The position numbers and the translations under genes are program-made. A DNA stretch of 64,000 bases from Litorivicinus sp. (GTDB lineage: Bacteria > Pseudomonadota > Gammaproteobacteria > Pseudomonadales > Litorivicinaceae), in assembly GCA_018401755.1 (NCBI GenBank), contig JAGYKJ010000006.1:62001-126000 (forward strand), given 5' to 3'. This document shows positions 1 to 64,000 of the stretch, piece by piece; position 1 is the first letter of the stretch, and every line of letters starts with the position of its first letter. The notes under the pieces are model-generated. The model saw nothing but the letters and a program-made list of their open reading frames with translations, was not told the origin of the DNA and searched no databases.

Positions 1-524
1 CGGCAGCATGGCTCACCGCAGAGACCAAATATCATATTAATCCGACCGGACGATTTGTGATTGGAGGTCCTGTCGGGGATGCGGGCCTGACTGGCCGAAA
101 AATCATTGTTGACACCTACGGCGGTATGGCACGTCATGGTGGTGGCGCATTTTCAGGCAAAGATGCATCCAAGGTCGATCGGTCTGCAGCCTATGCGGCG
201 CGGTATGTCGCGAAAAATATTGTGGCGGCGCGCCTTGCCAGTCGGTGTGAGGTACAGGTCTCTTATGCAATTGGTGTTGCTGAGCCCACATCGATTCGGG
301 TGGAAACCTTTGGGACATCTAAATACAACCATGCCCAGCTGGAGAAATTGGTGCGTGCGCACTTCGATTTGCGCCCACGTGCGATCACCTCCATGCTCGA
401 TTTGAACCGTCCAATCTATCGCCCGACGGCCGCCTACGGCCACTTTGGGCGCAATGATCTCGACTTATCCTGGGAGCGGATCGACCGCGCCGAGGCCTTG
501 GCCAACGCGGCCCTTTCACTGTAA
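1..524 (+). CDS. metK: S-adenosylmethionine synthetase, C-terminal part (cut by window start)
   Basis: Makes S-adenosylmethionine from methionine and ATP in the cytoplasm. Only the last 173 residues are present; the frame is open from base 3 to the left edge. Visible family motifs are [13 protein letters not shown] near the start, [16 protein letters not shown], and the glycine-rich GGGAFSGKD loop followed by KVDRSAAY, all typical of the C-terminal half of MetK. The stop is TAA at 522-524. It lies 19 bp before ahcY on the same strand, so SAM synthesis and SAH recycling are probably co-transcribed. No sign of damage in the visible part. Confidence 0.97.
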
Positions 525-543
525 CCAACGACGAGGGAATACG

Positions 544-1935
544 ATGAGCGCTTTAGCGAAAGATGTATTGAAAGGCGACTACAAAATTAAGGACCTGTCG
601 CTGGCCGACTGGGGCAGACGTGAGATTCGACTCGCTGAAAATGAAATGCCTGCACTGATGCGGCTGCGTGATAAATACGCGTCTGAACAGCCCCTCAAAG
701 GGGCCAAGATCATTGGCTGTATCCACATGACAATTCAGACTGCGGTGCTTATTGAAACCTTGATTGCACTCGGTGCCGAAGTACGCTGGTCATCCTGTAA
801 TATCTTCTCAACACAAGATGAGGCGGCCGCGGCACTCGTGGCAGTTGGCGTGCCAATTTATGCATGGAAAGGTCAAACCAACGAAGAAGGTGAATGGTGC
901 ATTGAGCAGACCATCTTGAAAGATGGTCAACCTTGGGACGCCAACATGCTTTTGGATGATGGTGGTGACTTGACCGAGATGGTGCATAAGAAGTACCCGC
1001 AGATGCTTGCCAAGATTCATGGTGTCACAGAAGAAACCACAACCGGCGTTCATCGCCTGATGGAAATGATCGCTGCCGGCGAATTAAAGATCCCCGCGAT
1101 CAATGTGAATGACTCCGTCACTAAATCCAAAAACGACAACAAGTACGGATGTCGTCACTCGCTAAATGACGCGATCAAACGGGGTACTGACATGTTGTTA
1201 TCCGGAAAGCGCGCATTAGTGATTGGCTATGGGGATGTCGGGAAAGGCTCCGCACAAAGCCTGCGGCAGGAAGGAATGATTGTGCGTGTGACCGAGGTGG
1301 ATCCGATCTGCGCAATGCAAGCCTGTATGGATGGCTATGAGGTGGTCAGTGCCTACGTCAACGGCATCACAACCGGTCGCGTTGAAGACATCAATCATGC
1401 GCTGTTGCGCGATACTGATCTGTTGGTCACCAGCACAGGGAATGTCAATGTGGCTGATTCTGCGGTACTGAAGAGCCTCAAAAAGGGCACGATTGTATGC
1501 AACATCGGGCACTTTGATAACGAGATTGATACTGCATTCATGCGCGCAACGTGGCGTTGGGAAGAAGTGAAGCCCCAAGTACATCAAGTCTTCCGCTCGG
1601 ATGATCCAAAGGACTATCTCCTGTTGCTCGCCGAAGGGCGCCTCGTGAACTTGGGTAATGCGACAGGCCACCCGTCGCGCATCATGGATGGTTCATTTGC
1701 AAACCAAGTCTTGGCGCAGATTGAGCTATTTGGACGTCAATTTGCAAACTTACCAGCCTCTGAAAAGGCCAATGCAGTGCACGTTGAAGTGCTACCAAAA
1801 GCACTCGATGAAGAGGTTGCACGCTACATGGTTGAGGGGTTTGGTGGTGTCATGACACAACTAACAGAAACCCAAGCGAAATATATCGGCGTTAAGGTTG
1901 AGGGGCCATTCAAACCCGACGCCTACAAGTACTGA
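544..1935 (+). CDS. ahcY: Adenosylhomocysteinase (SAH hydrolase)
   Basis: Hydrolyses S-adenosylhomocysteine to adenosine and homocysteine, relieving product inhibition of methyltransferases. The 463-residue product is the long form typical of Proteobacteria. Visible motifs: [17 protein letters not shown] near residue 85, the [18 protein letters not shown] active-site region, and the NAD-binding loop [10 protein letters not shown]; the C-terminus ends FKPDAYKY, the usual end of the family. The frame is open upstream to 445, but the ATG at 544 is chosen because GAGGGA lies 7 bp before it and the protein then begins like other AhcY proteins. Forms a SAM-cycle pair with metK; rsmE follows after 2 bp. 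Confidence 0.97.
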
Positions 1936-1937
1936 GC

Positions 1938-2654
1938 ATGCGTACGACGCGCCTGTGGGTATCCGATCTATCGGCATCTGCAGGCGCGATTGTGCTTAAT
2001 GAACGAAATCATCATTACCTGACAAGGGTGCTTCGTGCCAAGCAAGGAGCCCCCTTGATTCTGTTCGACGGACAAGGCCGCGTTGCCGAGGCTGAGATTC
2101 AGGCAATTACCAAGCAGACCACTACAGTCACAGTGACTACGCCGCACCAATCACCTGATACTCGGGTTCCCATAGTTTTGTGTCTCTCGATCATTAAACC
2201 AGACCGATTTGATTGGGCTCTTCAAAAAGCGACCGAACTGGGTGCCTCAGGAATCCAACCTCTGACCACGTGCTACACAGAGGGGATGCCGAAGGGTGAG
2301 CGATTGCAGAAGAAATTTGCGCACTGGCAGGAGATTTTAGTCAATGCATGCGAGCAAAGTGAACATTACTGGCTCCCAACATTGCACCCAATCATGGAGT
2401 TCTCGACTTGGCTGACCGCGCCTCGGGACCGTATTGTTATCGCTCATCCTGACTGCACCGTCAGCTCGATTCCAGCGACAAGTGGCCTCACGCATCTCTT
2501 GATTGGCCCAGAAGGCGGATTTACCGATCTCGAAGTACAACAGGCGATCCAAGCTGGGGCTGCCGGATTCTCTCTCGGCCCTCGAATCTTACGTGCAGAG
2601 ACCGCGGCAGTTGTCGGCATGACCCTTCTCGCGAGAGACTTAGGCTTTCTTTGA
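1938..2654 (+). CDS. rsmE: 16S rRNA m3U1498 methyltransferase RsmE
   Basis: SAM-dependent methyltransferase of the SPOUT class that methylates N3 of U1498 in 16S rRNA. It has 238 residues, the usual family length. The N-terminal PUA-like part contains HHYLTRVLRAK; the C-terminal knot carries LIGPEGGFTDLE and SLGPRILRAETA, both diagnostic. Starts 2 bp after the ahcY stop, so translation is probably coupled. A SAM user placed directly behind the SAM cycle genes. Confidence 0.95.
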   Translation: MRTTRLWVSDLSASAGAIVLNERNHHYLTRVLRAKQGAPLILFDGQGRVAEAEIQAITKQTTTVTVTTPHQSPDTRVPIVLCLSIIKPDRFDWALQKATELGASGIQPLTTCYTEGMPKGERLQKKFAHWQEILVNACEQSEHYWLPTLHPIMEFSTWLTAPRDRIVIAHPDCTVSSIPATSGLTHLLIGPEGGFTDLEVQQAIQAGAAGFSLGPRILRAETAAVVGMTLLARDLGFL

Positions 2655-2670
2655 ACACTTTGAGGTCGCT

Positions 2671-3621
2671 GTGACAAACACTCCTTACCGTATCGGTTTT
2701 TGGATGGATCCCATTGAGGAGATTCGACCTTACAAAGACACGTCCTTCGCGCTCATGCTTGCGGCGCAAGCGCTCGGCTGGGATATCTACTATCTCCCCA
2801 AGACTGGGCTTTCGATCGACCAAGGCAAACCGATGGGTGTCATGGCGAAGGCTCGGGTACAGGACACTAAGACCGACTTTGTGAGTCTCGAGGCACTCAC
2901 GCGTCAGCCACTTGATCAATTAGATTGCATCATGATTCGGACAGACCCGCCGTTCGATGGCGAGTATCTTTATGCAACCCAAATTCTGGACAGGGCATGT
3001 TCCCGCGGCGTCCGAGTGATCAATCGACCAGGTGCGCTACGCGACTTTAACGAAAAGCTGTTTGCAACTGAGTTCCCAGATTTGATGCCGACCACACTGG
3101 TAAGTGCTTCACATGCGGAGCTTCGCGCATTTCAGAAAGATGTCGGCGAAATCATCCTAAAACCCTTAGACGGGATGGGTGGTGCCGGCATTTTTCGGAT
3201 TGGACGTGACGGTATGAATCTCGGAACAGTCCTCGAGACGCTTGGTGGCTTGGAGCAGCGTCTTATCATGGCTCAAGCCTATCGACCCGAAATAGCAGAG
3301 GGCGATAAGCGTGTCCTGGTACTGCATGGAGTCCCACATAGTCATGCCTTAGCGCGTATCCCCATGCAAGGCGAAACCCGCGGAAATCTGGCAGCTGGGG
3401 GTCGCGGGGTGGCTCAGCCACTGACCGAGCGCGAGCGCGAAATCGCCACAACCGTGGCGCCTCGATTAGTCGCGCAAGGACTGGTGTTTGTCGGCCTCGA
3501 CGTGATCGGTGGCTACCTGACCGAAATCAACGTCACCAGCCCAACCTGCGTCCGCGAAATTGACGCACAGACGGGATCGGACATTGCCTACGAATTTCTA
3601 AAGAAACTCGTTGATGAGTGA
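2671..3621 (+). CDS. gshB: Glutathione synthetase
   Basis: Joins gamma-glutamylcysteine and glycine using ATP, the second step of glutathione synthesis. The 316-residue product has the family N-terminus (IGFWMDPIEEI) and an ATP-grasp domain with ILKPLDGMGGAGIFRI near residue 165 and EINVTSPTCVREID near the end. The start codon is GTG at 2671, with TGAGGT just upstream. gshA is not in the window. The next gene, yqgE, follows 40 bp later; the same gshB-yqgE-ruvX order is common in gammaproteobacteria. Confidence 0.96.
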   Translation: MTNTPYRIGFWMDPIEEIRPYKDTSFALMLAAQALGWDIYYLPKTGLSIDQGKPMGVMAKARVQDTKTDFVSLEALTRQPLDQLDCIMIRTDPPFDGEYLYATQILDRACSRGVRVINRPGALRDFNEKLFATEFPDLMPTTLVSASHAELRAFQKDVGEIILKPLDGMGGAGIFRIGRDGMNLGTVLETLGGLEQRLIMAQAYRPEIAEGDKRVLVLHGVPHSHALARIPMQGETRGNLAAGGRGVAQPLTEREREIATTVAPRLVAQGLVFVGLDVIGGYLTEINVTSPTCVREIDAQTGSDIAYEFLKKLVDE

Positions 3622-3661
3622 GGCACACTATCCACTTCATGCTCAGTCGGAGGAGCGATCC

Positions 3662-4225
3662 ATGCAGTCCACCGCGCATTCGTTTCATGGCCAGTTTTTG
3701 GTCTCGATGCCCGATTTGAAAGATAGTTTTTTTGACTCGACGCTCGTCTTGATGTGTGAGCATAGTGCAGAAGGCGCCATGGGCTTTGTCGTCAATAAGC
3801 AGACAGAATTCTCAGTGAAAGAGATTTTTGCGCAGCTCGGGATCGAGGACGGCGTCCGCCTGGATGAAGAGATTCCAGTGATGAGTGGCGGTCCTGTCGA
3901 ACCCCAGCGTGGATTTTTGCTTCTGAATTACCCGATTACTGACGATGTCGTCGAAGTATTGGATGGGTTATATCTGGCATCAAGCCCAGACGTCCTGCCA
4001 CTGGCTGTGGACGACTTAAATGACGGAAATGCTCTGTTCGTACTCGGCTACTCGGGTTGGTCTGCAAACCAGCTGGAACATGAGTTCCAAGGTAATGCAT
4101 GGCTCAACGTCCCATGGGATGCCGATATAATTTTCCAAATACCCAGTGCTGACCGTCAGCGCGCTGCATTAGCGCAACTGGGAATTGATCCAGTGCAACT
4201 GTCACAAGGGGCAGGCCACGCCTGA
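3662..4225 (+). CDS. yqgE: YqgE/AlgH family protein (DUF179)
   Basis: Member of the UPF0301/DUF179 (YqgE/AlgH) family, whose biochemical role is not established. The product is 187 residues, as in E. coli. Recognised by FHGQFLVSMPDLKDSFF at the start, the GAMGFVVNK segment, MSGGPVEPQRGFLL and VLGYSGWSANQLE. The frame is open to 3611, but the ATG at 3662 is preceded by a strong GGAGGAG and gives the normal N-terminus. Its TGA stop overlaps the ruvX ATG by one base. Confidence 0.93.
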   Translation: MQSTAHSFHGQFLVSMPDLKDSFFDSTLVLMCEHSAEGAMGFVVNKQTEFSVKEIFAQLGIEDGVRLDEEIPVMSGGPVEPQRGFLLLNYPITDDVVEVLDGLYLASSPDVLPLAVDDLNDGNALFVLGYSGWSANQLEHEFQGNAWLNVPWDADIIFQIPSADRQRAALAQLGIDPVQLSQGAGHA

Positions 4226-4635
4226 TGGGCGTTCTTCTGGGTTTCGATTTTGGCTTGCGCCGAATTGGCATCGCAACTGGGCAGGGACTCACAGATACCG
4301 CATCACCCTTGATGGCAATCAAAGCGCGAGACGGTATTCCGGATTGGGACGCACTTGAACGACTGATCACAGAGTGGATGCCCAGCGCGTTAGTCGTGGG
4401 GCTTCCACTGAATATGGATGGATCAGACAGTGAGATGTCCGCACGGGCGCGGAAATTCGCAAATCGCTTACATGGCCGCTTTGGGCTGCCTGTCCACCTG
4501 GCCGATGAACGTCTTTCTACGCATGAGGCACGCGCCATCACTGGGTATCGAGGCCGCGCTGGTGATCAAGATGGGACATTAGATGCCGCCGCTGCGGCCT
4601 GTATTCTTGAACGTTGGCTGAAGGAGTCCACATGA
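4225..4635 (+). CDS. ruvX: Putative pre-16S rRNA nuclease RuvX/YqgF
   Basis: RNase H-fold nuclease family linked to 5' maturation of 16S rRNA. It has 136 residues, the usual length. Catalytic-site landmarks visible: GFDFGLRRIG at residue 6 onward (first Asp), VGLPLNMDGS, DERLSTHEA and a C-terminal DAAAAACILERWL. Start ATG overlaps the yqgE stop and its own stop overlaps the pyrR start (ATGA), so the three are likely translated together. Confidence 0.94.
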   Translation: MGVLLGFDFGLRRIGIATGQGLTDTASPLMAIKARDGIPDWDALERLITEWMPSALVVGLPLNMDGSDSEMSARARKFANRLHGRFGLPVHLADERLSTHEARAITGYRGRAGDQDGTLDAAAAACILERWLKEST

Positions 4636-5129
4636 CAATCCTACGCACCACAGCACAGATCACCGAGATTCTGGATCAATTGGCACGCCGGATTAAAGGC
4701 GCTTATGCCGAGCCCCCACGCCTCATTGGCCTGCATACAGGTGGGGCCTGGATTGCACATCAGCTCGCCTCACGCTTGAACTGGGCAGAGCCTGCATATC
4801 TCGATGTTTCTCTCTACCGGGACGATTTTTCAACCAGCGGACTGAAACGCTCCGGAGATACACAAGGAATGCCCCCTGCGCTGGACGGCGACCATGTCCT
4901 TTTGGTTGATGATGTCCTATTCACCGGTCGGACTATCCGAGCAGCCATCAATGTGTTGTTCGACTACGGCCGTCCGGGGCAGATCGATTTGGCAGTTGTC
5001 TTCGATCGCGGCGGACGTGAACTACCGATCAGTCCCACATTTGTCGGCGAGGAGCTTGGCGATTTAGGGGCGAAGCGGTGTAAACTGACCGGGCCTGCGC
5101 CCTTGACGCTGGTTGATCCTGAAACATAA
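4632..5129 (+). CDS. pyrR: PyrR, pyrimidine operon regulator / uracil phosphoribosyltransferase
   Basis: Type I phosphoribosyltransferase fold of 165 residues; family members bind pyr mRNA and/or act as uracil phosphoribosyltransferases. The PRPP-binding motif VLLVDDVLFTGRTIRAA is clear, and LDVSLYRDDFS and PPALDGDHVLL match PyrR. ATG at 4632 is chosen (AAGGAG at 4621-4626); an in-frame TTG at 4614 is less likely. It directly precedes pyrB. Since pyrR overlaps ruvX and sits 9 bp before pyrB, there is no room for a PyrR-responsive attenuator right before either gene, so any regulation acts elsewhere or differently. Confidence 0.93.
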   Translation: MTILRTTAQITEILDQLARRIKGAYAEPPRLIGLHTGGAWIAHQLASRLNWAEPAYLDVSLYRDDFSTSGLKRSGDTQGMPPALDGDHVLLVDDVLFTGRTIRAAINVLFDYGRPGQIDLAVVFDRGGRELPISPTFVGEELGDLGAKRCKLTGPAPLTLVDPET

Positions 5130-5138
5130 GGAATCGAT

Positions 5139-6122
5139 ATGCCCGGTCCTGCCGAGTTGCAACTCAACCGCGACGGCAACCTCAGACATCTCCTGACGAC
5201 CGAAGGCCTTTCTCGCGAACTCATTACCTCGTTGTTGGATACCGCAGATGGCTTTCGCTCGGCGCAAGGGCAGCCAGTGAAAAAAGTCCCACTGCTCCGC
5301 GGAAAAACAGTGGTTAATTTATTCTTTGAGAACTCTACGCGGACCCGTACTACCTTTGATATCGCCGCGCATCGGCTGAGCGCTGATGTTGTGACACTGG
5401 ATATTCGGACAAGCTCCGCCTCGAAGGGTGAAACCCTATTCGATACCCTAAAAAATCTCGAAGCGATGCAAGCGGATCTCTTTGTTGTCCGTCACAGTGC
5501 CGGTGGGGCGCCCTTCTTCATTGCAGATCGAGTGACTCCGCATATTGCGGTCGTCAATGCAGGCGATGGCACGCACGCACACCCCACCCAGGCACTATTG
5601 GATCTGATGACGATTCGGCAACACAAAGGTGATCCCAATAACCTGTCGGTTGCGATTGTTGGGGATTTGAGGCATTCGCGGGTTGCACGGTCCCTCATTC
5701 ACGGATTACGTGCGATGCAATGTCCTGACATCCGAGCGATTGCGCCGGGTACGCTGCTTCCAAATGATCTTGCAGACCTCGGTGTCCGCACCTTTCACCG
5801 GATTGAAGAAGGTCTCTCAGGAGTCGATGTGATTGTGCTCTTGCGACTGCAAAAAGAACGCATGATCGCAGGATTACTGCCCAGTGAACGCGAGTTCTTC
5901 AAGCTCTATGGCATGACCGAAGATCGGCTGCGCTTGGCTAAATCTGATGCCATTGTGATGCACCCCGGTCCAATCAATCGGGGCGTGGAAATTGCCAACG
6001 AAGTGGCCGATGGACCACAGGCAGTGATTCTTAATCAGGTCACGAATGGCATCGCAGTTCGCATGGCTGTGATGGCAATGACCATTTCTACGCAACAGGC
6101 GGATGCGCTATGTCGCTTGTAA
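5139..6122 (+). CDS. pyrB: Aspartate carbamoyltransferase catalytic subunit
   Basis: Condenses carbamoyl phosphate with aspartate, the first committed pyrimidine step. It has 327 residues. Carbamoyl-phosphate site residues are in [13 protein letters not shown] (about residue 63) and the HPTQALLDL motif follows at about 148; [12 protein letters not shown] is near the C-terminus. It overlaps the next gene by 13 bp. No pyrI is present, consistent with the class in which PyrB pairs with an inactive dihydroorotase homologue (PyrC'), as in Pseudomonas. Confidence 0.96.
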
Positions 6123-7399
6123 TCGAGCACGTTCAGATTTACTCCCCAGGGTCGAGCCTTCACGGCGACACCTCCATTGGGATCGATGCAGGCCAATTTG
6201 TCGATCCAGCGCAATTATCCAACTCAGTTGTAATAGACGGACGAGGCTGGACTTTGCTCCCTGGATTGATCGACATGCGTGTCAATCTCCGCGAGCCTGG
6301 CCTCGAACACAAAGGAACGATTGCGTCTGAGACCCGTGCAGCGCTTGCGGGCGGCGTGACGACTGTGGTTGCCACACCCAATACCGATCCTGTCATTGAT
6401 ACGCCGGCAGACGTGCGATTGGTGTTGGAAAGAGCGCAGCGCGCAGAAACCTGTCGGGTCTTACCGACTGGACTCATTACGCAAGGCGGTGATGGTCATC
6501 TCCTCGCTGAAATGATGAGTCTCATGGAGGCAGGCACAGTTGCTTTGAGTCAGGGCGATGCACCCTTTGCATCGACAGCGATTGCGTTGAATGCCCTCAA
6601 ATATGCGGCAAGTCTCGACATACCATTGATTCTAGACCCCACTCTGGCAGATCTCAGAGGTGGGTGCGCCCATTCTGGGCGAGTCGCAACGGGGCTCGGT
6701 CTCTCAACCAACAGCCCCCTATCTGAAACACTGGCTGTCAGATTGCTCCTTGAATTAGTCGAAGTCACTCGATGTCGAGTGCACTTCAGTCGGCTCACGA
6801 CGGCGCGCGCTGTCCAGTATATCGCCAATGCAAAGAAGCGAGATTTGCCAGTGAGTTGTGATGTGAGCCTGGCGCACTTGCTATTTGATGAGACAGCAAT
6901 CGCAAACCTAAATCCAAATTTTCATCTGACGCGTCCCCTCAGGACCCGCCACGACCGAGATGCCTTAAGACAGGGTGTGATCGAAGGTGTCATTGATGCG
7001 ATTGTCTCTGATCATGCCCCCCATGAGCCTGGTGCCAAGTTGGCACCTTTCCCCGAAACCGAGCCAGGTATGAGTATGGTGGAGTGCACCTTAAGCGCAC
7101 TTTACGCACTCGACCATGATGGATTGCCTTTTGCTCATAGCTTGCGCGCCATGACCACCAGCCCAGCACACCTGCTTGGACTCGACTGGCTTGGGCAGAT
7201 TGAAGTGGGCTATACCGCCGATTGCGTGCTGGTTGATCCGACCGGACAGCGTGTATTCGATCATGCGCACTGGATCAGCGAAGGGGAGAACAGTCCCTAC
7301 TTCCAGGGGGTAGGGATGGGTCAAATCCATGGGATTTGGGTCGAGGGCAACGATCGGACCGATCGCGTATCCATTGGGATCCGTGATGACAGTCGATGA
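6110..7399 (+). CDS. pyrC': Dihydroorotase-like protein lacking metal ligands (PyrC'/PyrX)
   Basis: A 429-residue amidohydrolase-fold protein of the type I dihydroorotase family. The zinc-binding HxH is replaced: [14 protein letters not shown] has Arg57 and Asn59 where active enzymes carry His. The later His of the HLST-type motif is also lost ([12 protein letters not shown]), and the TPHH-type motif reads SLAHLL, while SDHAPHE near the C-terminal side is kept. In Pseudomonas the equivalent pyrC' product is not an active dihydroorotase but is needed for aspartate carbamoyltransferase assembly; the 13-bp overlap with pyrB suggests the same role here. A true pyrC must lie outside this window. 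Confidence 0.9.
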
Positions 7400-8093
7400 C
7401 CTGCAAATACGCTATGGCAAGGTGCGAGACGCCATTGAATTGGCCTGCAGAGCCGCACAGCGTCCCATCGAATCGGTCCGCCTGCTTGCCGTCTCGAAAA
7501 CCAAGCCCGCTGAGGACATCGCGAGACTCGCTGACTTGGGTGTGCGTGAGTTCGGCGAAAACTACCTTCAAGAAGCATTAACCAAACAAGCGGCGCTCGC
7601 TGACCAACCACTCATCTGGCATTTCATTGGGCACATCCAAAGTAACAAGACCACAGAGATCGCCCAGCATTTTGATTGGGTGCACACGGTGGATCGCATT
7701 AAAATTGTGCAACGCCTCAATCAAGCCCGCGCTGCATCAGCTTCGCCGCTGAACGTGCTGATTCAAGTCAATGTGGATAACGCACCCACCAAGTCCGGTA
7801 TTCCACCAGCCGACCTGAATACACTCGTTGAAGCGGTGATGAACAGCCCCAACCTTTTGCTCAGGGGGCTGATGTCACTACCAGACCCAATCAGTCAGGA
7901 CGCACTTGTTGCCAGCCACCGTCAACTCGCAAGTCTAATGACGGGCCTTCAACAACGGTTCCCTCAGGCCTCGCTGGATACATTATCCATGGGGATGACA
8001 GATGATTTGACACAGGCAATCGCCGCAGGAAGCACCTGTGTTCGGATTGGCACAGCATTATTTGGACAACGAACACCAAGAGGTGAAGGATGA
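7386..8093 (+). CDS. yggS: PLP homeostasis protein YggS/PROSC
   Basis: PLP-binding single-domain TIM-barrel protein involved in vitamin B6 and amino-acid homeostasis. The 235-residue length from the ATG at 7386 matches the family; a longer frame back to 7329 would add an unconserved tail. Motifs: LLAVSKTKPAEDI (PLP lysine), FGENYLQEA, WHFIGHIQSNKT, LIQVNVDNAPTKSGI, and LSMGMTDDLTQAIAAGST. Overlaps the pyrC' end by 14 bp and proC by 4 bp (ATGA); the yggS-proC-yggT order is widely conserved. Confidence 0.95.
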   Translation: MTVDDLQIRYGKVRDAIELACRAAQRPIESVRLLAVSKTKPAEDIARLADLGVREFGENYLQEALTKQAALADQPLIWHFIGHIQSNKTTEIAQHFDWVHTVDRIKIVQRLNQARAASASPLNVLIQVNVDNAPTKSGIPPADLNTLVEAVMNSPNLLLRGLMSLPDPISQDALVASHRQLASLMTGLQQRFPQASLDTLSMGMTDDLTQAIAAGSTCVRIGTALFGQRTPRGEG

Positions 8094-8902
8094 CAGCGCA
8101 TATTGGACTGATCGGTGGGGGCAATATGGCCTATGCCATCGTCTCTGGGCTGATCGCATCGGGCTACCCGGCCGATCATCTGCATGTTGCTGATCCCGCT
8201 GAGGCGTCACGTCACCGAATTGCGAGCTTAGGCGCCAAGACAACCGCCCTGAATACCGAGATCGTGGAACAAGCATCTGTGGTGATCTTTGCAATTAAGC
8301 CCCAAGTGTTTCGTCTGGTGGGCGAACCCTTAGCCGGTTTGTTTCAAGACAATCAGACGGTGCTCTCAATTTGTGCTGGTATTCCAATCAAACGCATCCG
8401 CGAAATACTCAAGCTCCAATCCAATCAGCGTGTGGTCCGGGTCATGCCAAATACGCCCTGCCTCATTGGCGAAGGCATGTCCTGCTTAGCCAGCGATCAA
8501 CCCCTTGCTGATGACCAAAAGCACGCGCTTGCTGATCTCTTTGCAAGTTGTGGTGACACACTTTGGGTCGCCAATGAAGAGGCAATTGATGCAGTGACGG
8601 CAGTGTCAGGGTCCGGGCCTGCCTACTTTTTCTTGCTCATGGAGTCAATGATGAGCGCTGCAATGCGGCTTGGCTTAGCCGAGCCAATTGCCCGCAAATT
8701 GGTGTTACAAACGGCAGTAGGATCAGCGCTCATGGCGCGGGATGCGACTGAAACACCTGCGATCTTAAGGGCGCAAGTCACCTCGCCTGGCGGCACGACG
8801 CAAGCGGCGACAACAGTTTTTGAAGAGGGTGATTTCTCAGGTCTTGTCGATCAAGCCTTGATCGCTGCGCGTGACCGCGCTCAAGCGTTGGCCCGAGACT
8901 AA
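8090..8902 (+). CDS. proC: Pyrroline-5-carboxylate reductase
   Basis: Last step of proline synthesis: NAD(P)H-dependent reduction of pyrroline-5-carboxylate. The 270-residue protein has the N-terminal Rossmann motif LIGGGNMAYAI, the RVMPNTPCLIGEGM segment and the C-terminal signature VSGSGPAYFFLLMES with AQVTSPGGTTQAA. The start codon overlaps the yggS stop. Confidence 0.96.
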   Translation: MTAHIGLIGGGNMAYAIVSGLIASGYPADHLHVADPAEASRHRIASLGAKTTALNTEIVEQASVVIFAIKPQVFRLVGEPLAGLFQDNQTVLSICAGIPIKRIREILKLQSNQRVVRVMPNTPCLIGEGMSCLASDQPLADDQKHALADLFASCGDTLWVANEEAIDAVTAVSGSGPAYFFLLMESMMSAAMRLGLAEPIARKLVLQTAVGSALMARDATETPAILRAQVTSPGGTTQAATTVFEEGDFSGLVDQALIAARDRAQALARD

Positions 8903-8942
8903 CTCAATCACATCAGGTAGGCTGTCGCATCACGAAGGAATC

Positions 8943-9542
8943 ATGTCTGTTATGTCATCAAATATTGTGTTCTATCTCGTCAATACGGCCGTCGCCATCT
9001 TGGTCTCGCTCGTCGTGTTGCGTTTTTTGTTGCAATTGACTCAAGCCAATTACTACAACCCAATTTGCCAGGGCGTCGGAAAAATCACCGCGCCACTTGT
9101 GGCACCACTGAGAGCACTCCCCACTATTGGGCCTGTCAATCTTGGAGTCTACGCCTCAGCCGTGGTGATTCAGGCGGCAGGAGCGGCGCTTGGCTTTACA
9201 TTGATGGGCGGACTACCTGGCGCATTGCCTTTGTTGGTGTGGTCATTTTTATCGGTATTTGGAGTGTTACTCGATCTCATTTTCTATGCCTTGCTGGGGA
9301 TGATTATCCTTTCTTGGCTGGCACCCAATGCCACTCATCCGGGCGCTGAATTAGTGATTCAAATCACCGAGCCGCTTCTGGCGCCATTCCGACGATTGAT
9401 CCCAAACATGGGGGGTCTTGATCTGTCGCCCATTCTTCTTTTTGTTCTGGTTAATCTATTAGAAGCCATGGTGGTCAATAGTGCGGCACGCTCATTTGGC
9501 CTGTCATCGACCGCGGCGCAATTATTTATCGGGATCGGATAA
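8943..9542 (+). CDS. yggT: YggT family membrane protein
   Basis: Integral membrane protein with two YggT repeats. The 199 residues contain about four hydrophobic segments, with repeated pattern [18 protein letters not shown] and, in the second half, [17 protein letters not shown] then [20 protein letters not shown]. The family has no settled function. The ATG at 8943 is preferred over the upstream frame because GAAGGAAT lies just before it. The stop TAA overlaps the metX ATG (TAATG). Position after proC is conserved in gammaproteobacteria. Confidence 0.92.
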
Positions 9543-10678
9543 TGTCGGACGTGCTGGATTCCGTCACGCCCTTCGACGTTGAGTTCACCACTCCCCTGGT
9601 GTTGGAGCGCGGCGGTCTACTGCCATCGTATCGGCTACGCTGTGAAACCTATGGCTCACTAAATACCGAACGAACGAATGCTGTGCTGGTCTGTCATGCG
9701 CTGAGCGGAGATCACCATGCGGCAGGACGCCATCACCCCAGCGATCCAAAGCCGGGTTGGTGGGATCACTATATTGGACCAGGGAAGGCGATTGATACCG
9801 ATCGCTTTTTCGTCGTCAGCCTCAATAATCTTGGTGGATGTTCCGGCTCAACAGGGCCCACCAGCCTAAACCCCGATACAGGGCTGCTCTACGGCCCTGA
9901 TTTCCCAGAAATCACCGTGCTTGACTGGGTGGTCAGCCAGGCGCGTCTCGCCGATCACTTGGGTATCGAACAATTTGCTGCGGTTGTTGGCGGCTCCCTG
10001 GGTGGGATGCAAGCCCTGCAGTGGGCAATTAGCTTTCCTGAGCGTCTTCGGGCAGCGGTCGTCATAGCGGCGGCGCCCAAGCTCAACGCGCAAAATATTG
10101 CGTTTAATGAAGTGGCGCGCCAGGCCATCCTGCGCGATCCGAATTTCCGCGACGGTCGATATCGCGAATTCGACGTTGTTCCCGCGTCGGGTGTTGGTCT
10201 TGCACGGATGGTGGGACACATCACCTATCTCTCAGACGTGAGCATGGGTCAAAAATTTGGGCGCACAGCCCCGCGTGCAGAATTTGAAAGTGACGGCGTG
10301 AACTTTGCGGTTGAAAGTTATCTGCGCTATCAAGGCGAGCAATTCAGTACACGATTCGATGCCAATACCTATTTACTGATGACGCATGCACTGGATTACT
10401 TCGACCCCACGGCAGGCGATCAAGTGCCCTTGGCTGAGGTCCTTAAGGATACCCAGTGCCGTTTTTTAGTGTTGTCCTTCACAACCGACTGGCGTTTCTC
10501 CCCATCACGCTCAGAAGAGATCGTTGATGCGCTGGTCAAAGCGCAACGACCTGTCAGCTATGTACGTCTGGAATCCGAGCACGGCCATGACGCCTTCTTA
10601 ATTCCAGATGCCACTTACCAAGCGGTATTGGGGACTTTTATGGCGCGTCTTGCTGATGATCTGGAGGTCCCTTCATGA
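9542..10678 (+). CDS. metX: Homoserine O-acyltransferase (MetX)
   Basis: Alpha/beta-hydrolase that activates homoserine for methionine synthesis, transferring an acetyl or succinyl group; the sequence alone does not tell me which. It has 378 residues. The nucleophile elbow is [14 protein letters not shown] (Ser152), the acid is in [10 protein letters not shown] and the histidine in [10 protein letters not shown]. The oxyanion segment [13 protein letters not shown] is also present. Its stop overlaps the metW start (ATGA), and MetW partners with MetX in other bacteria. Confidence 0.95.
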
Positions 10679-11271
10679 TTGTTGGCTATGATCGTATCGA
10701 AGGATGGGTGCAGCCGCATGCCAAGGTGTTGGACCTCGGCTGTGGAGAAGGCCTATTGCTGTCTGAGCTCTCAGCCCGAAAATATGTGGATGGCTTAGGT
10801 CTCGAGCTTGATCCCCAGAAAATCGTGAAGTGCTTAGAGCGAGGACTCTGCGTCGTTCAACAGGACCTCAATAGTGGGCTTAAAAACTTCAGTGATGATC
10901 AATTTGACGTGGTGATCATGACCCAAACCCTGCAGGCGATCCGCCGTCCTGACATCATGCTGCAAGAAATGCTGCGTGTTGGCCGCGAGGCGGTGGTGAC
11001 CTTTCCGAACTTTGCCCATTGGCAAAATAGAATCCAACTCGGCATCTTTGGCCATATGCCGGTGAGTTCGCTGCTGCCGAACCCTTGGTATAACACGCCC
11101 AATATTCATCTCGCCACGTTCAAGGATTTTGAATCTCTATGCAGAGAATTGGGGATACGGATGATCGACCGCGATACCATGAGTTTCTTGGGTCAGCCCT
11201 CTTGGTTGGGGAGTCTTTGGCCCAATCTCTTTGGTGAGGTCGCGGTGTATCGGATTGGACGAGGACAGTAA
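10675..11271 (+). CDS. metW: Methionine biosynthesis protein MetW
   Basis: Class I methyltransferase-fold protein of 198 residues always found beside metX in this lineage; it is thought to bind and stimulate MetX. The SAM-site-like motif [12 protein letters not shown] lies at about residue 19; later landmarks are [22 protein letters not shown] and [15 protein letters not shown]. Overlaps metX by 4 bp. Whether it methylates anything cannot be seen from sequence. Confidence 0.94.
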
Positions 11272-11273
11272 AC

Positions 11274-11705
11274 GTGCGTTGGATCACAGTCTGTCTCCTT
11301 TGGTGCATGGCACTCGCTGCGTATGCAACGGAAATTGTCACAGCTCCTGGCATTGAGATCCGGATTCAGCCGTTCCCGTCGACGTTCTTAACGCCAGAGA
11401 TCGCACGCCAATATCAGCTCGAACGCAGTCGCCGACAGACGCTCATCAATGTGGTCGTGGTCGACACCTCAAAGGGGCCCTCAGGTCCAGCGATTCCAGC
11501 GCAGATGAGTGGTTTTGTCAGAAATCTCATCGGCCAAACGCAGCCCCTGAACTTTCAAGAGATCAACGAAGGTGAAGGCGCGATCTATTACCTCGCCCCC
11601 GTCCGTGTCGCCAGTGAAGAGACATTACGCTTCACCATGACGATCACGCCCCGGGATACCGCACCTTTAGATATTCAATTTGAGCATCGTGTCTATGTCG
11701 ACTGA
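11274..11705 (+). CDS. DUF4426 family exported protein
   Basis: A 143-residue protein with an N-terminal signal peptide: a short Arg-containing start, a hydrophobic core (VCLLWCMALAA) and a likely cleavage after AYA near residue 19. The mature part is predicted beta-rich. It fits the DUF4426 family, which sits between metW and rdgB in Pseudomonas; no function is established. The start is GTG at 11274, 2 bp after the metW stop. It overlaps rdgB by 11 bp. Confidence 0.83.
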   Translation: MRWITVCLLWCMALAAYATEIVTAPGIEIRIQPFPSTFLTPEIARQYQLERSRRQTLINVVVVDTSKGPSGPAIPAQMSGFVRNLIGQTQPLNFQEINEGEGAIYYLAPVRVASEETLRFTMTITPRDTAPLDIQFEHRVYVD

Positions 11706-12294
11706 AACACAACGCGTGGTCTTAGCGACCAGTAACCCCGGGAAAGTCCGTGAATTCCAAATTTTACTGGCCCCCATGGGGCTCGAGATCATCAGTCAAT
11801 CCGATCTCGGGGTGTCGAGCCCAGAAGAAACTGGACTCACCTTCATTGAAAATGCGTTGATCAAGGCCCGTCATGCGGCCCGTATGACAGGGTTACCCGC
11901 CATTGCAGACGATTCAGGGCTGGTCGTTCCCGCATTAAATGGGATGCCCGGACTCTATTCAGCCCGATACGCTGGGCTCAATGCGTCCGATGGTGAAAAT
12001 GTTATCCGCTTGCTCAACGACATGGCGATGCTGTCAGACCATGATCGGATTGGGTACTACCTCTGTGCAATGACACTGATCACGCAACCGACTGACCCCG
12101 CGCCAGTCATCGCGCAAGCGGGCTGGCCAGGACGAATTGGCTTTGAGCCAAAGGGGACTGGTGGCTTTGGCTATGATCCGATTTTCATTCCTGAAGGCTC
12201 AGATCGCACTGCCGCCGAAATGGACCCCGATGTCAAGAATGCGCAAAGTCATCGTGCACTCGCAACTGCGGCGCTGATTCAGCAGTTGTCATGA
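11695..12294 (+). CDS. rdgB: dITP/XTP pyrophosphatase RdgB (HAM1)
   Basis: Hydrolyses non-canonical purine nucleoside triphosphates (dITP, XTP) to monophosphates, keeping them out of nucleic acids. 199 residues. Landmarks: VLATSNPGKVREFQ at the start, ADDSGLVVPALNGMPG in the active site, KGTGGFGYDPIF and a C-terminal SHRALA. The ATG at 11695 is preferred to the in-frame TTG at 11680. It starts inside the end of the DUF4426 gene and overlaps hemW by 4 bp. Confidence 0.96.
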   Translation: MSTETQRVVLATSNPGKVREFQILLAPMGLEIISQSDLGVSSPEETGLTFIENALIKARHAARMTGLPAIADDSGLVVPALNGMPGLYSARYAGLNASDGENVIRLLNDMAMLSDHDRIGYYLCAMTLITQPTDPAPVIAQAGWPGRIGFEPKGTGGFGYDPIFIPEGSDRTAAEMDPDVKNAQSHRALATAALIQQLS

Positions 12295-13421
12295 CAACCC
12301 AAGACCTTCCACCGGTTGGACTCTACGTCCATATCCCGTGGTGCGTCCGGAAATGTCCATACTGTGATTTTAATTCCCACGAGGATCGCAATCCTCCATT
12401 TACAGCCTATGGACAACATCTGTGTGACGACCTCACCGCCGACGCACACTTCCTCGGAAATCGACGATTTCAGTCGGTTTTTTTCGGTGGTGGAACACCG
12501 AGCCTGATGCCTCCTGATGCCCTCGCCCCACTTTTTGATAGGCTCCATCAGAACCATTGGATCGATGACTCCACAGAGATCACCCTCGAAGCAAACCCAG
12601 GAACCTTGGACCTTGGCCACTTTGCAGGTTATCGCGCGCTTGGCGTGAATCGACTATCAATTGGGGTCCAGACGTTTCACGCTGACGGCTTGGCGAGACT
12701 TGGGCGTATCCATTCGGGAACCGATGCGATTCAAACCATTGAATCAGCCCAAGCGCTAGGCTTCCCACGCATCAACGTTGACCTCATGCACAGTCTTCCT
12801 GGGCAAACAGCTTCCGATGCCGTGAGAGATCTCGAGACAGCCTTGGGACTTGGTGTGCAACATCTCTCTTGGTATCAATTAACAATTGAACCCAACACCG
12901 TATTTCATAAGCATCCACCGACACTCCCCAGTGAGTCTGACCTGGAGCAGATCGACGAGATCGGACACGAGACTCTTGCGATCGCCGGGCTCAGACAATA
13001 TGAAGTCTCTGCCTTTGCTGTCCCGGGCCACGAGGCACGTCATAACGTGCTTTATTGGGAGTTCGGTGACTACCTTGGATTGGGCGCAGGGGCCCATGGG
13101 AAAATCACAACGCAGCACGGCCCGATGCGCAGTACCCGAACCCGAATACCCCATCATTATTTAAGTCGTGCCTGTGCCGATGCGCATTGGCAACCGATTG
13201 AAGCCCGGCTGATTGGATTTGAGTGTCTGTTGAATGGATTACGACTCCGACGGGGACTGAGCGCGGAGGATTTCGAAACTCGAACTGGACTCAATGCGCA
13301 TGACTTTCGTCACCAGTATCTCACACGTGCAGATACCCTTGGATTGCTCGAACCGGGACGCTTTCAGGCCACCGAGTTGGGGTGGCGACACCTCAACACC
13401 GTCTTAGAGATGTTGATCTGA
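12291..13421 (+). CDS. hemW: HemW-type radical SAM protein
   Basis: 376-residue radical SAM protein of the HemN-like family, annotated in many genomes as coproporphyrinogen III oxidase-like but shown in studied cases to be a heme-binding chaperone. The radical SAM cysteines are in CVRKCPYCDFNSH (near residue 18); FFGGGTPSLM, LEANPG and NRLSIGVQTF follow. The family layout with an NPYVY-type C-terminal region is normal in length. Its last 18 bp overlap the end of trmB on the opposite strand. Confidence 0.94.
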   Translation: MTTQDLPPVGLYVHIPWCVRKCPYCDFNSHEDRNPPFTAYGQHLCDDLTADAHFLGNRRFQSVFFGGGTPSLMPPDALAPLFDRLHQNHWIDDSTEITLEANPGTLDLGHFAGYRALGVNRLSIGVQTFHADGLARLGRIHSGTDAIQTIESAQALGFPRINVDLMHSLPGQTASDAVRDLETALGLGVQHLSWYQLTIEPNTVFHKHPPTLPSESDLEQIDEIGHETLAIAGLRQYEVSAFAVPGHEARHNVLYWEFGDYLGLGAGAHGKITTQHGPMRSTRTRIPHHYLSRACADAHWQPIEARLIGFECLLNGLRLRRGLSAEDFETRTGLNAHDFRHQYLTRADTLGLLEPGRFQATELGWRHLNTVLEMLI

Positions 13422-14117
13422 CGCCTTTCGGGTATAGAGCAGATCGAAGACCTCATGCCCTAACCCTCGGCCACGCCGCTCAAACTTGGTGACTGGACGG
13501 CGCTCTGGCCGATCCACATAATCGGTTTCTGGGGATTCGTTATGCCAGGCCGCCGAACGCGCAAAGATACCGACAATCCACTCCGCATAAGGGGCCCAAT
13601 CAGTCGCCAGATGGCAGAATCCTCCCAAGCCGACACGATGAGCCAAGACATCGACGAGCGCGGATTGAATCAAGCGACGCTTGTGGTGGCGTTTCTTGTG
13701 CCACGGATCTGGAAAATAGATTTGCACGCCTGCCAAGCTGGATGGACCCAAGCCATCAGACAACACATCCACCGCATCCTCACACAGGACCCGAAGATTC
13801 TGCACGCCAGCCTTGGCTGCCTCATTCATGAGTCGGCCAATTCCTGGCTTATGGACCTCGATCCCGATGAAGTTTCGATGTGGCTCCAAGATGGCCTGGC
13901 TTAATAGTGAGTCACCCATCCCAAAGCCAATTTCCAGCACAGTTGGCTGGATGGTTGGAAAGAGCGTCTCCAATGCAAGACGACGGCCTTGGCAGACAAC
14001 ACCATAGGTTTCCCACTGTTCAGCAAAGGCGCGCTCTTGTGCATCAGTCATCCGTCCGGCTCGCACAACAAACGAACGAATTGTCCGCATTGGCGCTAAC
14101 CCTGTCGGTTGATTCAT
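13404..14117 (-). CDS. trmB: tRNA (guanine-N7-)-methyltransferase TrmB
   Basis: Methylates G46 of tRNA at N7. The 237-residue product has the SAM motif [28 protein letters not shown] (family signature) and a C-terminal TKFERRG. The ATG at 14117 overlaps the thiG stop (ATGA); a second ATG at 14090 ([12 protein letters not shown]) matches the conserved N-terminus and is an alternative. Converges with and overlaps hemW by 18 bp. Confidence 0.95.
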
Positions 14118-14893
14118 TGAATCAGACCCGTCTCAGGGCTTGAGGCATCTGCATATCGACGTCGTGGCATCCGCCCCGCCTCAAAGGCCAAACGACCACT
14201 TTCAATCGCTAATTTCATCGCTTCAGCCATTTTCACCGGATCGCGCGCTTCCGCGATCGCAGTATTCATGAGGACCCCGTGGCACCCAAGCTCCATGGCT
14301 ATGGTTGCGTCAGACGCTGTTCCGACACCCGCATCAACAATCACTGGGACTGTCAGGTTCTCCAGAATCTCACGAATATTGTATGGATTACGCAACCCCA
14401 ACCCTGACCCGATCGGGGCGCCAAGGGGCATCACAGCAACGCAACCAATCGCCTCTAATTCCTTTGCAATCAGAGGGTCATCAGAGGTGTAGACCATCAC
14501 TTCAAAACCCTCTTTCACCAGCACTCTGGCAGCTTCTAAGGTCTCGACTACATCCGGGTATAAGGTCCGCGACGCACTAATCACCTCGAGTTTGACAAGA
14601 TTGTGTCCGTCCAATAACTCGCGCGCCAAACGACAGGTTCTCACAGCATCCAACGCAGTATGGCAGCCCGCCGTATTCGGCAATAGCGTATATCGATCTG
14701 GTGAAATCACATCGAGCAAGTTCGGACTTTTGGGATCTTGACCGAGATTCGTGCGCCGTACCGCCATCGTCACAACGTCGGCACCACTGGCAGCGATCGC
14801 GCGACCTGTTTCCTCTAAATCCTTGTATTTTCCTGTACCGACCAATAATCGAGACTTCAGGGTGTAAGACCCTACCTTTAACGTAGCCGACAT
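14114..14893 (-). CDS. thiG: Thiazole synthase ThiG
   Basis: Builds the thiazole phosphate of thiamine from deoxyxylulose phosphate, an imine of glycine and sulfur carried on ThiS. 259 residues, full length. Landmarks: [26 protein letters not shown], the Schiff-base lysine in LVKLEVI, and [13 protein letters not shown]. Lies 9 bp downstream of thiS on the same strand and overlaps trmB by 4 bp. Confidence 0.97.
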
Positions 14894-14902
14894 TCGAACT
14901 CA

Positions 14903-15103
14903 TTAACCCCCGCCAATGGCATGTACAATCTCTAAACGATCACCGTCTTGCAGCTGAGTCTCCGCATAGGCTGACTTCGGAACAATTTCACCATTGTGTT
15001 CCACAGCAATCCGCCGTCCAGCCAGTAACTCAAGCTGTAAAAACGTTTGAAGCGTGATGGCTTCAGCCACATCTTTGATGACATCGTTGACGATAATTTG
15101 CAT
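14903..15103 (-). CDS. thiS: Sulfur carrier protein ThiS
   Basis: Ubiquitin-fold sulfur carrier of 66 residues for thiazole synthesis. The C-terminus ends AIGGG, giving the Gly-Gly tail that is adenylated and converted to thiocarboxylate. The core [12 protein letters not shown] is typical. It starts only 11 bp after the T-tract of the rpoH terminator, leaving no room for a separate promoter between them, so it may depend on read-through from rpoH or on a promoter inside the rpoH 3' end. Confidence 0.95.
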
Positions 15104-15114
15104 GCGTTATCCAT

Positions 15115-15136
15115 AAAAAAGGCCGCTTGCGCGGCC
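15115..15136 (-). terminator. Intrinsic terminator of rpoH
   Basis: Read on the minus strand, GGCCGC, a 4-base loop and GCGGCC are followed directly by six T residues (the A tract at 15115-15120 on the plus strand). It lies 19 bp past the rpoH stop and just before thiS. Confidence 0.88.
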
Positions 15137-15155
15137 TCATTGTTTCAGCCAGTGA

Positions 15156-16010
15156 TTAGGCCGCAACCAGTGCTGTTCGCACTTTGTTCATTGCGTTCTT
15201 CTCTAACTGACGAATTCGCTCCGCGGAGACATTGTACTTCTCTGCGAGGTCATGAAGGGTGAGTTTTTGATCCGATAACCATCGACTCGCAATAATATCG
15301 CGGCTGCGATCATCCAATTTCTCAATCGCCGAATACAACCGGTCGGTCGAATCCTGAGTCCAATCACTCTTTTCCATGACCAAAGCTGGATCCGCGTTGG
15401 TCGCCTCTAAATACTGTGCAGGCGCTAAGGACAGATCGTCGTCATCATCCGAATACCCATCAAAGGACATATCTTGCGCAGAGAGACGCCCTTCCATCTG
15501 CCGAACAACGTCTTCGCTTACACCCAGGTCGGCGGCAACTTTGCTGACTTCATCCGCTGTGAACCACGCCAATTTCTTCTTTGCACTTCGAAGATTAAAA
15601 AACATTTTCCGTTGCGCTTTCGTGGTCGCGACTTTCACGATCCGCCAGTTGCGCAAAATGTATTCGTGCATTTCTGCTTTGATCCAATGCACAGCAAAAG
15701 ACACCAACCGCACACCCATTTCTGGATTGAAGCGCTTAACCGCCTTCATCAAGCCCACATTTCCTTCTTGAATTAAATCGGCTTGAGGCAATCCATACCC
15801 AGAGTAGCTACGAGCGATGTGAACGACAAAACGCAAATGTGCCATTACAAGCGATCGCGCTGCGTCGAGATCGTTTTCATAAAACAATCGATCCGCCAAC
15901 GCTTTTTCTTCGTCAGCCGTGAGAATTGGGATCCCGCTGACCGCCTGAACATAGGCCTCTATTTGGCCCCCAGGAAGCAAGCACTCCACTGGTAGATTTT
16001 TCTTCGGCAT
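15156..16010 (-). CDS. rpoH: RNA polymerase sigma-32 factor (heat shock)
   Basis: Alternative sigma factor that directs RNA polymerase to heat-shock promoters. The 284-residue product has region 2 ([32 protein letters not shown]), the RpoH-box-like segment [16 protein letters not shown], and region 4 ending [11 protein letters not shown]. The start at 16010 (MPKKNLP) is preferred over the frame start at 16040 because GAGG precedes it and it aligns better with other RpoH proteins. Expression of RpoH in other species is controlled by mRNA structure near the start; I could not verify that here. Confidence 0.96.
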
Positions 16011-16074
16011 GAGACACCTCGTGTCAGTTAGCTCTTGCATACGCGACCTCGACGATTTCCCTATCTACCTTCGT

Positions 16075-16080
16075 AGTATA
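16075..16080 (-). promoter_or_regulatory. Possible -10 element for rpoH
   Basis: On the minus strand the 109-bp gap between ftsX and rpoH contains TATACT, a good -10 match, about 65 bp before the rpoH start. No convincing -35 is seen at 16-18 bp, so this is a weak call. Confidence 0.3.
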
Positions 16081-16149
16081 TAGACACCTGATTGCGTCGT
16101 TTAGTTCCAAAACGCAAAAAATCAAGTCCCCTTATCATCCCTTTTGGCA

Positions 16150-17058
16150 TCAATGCATGCGATTAAGCCGCAGTGCAATGGCGCGCTCAGCACCAATCCA
16201 ACTGCACCCGATCGCCACGACACAGAGGGCAATCCAGACTTCCCAACGCACCATCAATGCCTCATTGGGCACCCCTAAGCTTCGGAGCTCTGTTGAAAAG
16301 GCCTGAGACAATACCGTATTGATACCCCACACGACAAGGCTTGCTAACACTCCAGCAAGTGCGCCCTGTACCGTGGCTCGATACAAATATGGGCGTCTGA
16401 TATAGCGTCGGGACGCCCCCAGCAATGTGTACAGCTGAAGGCGGCGATCATCGCGGAATGCTTCGGCACCGCTCACTACAAAGACAGCCATGGATACCCC
16501 GAAGGCTGTCAGAATGATCATCGCAATCACAACACCCCCCAGGACACCAATCACATCAGCGAGGCGCGCCTGGATCGACGGGAAATAGCGAACCGCAAGC
16601 ACGCCCGACTGGCTCATTGCTTGCGCAACGACATCGCGCTCAGCCTCTGACGCTCCCCCAGGAACCAGGCGCAGTAAATAAACATCGGGGAGAGGATTAT
16701 CGTCCGCCAAATCGCGAATCGACGACAGACCATCGTTTTGAGCAAGATCTGACAGTGCCTGCGCTCTTGGCACAAAAATCAACTCGGTCACCTGAGCGTG
16801 TTCACCCAGGCGTCTCTCCATAATCATGCGATCCTCGAGCTCAAGCGTCTCTTCGAGGAACACAAGGACTTCGCTGGATTCCGTTGCGCGAGGCGTAATC
16901 TCATCAATCGATAGCAGCGCATGGGCTAACCACCCTGGAATGGCCAGCAAGATACCCAACAAGACCACCAATGTTGCAGTTTGCCCGGTCCGATGCCGAT
17001 CGCGTTGAAAGGCCGCATACCATGCATCGCGATGATCGCGAACCCATCGCTGCATCAT
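16150..17058 (-). CDS. ftsX: Cell division ABC transporter permease FtsX
   Basis: Membrane partner of FtsE that controls peptidoglycan hydrolases at the division septum. 302 residues with one membrane segment near residues 28-48, a periplasmic domain of about 120 residues, and three further hydrophobic segments (about 172-195, 228-248 and 268-288), the standard FtsX layout. FRDDRRLQLYTLLGASRRYI is the cytosolic coupling region. The start overlaps the ftsE stop (ATGA). Confidence 0.93.
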   Translation of the reverse strand: MMQRWVRDHRDAWYAAFQRDRHRTGQTATLVVLLGILLAIPGWLAHALLSIDEITPRATESSEVLVFLEETLELEDRMIMERRLGEHAQVTELIFVPRAQALSDLAQNDGLSSIRDLADDNPLPDVYLLRLVPGGASEAERDVVAQAMSQSGVLAVRYFPSIQARLADVIGVLGGVVIAMIILTAFGVSMAVFVVSGAEAFRDDRRLQLYTLLGASRRYIRRPYLYRATVQGALAGVLASLVVWGINTVLSQAFSTELRSLGVPNEALMVRWEVWIALCVVAIGCSWIGAERAIALRLNRMH

Positions 17059-17723
17059 CGCGCAGATCCATCCGCACGCAGGCGACCACGCTCAATGACG
17101 ATTCTTCGGAAGGGTAAGGACTCGACCACAGCTTGCTCATGAGTCGCAACCAAGACAGTCACACCCAGTTGTTGAAATTGCGTAAACATTCGCATGACGC
17201 GCGCCGACAACTCCGGATCGAGATTTCCAGTCGGCTCATCCGCCACTAACAAAGCGGGACGATGCACAATCGCGCGGGCGATGCCCACCCGTTGCTGTTG
17301 TCCGCTGGATAGCTCATGCGGCTTATCCATTGCGCGATCATTGAGGTCCACGCGCGACAAGGCAGCATTGACTCGCTTGGCAATATCTTGCTCGGCAAAG
17401 CCAGCAATCCGTAATGGCAATGCGACATTATCGAAAACCGTTAAATCCATCTCAAGATTGGGATCTTGAAAGACCGTCCCCACACGCTGACGATAGCGAC
17501 CCAGGGTCTCACCGGACAATTGACTCAAATCCTGACCAGCCACGCGAACAACACCGGTACTTGCTTTTTCTAGACCCAGTAACAAACGCAGAATGGTCGA
17601 CTTTCCGGCGCCAGAATGGCCCGTCAAAAAGGCCATTTCACCCGGCGCTAAACGAAAACTGACGTCATCCAGCGCGCGATGCGTGCCATCGTAGGACTTA
17701 CTGACGCTCTCAAACTGAATCAC
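17055..17723 (-). CDS. ftsE: Cell division ATP-binding protein FtsE
   Basis: ABC ATPase of the FtsEX complex. 222 residues with Walker A GHSGAGKST at about residue 36, Q-loop VFQDPNLEMDLTVF, signature LSSGQQQRVGIARA (Ser where most family members have Gly), Walker B LLVADEPTGNLDP and an H-loop ATHEQ. Overlaps ftsX and ftsY by 4 bp on each side. Confidence 0.96.
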   Translation of the reverse strand: MIQFESVSKSYDGTHRALDDVSFRLAPGEMAFLTGHSGAGKSTILRLLLGLEKASTGVVRVAGQDLSQLSGETLGRYRQRVGTVFQDPNLEMDLTVFDNVALPLRIAGFAEQDIAKRVNAALSRVDLNDRAMDKPHELSSGQQQRVGIARAIVHRPALLVADEPTGNLDPELSARVMRMFTQFQQLGVTVLVATHEQAVVESLPFRRIVIERGRLRADGSAR

Positions 17724-18781
17724 GCGGCCGACCCAAATAGCGCATCGATGAATGCACGGCGGTCAAACGGCTGCAAATCCACTGCTTGCTCTCCTAACCC
17801 AACATATCGAATCGGGAGACCGAATTCCCGTGCCAAGGAAAACATGATCCCGCCTTTAGCTGAGCCGTCTAATTTGGTCATCACCAAACCAGTTGGACGA
17901 ATCACTTGCATGAACTCACGGGTCTGACTGATTGCATTTTGGCCAGTGGATGCATCCAAAACGAGAAGCACCTCGTGGGGCGCTCCAATCTCAAGTTTTC
18001 CAAGCACGCGACCTATTTTTTCAAGTTCGTTCATCAGATTGGATTTGTTCTGTAAACGACCTGCCGTATCCGCAAGGACAATATCGATTCCTTTGGCCTT
18101 CGCAGATTGGGTCGCGTCAAACAGCACCGACGCGGAATCCGCGCCTGGATCCTGAGAGATCACAGGCACTTGGATGCGCTGCCCCCAGGCCCGTAACTGC
18201 TCAACAGCAGCTGCCCGGAAGGTATCCCCAGCAGCTAAGAGCACAGTACGCCCCTCGGCTTGGAAGCGGTGCGCCAGTTTGCCGATGGTTGTTGTTTTCC
18301 CCACCCCGTTGACCCCCACCATCAAAATCACGAAAGGCGACGTCGCGTGAGGCACCGCCAAAGGCGCCTCTGCCGGCTCAAGGACCTCAAATAAAATCTC
18401 CTTCAGTGCCGCATGCAGGCCCTCAGGATCACTAACACCCTGTGCTTTCGCGCGTGCCTCTAAGGTCTCTAAAATCCAATCACTGGTGTCGACTCCGACA
18501 TCCGCAGACAAGAGCACTGACTCGAGTTCCTCACGCACCGTTGCATCAAAGCCACTCGAGAACAAAGACCGAATCCCGGTATTCCAGATCGAGCGAGATT
18601 GCGAGAGCGCTCCAAAAAATGAGGCTGGCTTGGGATCTTCGGCGACGACCTCAATCGGAGCGGACTCAACCGAGGACGCTGGCATTGCAGGCATGCCTGG
18701 TTTTGCGCGTCGACGCCAGATCACAAGGCCGACCACGAGCAGCACAATCAGACCAATGAGAAGACTCAATTCAAGACTCAT
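17720..18781 (-). CDS. ftsY: Signal recognition particle receptor FtsY
   Basis: SRP receptor GTPase that docks ribosome-nascent chains at the membrane. 353 residues: an N-terminal membrane-like helix (LSLLIGLIVLLVVGLVIW), a short linker with few acidic residues, then the NG domain with GVNGVGKTTTIGKLA, the DTAGR motif and TKLDGSAKGG. The ATG at 18781 is preferred over an in-frame TTG at 18808. It is divergent from rsmD, as in Pseudomonas and E. coli. Confidence 0.95.
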   Translation of the reverse strand: MSLELSLLIGLIVLLVVGLVIWRRRAKPGMPAMPASSVESAPIEVVAEDPKPASFFGALSQSRSIWNTGIRSLFSSGFDATVREELESVLLSADVGVDTSDWILETLEARAKAQGVSDPEGLHAALKEILFEVLEPAEAPLAVPHATSPFVILMVGVNGVGKTTTIGKLAHRFQAEGRTVLLAAGDTFRAAAVEQLRAWGQRIQVPVISQDPGADSASVLFDATQSAKAKGIDIVLADTAGRLQNKSNLMNELEKIGRVLGKLEIGAPHEVLLVLDASTGQNAISQTREFMQVIRPTGLVMTKLDGSAKGGIMFSLAREFGLPIRYVGLGEQAVDLQPFDRRAFIDALFGSAA

Positions 18782-18850
18782 GCCGAGGATTCCATCCGGA
18801 TTTTGCAAGGCGTCATGGTACCATCAGCGCGCTGAAGAGGTGACCTCACT

Positions 18851-20687
<1,837 letters not shown>

Positions 20688-20697
20688 GGGTACCCCC

Positions 20698-20853
20698 TTA
20701 CTTGATCTTCGCTTCCTTGTAGATCACATGCTGACGAACAACTGGATCAAACTTTTTGAATTCCAACTTATCAGGAGAATTCTTTTTGTTTTTGTCCGTC
20801 GTGTAAAAATGGCCGGTGCCTGCAGATGACACTAATTTGATCTTGTCACGCAT
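20698..20853 (-). CDS. rpmG: 50S ribosomal protein L33
   Basis: Small ribosomal protein of 51 residues, below the size normally caught by gene finders. It begins [17 protein letters not shown], continues with a lysine-rich [17 protein letters not shown] and ends VIYKEAKIK. No zinc-binding cysteine pairs, so it is the Cys-less form. Starts 3 bp after the rpmB stop. Confidence 0.97.
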
Positions 20854-20856
20854 GGT

Positions 20857-21093
20857 TTATACCTTTTGTCCGCGGGCGCGCATGTTCGATAGCACAGTGT
20901 CGATACCTTGCTTATCAATGATCCGCATACCCTTTGTGGAAACACGTAAACGCACGAAACGATTTTCGGACTCCACCCAGAACCGATGCCAATGCAGGTT
21001 CGGGAGGAAGCGACGCTTCGTTTTGATGTTCGAATGCGACACGTTATTGCCGACTGCAGGGCCCTTCCCTGTCACTTGGCATACCTTCGACAT
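20857..21093 (-). CDS. rpmB: 50S ribosomal protein L28
   Basis: 78-residue ribosomal protein beginning [20 protein letters not shown] with the [14 protein letters not shown] core. A purine-rich AGAGGCGGA lies about 6 bp before the ATG. The reading frame is open far upstream, but that part is not conserved. Confidence 0.98.
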
Positions 21094-21138
21094 AATAGAT
21101 CCGCCTCTTTTGTACAGACCGTGAAAAAGTGGACGCGA

Positions 21139-21167
21139 ATAATACCGTTGAGAGCAGGAAACCACAA
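21139..21167 (-). promoter_or_regulatory. Sigma-70-like promoter for rpmB-rpmG-mutM
   Basis: On the minus strand TTGTGG (21162-21167) and TATTAT (21139-21144) are 17 bp apart, about 45 bp before the rpmB start. Confidence 0.55.
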
Positions 21168-21257
21168 CAATCAATTGGCATGGGGTCAGGTTGGCTCTGA
21201 AATTCCGCTGACCTCCGCGCTTGAGCTTGATATCGTACGCGTTTTCAGGATGAAACT

Positions 21258-22493
21258 GTGACTGATTTATCTGGATTTTCGGCAAAACACATTGTACTCG
21301 GCGTGACCGGGGGCATTGCCGCCTATAAAGCATGCGAATTGGCTCGCGCCATGATGCGTGTGGGCGCCGAAGTTCAAGTGGTCATGACACCAGCCGCTAC
21401 AGCCTTTGTAGGGCCCATGACATTCCAGGCCCTCACGGGCCGTCCCGTCCGCATTGAGCTTCTCGATCCAACAGCAGAAGCCGGGATGGGGCACATTGAA
21501 TTGGCCCGCTGGGCAGACCTTGTCGTGATTGCACCGTGTACAGCAAATACCCTCGCAACACTTGCTACTGGCCGTGCCGACGATCTCCTAACCACCGTGT
21601 GGCTCGCAACGCCTGCACCACGCTGTCTTGCGCCCGCAATGAATCAGCAGATGTGGTCTGATCCCACGGTCACAGAGCATCTGCAAACACTCAGTCATCG
21701 GGGCGCACATGTTTTAGGTCCCGATTCCGGGATACAGGCCTGCGGGGACATCGGACCAGGGCGACTGCTCGAGGTTCCTGATCTCCTCGATCGTCTCGCT
21801 GCGATTCTCAGTCGTGGCCCCCTATCCGGGCGGCATCTTGTGATCACAGCGGGACCCACGCACGAGCCAATTGATCCAGTCCGCTATCTAGGTAATCGTG
21901 CGTCCGGGAAAATGGGGTATGCGCTCGCCAGCGCAGCCGCACAACTCGGCGCTCGCGTGACGCTGGTCAGTGGCCCAACCGCCCTAGACTGTCCACGAGG
22001 GGTCACGCGGGTCGCCATCGAAACCGCCATGGATATGGACAGGGCCTGCCAATCTCTCATCGAGGCTGCCACGATTGATTGCTTTATCGGCGCGGCAGCT
22101 GTGAGCGATATGCGGCCAGCACAGGTCGCGCCTGACAAACTGAAAAAAGGGCATGATGACTTGTCGCACCTTACATTGGTTGAAAATCCAGACATTATTG
22201 AAGGCATTGCACAGCATCCCAAACGCCCCACCCTGGTTGTCGGTTTTGCGGCAGAGACGCAAGCAATGCTGGCGAATGCGGCTGCGAAACGCACGCGCAA
22301 ACAGCTGGATTGGATCTGTGCCAACGACGTCTCGAATGGGCAGGTCTTTGGACAGGAGACAAACTGTCTGCATTGCCTCACCGCCGATGGGCAAACAACC
22401 TTTGGACCAGGCATAAAGTCTGACATTGCGCGCGATTTGCTGTTGGCAATTGCCATTCAACTTTCAGTACTTAAGGACACCTCATGCACCTAA
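21258..22493 (+). CDS. coaBC: Bifunctional phosphopantothenoylcysteine decarboxylase / phosphopantothenate-cysteine ligase
   Basis: Two consecutive steps of CoA synthesis in one 411-residue protein. The N-terminal flavoprotein part has [31 protein letters not shown] (active-site His) and the [12 protein letters not shown] region with the catalytic Cys. The C-terminal synthetase part has [22 protein letters not shown] and ends in the CTP-binding region. GTG start at 21258, preceded by CAGGATG. It overlaps dut by 10 bp. Confidence 0.96.
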
Positions 22494-22933
22494 TGTTCAA
22501 ACGACTCGACCCCAGAGTGGGGCGGGATTGGCCGCTGCCCAGCTACGGGACCGAAGGGTCTGCTGGGGCTGATCTCAGGGCACTCCTGGATGCTCCTCTC
22601 GAACTGGCACCGGGAGACACTGCCCTTATCGGAACGGGTCTCGCCATTTACATCCAAGACCCTGGATTGTGTGGCCTCATCCTGCCTCGCAGTGGACTGG
22701 GCCATCAGGGCCTCGTGCTCGGCAATCTTGTGGGGCTCATTGATTCGGATTACCAAGGTGAACTTAAAATTTCGACATGGAACCGAGGCCGTACTCCCCA
22801 GGTCATCCAACCCGGTGATCGGATCGCACAATTGATCATCACCCCAGTGCTGCAACCGACTTGGCAGGAAGTGGACGAATTTACGACGTCCTCACGAGGC
22901 GATGGTGGCTTTGGCCACACGGGAAGGAGCTAG
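22484..22933 (+). CDS. dut: dUTP diphosphatase
   Basis: Hydrolyses dUTP to dUMP, keeping uracil out of DNA. 149 residues with the five family motifs, including [35 protein letters not shown] and the C-terminal [12 protein letters not shown]. The first ATG (22484) has AAGGA upstream; a second possible start is at 22493. Confidence 0.97.
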
Positions 22934-22935
22934 CC

Positions 22936-25211
<2,276 letters not shown>

Positions 25212-25214
25212 TCC

Positions 25215-25865
25215 CTAACGGATCGCGCCGTATTGGGCGCGATACGCAGCCATCTTCGGCGCTATCTCAGAATCAATGCGGGCGTCATTCGCTGCAAATT
25301 GCATAATATCATCCAAGGTGACGATCGACATTGGCGTAATCCCAAACTGAGTGGCCAATTCATCCAGCGCGGAAAGGCTCGAGCTTGCGCCTCGCTCCTG
25401 ACGATCTACCGCGACGCAAAACGCAGATAAGCGCGCGCCAGCAGCAGCCACGAAATCAACAGATTCTCGAACCGCCGTGCCAGCAGTCACGACATCGTCA
25501 ATCGCGAGGATGCGTCCCGTCAGCGGTGCACCCAACAGTGCGCCCCCCTCGCCATGATCCTTGATCTCTTTCCGGTTAAACGACACAGGAAAATCATCAC
25601 CGGACTCAGCAAATGCACAGGCAACAGCGGTGGCAAGTGGAATTCCTTTGTAGGCTGGACCAAAGAGTCCATCGAACTGAATACCGGCATCAAGAATCGC
25701 ATCGCGATAGCACGCGCCCAACTCTTTCAGCTGCGCACCTGTTGAGAAAACGGAGGCGTTAAAGAAATACGGACTCACGCGCCCAGACTTCAAGGTGAAC
25801 TCGCCAAAGGTGAGAGCTTTTGCTGCAAATGCTAATTGCAGAAATGAACGCTTGTAAGGGGCCAT
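25215..25865 (-). CDS. pyrE: Orotate phosphoribosyltransferase
   Basis: Transfers phosphoribose from PRPP to orotate, forming OMP. 216 residues; PRPP loop AIDDVVTAGTAVRES, substrate regions GPAYKGIPLA and NRKEIKDHGEGG. Divergent from the Crc-like gene, an arrangement conserved in Pseudomonas. The C-terminal coding end contains an 8-bp inverted repeat (25222-25243) of unknown meaning. Confidence 0.97.
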   Translation of the reverse strand: MAPYKRSFLQLAFAAKALTFGEFTLKSGRVSPYFFNASVFSTGAQLKELGACYRDAILDAGIQFDGLFGPAYKGIPLATAVACAFAESGDDFPVSFNRKEIKDHGEGGALLGAPLTGRILAIDDVVTAGTAVRESVDFVAAAGARLSAFCVAVDRQERGASSSLSALDELATQFGITPMSIVTLDDIMQFAANDARIDSEIAPKMAAYRAQYGAIR

Positions 25866-25910
25866 AAGAACCGTCTAAATTAAAGATCAACGCGTCTAAG
25901 TGTACATCAG

Positions 25911-25928
25911 AGCGCCAAACGAGGCGCT
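25911..25928. repeat. Inverted repeat in the pyrE-crc intergenic region
   Basis: AGCGCC and GGCGCT separated by 6 bases form a perfect 6-bp stem between the divergent starts of pyrE and the Crc-like gene. No T-tract follows on either strand sufficient to call a terminator; it could be an operator or part of a leader. Confidence 0.35.
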
Positions 25929-25950
25929 TTGCAAAGGATTGATTCAACAC

Positions 25951-26742
25951 ATGCGACTTATCAGTCTCCGGGTGCGGGGCCTTGTCTCTGCGGCCAAGCA
26001 GGGGCTTATCGACTGGATCGCCAGCAAGGATGCAGACATTGTGTGTCTCCAAGACATCCGTGTGCGCGAATACAAAATCATCGATGATCCGCGATTTTGC
26101 CCGCCCGGCCTCTCGCCGTTTTATTTTGAGGGTGATGAGGAGCATCGTGGCGGGGTCGCAATTTGGACACGGGCAACACCTAAGGCCGTCATGCGAGGCT
26201 TGGGTGGCTATGACGTCGATTTAGATGGCCGTTATATCCAGGCGGATTTTGACACTGTCAGCATTGTGTCGGTATTACCCCCAAGTCCTTGGGAGCCTGA
26301 CAGTGCTGCACAACGCCAAGCCTTCATGGAAGCGCTTGCAGTCTGGATGAAAAAAATTCGGAAAAAGAGGCGTCACTTTATCTTCTGTGGCGACTTTGGC
26401 ATTGCCCATAGGACGCTCGATCTCGAAGAGTGGCACAAACACAATGAGTCGCCCGGTTTTCGTCGAGAGGATCGCGCGTGGTTAGATGAAATATTAACCC
26501 AGCATGGTTATTTAGACGCGTTTCGAGAAGTCTCGGCAACCGAAGCCGCATACTCATGGTTTCCAGATCAACAGGTATTCGGTCTAGCCAACCCAGGGGG
26601 TTGGCGAACCGATCTTCAACTCGTCTCGGCCGAGCTCAAACGATCGATTCAATCAGCTGCCTATGTGAGCAAACGGCCTTTTGACGACCGCGCACCACTG
26701 ATTGTTGATTACGATCTCGATCTTGAGCCCCCTGAATCCTAA
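25951..26742 (+). CDS. crc: Crc-like catabolite repression control protein (exonuclease III fold)
   Basis: 263-residue exonuclease III/EEP-fold protein whose closest recognisable relative is Pseudomonas Crc, a partner of Hfq in translational repression, not a nuclease. Shared features include [34 protein letters not shown]-like DRAWLDEIL and the end [11 protein letters not shown]. Catalytic positions of exonuclease III are changed: Asn7 is Arg, the metal-binding Glu is Asp35, Asn of the GDxN motif is Gly, and the final His is Arg in DDRAPL. pyrE-crc-rph order also matches Pseudomonas. The frame is open back to 25900 but the ATG at 25951 gives the conserved N-terminus. Shares its last bases with rph. 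Confidence 0.85.
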
Positions 26743-27458
26743 CCCTCGGCTAAGGCTGCCTTCTGAGCTTGGATGAGTTCAGCCACACCCTGTGTGCCTA
26801 AGTCTAACAAGCGGTTGAACTCGTCTCGGGAGAATGGCGCAGCCTCTGCCGTACCCTGGACCTCAATCAATTGCCCTGCATCGGTCATCACCACATTGAC
26901 ATCACTCCCTGCTTGAGAGTCCTCGGCATAATCCAAATCCAGCACAGGGGTCCCTCGATACATTCCAACGGAGACGGCTGCCACGAATCCCACCAAGGGA
27001 TCCGCCACCAATAGACCGCTGCGCTGCAAACTGTTTAGCGCATCCACCAAAGCCACCATGCCGCCGGTGATGGCCGCTGTTCGCGTCCCACCGTCGGCCT
27101 GCAACACATCGCAATCGATCGTGATTTGCCGTTCGCCCAATTTCGAGAGGTCCAAGGACATCCGCAGCGCACGTCCGATCAGACGCTGAATTTCCTGGGT
27201 CCGGCCTGTCTGTCGGCCTTTTGCTGCTTCGCGGTCAGTTCGAGTATTGGTTGCTCGCGGGAGCATTCCATATTCGGCGGTCAGCCAACCCCGCCCACGA
27301 CCTTTCAGCCAACGCGGCACAGTGTCTTGCACCGAGGCCGTACACAACACCTGAGTGTCACCAAATTCGACCAAGACGGATCCTTCTGCATGTTTTGTGA
27401 ATCGACGGGTTAGGGTAATTGGACGTAAAGCGTCCGGGCGGCGGCCACTTGGTCGCAT
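26739..27458 (-). CDS. rph: Ribonuclease PH
   Basis: Phosphorolytic 3' to 5' exoribonuclease that trims tRNA precursors. 239 residues, beginning [28 protein letters not shown] and [17 protein letters not shown] are the phosphate- and active-site segments. Full length with no truncation. Converges on crc with a 4-bp overlap; divergent from gmk. Confidence 0.97.
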
Positions 27459-27532
27459 TGGCGGTTCCTCGCAGATTGATCTAAGCTTTGGAGGATATCG
27501 GAACCCTCACTGACACCCAAGCGGGAACATGC

Positions 27533-28153
27533 ATGCCAATCGGTCAATTGTTCGTTATCGCGGCCCCATCCGGCGCCGGAAAAACCAGCCTTGTTGCTGC
27601 ACTACTCGCGCGGCTGCCCGCTCTGGTGGTCAGTATTTCGCACACCACACGTCAACCAAGACCGGGAGAGGTCGACGGACGTGATTATCATTTTGTCTCA
27701 ACGTCACAGTTTGAGGAGCAAATCGCGCAAGGTGACTTCTTAGAGCATGCCAACGTATTCGGCAATCTCTATGGTACCAACAGAGACGCTTTGCTGTTGC
27801 AGTTGACTCAGGGATTGGACGTGATTCTCGAGATTGATTGGCAGGGCGCCGCGCAAGTGCTCAAAGAATGGCCGGACGCACTCTCAATCTTCATCCTACC
27901 GCCCTCGCGTGAAGCACTGCATGCACGACTGATCGGACGAAACCAAGATCATCCGGATGTCATCCAAGCACGGATGGCTGAGGCAGATGAAACGCTTTCG
28001 AAGGCCCCACAGTTTGATTATTGGATCGTAAATGATGCTTTCGAAGTCGCCCTCGACGAGCTTCGAGCAATTGTCTTGGCCTCACGACAACGACGCGCAC
28101 GAGTGGAACTACAGCACGAGCGGCTTTTAAAGATGCTTCTCGGCGAGGGTTAA
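27533..28153 (+). CDS. gmk: Guanylate kinase
   Basis: Phosphorylates GMP to GDP. 206 residues from the ATG at 27533, as in E. coli. P-loop APSGAGKTSL, then SISHTTRQPRPGEVDGRDYHF (GMP site) and ILEIDWQGA. An upstream in-frame TTG at 27488 would add an unconserved tail. First of gmk-rpoZ-spoT-ridA. Confidence 0.97.
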   Translation: MPIGQLFVIAAPSGAGKTSLVAALLARLPALVVSISHTTRQPRPGEVDGRDYHFVSTSQFEEQIAQGDFLEHANVFGNLYGTNRDALLLQLTQGLDVILEIDWQGAAQVLKEWPDALSIFILPPSREALHARLIGRNQDHPDVIQARMAEADETLSKAPQFDYWIVNDAFEVALDELRAIVLASRQRRARVELQHERLLKMLLGEG

Positions 28154-28195
28154 ACACGGTATTATTACCGGCTTTCCACAATTTGAGGATTCCCC

Positions 28196-28477
28196 ATGGC
28201 CCGTGTGACTGTTGAAGACTGTCTCGAACACGTTGAAAACCGCTTTGAACTGGTCATGCTCGGCACGCGTCGCGCACGGCAGTTGAGCATCGGCGGGAAG
28301 GCGGCTCTTGTTGCTGAAGAAAATGACAAACCGACGGTGTTGGCACTGCGCGAGATCGCTGAAGGGTTCATCACCCGCGAAGTCCTCGATGCAGAAGATG
28401 CGAAGACGGAAGCAGAGCTGGAAATGGCTCGCGCGCGTTTCGAACCTCGCCAGCCAGTGTTTGACAACGACTTCTAA
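28196..28477 (+). CDS. rpoZ: RNA polymerase omega subunit
   Basis: 93-residue omega subunit that helps assemble beta' and contributes to ppGpp binding. Starts [20 protein letters not shown] and carries ARQLSIGG and [10 protein letters not shown]. It lies 3 bp before spoT; the pairing of omega with the ppGpp synthetase/hydrolase gene is a conserved arrangement. Confidence 0.97.
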
Positions 28478-28480
28478 TTC

Positions 28481-30610
28481 ATGAACGCCGCCGTCGAATC
28501 CATTGACGGCTTGAGTAGCCGTCTTGCACGATATCTGAGTGACGAGGAGATTCGTCATATCAGACACGCCTACCTGTATTCTGAACAGGCGCATGACGGA
28601 CAAAAACGGCGTTCTGGTGAACCCTACATTACCCATCCCTTGCAAGTTGCAGAGATTCTCGCGGACATGCGGATGGATCATCAATCGCTCATGGCGGCGA
28701 TGTTACATGATGTTATCGAAGACACAGGAATCGCCAAAGATGCGTTAGAGCATCAATTTGGGTCGGCGGTCGCCGAACTTGTCGATGGCGTCTCGAAACT
28801 GACTCATATCAGCTTTGAAACGCGCGCAGAGGCTCAAGCCGAAAACTTTCAGAAAATGACTCTGGCCATGGCGCGCGATATTCGGGTCATCATTGTCAAA
28901 CTGGCTGATCGATTACATAACATGCGGACCATCGGGTCCCTCAGTCCTGAGAAACGACGGCGGATCGCTCGAGAAACCCTCGACATCTACAGTCCGATTG
29001 CAAACCGTCTTGGCATGTATGAGCTGCGCTCAGAGCTCCATGAGCTGGCGTATCGTGCCATGTATCCGATGCGTATTGAGCGGATCGAGCGCGCAGTGAG
29101 CGCTGTCTCCGGAAACAGAAAAAAAATTGTGGCCGAGATTCAAGAAGCCCTTGAAAGCGCAGTCACGAAAGCCGGCATCAAGGCGCGCGTCCAAGGGCGC
29201 GAAAAAGCTGCAAACAGTATTTACCGAAAAATGAGAGATCAACGGAAATCCTTCACAGACATTATGGATGTCTATGGATTCCGGATCATCACGGACAATG
29301 TGGATGAGTGCTATCGCGTCTTGGGCATCGTCCACAATCTTTACAAGCCAAAGCCGGGCCGATTCAAAGACTACATTGCGATTCCCAAAGCCAACGGCTA
29401 TCAGTCACTCCATACCACGCTATTTGGTATGCATGGAGTTCCTATTGAGATCCAGATTCGAACGACTGATATGGAAGCCATGGCCTCTGGCGGGATTGCT
29501 GCTCACTGGCTCTACAAGACTGGCTCTGAAGAAGGGGCGGCGGTCCAACGCACCAATCGCTGGGTGAAGGGATTGCTCGAAATCCAGCAACGTGCGGGGA
29601 GTTCGCTGGAATTCATTGAAAATGTCAAAATCGATTTGTTCCCGGACGACGTCTATATCTTCACGCCCAAAGGGCGAATTATGGAATTACCAACGGGTGC
29701 AACCGCCGTGGATTTCGCGTACGCGGTGCACACTGATATCGGCAACCGATGCGTTGCTTGCCGCATCGATCGCGCGCTCGCCCCGCTATCATCCGTATTA
29801 CAAAGCGGACAGACAGTCGAGATCATCACCTCAAAAGGTGCCAAACCAAACCTTGCATGGCTGTCATTCGTGGTCACGGGAAAAGCACGCTCTGCAATCC
29901 GACATTTCCTGAAAAACCAGCAGCGCTCGGAATCTGTGCATTTGGGACATCGGTTGCTTGCGCGCGCCCTGGCAAATTTAGGGGGTAGCTTTGAGCACAT
30001 CACTCCAGAGCGGCTTGATCTCCTACTCCATGAAGCAGAATTAGCTGACCTGGACGATGTCTTGGAAGAGATTGGATTAGGCAATCGTGTGGCCTATTCA
30101 GTCGCACGACGACTCCTCACAGAACGCGAGGGCATGCCAGCGACTCTATCGAACAGCGGTGAGACGCGGCCTTTAGCGATCAAAGGATCCGAAGGCCTGC
30201 TGACCAGCTATGCCAAATGTTGCCGGCCAATCCCTGGAGATCCGATCATCGGCCATATTTCGAAAGGTCGCGGCATGGTGATTCATCAAGAAGCCTGTCA
30301 CAACATCATGGATATTCGTGATAATCCTGAGAAGACCGTTATTTTGGCGTGGGACGATGACCTGCATGGTGAATTTTATACTGGGCTTAAAATCTTGGTT
30401 GAGTCTGACCCCAACGCCATCGCACATATCGCTGCTGCCGTCACAGACGCAGATGCGGCGATCGATCGCATTCATCGCGATGAGCGTGATGCGCGTACCA
30501 GCGTCATTTCGCTTGATGTCGGCGTTCAAGATCGCCAACACCTCGCCGCGGTTGTCCGTGCGGTCCGAAAAATTAAATCGGTCGTCAAAATCACCCGTAT
30601 TCGAACCTAG
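28481..30610 (+). CDS. spoT: Bifunctional (p)ppGpp synthetase/hydrolase SpoT
   Basis: Controls the stringent-response alarmone. 709 residues: N-terminal HD hydrolase domain with His76-Asp77 in MLHDVIEDT and THPLQVA; synthetase domain with KMRDQRKSFTDIMDVYGFR and ANGYQSLHTTL; TGS domain near residues 385-450 (DDVYIFTPKGRIMELP); zinc-finger/helical region with KCCRPIPGDPIIG; C-terminal ACT domain. The intact HD motif supports a SpoT rather than RelA assignment. Only one RelA/SpoT gene is in this window. Confidence 0.96.
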   Translation: MNAAVESIDGLSSRLARYLSDEEIRHIRHAYLYSEQAHDGQKRRSGEPYITHPLQVAEILADMRMDHQSLMAAMLHDVIEDTGIAKDALEHQFGSAVAELVDGVSKLTHISFETRAEAQAENFQKMTLAMARDIRVIIVKLADRLHNMRTIGSLSPEKRRRIARETLDIYSPIANRLGMYELRSELHELAYRAMYPMRIERIERAVSAVSGNRKKIVAEIQEALESAVTKAGIKARVQGREKAANSIYRKMRDQRKSFTDIMDVYGFRIITDNVDECYRVLGIVHNLYKPKPGRFKDYIAIPKANGYQSLHTTLFGMHGVPIEIQIRTTDMEAMASGGIAAHWLYKTGSEEGAAVQRTNRWVKGLLEIQQRAGSSLEFIENVKIDLFPDDVYIFTPKGRIMELPTGATAVDFAYAVHTDIGNRCVACRIDRALAPLSSVLQSGQTVEIITSKGAKPNLAWLSFVVTGKARSAIRHFLKNQQRSESVHLGHRLLARALANLGGSFEHITPERLDLLLHEAELADLDDVLEEIGLGNRVAYSVARRLLTEREGMPATLSNSGETRPLAIKGSEGLLTSYAKCCRPIPGDPIIGHISKGRGMVIHQEACHNIMDIRDNPEKTVILAWDDDLHGEFYTGLKILVESDPNAIAHIAAAVTDADAAIDRIHRDERDARTSVISLDVGVQDRQHLAAVVRAVRKIKSVVKITRIRT

Positions 30611-30619
30611 AGAGCATCC

Positions 30620-31000
30620 ATGAACAGAAGCATTATCGCGACGCCAGACGCACCCCAAGCCATTGGCACCTATTCTCAAGCCGTCAAAGTCGGACAAACG
30701 ACCTATTTGTCCGGTCAAATCCCGCTAATCCCTGAGAGCATGCAACTTGTCGAGGGTGATATCGAGGCAGAAATCAGGCAAGCATTCGCCAATCTTCGTG
30801 CGGTTTGCGAGGCTGCCGGCGGTTCACTCAATCAACTCGTCAAACTCAACGTGTATCTGACAGATCTCAGTCACTTTCCGATCGTCAACGCGGTGATGGA
30901 CGATCTCTTTGATGCACCATTTCCTGCACGTGCCGCGCTTGGAGTGGCTGCATTACCCCGGAATGCGCGAGTGGAAGTGGATGGTATTTTAGTCTCTTAA
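30620..31000 (+). CDS. ridA: RidA, reactive enamine/imine deaminase
   Basis: 126-residue trimeric Rid protein that hydrolyses 2-aminoacrylate and related enamines made by PLP enzymes. Has [30 protein letters not shown] and the [11 protein letters not shown] end with the substrate-binding arginine. Lies 9 bp after spoT. Its TAA shares the palindrome TTAA with the stop of the next, convergent gene. Confidence 0.96.
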
Positions 31001-31801
31001 GATAATCCTTCGCGGATCGTTGGATATCGAAGCGGTGGCATCATCGCTCGAAACTCGGTCTGAATCAGCCGGCCGCTGGTCGCCAATCGAAGGGGGATCG
31101 TGGGATCATCTAGCCATTGAAACAAGTTCGCGTAGGTCAGCGGCAATTGATCCACACCATGCAGACAGTGCGGCATCGGTTTCTCCGCTAACACAGCACG
31201 GGCATACGCAATAAGCCAGGCTGAGGCATCATCGCGGTGAATGCGATTTGATACCGACTCGGGAGTAGTTCGCGCTCGCATATCAGGATCCTGTAAGCGC
31301 TGCCTTGAGCTGGCATCATACAAACCACTGAACCGAATCACGTGACTGTGTGCGCGCTGACAACGACTGCTCTGCCTCCAACAGAAGACGACCTCGCCAT
31401 CCGTCTGGACTTGGCAGCGTCGATTCTAAACAGTGTCCCTGTGTCTCCCCAAACACAGCTGTTGATCCAACCCAGAGCGACGGTGTCACGGGATCAATGG
31501 CGTCTGCCCAGGTGACCATCCGTGATGCCACATCAACGTATCGAGCGCGGTAAGCCTCTGGCGTTCGTCGATCTGGGGTCATGATTCCAATCAAAAGGGT
31601 CTTGGCCGTCACTGGCTCGCGTTGCAATATCTGCCATGCTGCAAGACTCTCCAAATCCAGCGATCGCCAAGACGCATCGATGCTCGGTCGGCGACGAACA
31701 CCCAAAACCCTGAGTCCGTCTGACTCAAGTGCGGCTTTAAGCTTGCTCCCAAAGTAGCCACAGCCTAGGATGATAGCGTTCCAAGGATGATGAGATGGCA
31801 T
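30997..31801 (-). pseudogene. NAD(P)-binding SDR/YeeZ-like protein gene, broken by a frameshift
   Basis: Two abutting minus-strand frames together make one Rossmann-fold protein of about 267 residues. The first (31801 to 31316) starts with LGCGYFGSKL, a dinucleotide-binding loop, continues through LWVGSTAVFGETQG (catalytic-region style of SDR epimerase-like proteins) and GRLLLEAEQSL, then hits TGA. The second (upstream frame to 30997) continues with VIRFSGLYDASSR, NRIHRDDASAW and LTYANLFQWL. Joining them needs skipping one base near 31341-31350, so the genome carries a 1-base insertion, or there is a sequencing error. No homopolymer explains slippage. The family sits near ridA and oxyR in related bacteria. 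Confidence 0.82.
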
Positions 31802-32729
31802 GACGCTTACAGAACTCCGTTACATTGTTGCTGTCGCTGATGAGCGACATTTTGGTCGCGCGGCGGCGCGTTGCTTCGTCAGTCAGCCGACATTAAGCAT
31901 TGGTGTCAAGCGACTCGAGGATGAACTCGGGTTTACACTATTCGAGCGCAGTAAAACAGGCGTCCATCTGACAGCGCTTGCCGAGCGCCTTGTCGCGAAG
32001 GCCAGAAATATATTAAACGAAGTCGATTCATTTAAAGATTTGGCGGAAGAAATCAACGATCCCTTTCTTGCGCCGTTACGAATCGGTGCGATTTACACGA
32101 TTGGACCCTATTTGTTTCCGGCACTGCTTCCGGAGCTTAGGAAGGCAGAACCCAGACTGCGACTCTATATCGAAGAGAGCTTTACCGGCGTCCTTCGACA
32201 AATGCTCCGCAGAGGACAGCTCGATGCAATCATTATTGCGTTGCCTTTTACCGAGGCCGACGTTGAGGTTGCTGAGCTCTACACCGAGCCCTTCGAAGTC
32301 CTAATGCCCATCACCCACCCTTGGACCCAAGAGCGCGCCATCGCGCCGAGCCAACTGTCGGGATCCGACCTGTTGCTGCTGGGCGAGGGGCATTGTTTCC
32401 GTGATCAAGTGATGGATGCCTGTCCCGCTTTGCAGAAAAAAATGAACAGTGGTGACGGATTAATTGTTGAAGGAAGCTCGCTCGAAACATTGCGTCACAT
32501 GGTCGCATCCGGTCTCGGTATCACCGTCTTGCCGGCCTCTGCGGTAGGCACCGAGTCCTATGCTGCCGGATACCTCACCACACGTCCCTTCACCTCGCCA
32601 CCGCCGTCACGCGCGGTGGCACTCGCCTGGCGGAAGCAATTCCCTCGCATGGAAGCCATTGAACTCCTGATTGATCTCATTCAACACCGTGTTGGACCCC
32701 GGTTAAATGCCACTCACGAGGCCGCCTGA
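31800..32729 (+). CDS. oxyR: Hydrogen peroxide-sensing regulator OxyR
   Basis: LysR-type regulator, 309 residues, N-terminal winged HTH with LTELRYIVAVADERHFGRAA. The redox pair is present as GHCFRDQVMDAC: Cys199 and Cys208, at the same numbers as in E. coli OxyR, which supports peroxide sensing. The start codon overlaps the start of the divergent broken gene by 2 bp, so the promoter of oxyR must lie inside that gene. It overlaps recG by 23 bp; the oxyR-recG pair is conserved in Pseudomonas. Confidence 0.95.
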   Translation: MTLTELRYIVAVADERHFGRAAARCFVSQPTLSIGVKRLEDELGFTLFERSKTGVHLTALAERLVAKARNILNEVDSFKDLAEEINDPFLAPLRIGAIYTIGPYLFPALLPELRKAEPRLRLYIEESFTGVLRQMLRRGQLDAIIIALPFTEADVEVAELYTEPFEVLMPITHPWTQERAIAPSQLSGSDLLLLGEGHCFRDQVMDACPALQKKMNSGDGLIVEGSSLETLRHMVASGLGITVLPASAVGTESYAAGYLTTRPFTSPPPSRAVALAWRKQFPRMEAIELLIDLIQHRVGPRLNATHEAA

Positions 32730-34752
32730 GACGCTGACTGCGTTGCGTGGCGTCGGTCCAAAGATTGCGGAAGCACTGCAACGGCTCGGGATCATGCACC
32801 CGCGTGATCTGATTTTCCATCTGCCGGTGCGCTATGAAGATCGAACCCAATTAACGACACTCGATGCCCTGCACACGCAAATGCCTGTTTTACTTGAGGG
32901 CCGTATTGTCGGACATCATGTGGCTCCAGGACGTCGACCGCAGGCTGTCTTGAATTTTGAGGACGTCACCGGGCGGGCGCGCATTCGCTTGTTTCACTTC
33001 TCCCGAGCCTATTTACAAACCCTTGGCCAAGCCAATGCTGTCCGACTATTTGGCGAACCCCGATGGAATCAAGGGATGGTCGAGTTTATCCACCCAGAAA
33101 TCCAAGTGTATCGTGAGACACCGCCACCCCTTGAAGACCGCCTGACGCCAATTTATCCGACTACGGAAGGTCTCACGCAGCCCCGTTTACGCGATCTCAT
33201 TTCGCAAGTCTTAAATGCCGGCCCCGACGCTTGGGCCCTAGAGGAGTTACTGTCACTCACGCACCGAAACACTCGCCCTCCATTATGGGATGCGTTGATT
33301 GCATTGCATTGTCCCGCGCGACACCTGCCACCAGAGCCTTATGTTGAACGCTTAGCTCTCGAGGAGTTACTGGCCCATCGACTCTTACTCATGGAACGCC
33401 GACGACGATTACGGGCAGCACGCGCGCCAGCCTGTGCGATTCACATCGATTCGCGACATCAGCTGTTAGCGGCGCTACCTTTTACGCTCACTGATGCGCA
33501 AGCGCGGGTAATTACTGAGATTGATGCGGACTTGGCCGAACCTGTGCCGATGATGCGGCTGCTTCAAGGGGATGTCGGCTCCGGAAAAACGTTAGTCGCT
33601 GCCATGACGGCGCTCACTGTCTTGAGTCGCGGATACCAGGTCGCGCTGATGGCACCCACGGAGTTGCTTGCCGAGCAACACTTACGGGAATTTGTCCGTT
33701 GGTATGCGCCCCTGGGAATCTCCGTCCATTGGCTCTCTGGATCGATCAAGGGACGGGTTCGACGCGAGACACTCGCAGCAATTGCGGTCGGTGAGGCACG
33801 TCTCGTGATTGGGACGCATGCGCTCTTTCAAGACCAGGTGGTCTTCTCCAAATTGGGTTTTGTCATAATTGATGAACAACATCGGTTCGGGGTGGCGCAG
33901 CGGTTACAGCTGCATGAGAAGGGAGGTCAGACTGTCCCTCATCAGCTCATCATGACCGCCACACCGATTCCGCGAACCCTGGCCATGACACAGTTTGCAG
34001 ATTTAGATATCTCGATCATTGATGCACTACCGCCTGGTCGAACGCCGATCGAGACACGACTTGTGCCACAGACTCGCGATCTTGAGATGATCCATCGAAT
34101 TGATGCGCAACTGGATACTGGGGGGCAAGCGTATTGGGTGTGCACGCTCATCGAAGAGTCAGACCAACTCTCCGCAGAGGCGGCAGAAACCCGGGCCTTA
34201 AAGTTGCAGGAACAGCTCTCCCATCGACGTATTGGGCTGGTTCATGGCCGCTTGAAATCCGATGAGAAGGGCAAAGTGATGCAAGCCTTTGCCGAGGGAA
34301 ATCTCGACATCTTAGTAGCTACAACAGTCATTGAAGTTGGGGTGAACGTGCCAAACGCACACATCATGGTCATCGAAAACCCTGAACGACTTGGCCTCGC
34401 ACAGCTACACCAGCTCCGCGGTCGCGTTGGTCGCGGGCGGCGTGAAAGCTATTGTATTTTACTCTATGGCCCAGATTTAGGACGCGACACGGTAGAGCGG
34501 CTCACGCTGGTTCGCGACACCTTAGATGGGTTTGCCTTGGCAGAAGCCGACCTGCGTCTCAGGGGCCCTGGCGAGGTCTCCGGTACACGGCAAACCGGCG
34601 AGCTCGCCTTCCGGGTTGCACAACTCGAGATGCATGGCCATTTACTCGACGAGGTCGTCACCCTGGCAGAGGCGTTGAGTGGCGATGAGGCCACCCAACA
34701 ACGCTTACTCGATCGCTGGATAGGCAACCGGGAATCCTTTGCCCATGTTTAA
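32707..34752 (+). CDS. recG: ATP-dependent DNA helicase RecG
   Basis: Branch-migrates and reverses stalled forks. 681 residues: wedge domain (RLFHFSRAYLQTL and surrounding OB fold), helicase motifs LQGDVGSGKTLVA (Walker A), DEQHRFG (DEAH-type), TATPIPRTLAM, IEVGVNVPNA and LRGRVGRG. The ATG at 32707 lies inside the end of oxyR. ubiA starts inside its last 8 bases. Confidence 0.97.
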   Translation: MPLTRPPETLTALRGVGPKIAEALQRLGIMHPRDLIFHLPVRYEDRTQLTTLDALHTQMPVLLEGRIVGHHVAPGRRPQAVLNFEDVTGRARIRLFHFSRAYLQTLGQANAVRLFGEPRWNQGMVEFIHPEIQVYRETPPPLEDRLTPIYPTTEGLTQPRLRDLISQVLNAGPDAWALEELLSLTHRNTRPPLWDALIALHCPARHLPPEPYVERLALEELLAHRLLLMERRRRLRAARAPACAIHIDSRHQLLAALPFTLTDAQARVITEIDADLAEPVPMMRLLQGDVGSGKTLVAAMTALTVLSRGYQVALMAPTELLAEQHLREFVRWYAPLGISVHWLSGSIKGRVRRETLAAIAVGEARLVIGTHALFQDQVVFSKLGFVIIDEQHRFGVAQRLQLHEKGGQTVPHQLIMTATPIPRTLAMTQFADLDISIIDALPPGRTPIETRLVPQTRDLEMIHRIDAQLDTGGQAYWVCTLIEESDQLSAEAAETRALKLQEQLSHRRIGLVHGRLKSDEKGKVMQAFAEGNLDILVATTVIEVGVNVPNAHIMVIENPERLGLAQLHQLRGRVGRGRRESYCILLYGPDLGRDTVERLTLVRDTLDGFALAEADLRLRGPGEVSGTRQTGELAFRVAQLEMHGHLLDEVVTLAEALSGDEATQQRLLDRWIGNRESFAHV

Positions 34753-35641
34753 ACACAACTCTCTTGCAACACTTGCCAGTCAGCTCCCCTTCTGGATCCA
34801 ACTGACGCGACAAGACCGTCCGATTGGCTGGCTGGTCCTGCTGTGGCCAACTTGGATCGCACTGATCTATGCAGGAGAACTGACACACCATCAGCCAGCG
34901 CTTTGGGTGATCTTCACACTGGGTGTGATCGTGATGCGCTCGGCAGGCTGCATCGTCAATGACTATGCTGATCGTGAATTCGATCGGCATGTCAAACGAA
35001 CGATCCATCGGCCCCTCACGAGCGGTGCTCTCTCGATCCGTGAGGCCGGCTATCTGCTGTCTGCCTTACTTGCAATCGCAGTCATCCTGGTGCTCTTCAC
35101 CAACCTCAAAACAATGGGATTGGCGATACTAGCGCTCGGCTCGGCCGTCCTTTATCCCTTCCTAAAACGCATGACATTTTGGCCCCAGCTTGGGCTTGGG
35201 ATCGCGTTCTCGATGGCTATCCCGATGGCATTTACAGCCCATGATGCTCCTTTCAATGCAACGATGTGGTGGCTCATCGCCGCCAATTTGGCTTGGACTC
35301 TGGTGTATGACACCTTCTATGCGATGGTTGATCGTGATGACGACCTGATGATTGGCGTGAAATCCACGGCCATTGCCTTTGGCTCCTTTGATCTCATGGC
35401 CATTGGCCTGGCACAAATGGTCGCGCTCGGTTGCTTCGCAGCCATGATGTGGACCATGTCTGCTGGATTTACAGCGTATTTGGGGTTACTGGGCGGCGCC
35501 CTAATGATGATCCGGCATCAAATCATGGCCCATGACCGAAGCCGTGAGGGCTGCTTCCGCGCGTTCCTTGACAACCACCGCTTCGGGGCGCTGGTGTGTG
35601 TCGCAATTGCATTCGACGTCTTGATTCACAGGATCGCGTGA
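34745..35641 (+). CDS. ubiA: 4-hydroxybenzoate polyprenyltransferase UbiA
   Basis: Attaches the polyprenyl tail to 4-hydroxybenzoate in ubiquinone synthesis; integral membrane enzyme. 298 residues with about eight hydrophobic segments. Both Asp-rich motifs are present: NDYADREFD (about residue 79) and DTFYAMVDRDDD (about 200). ATG at 34745 is chosen; a TTG at 34739 is in frame. No ubiC precedes it here. Confidence 0.95.
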   Translation: MFKHNSLATLASQLPFWIQLTRQDRPIGWLVLLWPTWIALIYAGELTHHQPALWVIFTLGVIVMRSAGCIVNDYADREFDRHVKRTIHRPLTSGALSIREAGYLLSALLAIAVILVLFTNLKTMGLAILALGSAVLYPFLKRMTFWPQLGLGIAFSMAIPMAFTAHDAPFNATMWWLIAANLAWTLVYDTFYAMVDRDDDLMIGVKSTAIAFGSFDLMAIGLAQMVALGCFAAMMWTMSAGFTAYLGLLGGALMMIRHQIMAHDRSREGCFRAFLDNHRFGALVCVAIAFDVLIHRIA

Positions 35642-35643
35642 CA

Positions 35644-35661
35644 TCGTAACGAATCTGTAAT
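35644..35661 (+). promoter_or_regulatory. Putative PhoB box upstream of phoB
   Basis: TCGTAAC, four bases, CTGTAAT: two 7-mers 11 bp apart resembling the Pho-box repeat CTGTNAT. A third weaker unit (GTGTGGT) follows 4 bases later. Located about 45-63 bp before the phoB start. Confidence 0.5.
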
Positions 35662-35706
35662 AAAGGTGTGGTTTGATCAGCTAGTGATCCACCATGCGAG
35701 TTCGCG

Positions 35707-36426
35707 ATGAGCCAGCAACCCACCCGCCGAGTTTTAATTGTTGACGATGAGCCAGCCGTTCGCGAGATGCTTACTGTCGCACTCGAAATGGCAGGATTTG
35801 AGGTACGCGAAGCGGATTCCGCACAAACAGCACTTTCTGAGGTGACCGCTCGGATCCCGGATTTGATGCTGGTGGATTGGATGATGCCCAATGTCTCGGG
35901 ATTAGAGCTGTGTCGCCGGCTTCGACGTAATCAAGACACCGCCGACATTCCGCTCATCTTGCTCACAGCGCGCGGCGAAGAAGACGCTAAAATCACTGGC
36001 TTGGACGTCGCCGATGACTACATCACAAAGCCATTCTCACCACGCGAACTGGTTGCTAGACTAAAAGCGATCTTACGTCGCACCACACCGAAGGGCGTTG
36101 AAGAGCCTGTCGAGTTTGATGGATTACGTCTCGACCCAGTCGGGCAGCGTGTCACATCGCATAGCCAAATGCTCACCCTCAGCCCAATCGAATATCGACT
36201 TCTGCAACTGTTCATGACCCATCCAGAACGGGCCTTTACCCGAGGACAACTTCTCGATCGGGTATGGGGTGGCGATGTGTATGTAGAAGAACGGACTGTG
36301 GACGTCCACATTCGTCGACTCCGAAAAGCACTCGGCGTTCGCCACGAGAATCTGATCGAGACCGTCCGGGGCACTGGCTATCGATTTGCCCCCTTGGCCG
36401 AGCACACACCCGCCGTCGTCGGCTAG
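35707..36426 (+). CDS. phoB: Phosphate regulon response regulator PhoB
   Basis: OmpR-family response regulator, 239 residues. Receiver domain with acidic pair DDE near 13-15, phospho-acceptor Asp57 in LMLVDWMMPN, and the conserved lysine in YITKPFSPREL; C-terminal winged HTH with RTVDVHIRRLRKALG and RGTGYRFA. The PhoB assignment rests on context (phoR, phoU and pst nearby) and sequence. Its stop directly abuts the stop of ppx. Confidence 0.94.
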   Translation: MSQQPTRRVLIVDDEPAVREMLTVALEMAGFEVREADSAQTALSEVTARIPDLMLVDWMMPNVSGLELCRRLRRNQDTADIPLILLTARGEEDAKITGLDVADDYITKPFSPRELVARLKAILRRTTPKGVEEPVEFDGLRLDPVGQRVTSHSQMLTLSPIEYRLLQLFMTHPERAFTRGQLLDRVWGGDVYVEERTVDVHIRRLRKALGVRHENLIETVRGTGYRFAPLAEHTPAVVG

Positions 36427-37995
36427 TTAGACCAACCTTAGCGGATAGCCAGCATCACTCTGGCGTTTACATTCATCTGCAAGATCAACGGCTAAAACTG
36501 GATGATTTGCGAGCACATTCTTGGCGAAGTGTAGTTCGAGGCAATCACCTTCCACGCGCGCTAGGAACTGAGGCAGTCCGACAGTCTCACGACCTAAGTG
36601 AACAAGCGTTGCAAGACGCAGCAACCGAATCAAGCGAATCAGCGTGACACGGCTCATGTGACGTGTCTCTGGGAGTCGGGTCGGCTCAAACTTTTTTCGA
36701 TGCGCGCCAACCAGTGCGGCCAATATCCGCTGCTGTTCGCGGTTGAACCCGGGTAGTGGTGTATTCTCTAAGACATAGGCGCCATGGCGATGAAAGGCTG
36801 AATACGCAATGTGTAGACCAATTTCATGCAACTGTGCGGCCCAACTCAACATGTACCGATCTTCATCGTTTAACAGCCAAGCCTCGGCGACCCGATCAAA
36901 GAGCACCTCAACGGTCTGGCGAACCCGAGTTGCCTGCTCAACGTCAACACCATATCGACTGACCAAGTCTTCTGCCGTGCGCGCTCGGATGTCATGATGC
37001 TTCAATCGATCATCCATGGTGTACAGCACACCTTCGCGTAATGCACTGTCTGCGAAAACGACTTGATCCAGAGTCAGTTCAGCCAAGATCCCAGACATGA
37101 TGGCGACACCTGCGGTCAAGACTTGCAAGCGATCCGGACTCACTTCTGGAATATCTGTGATTTTCCGGTTGCTCGCCTTCAGTAAAAACTTCTTACACGC
37201 AGCGACGGATTGCGGGGTGATCACTGGGCCAAAACCAAGATATTCACCCAATGCACTCACACCCTTTGCCGTCCCTGATGTTGCAAAGACGTGCTCTGGC
37301 GCAAGCGTTTTGAGTCGTCCTGCAATCGGTTCAACGATACGCTTTGCCTCAAGCTCAGCTTTTCCCAGCTGAAGTTTCGAAATCTGTGTGTCCAAGAACT
37401 CTGTGGTAAAGGTCACACAGCCCATAGACCGCGATGACAGAAATTTAGGGGTATAGCCTAAGCCAAAGGCAAACTCTGTACTCCCACCACCAATATCGAA
37501 TACCAAAAAGCTGCCATCAAATGGTTGGGTGTGCGCGACCGCATGAAAAATCAGTCGCGCCTCCTCAGGCCCAGAAATAATCTCAATCGGTGCACGAAAG
37601 ATCGTCTGCGCGCGATCTAGAAAGACATCGGAATTAACTGCCTCACGGAGCGTGTGAGTCCCGACTGCACGAATGTCTGGCGTGGCAACAGCACTCAACC
37701 GCGCTTCGAAACGCGCTAAGGTCTCAAGGCCTCGATCCATCGCTTCAGCACTTAAGACATTCTCAGCGTCTAACCCCTGTGCGAGACGAACGCGCTCACG
37801 ATCCCGGACCAACACATGTAAGCCTGACGGTGTGATTTTAGCGACGGTGAGGTGGAAACTATTGGATCCCAGATCGACCGCAGCGACCAAGCGTTCGGCC
37901 GCTGGGTCTTTGGATTCAAGTGCTTTCAAGATGTTTAACGTACTGATATGTGCTGACTTGGGTTCTGATTTTACGCCGATTACCACGCGGGGCAT
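36427..37995 (-). CDS. ppx: Exopolyphosphatase (Ppx/GppA family)
   Basis: Degrades polyphosphate from the end; the family also includes pppGpp phosphohydrolases. About 522 residues: the ASKHA nucleotide-binding fold with AAVDLGSNSFHL and FDIGGGSTEFAFG, then a C-terminal HD-like domain (LSWAAQLHEIGLHI). The start is uncertain. ATG at 37995 is given, which puts the first 80 bases inside the end of ppk; a TTG at 37929 would give about 500 residues and a smaller overlap. The upstream frame reaches 38019 (TTG). Confidence 0.9.
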   Translation of the reverse strand: MPRVVIGVKSEPKSAHISTLNILKALESKDPAAERLVAAVDLGSNSFHLTVAKITPSGLHVLVRDRERVRLAQGLDAENVLSAEAMDRGLETLARFEARLSAVATPDIRAVGTHTLREAVNSDVFLDRAQTIFRAPIEIISGPEEARLIFHAVAHTQPFDGSFLVFDIGGGSTEFAFGLGYTPKFLSSRSMGCVTFTTEFLDTQISKLQLGKAELEAKRIVEPIAGRLKTLAPEHVFATSGTAKGVSALGEYLGFGPVITPQSVAACKKFLLKASNRKITDIPEVSPDRLQVLTAGVAIMSGILAELTLDQVVFADSALREGVLYTMDDRLKHHDIRARTAEDLVSRYGVDVEQATRVRQTVEVLFDRVAEAWLLNDEDRYMLSWAAQLHEIGLHIAYSAFHRHGAYVLENTPLPGFNREQQRILAALVGAHRKKFEPTRLPETRHMSRVTLIRLIRLLRLATLVHLGRETVGLPQFLARVEGDCLELHFAKNVLANHPVLAVDLADECKRQSDAGYPLRLV

Positions 37996-39967
37996 ACGGA
38001 TTCGATTGAGTTTCTTCAATGATCCGCGCCTTTGTGGTGTCTTTGAGCTGCAATTCCATTAAATCAATCACAGTCCGCTTATGATCTGGGTCCAAAATTG
38101 GAGCGGCCACTTCCACGCGGTTGTCGAGGTTGCGAGTCATCCAATCGGCTGAGCTAATATATACTTCTGGATCACCGCCATTGTGAAAAATACAGACCCG
38201 CGGATGCTCCAAATAGCGATCTAGAATCGAGTAGATCCGAATCCGGTCACTGATACCTTCGATGCCCGGCACCAAGGTACACATGCCTCGAATCACCGCA
38301 TCAATGGTGACACCGGCTTGCGCTGCCTCGTACAATTTGTTCACCAAATCAACATCCGCCAGATTATTGACTTTGATGATCATGCGCGCTTTCCGACGCT
38401 TCTTTGCAAATGCAATCTCTCGGTCAATGCGCTGATAAATCTGATCACGCTGTGTGAGCGGGCTCACCCAAAGGTGCTTGAAGCTGACGGGGCGATAGGG
38501 CGCTTGAATAAAATAAAAGACATCACGCACTTCATCGGTGATCTCAGGGCGTGCAGTGAGTAGACTGAAATCGGTGTAGATTTGAGCTGTCTTCTCGTTA
38601 AAGTTCCCTGTCCCGACATGGGCGTAACGCACCTGCTGACCCTGCTCACGACGTGTGATCAAGCATAATTTCGAATGCACCTTGAGGTTCGGAATTCCGA
38701 AGCTGACATGCACACCGGCATCCGTCAGTACTTTCGACCAGCGGATATTCGCTTCCTCATCAAAGCGGGCCTGCAACTCCACAACGACGTAGACATCCTT
38801 GCCGTTCGCTGCGGCATCGAGGAGCGCCTTGATCACCAAAGATGTCTTGGCAACACGATATAAGCTGATACGTACCGACTCAACATTGGGATCAAAGGCG
38901 GCTTGACGAAGGAGTTCGGTGAAGTGGCCGAAATCATGATAGGGATAATGCAAAAACACATCCTTTTCACGAATCACATCAAAATAATTCGGGTGCCCAG
39001 CTAAACGGGCAGACTGTATGACGGGCATCGGGGGATTCTGAAGATTCGCCCGACCAACCGATGGAAAGCCGATAAAATCCTTCATATTGTGATAGCGGCC
39101 GCCTGGAATAATCGCATCCATCGAGGTAACACCCAGCTCGCGTTTCAACATTTCCAACACACGCTCAGGCATCTCGCGGTCATGCACCAAACGAGTCGGC
39201 TCAGCTGTTAACCGCTGCTTTAAGCCCGAGGACAACTTATCCAGCAAACTCTCATCGATTTCTTCAGACAGGTCATATTCAGCATCCCGAGTCAGCTTCA
39301 TTGACCAGGTACCGATCTCGTCAAAACTGAAGAAATGCTCAAAAATATCTGGCAAGGCGACGCGCATCGCGTTGTCTAGAAGGACCAGTGGCTTTTTCCG
39401 GTGCGCGCCTTCTGGGGGCAAAGCGATAAATCGGCTGTGATAATCTGTCGGGACTTCCACCAATGCGTAATGGTAGACCTCTCCCTGACGCATCTCGACC
39501 ACAAGATAAGTGGAATCATCTGCAAGTACGTCCCCCAAATCGATCGCCGTGCCCACCAAAATTGGGCAAATGTATTGTCGAATACGACGATGAAAATAAT
39601 TCCTGAGCCAAGTGACATGAAACTCACTGAGCTGCTCCTCATTCTCAAGGAAAATATGATGACGCGCGAGATTGCGGATCACATCAAGATGCGCAAGTTC
39701 AAATTCAGCGTTTAGTTCAATCGTCTTACGCTGAATCGCCTGCAACAGACGACGCGCCTCCGGATCTCCCCCGACTTCTTGATGCACCAGAATGCGCCGG
39801 CGAACATCGGCAACACGCACACGGTAGTATTCATCAAGATTGCTGGAGAATATCCCCAAAAAACGGGCTCGCTCGATTGGGGGATTGGTTTTATCCATAG
39901 CCTCTTGTAAGACGCGATGGTTAAATGAGAGCCAACTGAGTTCCTTCTCGATTTGCGGGTACGACAC
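37916..39967 (-). CDS. ppk: Polyphosphate kinase 1
   Basis: Makes polyphosphate from ATP at the membrane. 683 residues, full length. N-terminal ELSWLSFNHRVLQEA and IFSSNLDEYYRVRVADV, the phospho-histidine region KVHSKLCLI, YAHVGTGNFNE, and a C-terminus RGNRRKIRTQ as in other Ppk1 proteins. The 5' side carries a good PhoB box. Its 3' end overlaps the likely ppx start, so the two are co-transcribed. Confidence 0.97.
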   Translation of the reverse strand: MSYPQIEKELSWLSFNHRVLQEAMDKTNPPIERARFLGIFSSNLDEYYRVRVADVRRRILVHQEVGGDPEARRLLQAIQRKTIELNAEFELAHLDVIRNLARHHIFLENEEQLSEFHVTWLRNYFHRRIRQYICPILVGTAIDLGDVLADDSTYLVVEMRQGEVYHYALVEVPTDYHSRFIALPPEGAHRKKPLVLLDNAMRVALPDIFEHFFSFDEIGTWSMKLTRDAEYDLSEEIDESLLDKLSSGLKQRLTAEPTRLVHDREMPERVLEMLKRELGVTSMDAIIPGGRYHNMKDFIGFPSVGRANLQNPPMPVIQSARLAGHPNYFDVIREKDVFLHYPYHDFGHFTELLRQAAFDPNVESVRISLYRVAKTSLVIKALLDAAANGKDVYVVVELQARFDEEANIRWSKVLTDAGVHVSFGIPNLKVHSKLCLITRREQGQQVRYAHVGTGNFNEKTAQIYTDFSLLTARPEITDEVRDVFYFIQAPYRPVSFKHLWVSPLTQRDQIYQRIDREIAFAKKRRKARMIIKVNNLADVDLVNKLYEAAQAGVTIDAVIRGMCTLVPGIEGISDRIRIYSILDRYLEHPRVCIFHNGGDPEVYISSADWMTRNLDNRVEVAAPILDPDHKRTVIDLMELQLKDTTKARIIEETQSNPYAPRGNRRKIRTQVSTYQYVKHLEST

Positions 39968-39982
39968 GGTTTTTCCTATTTA

Positions 39983-40006
39983 AGCGGACTCACATTATGG
40001 TCCGCT
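39983..40006. repeat. Perfect 7-bp inverted repeat in the ppk-phoR gap
   Basis: AGCGGAC and GTCCGCT are separated by 10 bases. On the minus strand the loop contains CATAAT, a possible -10 for ppk, 14 bp after the Pho box. It may be an operator or a leader hairpin. Confidence 0.45.
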
Positions 40007-40013
40007 ACTTTAA

Positions 40014-40031
40014 ATGACAATACGATGACAG
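40014..40031 (-). promoter_or_regulatory. Putative PhoB box upstream of ppk
   Basis: On the minus strand CTGTCAT, four bases (CGTA), TTGTCAT: an almost perfect pair of Pho-box repeats with the standard 11-bp spacing. It lies in the 90-bp gap between the divergent ppk and phoR genes and points toward ppk. Confidence 0.72.
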
Positions 40032-40057
40032 ACTGATCTGTCTACGGGAAATTATCG

Positions 40058-41350
40058 ATGTATGGAGCCTTTGGCACCACCATCATTCAAGGTGCTTTAG
40101 TGGCCACTGCCATGTTCATTGCTGGCCAGGTGACCGGTTTTTGGCTCGAAAGTGCCCTTGTCATCACCAGTATTGCATTGGCGATCTCGGTCTGGCGCCG
40201 TAATCAACTCTATCAGTGGTTGCAACGGCCTGCACACAGTCCGATCACCCAGGTGCCTGGTCTTTGGTTCGATATGACCAAGCGCATCCAATTGCGTGAA
40301 CAGGCATTGGTTCGAGAGCGCGAGCAGGTTCAGAACTTGCTCGCCAACCTCCATCAGAGCTTAGGAAGTCTCGATGCAGGCCTAATTAGCCTCACAAGTA
40401 GTTGGAAAATTCGGTGGTGGAACGATACGGCGTCCGAGCTTCTGGGCCTGAGACATCAGTTCGATGAAGATGTGTCGCTGTTTAATCTGGTTCGAACACC
40501 TGAGCTTGCCGATTATGCTGAAAGGCTTGTCTTTGAAGAATCGATCACCCTGAGTTCTCCCTTCCGATCGGGACAAATGCTTGAATATGTGGTGTGCCCG
40601 ATACAAGAAAGCGGCTACCTATTGGTGGTTCGTGACGTCACTCGATTCACTCGCCTTGAACGCATGCGTCGCGACTTTGTGTCCAATGTGTCCCATGAGC
40701 TCAAAACGCCTTTGACCGTTATCAAAGGCTATCTCGAGACCATTCTCGACAATCAACTGGTCTCAGACAGAGGTGTGCGTGCGGTTGAGCAGGCTTTTAA
40801 GCAAGCGGATCGAATGGCGTCATTGATCCAGGACCTACTGCTGTTATCGCAACTCGAAACCACCAAACCCCAACAGCAGCTCCTTCCCGTTCGATTTGAT
40901 GATTTGCTGGATCATGGGTTCAATGAGGGCAGCGAATATGCCCGCGCACTCGGCAAAACGGAAACGCGGCTTTCGATTGAAGGCACTTTGCCCTTGCTGG
41001 GTTGCATGGGTGTGTGGCATGAGCTTGCCAGTGCGATGACTAATCTTGTGACCAACGCGATCCGCTACTCGCCCGACGGCGCCGTGATTCAGCTCAAGGG
41101 ATTTCAGAACGAGCGAGGGGTCACTTTACAGGTGATTGATGATGGCCCAGGAATCCTTCCAGACCATATTCCCCGACTCACGGAACGCTTCTATCGAGTC
41201 GATAACAGCCATTCCCCAGCAACAGGTGGAACTGGGCTTGGGCTCGCCATCGTGAAACATATTTTACTGCGTCATCGCGCGGGGCTAGAGATCGATTCAA
41301 CCCCGGAAAGGGCGCCACTTTCAGCTGCCACTTTCCCGCTGAACAGGTGA
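40058..41350 (+). CDS. phoR: Phosphate regulon sensor kinase PhoR
   Basis: Membrane histidine kinase for PhoB, 430 residues. Two hydrophobic N-terminal segments (about 7-45), a PAS-like region (about 95-200), the H-box VSNVSHELKTPL with His213, N-box TNLVTNAIRYS, and G-boxes DDGPGI and TGLGLAIVK. Separated from phoB by ppx and ppk on the other strand, and convergent with phoU after a 22-bp gap. Confidence 0.93.
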   Translation: MYGAFGTTIIQGALVATAMFIAGQVTGFWLESALVITSIALAISVWRRNQLYQWLQRPAHSPITQVPGLWFDMTKRIQLREQALVREREQVQNLLANLHQSLGSLDAGLISLTSSWKIRWWNDTASELLGLRHQFDEDVSLFNLVRTPELADYAERLVFEESITLSSPFRSGQMLEYVVCPIQESGYLLVVRDVTRFTRLERMRRDFVSNVSHELKTPLTVIKGYLETILDNQLVSDRGVRAVEQAFKQADRMASLIQDLLLLSQLETTKPQQQLLPVRFDDLLDHGFNEGSEYARALGKTETRLSIEGTLPLLGCMGVWHELASAMTNLVTNAIRYSPDGAVIQLKGFQNERGVTLQVIDDGPGILPDHIPRLTERFYRVDNSHSPATGGTGLGLAIVKHILLRHRAGLEIDSTPERAPLSAATFPLNR

Positions 41351-41372
41351 TTGACGTCACTGTTCTTAAGAC

Positions 41373-42101
41373 CTAGTTGATGCTACGTGTTTGCGCATCC
41401 ACATCCGTCACTGTGCGGTGACGAATGTCCGTTCCTTTGACAAGATACACGATGTGCTCCGCAACATTCGTTGCATGATCACCAATCCGCTCCAATGCGC
41501 GGAGTACCCACATCACATTCAACACATTTCCGATCTCACGAGGATCTTCAATCATAAAGGTTGCAAGAGAACGGAGAGCCGACTGATAGATTGCGTCAAC
41601 ATCCTTATCATTGCGCGCAACTTGCAGAGCCATATCCACATCAAGTCGCGCAAACGCGGTCAACGCATCGCTCAACATACCGGCTACACGTTCACCAATA
41701 GCACGTACTTCGATGGCACCGACGGTGGAGAAGCGAGGTGATTCAGCAGCTTGCTGTGCCATGTACGCAACTTTATTTGCTTCATCACCCGCGCGCTCCA
41801 GGTCTCGAACGATCTTTGATACAGCAAGGACCAATCGAAGATCAGAGGCGGTCGGCTGCCGGCGTGCAATGATTTCAGCGACAAGCTCATCAATCCGGAT
41901 TTCCCATGCATTGACGCTCTTCTCTGTCTCCTTGATTTGTTTGACCAACTCAGAGTCGAATTGTTCTTGTGCCTGAAGCGCCAGTTGGACTTGCCGTTCG
42001 GCAAGTCCGCCCATCTTCAGTAGATCACTACACAGCTCTTCAAGTTCATCGTTGAACTCACTGGAAATATGCCGTGTGAAATCTTCTCGAAGGTCGCCCA
42101 T
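41373..42101 (-). CDS. phoU: Phosphate signalling protein PhoU
   Basis: Cytoplasmic negative regulator linking the Pst transporter to PhoR. 242 residues, two PhoU helical repeats with the E/DxxxD metal-binding patterns (RDLERAGDEANKVA and LERIGDHATNVAEH). Begins with HISSEFNDELEEL. Starts 2 bp after pstB. Confidence 0.96.
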   Translation of the reverse strand: MGDLREDFTRHISSEFNDELEELCSDLLKMGGLAERQVQLALQAQEQFDSELVKQIKETEKSVNAWEIRIDELVAEIIARRQPTASDLRLVLAVSKIVRDLERAGDEANKVAYMAQQAAESPRFSTVGAIEVRAIGERVAGMLSDALTAFARLDVDMALQVARNDKDVDAIYQSALRSLATFMIEDPREIGNVLNVMWVLRALERIGDHATNVAEHIVYLVKGTDIRHRTVTDVDAQTRSIN

Positions 42102-42103
42102 AG

Positions 42104-42958
42104 TTAACCGAATCGTCCCGTGATGTAATCCTGCGTGAGTTCGTGCACAGGATTGGTAAATATCTGCTTCGTCTCACCAACTTCCACCAACTTACCCAAA
42201 TGGAAGTAGGCGGTCCGATCCGACACTCGAGCCGCTTGCTGCATCGAGTGAGTCACAATTACGATCGTGTATTCAGCGCGAAGCTCATGAATCAACTCTT
42301 CCACTTTCGCTGTGGCAATCGGGTCGAGTGCTGAGCAGGGTTCGTCCATTAAGATCACTTCTGGACTCACAGCCACAGCACGCGCAATACATAAGCGCTG
42401 TTGCTGACCACCCGATAATCCAGTTCCAGGCTGATCAAGACGATCCTTTACTTCTTCCCAAAGCCCAGCTCGACGTAACGACATCTCAACAATTTGATCA
42501 AGTTCCACCTTATTGTTAGCAAGTCCATGAATCCGTGGACCATATGCAATGTTGTCATAAATAGATTTTGGAAAGGGATTTGGCTTCTGGAACACCATGC
42601 CAACCCGCGCTCGAAGTGAGACAACATCAATGGATGGGTCATAAATATCTTGTTCATCAATAGCAATCAGGCCAGACACCTTACAAATATCAATGGTGTC
42701 ATTCATCCGATTTAAACAGCGTAGAAACGTCGATTTGCCGCATCCAGATGGCCCAATAAACGAGATCACTTGGCGTTCCCCAATATCGAGGGTCACACTG
42801 TCGATCGCTTTCTTCGTCCCGTAATGCACATCGACAGCACGCGCCGTCATCCGCGGATGCTCAACGTGCACTTGCCCAATCGTCTTGTCTGGAAGGATTC
42901 GATCTTCCATCCGCGTCTCTGTCATCGCAGCATTTGTTGTCATGGTGGTATCCGTCAT
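42104..42958 (-). CDS. pstB: Phosphate ABC transporter ATP-binding protein PstB
   Basis: ATPase of the high-affinity phosphate transporter. About 284 residues; Walker [10 protein letters not shown], signature [14 protein letters not shown], Walker [14 protein letters not shown] non-conserved N-terminal stretch of about 35 residues precedes the ABC domain. Two in-frame ATGs occur (42964, 42958); the second is taken because AAGGGA lies 8 bp before it. Confidence 0.96.
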
Positions 42959-42970
42959 GCTCATATTCCC

Positions 42971-44278
42971 TTACCAACGGCGCTCAAGCTTCTTACGCAG
43001 CCAAATTGCCGACGCATTCATCACAATCAAAAATGCAAGCAATACAATGATCGCCGCACTGGTCTTTTGCACGAACATTCGCTCTGCGAAGTCGGCCCAC
43101 ATAAAGATTTGGACAGGTAATACCGTCCCTGGGTCCATCACGCCGCCTGGAACATCAACAATAAACGCAACCATCCCAATCATGAGGAGTGGCGCGGTTT
43201 CGCCAAGCGCTTGAGCCATACCGATAATGGTTCCGGTCAGCATCCCGGGCATGGCCAATGGAATCACGTGGTGGAAAATTGTTTGCATCTTGGAAGCACC
43301 AACACCCAAGGCAGCATCGCGAATACTAGGGGGAACTGAGCGAATTGCTGCGCGAGAGGAAATAATGATTGTTGGGAGCGTCATGAGTGCAAGGACAATA
43401 CCCCCAACCAGTGGTATCGAACGCGGCATCCCAAATAACACAATAAAGACCGCAAGACCCATGATACCGAAGACCACTGACGGCACTGCGGCTAGGTTAT
43501 TAATGTTGATCTCGATAATCTCGGTGAACCGATTCTTGGGAGCAATTTCTTCCAGATACACCGCAGTAGCGACGCCTAAAGGGAATGAGATCAAGACGCA
43601 AATAAATAGCGTCAGGATCGATCCAATGAATGCGCCCCGAATACCCGCCATCTCAGCATCTCGGGATGCGGACCCAAAGAAGAGATAATCGCTGACCTCA
43701 TACGAGACACGCTCGCTTGCCATCAATTTGTCGACAAACTGAATCACCGTATCGTTGATGCGTCGGTCAGCTTCTGGCGTATTCCGATCGATGAAGCCAC
43801 GCAAGAAGCTGTCAATGTCATCGTCTAGTGCAAACTTCACAGGCACTGTTTGCCCCATGAGATCGGGATTGGCATACACAAAATCGACCAGACGTTGTGC
43901 AGAACCAGATGAAATAATTCCACGTGCCGCACGTGTGTTCGAGCGGCCTGTTGGATTGTCCAATGCGGCAAGTAACCCCTCTCGAATCAGCGCTTCAGCA
44001 TCACCGGCGTACAGTGAGTTCACGGACATATCACCTTGCGGATCGAGACGCTGCTTATTAAGCTCAACATCAAGCACGACATAGTGCTGAAACAAACCCG
44101 GGATTCCGTTCGAGAAAATAGCGCCGAACAACAACACTAAAAACCCGAGCGCGAGTCCAATTGCTGCTTGGCCCCAAAAACGGAACCGGAACTCAGCACT
44201 ACGACGTCGACGCAATGTCGCCGCAACTCGGTCAATCGCCTCTTTTGGACTTAACGCCCCTGCTGTGAGATTAGTCAT
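42971..44278 (-). CDS. pstA: Phosphate ABC transporter permease PstA (extended form)
   Basis: Membrane channel subunit. 435 residues, longer than the roughly 300 of E. coli PstA: between the first membrane segment (about 37-60) and the second (about 215) lies a hydrophilic, probably periplasmic, stretch of about 150 residues. The C-terminal part has the ABC permease loop DAALGVGASKMQTIFHHVIP. The ATG at 44278 is preceded by AGGGAA and overlaps the pstC end by 8 bp. Confidence 0.94.
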   Translation of the reverse strand: MTNLTAGALSPKEAIDRVAATLRRRRSAEFRFRFWGQAAIGLALGFLVLLFGAIFSNGIPGLFQHYVVLDVELNKQRLDPQGDMSVNSLYAGDAEALIREGLLAALDNPTGRSNTRAARGIISSGSAQRLVDFVYANPDLMGQTVPVKFALDDDIDSFLRGFIDRNTPEADRRINDTVIQFVDKLMASERVSYEVSDYLFFGSASRDAEMAGIRGAFIGSILTLFICVLISFPLGVATAVYLEEIAPKNRFTEIIEININNLAAVPSVVFGIMGLAVFIVLFGMPRSIPLVGGIVLALMTLPTIIISSRAAIRSVPPSIRDAALGVGASKMQTIFHHVIPLAMPGMLTGTIIGMAQALGETAPLLMIGMVAFIVDVPGGVMDPGTVLPVQIFMWADFAERMFVQKTSAAIIVLLAFLIVMNASAIWLRKKLERRW

Positions 44279-45653
44279 ACTGTTCCCTGTATTTCTTAAC
44301 GATTTGCAGCGCAAAGAAGTTCAAGCCAAGCGTAATGATGATCAACATCAACGCAAGCGCAAACGCGGCTAGAGTCTTCGCAGACTCAAACTCTTGGTCA
44401 CCCACCAAAATGGTCACAATTTGTGACGTCACCGTGGTGACCGCATCGAGCGGATTAAACGACAAGTTCGCTGCCAATCCTGCAGCCATCACCACAATCA
44501 TGGTCTCGCCAATGGCGCGAGAGACGGCAAGAATGACCGCAGCGACAATCCCAGGAAGTGCAGCCGGTAAAATCACTTGGCGGACGGTTTCGCTTTTCGT
44601 CGATCCAAGTCCGTAGGCTGCATCTCGCAACGATTGTGGAACAGCATTAATGACGTCGTCGGATAACGACGACACAAAAGGAATAATCATCACGCCCATC
44701 ACCAGTCCAGCGGCCATAGCAGACTCGGAGGCAACGGTCAGCCCAATACTTTCGCCAGCCCCTCGAACTAAGGGTGCCACCGTGAGTGCAGCGAAGAAGC
44801 CGTACACGACGGTCGGAACCCCTGCAAGGATCTCAAGCAGTGGTTTCACCACCCCCCGCACCGTGTTGTTTGCATACTCCGCTAGATAAATTGCTGCAAA
44901 TAATCCGACAGGAACAGCTACTGTCAGTGCGACAACCGAAATCAACAAAGTACCCACAAACAGAGGCACCATTCCGTAGGTCGCCAAGCCCATCTGACCA
45001 GATCCGGCTCGCTCTGCACCTTCGAACTGCGGATTCCAAGTCAAGCCAAAGATGAATTCTGTAGGGGGAACCAATTTAAAGAAGCGAATCGATTCAAACA
45101 GAACCGACAAGACGATTCCGATGGTGGTCAGAATCGCAACAGTCGAACTCAACCCAAGAACCCATAAGATAATGCGCTCGACTGCATTCCGGGATCTAAA
45201 CTCTGGGGAGACCTTGCGATACGCAAACAGGCCACCGAGAAGACTGACACCAATAACAATCACGGAAATCAACTGGCGAGAGGTCTCAGTCCACTGTATC
45301 CATGCCTCGCCGGCCGCAATCACCCACGCGTCAGGGCTACCAAACTGGATCCCTTTAACAACGTTCATAATTTTCGCGAGCACGATCGCTTCGCTGACGC
45401 TATCCAAATTCTGTTGATCTGGGGGATAAAAATCCCGCACCATGATCTTAAATACAATGTCATCAGCGATCGATAAAATAAGCAATAACAGTAGGGCAGG
45501 CAGAACAGCCACGGCAGCCGCCCAATATCCATAATAGTGAGGAAGAGAATGCAGACGGTGTTGCCCTGTCGATCTCAGCAATAACACTGCGCGTTGCGCG
45601 AGGTAAAAGTATCCGGCACCGATTACAAGCACGATGAGTGCTAGACTTGACAT
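44271..45653 (-). CDS. pstC: Phosphate ABC transporter permease PstC (extended form)
   Basis: Second permease subunit. About 460 residues, against roughly 320 in E. coli, with extra N-terminal hydrophobic segments before the transport domain. The permease loop reads DAAYGLGSTKSETVRQVILP, and PAALPGIVAA follows. The start is uncertain: ATG at 45653 is given, with GTG 45659 and ATG 45665 as alternatives around one GGAGGA. Confidence 0.93.
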   Translation of the reverse strand: MSSLALIVLVIGAGYFYLAQRAVLLLRSTGQHRLHSLPHYYGYWAAAVAVLPALLLLLILSIADDIVFKIMVRDFYPPDQQNLDSVSEAIVLAKIMNVVKGIQFGSPDAWVIAAGEAWIQWTETSRQLISVIVIGVSLLGGLFAYRKVSPEFRSRNAVERIILWVLGLSSTVAILTTIGIVLSVLFESIRFFKLVPPTEFIFGLTWNPQFEGAERAGSGQMGLATYGMVPLFVGTLLISVVALTVAVPVGLFAAIYLAEYANNTVRGVVKPLLEILAGVPTVVYGFFAALTVAPLVRGAGESIGLTVASESAMAAGLVMGVMIIPFVSSLSDDVINAVPQSLRDAAYGLGSTKSETVRQVILPAALPGIVAAVILAVSRAIGETMIVVMAAGLAANLSFNPLDAVTTVTSQIVTILVGDQEFESAKTLAAFALALMLIIITLGLNFFALQIVKKYREQYD

Positions 45654-45675
45654 AGACACGCACATTCCTCCATTG

Positions 45676-45709
45676 AAAAAGGGTCGGGGGCTCTAATTCC
45701 CCCCGACCC
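45676..45709 (-). terminator. Intrinsic terminator between pstS and pstC
   Basis: On the minus strand GGGTCGGGGG pairs perfectly with CCCCCGACCC around a 9-base loop, followed by five T residues just before the pstC ribosome-binding site. It would let the binding protein gene be expressed above the membrane genes. Confidence 0.85.
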
Positions 45710-45731
45710 CTGTGCGATCAAGCGATCACAA

Positions 45732-46766
45732 TTACTTCAGATCAGCTGCCACGAGGACAGGAAGATCTGTCATACGCTTAGCCATCTCTGCACGCTCAGC
45801 TTTTGGCATTGGGATAATGCCAGCATCAACCAAGGCACCATCGTCATTCCAGTGCTTGGTCCACTCAGCCATATACTGCTCTACACCAGGGACCACGCCC
45901 AAGTGCTGGTGCTTCACATAGAAGTACAATGCGCGTGACGCTTTGTAAGACCCATCGGCAATCGCATCAAACGTCGGAGCAACACCGTCTAAGGGAGCGC
46001 CCTTCAATTTGTCAGTATTTTGATCGAGGTAGGAGAATCCAAAAATACCGAATGCACCCGGATCTTCGATCAGCTTCTGAACGATCAGGTTATCTTGCTC
46101 ACCGGCTTCGATGAACGCACCGTCAGTCCGCATTGAACGACATACCTTTGCTTTCTGCTTGGTCTGGTTCAGAGCCTGCTTTGCACGCTCATCTTTACCG
46201 CAATAGCCCTTCTCGTTCACGATTTCGACGTAAGACGCACGTGTTCCAGATGTGGTTGGAGGACCGTAGACGCGGATTTCCAGATCAGGCAGCGCTGGGT
46301 TAACATCGGACCACTTCTTGTATGGGTTGTCGATGAATCCAAATGCAGATGCATTAGGCACTTTCGCAGTCAACGCTTTACCCAAATCTGCCAACGAAAT
46401 GTTCAGATCAGGACCCGCCTTGGAACTCGCAACAACAATGCCGTCAAAGCCGACTTTGATTTCAGTCAGCTTCACGCCGTTCTTGTCACAATACGCAAGT
46501 TCGCCCGTCTTCATGCGTGAAGAGGCGTTCCCGATATCAATGTATTCAGTACCAATTCCGTCACACACGCCCTTCTTACCAACAGAAGATCCGCCAGACT
46601 CAACAACAGGAGTCTTGAATTGTGGGTTACGGCCAAGACGCTCAGCAACAATGGTTGAGAACGGAAGAACAGTCGATGAACCAGCGATGCTGACGTAATC
46701 ACGCGCAACAGCCCCTGTGCTCATTGCAACTGCGACAGCTGTAGCTGTAGCGATACGAGCAAACAT
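45732..46766 (-). CDS. pstS: Phosphate-binding protein PstS
   Basis: Periplasmic phosphate receptor for PstCAB. 344 residues with a signal peptide (hydrophobic core to about residue 21, cleavage likely after AVA). The mature start DYVSIAGSSTVLPF and the VESGGSSVG loop are the phosphate-binding signatures, followed by GNASSRMK and TSGTRASYVE. The ribosome-binding site AAGGAG is 7 bp before the ATG. A Pho-box-like repeat lies about 90 bp upstream. Confidence 0.96.
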   Translation of the reverse strand: MFARIATATAVAVAMSTGAVARDYVSIAGSSTVLPFSTIVAERLGRNPQFKTPVVESGGSSVGKKGVCDGIGTEYIDIGNASSRMKTGELAYCDKNGVKLTEIKVGFDGIVVASSKAGPDLNISLADLGKALTAKVPNASAFGFIDNPYKKWSDVNPALPDLEIRVYGPPTTSGTRASYVEIVNEKGYCGKDERAKQALNQTKQKAKVCRSMRTDGAFIEAGEQDNLIVQKLIEDPGAFGIFGFSYLDQNTDKLKGAPLDGVAPTFDAIADGSYKASRALYFYVKHQHLGVVPGVEQYMAEWTKHWNDDGALVDAGIIPMPKAERAEMAKRMTDLPVLVAADLK

Positions 46767-46853
46767 GAAATACTCCTTAAATGGTTTGACAGAGTTCTAG
46801 TGGGTGCGCGGGAGGCAATCCCCACGAACACGTACACGTTGTAAACTCTAAAT

Positions 46854-46871
46854 GTTACATTCGTATTACAA
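46854..46871 (-). promoter_or_regulatory. Putative PhoB box upstream of pstS
   Basis: On the minus strand TTGTAAT, ACGA, ATGTAAC form two 7-mers 11 bp apart, a Pho-box-like pair 87-105 bp before the pstS start. Confidence 0.58.
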
Positions 46872-47560
46872 AGGCCACATGTGGTGCGACTCACACCATT
46901 AACTGATAGATCTGCCAGCCAAGACAGACTTCAGTGACTGATGGGCCAGACATACACAAGCCCTGCGCGATTTACCTGAATAGGTTGTGCGCTCTCAATC
47001 TGTTGGGTTTCAATTATGAGACCCAATCATCCGTGATCGGGATGCGTAAGCTGGTTGAGCACATCAAGCGCCCCAGCTGCTTGACGCTGAAAATCCTTGC
47101 CTGAGTTCCGATGTGAGCAACTCACCATGACCTGTGGACGCAGACACTTCTCTCTCAAGAGCACTGATATCAGCTAAACCGCGCTCAATGAGAGTTGGGA
47201 TCCGCCTGGTCGCTCCGAAGAATCACATGCCAATCCGCATGACCCGTCGTCCCAAAGATTGTGGCAACCCCACCTGCGATGGGGCTCGCCTGCAGCCATC
47301 AAGGCATCTGTTGAAATTGATACGACCCCATTCGGTGATGATGTCAGTAATTTCACGTCGATTAGAGTCGTCCTGCGCCATCATGGTGTCTACGAGCAGC
47401 AGATCCTCTAAGAGAATCACCGGCGTAATCAGCGGCTTCATTCGGGCAATTCGGGTGTCATCCACCACTAGCGGATTGGTCACAAGCTTTCTTCGCTTGC
47501 CGCTGCTTTTCGGGCGACAAACTGGTTGCGTCCAGACATCCAACGTGCGGAAATCATTCG
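46872..47560. other. Long gap without a confident gene; possible decayed gene and hairpins
   Basis: About 690 bp between the pstS control region and recC. Contents seen: a 10-bp palindrome CCACATGTGG at 46874-46883; a hairpin at 47003-47026 (TTGGGT/ACCCAA extended by wobble and TC/GA pairs); and weak coding traces on the minus strand. One minus-strand frame is open from 47585 to 47223, continues after a TGA with residues like RRIPTLIERGLADISALER, and another frame then reads KDFQRQAAGALDVLNQL. This pattern resembles a gene broken by stops and a frameshift, but I recognise no family. The complementary plus-strand frame (47134-47574) looks like an antisense shadow. Confidence 0.4.
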
Positions 47561-50431
47561 ATGCAACGATTTGAAAGCCCCTCATTGACCCAGATCATGC
47601 ACGCGGTCTCAGCGATCCTGCGGGCGCCCTCGGGTTATCCACCCTTGGTGGAAGATTGGATTATTGTCCCCAATCGAGACACGGGTCGTGCACTGGAGTT
47701 GGCCATTGCAGGCGCAAACGGCGGACTGGCGAATACGCGGCTAGTAACCACGGACGCGGCAATCACCACCTTTTTCCACAATGATGCGTCGTCACTTTAC
47801 TCCACCCTATTCTGGGCAATCGCTACGCATCTCGAGACACATTATCCTGTGGATCCCCCGGCTCTCGGCGAGAGCGTCCATACCCTTGCAACACTCTATC
47901 AGCGCTATCTCACCGAACGCCCAGAATGGTTGATCCAGTGGGAAAAGGGCGATCCATCCACCGATCCAGAGTTACAGTGGCAAGCAATACTTTGGAGAAC
48001 GCTGCAAACCCATCTACAACAGCCTCAGATGCATCATCAACTCAACGCATTTTTCCGTGCCTCGACGGAGGCTGATGTGGTAACGGTTGGCCGAGTCATC
48101 GTGGTCTGTCCAGAGCGACTCAGCAGAACCTTTGTGCAGTGGCTACAGGCCATTGATCAACATCGTGAAGTCTGGATATTGCTGACAAATCCCGGTCATG
48201 ACGCTTGGTTCTTACCATCGGACTCTGTCCTCGATGAGCCAATTGAGCGGTTTCGGCACAGTCTATGCAGAAGTCGCGCAGAGACACTCAATACCCTACT
48301 TGATGCCATCGACCATCCGGCAATCCATCCCGAAATGCACTTCCATGGTCTGTCGGCACTGAACCAACTCCAAGCAGCGATTTATCACAACACCCCAATC
48401 AACACTGTGTCACCGGACCCCAGCATTTGCCTGGTTGACGCGCCAACGCCAACCCGGGAGGTTGAAGCGCTCAAGGAATGGATCATTGATCAGCTCAATA
48501 GTTATCCCGAGATTCGACTCAGTGATGTCGCCATTGTCACCCCAGATCCCGGACTCTACGGGCCGATTGTACAGCGGGTGTTCTCGGATTCAGATCCACT
48601 ACACCATCTCCCCACGGCACCGGATCCACTGATCCAACAAAGCCTCCATGATGCCCTAGTCCACTACATTCTGGACTGCCGTCGGGATGACTTCTCGGGG
48701 CAACGGATGCTTGATCTCCTCTATCATCCCTCCGTGTTACATCATCTCGGCTTCAGTGAGTCTGATCGGACCACGATCCATCGTTGGCTCGTTGATGCCG
48801 GTGCCTTTCGTGGCATCTCTGGTCACAAGCACAGCCTACAAGCCGCTCGAGCGCGTCTCGTTCGCGGGTTGATGATGGACCCCCAAACTGCCCTACTGCG
48901 TGATGGCATCACCAGTGAAGCGCCGGAACAGTCAGCGCGATTGGAATGGGTATTCGCGCTATTTGAGGGCAGCGAAATCGTTCGCAATTGGACAGAGCCA
49001 CACACGCCTCGGCAGTGGTTGGTAAACCTGACCGAAGCCGTCAGCCTGTTATCTTTGCAACAGATCGATACCCTGTCATTTGTGCTGCCATCATCCACCC
49101 CAGATATCCCAGTTTCCTGGCAGTTATTTCAAACCTGGGTGCAACGGCAAATCACAACCGGGCTTTCTCGACCGCTGCATTTTGATGACCGACTGTCTGT
49201 GACCTCACCACAAGCTGCCCATGCCGTCCCCAGACGACTGGTTGCAATCCTCGGTGCAAATGAAGGCACGCTCCCCGAGTCTGAGGCAATGCATCCCTGG
49301 GATCTTCTGCAGCGATTGGGAAGGCGTGGCGATCCGAATCCTGTCTCACAACAAAAACAGTGGTTTTTTGACCTGTGTATGCACACTGAGACCGCACTCT
49401 GGCTGAGTTGGATCGGACGCAATAGCCTGACTCAACAGCCAGAGGATCCTGCGCTCTCGATCATGGCACTTCGGGACCTTCTGACTGATTTGACGCCCCA
49501 TTCCACAGCTTGGGTCCACAGACTCTCACTTGCGCATCCAATCCCTGAGGTCACACCCCCATCGACGATATCATCCGCTCGCCAGACGCATGCCGAGTCC
49601 ACTCAGCCAACAATCCTGACCGTCTCGCAGTTTTTACAAATCGTCCGCGACCCGGCAACCGCGTTTTTAGCCCATCAGGGCTCGCGACTCCAAGAAGGTG
49701 AAAGCGAATCGCTTGAGATCGAACCGGTCAAGCTCGACCCACTGAGGCGGTATCAGTTACGTCAGGCTGCGATAGAGCGTGGTGCGCAAGGTGACCCAAC
49801 AGCACATCTCATGGAGCTCTCTGGCGTTCCAGAAGATGCACTAGCCTCTGATATCAGGGCAGACATCTACCCAGATGTGGTCCATGACGCTGTACACAGG
49901 AGGCAGCACGCACCACTGCTTGGCGATGCTGTCATTCATTCTCCGTCTGGATACACGCTCCGTGTTCTCAATCAATATGCTGCAGACGTACCCCGTATCG
50001 CCCTCGGATCATCGCGAACACACTACACTGTACTGAGCGCTGCATTGGATGCGCTCGTTCTCTGTGCCCGCCAGCAGGTGTCCCAGGCAATCCCAGTGGT
50101 GTTGTATGGTGTGAAATCTCAGTACATCGTTCCATGGGACTCAGACGAGGCCAGTGCATTGCTGGATGGGTGGTTGGCAATGGCTTACCAGGCACACACA
50201 TGCTTGATTCCGGTTGTGATGTCACAGGCGCTTGAACATGCGTATCAACTGAATAAAAACCCCGACGTGATACTCAGTATCGACTGGACTGATCAGAGAC
50301 TCGTCTATCGGCGAGGGTTGCGCCGACTCCTGGAAGGCCAATCTCAACTCATGGCGCAACATCGGGCGTTCGTTACTCAGTGGGTATGCCCGATCGAAAC
50401 ACACATAAAGGCCACCCATGCAGGTCTTTGA
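47561..50431 (+). CDS. recC: RecBCD exonuclease subunit RecC
   Basis: Chi-recognition and scaffold subunit. 956 residues, shorter than E. coli RecC (about 1120). The helicase-like fold lacks a working Walker A motif, as expected for RecC. Supporting segments: QRFESPSLTQIMHAVS at the start (aligning with the YHSN..L start of RecC), AIVTPDPGLYGPIV, ILGANEGTLPES and RRGDPNPVSQQKQWFFDLCM. The recB start overlaps its last 14 bp. Which residues would read Chi, and whether Chi is conserved, cannot be judged. Confidence 0.9.
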   Translation: MQRFESPSLTQIMHAVSAILRAPSGYPPLVEDWIIVPNRDTGRALELAIAGANGGLANTRLVTTDAAITTFFHNDASSLYSTLFWAIATHLETHYPVDPPALGESVHTLATLYQRYLTERPEWLIQWEKGDPSTDPELQWQAILWRTLQTHLQQPQMHHQLNAFFRASTEADVVTVGRVIVVCPERLSRTFVQWLQAIDQHREVWILLTNPGHDAWFLPSDSVLDEPIERFRHSLCRSRAETLNTLLDAIDHPAIHPEMHFHGLSALNQLQAAIYHNTPINTVSPDPSICLVDAPTPTREVEALKEWIIDQLNSYPEIRLSDVAIVTPDPGLYGPIVQRVFSDSDPLHHLPTAPDPLIQQSLHDALVHYILDCRRDDFSGQRMLDLLYHPSVLHHLGFSESDRTTIHRWLVDAGAFRGISGHKHSLQAARARLVRGLMMDPQTALLRDGITSEAPEQSARLEWVFALFEGSEIVRNWTEPHTPRQWLVNLTEAVSLLSLQQIDTLSFVLPSSTPDIPVSWQLFQTWVQRQITTGLSRPLHFDDRLSVTSPQAAHAVPRRLVAILGANEGTLPESEAMHPWDLLQRLGRRGDPNPVSQQKQWFFDLCMHTETALWLSWIGRNSLTQQPEDPALSIMALRDLLTDLTPHSTAWVHRLSLAHPIPEVTPPSTISSARQTHAESTQPTILTVSQFLQIVRDPATAFLAHQGSRLQEGESESLEIEPVKLDPLRRYQLRQAAIERGAQGDPTAHLMELSGVPEDALASDIRADIYPDVVHDAVHRRQHAPLLGDAVIHSPSGYTLRVLNQYAADVPRIALGSSRTHYTVLSAALDALVLCARQQVSQAIPVVLYGVKSQYIVPWDSDEASALLDGWLAMAYQAHTCLIPVVMSQALEHAYQLNKNPDVILSIDWTDQRLVYRRGLRRLLEGQSQLMAQHRAFVTQWVCPIETHIKATHAGL

Positions 50432-53400
50432 TCCCAAATCTCCGCCTCGTGCCGGGCGACATCTCATTGAAGCAAGCGCCGGAACAGGGAAGACCTACAC
50501 CATCATGTCGTTGGTTGTCCAAGCGATCGTTATCGACGGTCTTCCGCCTGATTCGCTGATGCTGACGACCTTTACCCGCGCATCAACACGAGAGTTAAGA
50601 GCACGCGTGCGATCCCGCCTTACAGAGGAGCTTGACCAGATCAATCGTTCAAACAGCACGCTATTGCGTACGATGGATCCTGATCTCGACCCAGCCTTGG
50701 CGCGCCATCGCATAACGAGCGCGCTCGCTGACCTACAATCCATTGCCATCTATACAATTCATAGCTTTGCAAACCAAGTGATCACTGAGCTTGGGCCTCT
50801 CGTTGGAATTCATCCCACGCCGTCGATCGATGATCTTGGCAGAATTCGCGATGCCGTTGCACGAGATACCTATCGTTGGTTATTCAACAACTTCGATCCT
50901 AACTGGGTGCGCCGATGTTTGGGGTCGATGGCAACCTTCACAACCGAGCTTGGCTGGTTACACAACCATCGTCATGCAACTCTCCGACCGCGCCCGCAAT
51001 GCATCATGGATCTCGGAGCCGATCAGACTGAGCGGCAAGCGCGCGTCGATGCCCTACGTCTTCGGCGTGATGAGTTCGCAGAGATGACAAGTCGTAACGG
51101 GACCTTAGACAAACACTTGGATCACTATGAGGATGCATGCTTACGCGCGACAGAACCAAGTCGCACAGCCAAAACCTATTTAAAAGACAAACAAAAGACG
51201 TCTTCGCACCTCCCTTGGGATGCCTATTTCGCACTGGGACAACCGACTCAAGCAGAGGCGCAATTTAAGGCTGCAGCACTGGATCGATTTTTTAACCAAC
51301 TCAACACCACCTTGATCAAACAACAAATCCGCCATCCCGATGCCTTGATCGATGATGCACTTGAGGTCGCCAAACGGATGTCAGATGAAGCACTGGCGCA
51401 GACTAGCTTTAGTCGGCACCAACTGGTTGCTGTGGATGAATTTCAAGACACAGATCGCACCCAATGGACGCTACTTGATCGGCTTTATCCTGACCAGCCA
51501 AGTCGTCGCATGATTCTTATTGGTGACCCGAAGCAGACGATTTATCGATTTCGTGGCGCGGATACCAGCCAATACACGCGCATTCGAGAAGCGCTGCCGC
51601 AGGGGCATCTATGGACTTTAACGACCGTATTTCGATCTGCTGAAACAGTGGTGGAGGGATTGAATCAGTTGTATCTCGATCGCGCCCTTTTCGGCTCGGG
51701 TATTGCCATGCCTCGCCTAACCACTGGCGCGACCGCCAGTACCCCCGCACTCCAACTTGACGGCCAGCCGCTGTCGGGTTTTCAGTGGCTCAAAGACGGT
51801 CAACCAGAAACGGTCGCTCGGACTGTGGCGCAACTGATCGGTCTTGGGCAGCAAGGTCGCCTCCTCTACTGGGATCCACAGTCCACCACATGGGAGCCCT
51901 GCAAGGCCCAACATCTGTGCATTTTGACGCGCGATCGCACTGTTGCACTGCACGTCAAGCAGGCGGGACAAGCCTATGGCGTTCCGATGATCTACAGCGA
52001 CCCAGAGACCGTGTTTAAGCGACCCATCGTTCAGGATCTTGGCAGCCTGATCGCCGCAATTGCGACACCGCTGCGTCCAGGGACAATCACCGAGCTCCTC
52101 GCGACACGCTGGATGAATCTCAACTTCACTGAACAATCGCTGACCGAACGACCGGAATTCAGATCTGTGCAAGAGGCCTGCCTCTCTGCATACACCCTGT
52201 GGTTCCAGCAAGGCCCTGCACGCGCGATTCAATACGTGATTGATCGCCTCGGGCTAACGCCACCTGGAGACGGCCTGAGTTGCTTGACCCAACACACAGA
52301 TCTACTGCATGCACTTGAGTACTTTGGTCAACATGGAAAAGGACTCACACCACATGAAGCGGTCCGCTGGTGGCACTTACAGCGGGGACGTGATGACCGT
52401 GATCCGCAAACGACACCGCGCACCCCAACAGATCAATCACTGGTGCTCATCAACACCATGCACGGTGCAAAGGGTCTTGAATATCCGATTGTTCTGATTG
52501 CCGGCGAACTCAAGCTAAAACAAAACTCAGCAAGTCGTTATGCCATTGACTATGTTGATTCTGACGGCCCTGTTCTGGATTTCGCACTGTCACAAGAGTC
52601 ACAAAGGGCGCGCGATAGCGAACAACATCGAGAGCTGCATCGACTCGCCTATGTCGCACTAACGCGGGCCAAGTATGCCGTATTCGTGGGGCAATCCAAT
52701 GAAGGCGCGTTGGGTGACTTGTGGACCTATGTGTCCGCACAGCGACCCAGTGATGATCATTGCCTTGCCCATTTGCCAGACGTTCAACCCATCTCGCTCG
52801 ATGTATCAAACCGCTCGGAACACCGGACCTTGACTCGACCAATTGAACCGCGCTGGCTGCAAACGAGCTTCAGCCAACTGTCGCAGCGATCCAATCAAGA
52901 TCATGTACCGAGTCGCGCGCAAGATGAGCCGGATGAATCAACCTTGGTGGTTGAAGCGACGCCGATCATTGACGGCAATCACGGCTGGCATGGGATTCCG
53001 GGAGGAATGGTCACAGGCAATCTATTTCACGAACTGCTGGAGGATATGTTGCGATTCCGACGTTCCTCCTCTGAGCAAGCGCAATGGCTGAACGCGCACT
53101 GGCCAACCACGCTGGCATCAGACCATCAGTCCCTGATGTTATCTTGGGCAGACGCGGTCCTGCAGCATCGCATCGGGTCCGGGTGTCTGGCCGAGCTTGC
53201 CGCGATCGATTGCCGACCAGAACCAGGCTTCCGGCTGACGCTCAAAGCATCGCTGAGTATCGATAGGATGCGTCACGGCTTGCAGCAGATTGCTTGGATG
53301 CATGCGCTCGACTTTGGCCCAAATCGACCCCTGGCAACGCAACTCAATGGTTTCATCGATCTTGTCTTTTATCGAGATGGGCAGTATCACTTACTCGACT

Positions 53401-53690
53401 ACAAAACCAATCGACTTGGAGATCAAGATGCGGCCTATACTGAGACAGCAGTCGAGCTCAGCATGCGCGAAGGACAATACACAGCCCAAGCCGCAATCTA
53501 CGGACTTGCATTACATCATTGGCTTTCTCTTCGGCTACCACAGTATGACCCGAGACAGCATCTCGGTGAGATCCATTATCTCTTCTGCCGAGGTCTGAAT
53601 GGCCCCAGCCGGGGTCTCTGGTCTCGACCAATTCCGGTCCATCAGATCGAACATCTCAGCGAGGAATGGATTGATGCTGGGAGTCGTTGA
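50418..53690 (+). CDS. recB: RecBCD exonuclease subunit RecB
   Basis: 3' to 5' helicase and nuclease subunit. 1090 residues. UvrD-type helicase motifs: EASAGTGKTYTIM (Walker A, about residue 20), VDEFQDTDRTQW (about 340), GDPKQTIYRFRGAD, and TMHGAKGLEYPIV. The C-terminal nuclease has GNLFHELLEDM and IDLVFYRDGQYHLLDYKTN with the conserved Asp and Lys. Overlaps recC by 14 bp and recD by 17 bp. Confidence 0.95.
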   Translation: MQVFDPKSPPRAGRHLIEASAGTGKTYTIMSLVVQAIVIDGLPPDSLMLTTFTRASTRELRARVRSRLTEELDQINRSNSTLLRTMDPDLDPALARHRITSALADLQSIAIYTIHSFANQVITELGPLVGIHPTPSIDDLGRIRDAVARDTYRWLFNNFDPNWVRRCLGSMATFTTELGWLHNHRHATLRPRPQCIMDLGADQTERQARVDALRLRRDEFAEMTSRNGTLDKHLDHYEDACLRATEPSRTAKTYLKDKQKTSSHLPWDAYFALGQPTQAEAQFKAAALDRFFNQLNTTLIKQQIRHPDALIDDALEVAKRMSDEALAQTSFSRHQLVAVDEFQDTDRTQWTLLDRLYPDQPSRRMILIGDPKQTIYRFRGADTSQYTRIREALPQGHLWTLTTVFRSAETVVEGLNQLYLDRALFGSGIAMPRLTTGATASTPALQLDGQPLSGFQWLKDGQPETVARTVAQLIGLGQQGRLLYWDPQSTTWEPCKAQHLCILTRDRTVALHVKQAGQAYGVPMIYSDPETVFKRPIVQDLGSLIAAIATPLRPGTITELLATRWMNLNFTEQSLTERPEFRSVQEACLSAYTLWFQQGPARAIQYVIDRLGLTPPGDGLSCLTQHTDLLHALEYFGQHGKGLTPHEAVRWWHLQRGRDDRDPQTTPRTPTDQSLVLINTMHGAKGLEYPIVLIAGELKLKQNSASRYAIDYVDSDGPVLDFALSQESQRARDSEQHRELHRLAYVALTRAKYAVFVGQSNEGALGDLWTYVSAQRPSDDHCLAHLPDVQPISLDVSNRSEHRTLTRPIEPRWLQTSFSQLSQRSNQDHVPSRAQDEPDESTLVVEATPIIDGNHGWHGIPGGMVTGNLFHELLEDMLRFRRSSSEQAQWLNAHWPTTLASDHQSLMLSWADAVLQHRIGSGCLAELAAIDCRPEPGFRLTLKASLSIDRMRHGLQQIAWMHALDFGPNRPLATQLNGFIDLVFYRDGQYHLLDYKTNRLGDQDAAYTETAVELSMREGQYTAQAAIYGLALHHWLSLRLPQYDPRQHLGEIHYLFCRGLNGPSRGLWSRPIPVHQIEHLSEEWIDAGSR

Positions 53691-55233
53691 TCGGGCCATT
53701 TTACAGGTGCTACATGACGCTGGTTGGCCGTCCAACCTCGACCCCATCATCGTCAAGCTATGTGACGCAAATCGTGCTGGTCACACGGTGGTTCCTGTCT
53801 CAGAGCAGGAATATGCGGCACTGTCGATGTGCACCGCCTTGGTCCAGGAATCTCCCGGTAGAGGGTTATTGACCCTGACAGACAAGTGGCTGGCTTTCGA
53901 GCGCCATGCCGCCCAAGAAGCGAGGATCGCGGACTGGTTTCTTGAACGCGTCGATCAGACCACGCTGAGCCCGGCAATTGAACTCAATCAGCTGATGCCT
54001 CATGCCGATCGCTCTCAGCAAGATGCCATCATGCATGCACTGACACACCAAACCTCGCTGATCCTTGGTGGTCCTGGGACTGGCAAGACAACCACCGCTG
54101 CGGCGATGATCGTGGCACATCGTTTAGCAGCGCCTGCGGACTTTGAGCGTATTCAGTTACTCGCCCCGACCGGCAAAGCGGCAGTCCGCCTCACTGAATC
54201 GTTGTGGCAAGCCATTCAAGCCATGCCAATCGCATCTGAGCTCATTGCGTCAATCCCACGCAGCGCCCGCACCATTCATAGCCAACTCCGCAGCCTCGAT
54301 GAAGCCCAACTTGTGTTAGTGGATGAGGCCTCAATGATTTCGGTTGAGTTAATGGATCAGCTCCTCGCGGCATTGCCCCGCAGCGCCAAAGTCATTTGGC
54401 TGGGTGACCCGAATCAACTCGCATCGGTTGAAGCTGGCCATGTATTAGGGTCCCTCGCGACACACCCTCATACCGCACCGTTGCGGATCACATTGAATCG
54501 CCGCCACCGCATCGAAGGCGATCAGTGGCTCAGTGCGCTTCAAGACCATACCCTCGCAGGCAACGCAGAGGCTTTGGAAAGCTGTCTCCGCGATCGCAAT
54601 GCGCTAGTCAACCCCGATGACCGCGCAACGATCGCTCACGTATTGGAAGAAGGCTATCGAGAATACTTCGAAGCATGGGCGGGTGGAGAGACTCCTGAGA
54701 GCTGCGAATTTCAATGTCTGGCAGCTATTCAGCGAGGACCACAAGGCATCGATGCACTCAATCAATTGGTCAGTACACTGTCACACCACTACGGACTCGC
54801 CGGCCGCGGCACACGTATTTTAGTCACTGAAAATCAGCCTCACCTTGGTCTATATAATGGAGACATTGGCGTGGTGCTCGACACCGATCATGTCTCAACT
54901 CGCATGTTGCGCTTTGGGATAGGCAATCCACAGATCACGCTCAATCAATTAAGCAGACCGATGCTTGCCTATGCCCTCAGCATCCATCGCTCCCAAGGAT
55001 CGGAATATCGGGATGTACTGATTGCGTTACCCAGCCATCGAACACTCAAGCACGCACAGGTGACTCGCGAGATGCTGTTTACAGCAATGACACGCGCAAA
55101 GCGTCAAGTGACGCTGTGGGCACACCCAGATGATCTGAAAAAGGCATTGGGAACACGAACGCGACGATTCACAGGGCTTCCTGATTTTCTCGACATGAGG
55201 TATCCACATCGAAAATCACTTACACTTCGGTGA
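53674..55233 (+). CDS. recD: RecBCD exonuclease subunit RecD
   Basis: 5' to 3' helicase subunit. 519 residues, shorter than E. coli RecD (608). Walker A LGGPGTGKTTTAAAM (about 152), LVLVDEASMISVELMD, WLGDPNQLASVEAGHVLG and the C-terminal YALSIHRSQGSEYRDV and FTAMTRAKRQVTLW. The ATG at 53674 is preferred to the upstream 53599 because GAGGAA precedes it. recC-recB-recD all overlap, suggesting coupled translation. Confidence 0.95.
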   Translation: MLGVVDRAILQVLHDAGWPSNLDPIIVKLCDANRAGHTVVPVSEQEYAALSMCTALVQESPGRGLLTLTDKWLAFERHAAQEARIADWFLERVDQTTLSPAIELNQLMPHADRSQQDAIMHALTHQTSLILGGPGTGKTTTAAAMIVAHRLAAPADFERIQLLAPTGKAAVRLTESLWQAIQAMPIASELIASIPRSARTIHSQLRSLDEAQLVLVDEASMISVELMDQLLAALPRSAKVIWLGDPNQLASVEAGHVLGSLATHPHTAPLRITLNRRHRIEGDQWLSALQDHTLAGNAEALESCLRDRNALVNPDDRATIAHVLEEGYREYFEAWAGGETPESCEFQCLAAIQRGPQGIDALNQLVSTLSHHYGLAGRGTRILVTENQPHLGLYNGDIGVVLDTDHVSTRMLRFGIGNPQITLNQLSRPMLAYALSIHRSQGSEYRDVLIALPSHRTLKHAQVTREMLFTAMTRAKRQVTLWAHPDDLKKALGTRTRRFTGLPDFLDMRYPHRKSLTLR

Positions 55234-55253
55234 GTAACATATTAGGAATACAC

Positions 55254-55664
55254 ATGGTGTTTGACGAAACCGATCCACGACCCGAGGGGGAGTTGATTCT
55301 CCGAGTCATCGCACATCCACGGTTTACCAATGCGCAAGGAGATATCTACGCGGGATGGTTGCTGGATCAGATGGACCAAGCGGCAGCTCAAATCGCAATG
55401 GCTGAAAGTGGCGGGCGTTGCGCGACAGTGTCGCTGGAAAGCGTGGACTTCGTCGCACCAGTGCCGGTCGGTTCGGAAGTCAGCCTCTACGGCGAGCTTG
55501 AAGATGTGGGCCGTAGCTCGATGCAAATTCGCATCGAAGTCTGGATCAAGGAAAGTGGTCAAGATCCCTTTAAATCCGCCGAAACGCGGTTTGTCTTTGT
55601 TGCGATGGATGCCCACGGGCGGATTCGCCCGGTCCATCAACCCAGCGGGACCAATTTGGCATAG
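55254..55664 (+). CDS. YciA-type acyl-CoA thioesterase
   Basis: Hotdog-fold thioesterase of 136 residues. Similar to YciA: PRFTNAQGDIYAGWLLDQMDQAA carries the catalytic Asp, then VSLESVDFVAPVPVGS and IEVWIKE. It hydrolyses acyl-CoA esters; substrate range is unknown. The ATG at 55254 has AGGA 8 bp upstream; an earlier GTG (55230) overlaps recD. Its 3' end overlaps uvrD by 28 bp. Confidence 0.88.
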   Translation: MVFDETDPRPEGELILRVIAHPRFTNAQGDIYAGWLLDQMDQAAAQIAMAESGGRCATVSLESVDFVAPVPVGSEVSLYGELEDVGRSSMQIRIEVWIKESGQDPFKSAETRFVFVAMDAHGRIRPVHQPSGTNLA

Positions 55665-57817
55665 GCCATCACCAACCACCTGGATCCGCCGTCATCAAAG
55701 CGTACCTGCACTTTGACATTGGCACCTGCCCCCTCAAAGGCCAATACCGTTCCTTCGCCAAACATGCTGTGATCCACGCGTGAGCCGATTGCGAGCCCCG
55801 TTTCAAAGTCATCCCCCCACGCATCGGCACGCGGATGGCGCTGCGGTCTTGCCACAGGTCGCGCACCAAAGGCACTGGGTGCAAATGGACGACTAACCTG
55901 AGTCTCAAGACGAACCTCCTCAATCAGCTCAGCCGGGATTTCGCGAATAAAGCGGGACAGTAGGCCAAAGTGATCGCGCCCATTCAGTCGGCGAGATTCC
56001 GCATAGGTAATGGTGAGTCGTCGCATCGCGCGGGTCAGTCCAACATAAGCGAGCCGCCGCTCTTCTTCCAACCCACCATCAGAGTCCATGCTCATGCGAT
56101 GGGGAAATAACTCCTCCTCGGCGCCCACTAAAAAAACATCGGGGAACTCCAGTCCTTTTGCCGAATGTAAAGTCATTAACTGCACTGCATCGGCATCCGG
56201 GTCCGCTTGGTTGTCACCAGCGTCCAAACTGGCCTGACTCAAGAATTGTAATAGGACAGGTAAATCAGGATCTTCTGGTTCAAACCCACGACATGCGCTA
56301 ACCAATTCATTCAGGTTATCAATGCGCGCCTGGCCGCGCTCCCCTTTCTCGGATCCGTGATAAGCCAACAAACCGCTCTCATCAACAACCTGGGCAGTCA
56401 GCTCATGTAATTCCAAATCGAGGGCCTTCACATCAAACCGATCGATCAGCGCCAAAAATCCAGCCAATTGCGCGCGCGCTCGACCACTCAGCGCGCGTTG
56501 CTCGATCAGAAATGTTGAGGCCTGCCACAAACCCATCCCTTGATCACGGGCTGTGTCACGAATGAGATCAACCGTTTTATCGCCAATGCCGCGCGGGGGC
56601 ACATTGACTACGCGTTCGAAGGCTGTGTCATCGAGCCGGCTTTGAATCAAGCGCAGATACATCAGTGCATTTTTAATCTCAAGCCGTTCGTAAAACCGTT
56701 GCCCACCATAAATTCGATAGGGAATACCTGCACGCAAGAGCGCATCTTCTAACACGCGAGACTGCGCATTCGATCGGTACAAGATGGCAAGATCACTGTA
56801 CTTCGCACCCTGATCATGTGCCTTCATCATACGATTTGCGACGAAACGCGCTTCATCCTGCTCGTTGAACGCCGCATACAGCGAGATCGGCTCACCACGA
56901 CCCTGATCGGTCCACAGTTGCTTCCCCATCCGACCCTGATTATTGGCAATGACTGCATTCGCGGCCTCAAGAATCACTTCTGTCGAACGGTAGTTCTGTT
57001 CCAAACGCACGACATGAACAGGCGCAAACTCTGTCTGAAATCGATGGATATTTTCGATCCGCGCACCGCGCCAGGCATAGATCGATTGATCATCGTCACC
57101 AACCGCAGTCACACAGGTGTGCGGGCCTGCAAGCAAACGAATCCATGCATATTGAATCGTATTGGTATCCTGAAATTCGTCGATGAGAACGTGCCGAAAA
57201 CGCGCCTGATAATGTTCCAACAGAGCCGCATTTGACTTAAGCGTTTCGAATGTCCGAAGTAGAAGCTCTCCGAAATCAACCAAATGACTTTGGAGACACA
57301 AGGCTTCATACCGTCGATACACCTCGACACAGCGGTCGTGATAATAGTCACGCCCCGTCTGCAGGTGATGCGGGCGCTCACCCTGGTCTTTGCAGCCGTT
57401 GATAAAGCCGGCAAGGGCGCGGGGTTTGAACTTCGCATCATCAAGGCCAAGCTCCTGAATCACTCGCTTCACAAGTCGGACTTGATCATCAGCATCCAGA
57501 ATCACAAAGGCCTCAATCAAGCCTGCGTCTCGCCAATGCGCACGCAAAAAGCGATGTGCTAGCCCATGAAATGTCCCAACCCACATCTGGAAAAGCTGAC
57601 GACCAACGCGCTGCTCCAAACGCTCACGCATTTCTCGCGCCGCCTTATTGGTGAATGTCACCGCCATCAGAGCATGCGGTGACAGCCCGTTGTGCTGCAT
57701 CAAAAACGCCATGCGCTCGACAAGCACGCGCGTCTTTCCTGAGCCCGCGCCAGCGAGCACGAGCATGTGTGAGTCCGGAGCATGAACGGCGTCAAGTTGG
57801 GGGGTATTGAGTTGCAT
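55637..57817 (-). CDS. uvrD: DNA helicase II UvrD
   Basis: Helicase for nucleotide excision and mismatch repair. 726 residues. Motifs: NTPQLDAVH, LAGAGSGKTRVLVERMAFL (Walker A), VTFTNKAAREMRERL, LIDEFQDTNTIQYAW, GDDDQSIYAWRGA, TLHSAKGLEFPDVFLVG and LAYVGLTRAMRRL. The C-terminal Tudor-like part (VRFDDGGSRWL) is present. ATG at 57817 chosen; the frame extends to 57862 (GTG). Converges with the thioesterase gene. Confidence 0.96.
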   Translation of the reverse strand: MQLNTPQLDAVHAPDSHMLVLAGAGSGKTRVLVERMAFLMQHNGLSPHALMAVTFTNKAAREMRERLEQRVGRQLFQMWVGTFHGLAHRFLRAHWRDAGLIEAFVILDADDQVRLVKRVIQELGLDDAKFKPRALAGFINGCKDQGERPHHLQTGRDYYHDRCVEVYRRYEALCLQSHLVDFGELLLRTFETLKSNAALLEHYQARFRHVLIDEFQDTNTIQYAWIRLLAGPHTCVTAVGDDDQSIYAWRGARIENIHRFQTEFAPVHVVRLEQNYRSTEVILEAANAVIANNQGRMGKQLWTDQGRGEPISLYAAFNEQDEARFVANRMMKAHDQGAKYSDLAILYRSNAQSRVLEDALLRAGIPYRIYGGQRFYERLEIKNALMYLRLIQSRLDDTAFERVVNVPPRGIGDKTVDLIRDTARDQGMGLWQASTFLIEQRALSGRARAQLAGFLALIDRFDVKALDLELHELTAQVVDESGLLAYHGSEKGERGQARIDNLNELVSACRGFEPEDPDLPVLLQFLSQASLDAGDNQADPDADAVQLMTLHSAKGLEFPDVFLVGAEEELFPHRMSMDSDGGLEEERRLAYVGLTRAMRRLTITYAESRRLNGRDHFGLLSRFIREIPAELIEEVRLETQVSRPFAPSAFGARPVARPQRHPRADAWGDDFETGLAIGSRVDHSMFGEGTVLAFEGAGANVKVQVRFDDGGSRWLVMAYAKLVPLG

Positions 57818-57954
57818 CTGCGAAGTGTACCCGCTTGCAGAAGCGCTGACGATCCTCGGCACTCAACCGAATGCGAATGGTTTGCATTAATAGTCTAGAT
57901 GACGATTTTGTCATGAAATGATAGATGGGATTAATCGATGTCATTGAGAAATAA

Positions 57955-58004
57955 ACTTGGAAGTTTCCAACATGGATCCACATACTCTTCCAAGTCGCCA
58001 TGTT
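57955..58004 (+). promoter_or_regulatory. Overlapping inverted repeats in the rubrerythrin upstream region
   Basis: Two perfect repeats interlock: ACTTGGAAG (57955-57963) with CTTCCAAGT (57987-57995), and AACATGG (57969-57975) with CCATGTT (57998-58004). A 14-bp palindrome TTGGAAGTTTCCAA also spans 57957-57970, and its half-site TTCCAA recurs 23 bp later (57988). They lie 50-100 bp before the rubrerythrin ATG. They could be operator half-sites or alternative mRNA structures. Confidence 0.6.
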
Positions 58005-58054
58005 TGTGGCGCCTTAAGTCGAACTATTCGCATGCACCTCGAAGGAGATCTCAC

Positions 58055-58486
58055 ATGCAATTGAAAGGTACAAAAACTGAAGAGAGCTTAAAGGCCGCCT
58101 TTGCTGGCGAGTCAAAAGCAAACCGTCGTTACCTCTACTTCGCAAACATGGCGGACATCGAAGGCGCTCCTGAAGTCGCTAACGTATTCCGTAACACTGC
58201 GGAAGGTGAAACAGGTCACGCACACGGCCACATGGAATACTTAATTGCAGGTGGTTCTGGCGATCCTGAGACAGGTCTTGCTGCTGGCAACGTTGCCGAA
58301 GCGCTTGAATCTGCAATCGCAGGTGAAACACACGAATACACTGACATGTATCCAGGCATGGCGAAAGCCGCGCGTGAAGAAGGTTTTGACGAAGTCGCTG
58401 ATTGGTTCGAAACCTTGGCAAAGGCTGAGCGCAGCCACGCCAACAAGTTCCAGAAGACTCTGGACGCATACAAAGCAGAAGCATAA
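58055..58486 (+). CDS. Rubrerythrin (ferritin-like diiron protein, no rubredoxin domain)
   Basis: 143-residue ferritin-like four-helix protein. It begins [20 protein letters not shown]; ferroxidase-type glutamates appear in [37 protein letters not shown] and [13 protein letters not shown]. There is no C-terminal CxxC rubredoxin domain, so the electron donor is separate. Family members reduce peroxide. Strong AAGGAG 8 bp before the ATG at 58055; the frame is open to 57938 without conservation. First gene of a three-gene set with an Fe-S protein and DUF3501. Confidence 0.94.
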
Positions 58487-58494
58487 AGACCGCC

Positions 58495-58520
58495 AAAGGC
58501 CGAGGATTCCCTCGGCCTTT
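58495..58520 (+). terminator. Strong hairpin after rubrerythrin (attenuator or processing site)
   Basis: AAAGGCCGAGG and CCTCGGCCTTT form a perfect 11-bp stem with a 4-base loop, 8 bp after the rubrerythrin stop. The following bases (GCTCTTG) are only weakly T-rich, so it is a partial terminator at best. The next gene starts 26 bp later. Confidence 0.7.
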
Positions 58521-58546
58521 GCTCTTGAATTCTCACGGAGACACTC

Positions 58547-59902
58547 ATGGCTACGGAATCAAAGCGCGAAGGAAATCTGGAGGCGCCCACACGGCATCCC
58601 ATTGATTGGAAAAACCCCGCGTATTACGACGAGCAAAAGCTCGACGCAGAACTCGAGCGCGTCTTTGATATTTGTCACGGCTGCCGGCGCTGTTTGAGTC
58701 TCTGTAATGCCTTCCCGACACTCTTCGATCTCATTGATGACAGTGACACGATGGAAGTCGATGGCGTGGATAAAGCCGACTACGTCAAAGTGGTCGACGA
58801 GTGTTATCTCTGTGATATGTGCTACATGGCAAAGTGCCCTTACGTGCCGCCGCACCCATTCAACGTCGATTTTCCGCATCTCATGCTGCAAGCCAAAGCG
58901 GTCAAGCATCAAAAAGAAGGCATGTCGTTCCGCGATAAAGTGCTGTCTGATACCGACGGTCTCGGAAAGTTGGCCGGGATTCCGCTCATTACCGAGACGG
59001 TCAATGCAGTCAATCAATGGAAACCTGTCCGTAAAGTGGTTGAAAGTGCCCTTGGGGTTCACCAGAACGCATGGCTGCCAGAATTTGCGACTCAAACGCT
59101 GCGTCAAGGCAAGCACACAGCAACAGGACTCACCATCACTGACGGCTCCCGAACTCCTGGTAAAGTCGCGATCTTTGCGACCTGTTACATTAACTATAAC
59201 GAACCTGGCATTGGGCGAGATCTGATGAAGATCCTTGATCACAATGACATCCCTTGGGTTGTTGCCGAAAAAGAAGTGTGTTGTGGCATGCCGAAGCTGG
59301 AGCAGGGCGATTTGGAGGGCGTTGATCGCCTGAAGCGAATCAATATCCCGCATCTCGCGAAATTGGCGCGCGAGGGGTATGCCATCGTCGCGGGAGTCCC
59401 CTCGTGCACCTTGATGTTCAAACAAGAGATCCCGCTGATGTATCCCGATGACGAGGATGTGCAAGCGGTCAAGGCAGCATTCTGGGATCCTTTTGACTAT
59501 TTCGTGGCTCGCACCAAAGATGGTCTGATGAAAACTGATTTCCAATCAGGACTCGGTACGGTGTCCTATCAGGCGCCCTGTCATGGCCGAGTCCAGAATA
59601 TCGGCAAGAAGACCGAGGAGTTCCTTAAGATGATTCCAGGAACAGAGGTCAAAACGACCGAGCGTTGCAGCGGTCATGCCGGAACCTATGGCGTGAAAAA
59701 GGAGTTCCATGAGACGTCAATGAAAATTGGAAAACCTGTCTTCCGGACGATGAACGAGCAACAACCAGACTATATTTCGAGCGATTGCCCACTGGGCGGA
59801 CACCACATTGCCCAGGGTATCCGTGAGAACCACAACAATGAACCGAGCTTGGCACATCCAATTTCGTTGGTTGCCAAGGCCTATGGACTACGCGAGGAGT
59901 AA
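58547..59902 (+). CDS. GlpC/HdrD-like Fe-S oxidoreductase
   Basis: 451-residue cytoplasmic protein with two ferredoxin-type clusters, [15 protein letters not shown] (about residue 43) and [17 protein letters not shown] (about 86), followed by two CCG-type domains as in GlpC and heterodisulfide reductase subunit HdrD: FATCYINY then [10 protein letters not shown], and [10 protein letters not shown] then [11 protein letters not shown] (Ser in the second, where CCG is typical). No flavin subunit neighbours are present. With rubrerythrin and DUF3501 on either side it may pass electrons to the diiron protein; this is an inference. Five bases separate it from DUF3501. Confidence 0.9.
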
Positions 59903-59907
59903 TACAG

Positions 59908-60492
59908 ATGACTAAGATCGCCCGTAATTCGCTACTCTCGTTGGAAGAGTACGCCAAAAAACGCAGTGACATTCGTACCGACGCGATGCGTCTCAAAAAA
60001 GTGCGCTCCGTCTTTGTTGGTCCCAACATGACACTGCAATTTGAATCGGAAGCCACCATTCGCTACCAGATTCAAGAAATGCTGCGGATCGAGAAGACCT
60101 TCGAAGAGGAGGGGATTCAAGATGAACTCGAGGCCTACAATCCACTCGTTCCGGACGGTACCAATCTGAAGTGTACGCAGATGATTGAGTTCCCGGATGA
60201 AGACGAGCGCCGTGTCCGCCTTGCCGAACTCGTGGGCGTCGAAGATCGTACCTACATCCAAGTTCAAGGACAGGATCGTGTCTACGCAATCGCGGACGAA
60301 GATATGGATCGCTCGACAGCCACGAAAACCAGCTCGGTGCATTTCATGCGATTCGAATTCACAGCTAGCATGATCAAAGCGATCAAAGCCGGTGCACCAA
60401 TCGCCATGGGCGTGGATCATCCCAAGTACAACTTCCGTGTCGACGAAATTGATCCGGAAACGCAGGGTGCTCTGACCCAAGACTTCGCTTAA
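59908..60492 (+). CDS. DUF3501 family protein
   Basis: 194-residue protein of unknown function, recognised by its N-terminus (LLSLEEYAKKRSDIRTDAM), VGPNMTLQFESEATIRYQIQ, the EKTFEEEGIQDELEAYNPL helix and SSVHFMRFEFTASMIKAIK. No membrane segment, signal peptide, cysteine cluster or known catalytic motif. It is found, as far as I know, next to rubrerythrin and the Fe-S protein in many Proteobacteria. Followed by a terminator. Confidence 0.85.
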   Translation: MTKIARNSLLSLEEYAKKRSDIRTDAMRLKKVRSVFVGPNMTLQFESEATIRYQIQEMLRIEKTFEEEGIQDELEAYNPLVPDGTNLKCTQMIEFPDEDERRVRLAELVGVEDRTYIQVQGQDRVYAIADEDMDRSTATKTSSVHFMRFEFTASMIKAIKAGAPIAMGVDHPKYNFRVDEIDPETQGALTQDFA

Positions 60493-60499
60493 CACTGAC

Positions 60500-60524
60500 G
60501 AGGTGGCTGACTGACAGTCACCTC
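60500..60524 (+). terminator. Intrinsic terminator after DUF3501
   Basis: GAGGTG pairs with CACCTC, with a wobble and three more pairs inside (CTG/CAG) and a 5-base loop, 7 bp after the DUF3501 stop. A T-rich stretch (TTTGTGCGTTTT) follows. It closes the three-gene unit. Confidence 0.7.
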
Positions 60525-60581
60525 TTTGTGCGTTTTAAAGCCGCAGTTGTGTGCGATCATCCAATACCCGCAACACGAGGC

Positions 60582-62021
60582 ATGTCCGTGAATCCTTGGT
60601 CGTTTGACTACTCGTATCGCACGTTATCCGAGGACTTTTATCAGGATGCGATACCTGACACATTTGCTGACCCTCGTATTGCATTATGGAACGGTCCTCT
60701 TGCAGAACGTCTGGGTTTCCCAGCCTCTGCCGATACAGATACTTCGTTGGCAGCCGCCTTCTTAGGCAAACCCTGGCGAGAGCCGACGCAACCCCTCGCA
60801 CAAGCGTACGCTGGACACCAATTCGGACACTTCACCATGCTCGGTGATGGACGTGCCATTTTATTGGGCGAACGCCGCCTGAGCCACGGCGAACACATTG
60901 ATATTCAACTCAAGGGATCAGGTCGCACCCCCTTTTCACGGCGCGGTGATGGTCGAGCGGCTCTGGGTCCAATGCTCCGTGAATACCTCATTAGCGAAGC
61001 AATGCATGGGCTTGGGATTCCAACAACTCGGAGCCTGGCAGTCATCACAACCGGCGAAAACGTGCATCGAACAGGATTAGAGCCTGGCGCCGTGCTTATC
61101 CGGATTGCAGCCAGTCATTTGCGGGTCGGAACGTTTGAGTTTGCCCGTGCAAAAGACGGCCAACGTCTGCTACCAGAGCTCATCTCCTATGCTTTATCAC
61201 GGCACCCTAGCGCACAGTTGAGCGACAACCCAGCGCTGACACTCTTCGATGCCGTTCTTGAACGGCAACGACGACTCATTGTGGAATGGATGCGAGTTGG
61301 TTTTATCCATGGCGTCATGAATACTGACAATATGACGCTCTCGGGCGAGACCATCGATTATGGACCCTGCGCCTTCATGGATCGATTCAACCCACAGCAG
61401 GTATTTAGCTCAATTGACGAGTCTGGTCGGTATGCGTATTCGCAACAACCCATCATCGCCCAGTGGAATCTCGCCCGCTTTGCAGAAACCTTGCTCGACT
61501 TCTTTGCTCCCAATCAGGTCGATGCAATTCGGATTGCCGAAGAACGACTCGATGCCTTTAGTCAGGCATTTCAAGACGATTGGACGCAGATGATGCTGGG
61601 TAAAATTGGATTGCCAAATTCACCGACTCAGACCCCCCTAATCCATGCGCTGCTGGATTGGATGACCCGCACACGCGCGGATTTCACGGGAACGTTTCGC
61701 GGCCTTTCTGCGCGAGTTGCCGCACCACACTCCGGCGATGATCCAGAGTTTGTCCGCTGGCAAATGCGCTGGCGGGACGCCCTCACCGCGGAAGCCAGGA
61801 CACCGGAGGACATCAAAGATCAATTGAATCGCACAAACCCGCTCTATATCCCGCGCAATCATCGGGTTGAAGAGGCAATCTCTGCGGCTGTTATAGGCAA
61901 CTTTGCGCCTGTCCGGGCGCTCGTCACACGCTTGCAAACGCCCTATGTTGAACAGACAGATGGGCAAGCTGATGCAGAACCCGGGCCTGATGGGCCCTAC
62001 CACACCTTTTGTGGGACCTAA
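60582..62021 (+). CDS. selO: SelO family pseudokinase (protein AMPylator)
   Basis: 479-residue member of the SelO/YdiU/UPF0061 family, which transfers AMP to target proteins in redox stress. Landmarks: AYAGHQFGHFTMLGDGRA, LKGSGRTPFSRRGDGRAAL, HGVMNTDNM and DYGPCAFMDRF. The family C-terminal Cys is followed here by CGT at the end (HTFCGT). The ATG at 60582 has GAGG before it; the frame extends to 60528. The stop abuts that of the TRAP permease with no gap. Confidence 0.94.
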   Translation: MSVNPWSFDYSYRTLSEDFYQDAIPDTFADPRIALWNGPLAERLGFPASADTDTSLAAAFLGKPWREPTQPLAQAYAGHQFGHFTMLGDGRAILLGERRLSHGEHIDIQLKGSGRTPFSRRGDGRAALGPMLREYLISEAMHGLGIPTTRSLAVITTGENVHRTGLEPGAVLIRIAASHLRVGTFEFARAKDGQRLLPELISYALSRHPSAQLSDNPALTLFDAVLERQRRLIVEWMRVGFIHGVMNTDNMTLSGETIDYGPCAFMDRFNPQQVFSSIDESGRYAYSQQPIIAQWNLARFAETLLDFFAPNQVDAIRIAEERLDAFSQAFQDDWTQMMLGKIGLPNSPTQTPLIHALLDWMTRTRADFTGTFRGLSARVAAPHSGDDPEFVRWQMRWRDALTAEARTPEDIKDQLNRTNPLYIPRNHRVEEAISAAVIGNFAPVRALVTRLQTPYVEQTDGQADAEPGPDGPYHTFCGT

Positions 62022-64000
62022 TTAATCCGCACCCCTCACTTCAATCGTAGCACCCGGTTTGGGGTGGACTATCCGCTGAATCAAAATCACTCCAATTGCT
62101 GTCGCAACTCCAATGACATCGGTCAGTAACCCGCCCTCAATCATCGTAAATGCGGCCACAGTGAGTGCAATACGCAGGAACCAAACCAAGGAATTTCCGA
62201 AGAACCACCCTTGGACAGCCGCTGACAAGAGATACACCCCAACAACCGCCGTCGCTGCCGAACGCAAAATTGCAAACCATTCGCCTTCCATGAGAAGTGT
62301 CGAGTTATAAAAGAACATGAAGGGCACAATAAATGCAGCGATTCCAATTTTAAAAGAGGCCACAGAGGTCTCCATCGGATTTGCCCCAGAGATCCCAGCT
62401 GCGGCATAGGACGCGAGCGCAACCGGTGGTGTAATGGCAGACACAACCGCGAAATAAAAGACAAAAAAGTGCGCGGTCAATAGGGGGACACCGAGATTCA
62501 CTAGGCCTGGAGCAACCACAGAGGCGGCAACCGCATACGCCGCCGTCGTTGGCATACCCATACCCAATAGAATCGCAATACACATCGCAAAAAACATCGC
62601 GAGTAACTGGGACGTTTCCGCGAGACCGAGCAACAAGTTCGAGAATCGAGCACCTACGCCTGTCAGCGAAATCACTCCCACAATGATGCCTGCACAGGCG
62701 CACACTGCAATGATTTGAATCGACATGATTCCAGCGATCTCAAATGCCTTTGTAATGGAGCGAATCCCCATCCGATAGGGTGTCAGCCAGCTGACGACGG
62801 CTGCACTGGCTGTCGCCAAGGTGCCCGCTCGAATCACCGAATACCCCATAAAGAGCGCGGCAATCAAGATAATGATTGGAAAGAATAAATACACCTGACG
62901 AACCATGACAGCGAGCTTTGGAAGCTCGTCTTCACGCATCCCCCGCATGCCTAATTTGGCAGCTTCGAAATCCACCATGAAGTAAATTGATACGAAATAC
63001 AGTACTGCAGGAATAATCGCTGCCACAGCGATGTCGGTATAGGGAATCCCAGTCACTTCGGCCATGATAAATGCACCAGCCCCCATGATCGGCGGCATGA
63101 TTTGCCCACCCGTTGATGCAGCTGCTTCGATCGCACCTGCAACTTTCTTGTCGTAACCGACCTTCTTCATCAGTGGAATGGTCAAGGATCCGGTCGCAAC
63201 CACATTACCGGCTGAGGTCCCATTGATCATCCCCATCAAACCCGATGCAAAAATCGCGACTTTCGCGGGGCCGCCACGGGCCCGGCCCGCCATGGCAAAG
63301 GCAAAATTGACGAAATAATCGCCAACTTTCGAAGCCTGTAAAAAAGCTGCGAAAATGATAAATAAGATAATGTATGTCGATGAGACGGCCGTGGTTGGAC
63401 CTAAAATCCCTGCATCCGTATACACCTGGCTAAAGAAGCGCTCCCAAGCGATGGCGGGGGAGTTCAAAAACCCGGGTAAATGCTGACCAACGAAGACATA
63501 AATTAAGAAAATAATGGCAATCACGACCAAGGCCAGGCCCGCAACACGTCGGGTCAATTCCATAATCAGAGCAGTACCTGCGACAGCGGCCATGGAAATC
63601 CCGATCGGAGCGAAAGGGGTCCCAGTTGAATTCCGCATCAGGGTTCCGAAAATTATGATGAGATACACCGCAACTGTAATGCCACACACTACCAAGACGA
63701 CATCAGGTGCTGTAAGACTCGATCGCACGCGAACATGGAACCACGACAACACGATTGCCCCCGCAGTGGCGATCCATAGCGGAGTCCCAAAGAGCCAAAT
63801 CTCATTGAACCGAATCCCCTTATCGAGGCCATTCCATAAAACACCGCCAGAAATTTCCAGGCCAAAATAGATAGCCGCTCCCAGCGCAAATAACGCAATC
63901 GCAAGTAACGGATAGGACAGTAGGCCCAGCAAACGAGTCTGCTCTTTCTCTGAGTCTGCGAATCGCGCGCCAGAGAACAACAGAAATCCTAAAATCAGCG
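62022..64000 (-). CDS. TRAP transporter fused permease (4TM/12TM fusion), partial
   Basis: Large membrane component of a TRAP (TAXI-type) uptake system for organic substrates driven by ion gradients. At least 652 residues are visible, with about 15-17 hydrophobic segments. The small N-terminal part is followed by the DctM-like part: GLMGMINGTSAGNVVATGS, AAASTGGQIMPPIMGAGAF and LGMGMPTTAAYAV are strong signatures. The frame has no stop up to the right edge and the only internal start-like codon (TTG at 63980) looks unnatural, so the true start lies beyond 64000. The substrate-binding protein is not in the window. Confidence 0.93.
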   Translation of the reverse strand, partial: LILGFLLFSGARFADSEKEQTRLLGLLSYPLLAIALFALGAAIYFGLEISGGVLWNGLDKGIRFNEIWLFGTPLWIATAGAIVLSWFHVRVRSSLTAPDVVLVVCGITVAVYLIIIFGTLMRNSTGTPFAPIGISMAAVAGTALIMELTRRVAGLALVVIAIIFLIYVFVGQHLPGFLNSPAIAWERFFSQVYTDAGILGPTTAVSSTYIILFIIFAAFLQASKVGDYFVNFAFAMAGRARGGPAKVAIFASGLMGMINGTSAGNVVATGSLTIPLMKKVGYDKKVAGAIEAAASTGGQIMPPIMGAGAFIMAEVTGIPYTDIAVAAIIPAVLYFVSIYFMVDFEAAKLGMRGMREDELPKLAVMVRQVYLFFPIIILIAALFMGYSVIRAGTLATASAAVVSWLTPYRMGIRSITKAFEIAGIMSIQIIAVCACAGIIVGVISLTGVGARFSNLLLGLAETSQLLAMFFAMCIAILLGMGMPTTAAYAVAASVVAPGLVNLGVPLLTAHFFVFYFAVVSAITPPVALASYAAAGISGANPMETSVASFKIGIAAFIVPFMFFYNSTLLMEGEWFAILRSAATAVVGVYLLSAAVQGWFFGNSLVWFLRIALTVAAFTMIEGGLLTDVIGVATAIGVILIQRIVHPKPGATIEVRGAD

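Follow-up and report, generated by a model that had tools for sequence, protein, structure and literature searches.

A member of the published aerobic-type rubrerythrin system in Litorivicinus sp., with a recurrent predicted stem-loop between its first two genes

Three closely packed genes of Litorivicinus sp. encode a rubrerythrin, an Fe-S protein and a protein of the DUF3501 family, raising the question of whether they form an undescribed redox system and, if not, how the three proteins might work together. The window analyzed here is the whole stretch of 64,000 nucleotides in which these genes lie. The genes, all on one strand and at the coordinates given by an earlier reading of the sequence alone, are as follows.

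58055–58486, + strand: rbr, a single-domain, aerobic-type rubrerythrin of 143 aa, probable di-iron peroxidase (PF02915, 3e-27)
58547–59902, + strand: rfo, a GlpC/HdrD-type Fe-S protein, RFO, of 451 aa (PF02754 in two stretches)
59908–60492, + strand: the DUF3501 gene, 194 aa, probable adaptor (PF12007, 4.3e-69; PDB 3fjv, E 3.9e-60)

The start of rbr is the ATG at 58055, seven bases past GAAGGAG. A gap of 60 bases separates rbr from rfo, and the DUF3501 gene starts 5 bases beyond the rfo stop. By Pfam search, the neighbors are a diverging UvrD helicase upstream and SelO downstream on the same strand; no flavoprotein is found among them, in agreement with the earlier statement that a flavin partner is absent. 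In 7 of 9 relatives (L181–L189) the region upstream of rbr likewise holds UvrD, while SelO, among the stretches compared, follows DUF3501 in the window genome only; the unit therefore probably ends at DUF3501. No Rfam match up to E 1 was found within 57500–60800, and no tRNA or tmRNA was found in the window.

The sequence-only reading had proposed a system not yet described, a claim that is contradicted by the literature. Cardenas, Quatrini and Holmes (2016) described an aerobic-type rubrerythrin lineage without a rubredoxin domain, co-localized with DUF3501 and a COG0247 Fe-S protein that they named RFO (PMC5114695). Of 4461 genomes in that study, 185 held all three and 25 rubrerythrin and DUF3501 only; DUF3501–RFO fusions were reported, and RFO was proposed as the electron donor standing in for the rubredoxin domain. 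In the Thermoproteales, DUF3501 accompanies rubrerythrin with no RFO (PMC5114695). The three-component system has also been ascribed to bacteria and some mitochondria, where the proteins are predicted (PMC7050145), and the cluster has been reported in further organisms (PMC7852563, PMC7760498). The window holds what defines membership in PMC5114695, namely a rubrerythrin with no rubredoxin domain and co-localized DUF3501 (PF12007) and CCG-domain RFO. The three families, the single-domain rubrerythrin, the co-localization, the co-occurrence and the fusions elsewhere are common to that system and to the set studied here, and no feature was found that sets the window apart from the system as described in the available portion of that paper. 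Judged by sequence, the trio is a normal member of the published system, whose biochemistry is largely uncharted: none was found for RFO or DUF3501 in the open-licence PMC literature.

Co-occurrence of the three families was counted in a single draw from the window's phylum that comprised 299 genomes, the window's own among them, with a requested completeness of at least 90%. DUF3501 was found in 22 genomes. Thresholds of at least 195 bits for the aerobic-type rubrerythrin and at least 347 bits for RFO, which were chosen after gaps in the scores had been seen (next best 142 and 152 bits), placed each of these families in 22 of 299 genomes as well. The 23rd RFO match (152 bits) was 32% identical. 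The next best rubrerythrin, from G229 (142 bits), was 55% identical and had no partner genes; the remaining rubrerythrin matches scored below 97 bits in the 45 genomes listed. It was the same 22 genomes for all three families, and in 22 of 22 the order was rbr–rfo–duf3501 on one strand. The gene set is thus kept far beyond chance. That it recurs in other Proteobacteria had been stated in the sequence-only reading and is borne out; the count that the reading had proposed found the families together rather than mostly apart. In the window's family 11 of 25 genomes carry DUF3501, in its order 48 of 293, and in the order of G210, a genome picked as a carrier of the gene, 116 of 250. With these counts and the prediction in some mitochondria (PMC7050145), the set is widespread.

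Further loci were taken from the best 80 of 585 DUF3501 matches, a sample that is biased to close relatives; Nitrosospira multiformis and Leptothrix discophora are among its carriers. RFO lay upstream of DUF3501 on the same strand in 79 of these 80, at a distance of no more than 112 bases in 72 loci and 315–415 bases in 7; at the 80th, where RFO was not seen, there were only 420 bases of room upstream. In 65 of the 80 the rubrerythrin gene precedes the pair on their strand; in 3 it is on the opposite strand and in 12 outside the stretch, the contig ending at or before rfo in 7 of these 12. Of the 73 loci of this sample that could be judged, 8 lack an rbr that is adjacent to the pair and co-directional with it. 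Genomes of the 15 loci without a co-directional upstream rbr held a full aerobic-type rubrerythrin in 7 cases, a partial one in 2 and none in 6; the six are metagenome bins whose completeness is not given, with the region intact in three (L136, L173 and L174) and contigs that end at rfo in the other three. Since RFO is upstream in 79 of 80 loci and rbr separable in 8 of 73 (best 80 of 585), RFO and DUF3501 are a tighter pair than either is with rbr.

As stated in the sequence-only reading, the rubrerythrin lacks its rubredoxin domain: its 143 residues include no cysteine, and PF02915 and PF00210 were its only Pfam matches. Both ExxH motifs are present (E52..H55 and E125..H128). A PDB sequence search gave single-domain rubrerythrins and sulerythrin as the nearest solved relatives. 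Sulerythrin (PDB 1j30) and a Burkholderia rubrerythrin (4di0) are alike in sequence across nearly the whole length, each being a structure of the rubrerythrin by itself. Ferriperoxin of Hydrogenobacter thermophilus is a single-domain protein for which FNR with NADPH was the donor tested and which, supplied in this way, reduces both H2O2 and organic peroxides; it is required for aerobic growth, and the knockout phenotype matches the measured hydroperoxide reduction (PMC3317640). PMC5114695 places ferriperoxin in the aerobic-type lineage, to which the window's rubrerythrin also belongs, with the difference that in the ferriperoxin organism the RFO gene sits apart, whereas in the window rfo is beside rbr.

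For RFO, the PF02754 CCG domain was matched in two stretches (whole-protein E 4.8e-18). The 4Fe-4S match, PF13183, reached 20.9 bits, under its cut-off of 27, so the two 4Fe-4S motifs rest on the cysteine pattern (C43/46/49/53 and C86/89/92/97). Across 20 sequences, 15 of 15 cysteines are invariant, eight of them making up these motifs, as are H346, H377 and H420. Two 4Fe-4S motifs and two CCG-type domains had been read from the sequence and are present, with the second CCG site altered. RFO and Escherichia coli GlpC share 27% identity, the CCG domains and the 4Fe-4S-type motifs, and the first CCG site (C213, C245/C246, C287) agrees with GlpC. The second retains C345, C374 and C414 only, two cysteines being lost, and reads CSGH and CPLGGHH against CCG and CETC in GlpC. 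RFO falls under both NCBIfam GlpC equivalog cut-offs (243.1 bits vs 278; 173.3 vs 279.9), and no glpA or glpB is found beside rfo, whose neighbors are UvrD, rbr, DUF3501 and SelO. From the altered second site, the scores below the cut-offs and the missing GlpA and GlpB, RFO is, by these sequence measures, GlpC-like yet not GlpC. With RFO as query, phmmer found no match up to E 0.01 among PDB sequences. A fold search with the RFO portion of a relative's modeled fusion protein gave LutA, EtfD and HdrB as the nearest predicted folds. LutA, EtfD and HdrB are electron-transfer proteins. The earlier suggestion that the Fe-S protein could supply electrons is supported, RFO being the probable source, and coincides with the published proposal (PMC5114695).

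DUF3501 matched PF12007 at 232.7 bits (gathering threshold 25; E 4.3e-69), and its family has a crystal structure, PDB 3fjv (sequence match E 3.9e-60), for which no relevant paper was found in the open-licence PMC literature. A model of the window's protein (pLDDT 92.5, pTM 0.87), in which helices are predicted to mix with the strands of a beta-sandwich, superposed on 3fjv with a TM score of 0.93 (Z 27.0, rmsd 1.5, 191 aligned). In a fold search, 3fjv was the only clear relative, other matches having Z scores of 6.5 or less and being beta-sandwich proteins of many kinds with no common function. The sole cysteine, C89, is not conserved. Across 58 sequences, 22 positions are invariant, half of them charged or His, including the acidic residues E46, E57, E62, E73, E112 and D132, plus H171. 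DUF3501 is probably a docking adaptor, a role suggested by its fusion to RFO in one genus and its company with rubrerythrin but no RFO in the Thermoproteales (PMC5114695). The fusions and the lack of a conserved cysteine thus favor the adaptor role raised in the sequence-only reading.

In the genus with fusions, DUF3501 occurs in 69 of 85 genomes. RFO and DUF3501 formed a single open frame in 26 of 100 loci examined, from 25 genomes (the G445 locus was counted twice, and two frames were truncated), and within that one genus the fusion is carried by 25 of 31 genomes with a locus examined. Among large open frames in G210's order, G445 was fused and G390, G451 and G425 were not. Natural fusions of ~660 aa indicate that RFO and DUF3501 can work side by side. 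One of them (659 aa) was modeled from an alignment of 101 rows, comprising 23 fusions, 40 DUF3501 and 38 RFO sequences, with the truncated fusions L078 and L089, redundant rows and E. coli GlpC (L064) left out. The model had a mean pLDDT of 88.2 and a pTM of 0.68 with no confident interface, and at this pTM the relative placing of the two parts is not settled.

The transcription signals around and within the unit are as follows.

57957–57986, + strand: probable promoter, TTGGAA-18-CATACT (-35-like box, 18 bases, -10-like box), boxes shared with genus relatives
57996–58011, + strand: 5'-UTR hairpin, CGCCAT-GTTT-GTGGCG, 5–6 pairs in the window as in 7 relatives of its genus
58494–58521, + strand: stem-loop of 12 perfect pairs with a 4-base loop, probable attenuator or 3'-end stabilizer (gap z -5.06)
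60500–60524, + strand: hairpin at the end of the unit, resembling a terminator but with a poor T tract, 10-nt arms, 90% complementary (z -2.87)

Of the 9 upstream regions compared from relatives, 7 keep both promoter boxes and their 18-base spacing; L181 (a sister genus) and L188 do not. The boxes are kept while the window's spacer is unrelated, the pattern that function would leave. The 5'-UTR hairpin is found at about the same place, with differing sequence, in 8 of 8 (the window and the 7 relatives with the promoter). A 9-bp inverted repeat (57955–57963 with 57987–57995) is not kept in genus relatives. What had been called a repeat-rich leader is thus mostly a probable promoter with a 5'-UTR hairpin, the inverted repeat belonging to the window and not to its relatives. 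At the other end, the hairpin at 60500–60524 is there as the earlier reading of a terminator required, but its T tract is poor and it fails the terminator scan. The internal stem-loop at 58494–58521 is stronger than this end hairpin. The unit may consequently not be one uniform transcript.

In the window's rbr–rfo gap, 0 of 200 shuffles folded as well (z -5.06). As an intrinsic terminator, 58494–58521 falls short in its T tract: the tail past the stem reads CTCTTGAATT, and the terminator scan does not list the site. Of six co-directional gaps of 35–200 bases in the window, three, this one among them, have z < -3; strong hairpins are thus no rarity in this genome, and one local hairpin is weak evidence. 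Gaps were compared across loci that have a rubrerythrin of at least 55% identity with a co-directional RFO; collapsing identical gaps left 86. Strong structure (z < -3) was found in 48 of these 86 and z < -2 in 68; within the window's family the counts were 10 and 12 of 12, and outside it 38 and 56 of 74. In a control on loci from the best 80 of 585 matches, with genes classed by ORF length, z was below -3 in 21 of 32 rbr–rfo gaps (median -3.45) vs 4 of 62 other co-directional gaps (median -0.2), a difference with a Fisher p of 1.8e-9, uncorrected for kinship. It is this recurrence across relatives, and not the local hairpin, that carries the argument. Covariation was followed in six hand-picked relatives fitting 28 positions (L010 trimmed from 30), with the window, L003, L007 and L012 left out for unfit lengths or alignment: 72 of 72 cells pair, and 4 pairs changed on both sides. 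The stem-loop may act by partial termination or 3'-end protection, holding rbr above rfo–duf3501. It is the one element that is apparently new; no mention of it was found in the available portion of PMC5114695, and no rubrerythrin paper was among the matches listed in a search of the open-licence PMC literature for a rubrerythrin with an attenuator or stem-loop. Operons with internal stoichiometry-setting hairpins (PMC8219983, PMC9045158) likewise have a stem-loop behind the gene needed in excess, with the difference that the rbr–rfo stem-loop is predicted from sequence alone.

These observations can be joined in one mechanism, which as a whole we regard as rather probable. The di-iron site of the rubrerythrin would be where H2O2 or organic peroxides are reduced. 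RFO, equipped with its CCG sites and two [4Fe-4S] clusters, would draw electrons from a general cell donor, for which ferredoxin, quinol and an NAD(P)H-flavoprotein from another locus are candidates, and, taking over from the lost rubredoxin domain, would hand them on. DUF3501, with no cofactor motif, would dock RFO to rubrerythrin; its company with rubrerythrin in the RFO-free Thermoproteales (PMC5114695) points to DUF3501 as the part touching both. The stem-loop after rbr would keep rbr message above that of rfo–duf3501, with many copies of the enzyme for each helper pair. The activity of ferriperoxin with FNR and NADPH implies that RFO is not strictly needed in vitro (PMC3317640). Also counting against the mechanism are the low-confidence domain arrangement of the fusion model, the 8 of 73 loci (best 80 of 585) and the bins in which rbr is apart or was not found, the partnerless rubrerythrin of G229, the further candidate peroxide defenses of the genome and, for the stem-loop, the want of a good T tract behind most hairpins (5 T in 8 in 11 of 67).

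That same turnover with FNR and NADPH alone (PMC3317640) also fits a different assignment, in which RFO and DUF3501 are a maturation or repair pair that reactivates or iron-loads the di-iron site and are not turnover donors. The invariant acidic residues and H171 of DUF3501 could bind metal, and the pair is sometimes found apart from rbr; set against this are the 15 invariant cysteines and electron-transfer-like fold of RFO and a fold search that gave DUF3501 no clear match to a metallochaperone (beyond 3fjv, Z 6.5 or less), and we consider such a maintenance role distinctly unlikely. Still less probable is that RFO–DUF3501 forms an Hdr-like thiol/disulfide enzyme, encoded together with rubrerythrin in an oxidative-stress operon but exchanging no electrons with it. 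The CCG domains and HdrB-like fold of RFO would suit it, as would the 8 of 73 loci with separable rbr (best 80 of 585) and a stem-loop that separates expression of rbr from the pair, but the pair goes with aerobic-type rubrerythrin in 22 of 22 carriers of the phylum draw, and the second CCG site is without two cysteines of GlpC. We give equally little weight to a scavenging reductase with O2 or NO as its substrate rather than peroxide. Di-iron proteins of the rubrerythrin superfamily can react with O2, which counts in favor of such a substrate. On the same side, the function of sulerythrin is called unclear in PMC9589262; in opposition, the single-domain relative reduces H2O2 and organic hydroperoxide, with a matching knockout phenotype (PMC3317640).

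The rbr–rfo hairpin could also be an ordinary terminator, with rfo–duf3501 under its own promoter and the three genes not co-transcribed. Strong hairpins do follow rbr in relatives, and 40 of 67 clear hairpins have at least 4 T in the 8 bases at the stem end, yet 5 T or more in the 8 bases past the stem are seen in no more than 11 of the 67. The 60-base gap contained no promoter in a scan of the + strand of 57700–60700 by a sigma-70 model, although the same scan did not list the probable promoter at 57957. On balance, separate transcription is unlikely, if less so than the other three alternatives, and partial termination or 3'-end protection is the reading we prefer for the stem-loop.

Should the peroxidase mechanism hold, RFO might be the first CCG-domain protein to feed a di-iron peroxidase, by way of a cofactor-free DUF3501 adaptor with a fold of its own, and the recurrent operon hairpin might fix a high peroxidase:donor ratio across many proteobacterial lineages; this wider claim is put forward tentatively. 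Direct test material is at hand in the fusions and in the residues that are invariant in RFO, and the stem-loop makes a simple, testable prediction on protein ratios.

Other candidate peroxide defenses were sought in the 2.19-Mb genome of the window. PF00199 catalase had no match there. PF00141 peroxidase gave two matches in one frame of 723 aa, an arrangement which we take to be that of KatG, and a PF10417 peroxiredoxin is also present. With this peroxidase and peroxiredoxin, the rubrerythrin unit would be one of several peroxide defenses, and peroxide removal need not rest on it.

Upstream of rbr, the gene of the single-domain aerobic-type rubrerythrin, promoter-like boxes (TTGGAA-18-CATACT, window 57957-57986) are common to the window and 7 genus relatives. 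By comparison of upstream regions, the whole 30-mer over this pair was found to be identical among the 7 relatives; a regulator site may be hidden in their spacer, likewise identical among them.

The gap between rbr and rfo, which encodes the GlpC/HdrD-type Fe-S protein RFO, holds a 12-bp stem-loop with all pairs perfect (window 58494-58521). Hairpins could be observed at the same place in many lineages, their sequence differing from that of the window. A further strong hairpin (window 45666-45731, minus strand; folding score against shuffled sequence z -5.1) separates two co-directional open frames.

Other arrangements of the set were also seen. At three loci (L132, L140 and L139, the last from Polynucleobacter), rbr is encoded on the strand opposite to duf3501, ~2.2 kb upstream of it. 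One genome carries, along with the usual copy, a second, diverged copy of the three-gene set (L002/L069, G018:C31), with identities to the window of 57% for RFO, 49% for DUF3501 and 72% for rubrerythrin. Locus L070 contains a rubrerythrin with 55% identity to that of the window (G229:C4:965227-965628), and a search of the G229 genome for DUF3501 and RFO gave no match to either. At another place in the window's own genome, a gene for a PF00141 peroxidase has one for a PF10417 peroxiredoxin close by (G000:C1:174149-177848).
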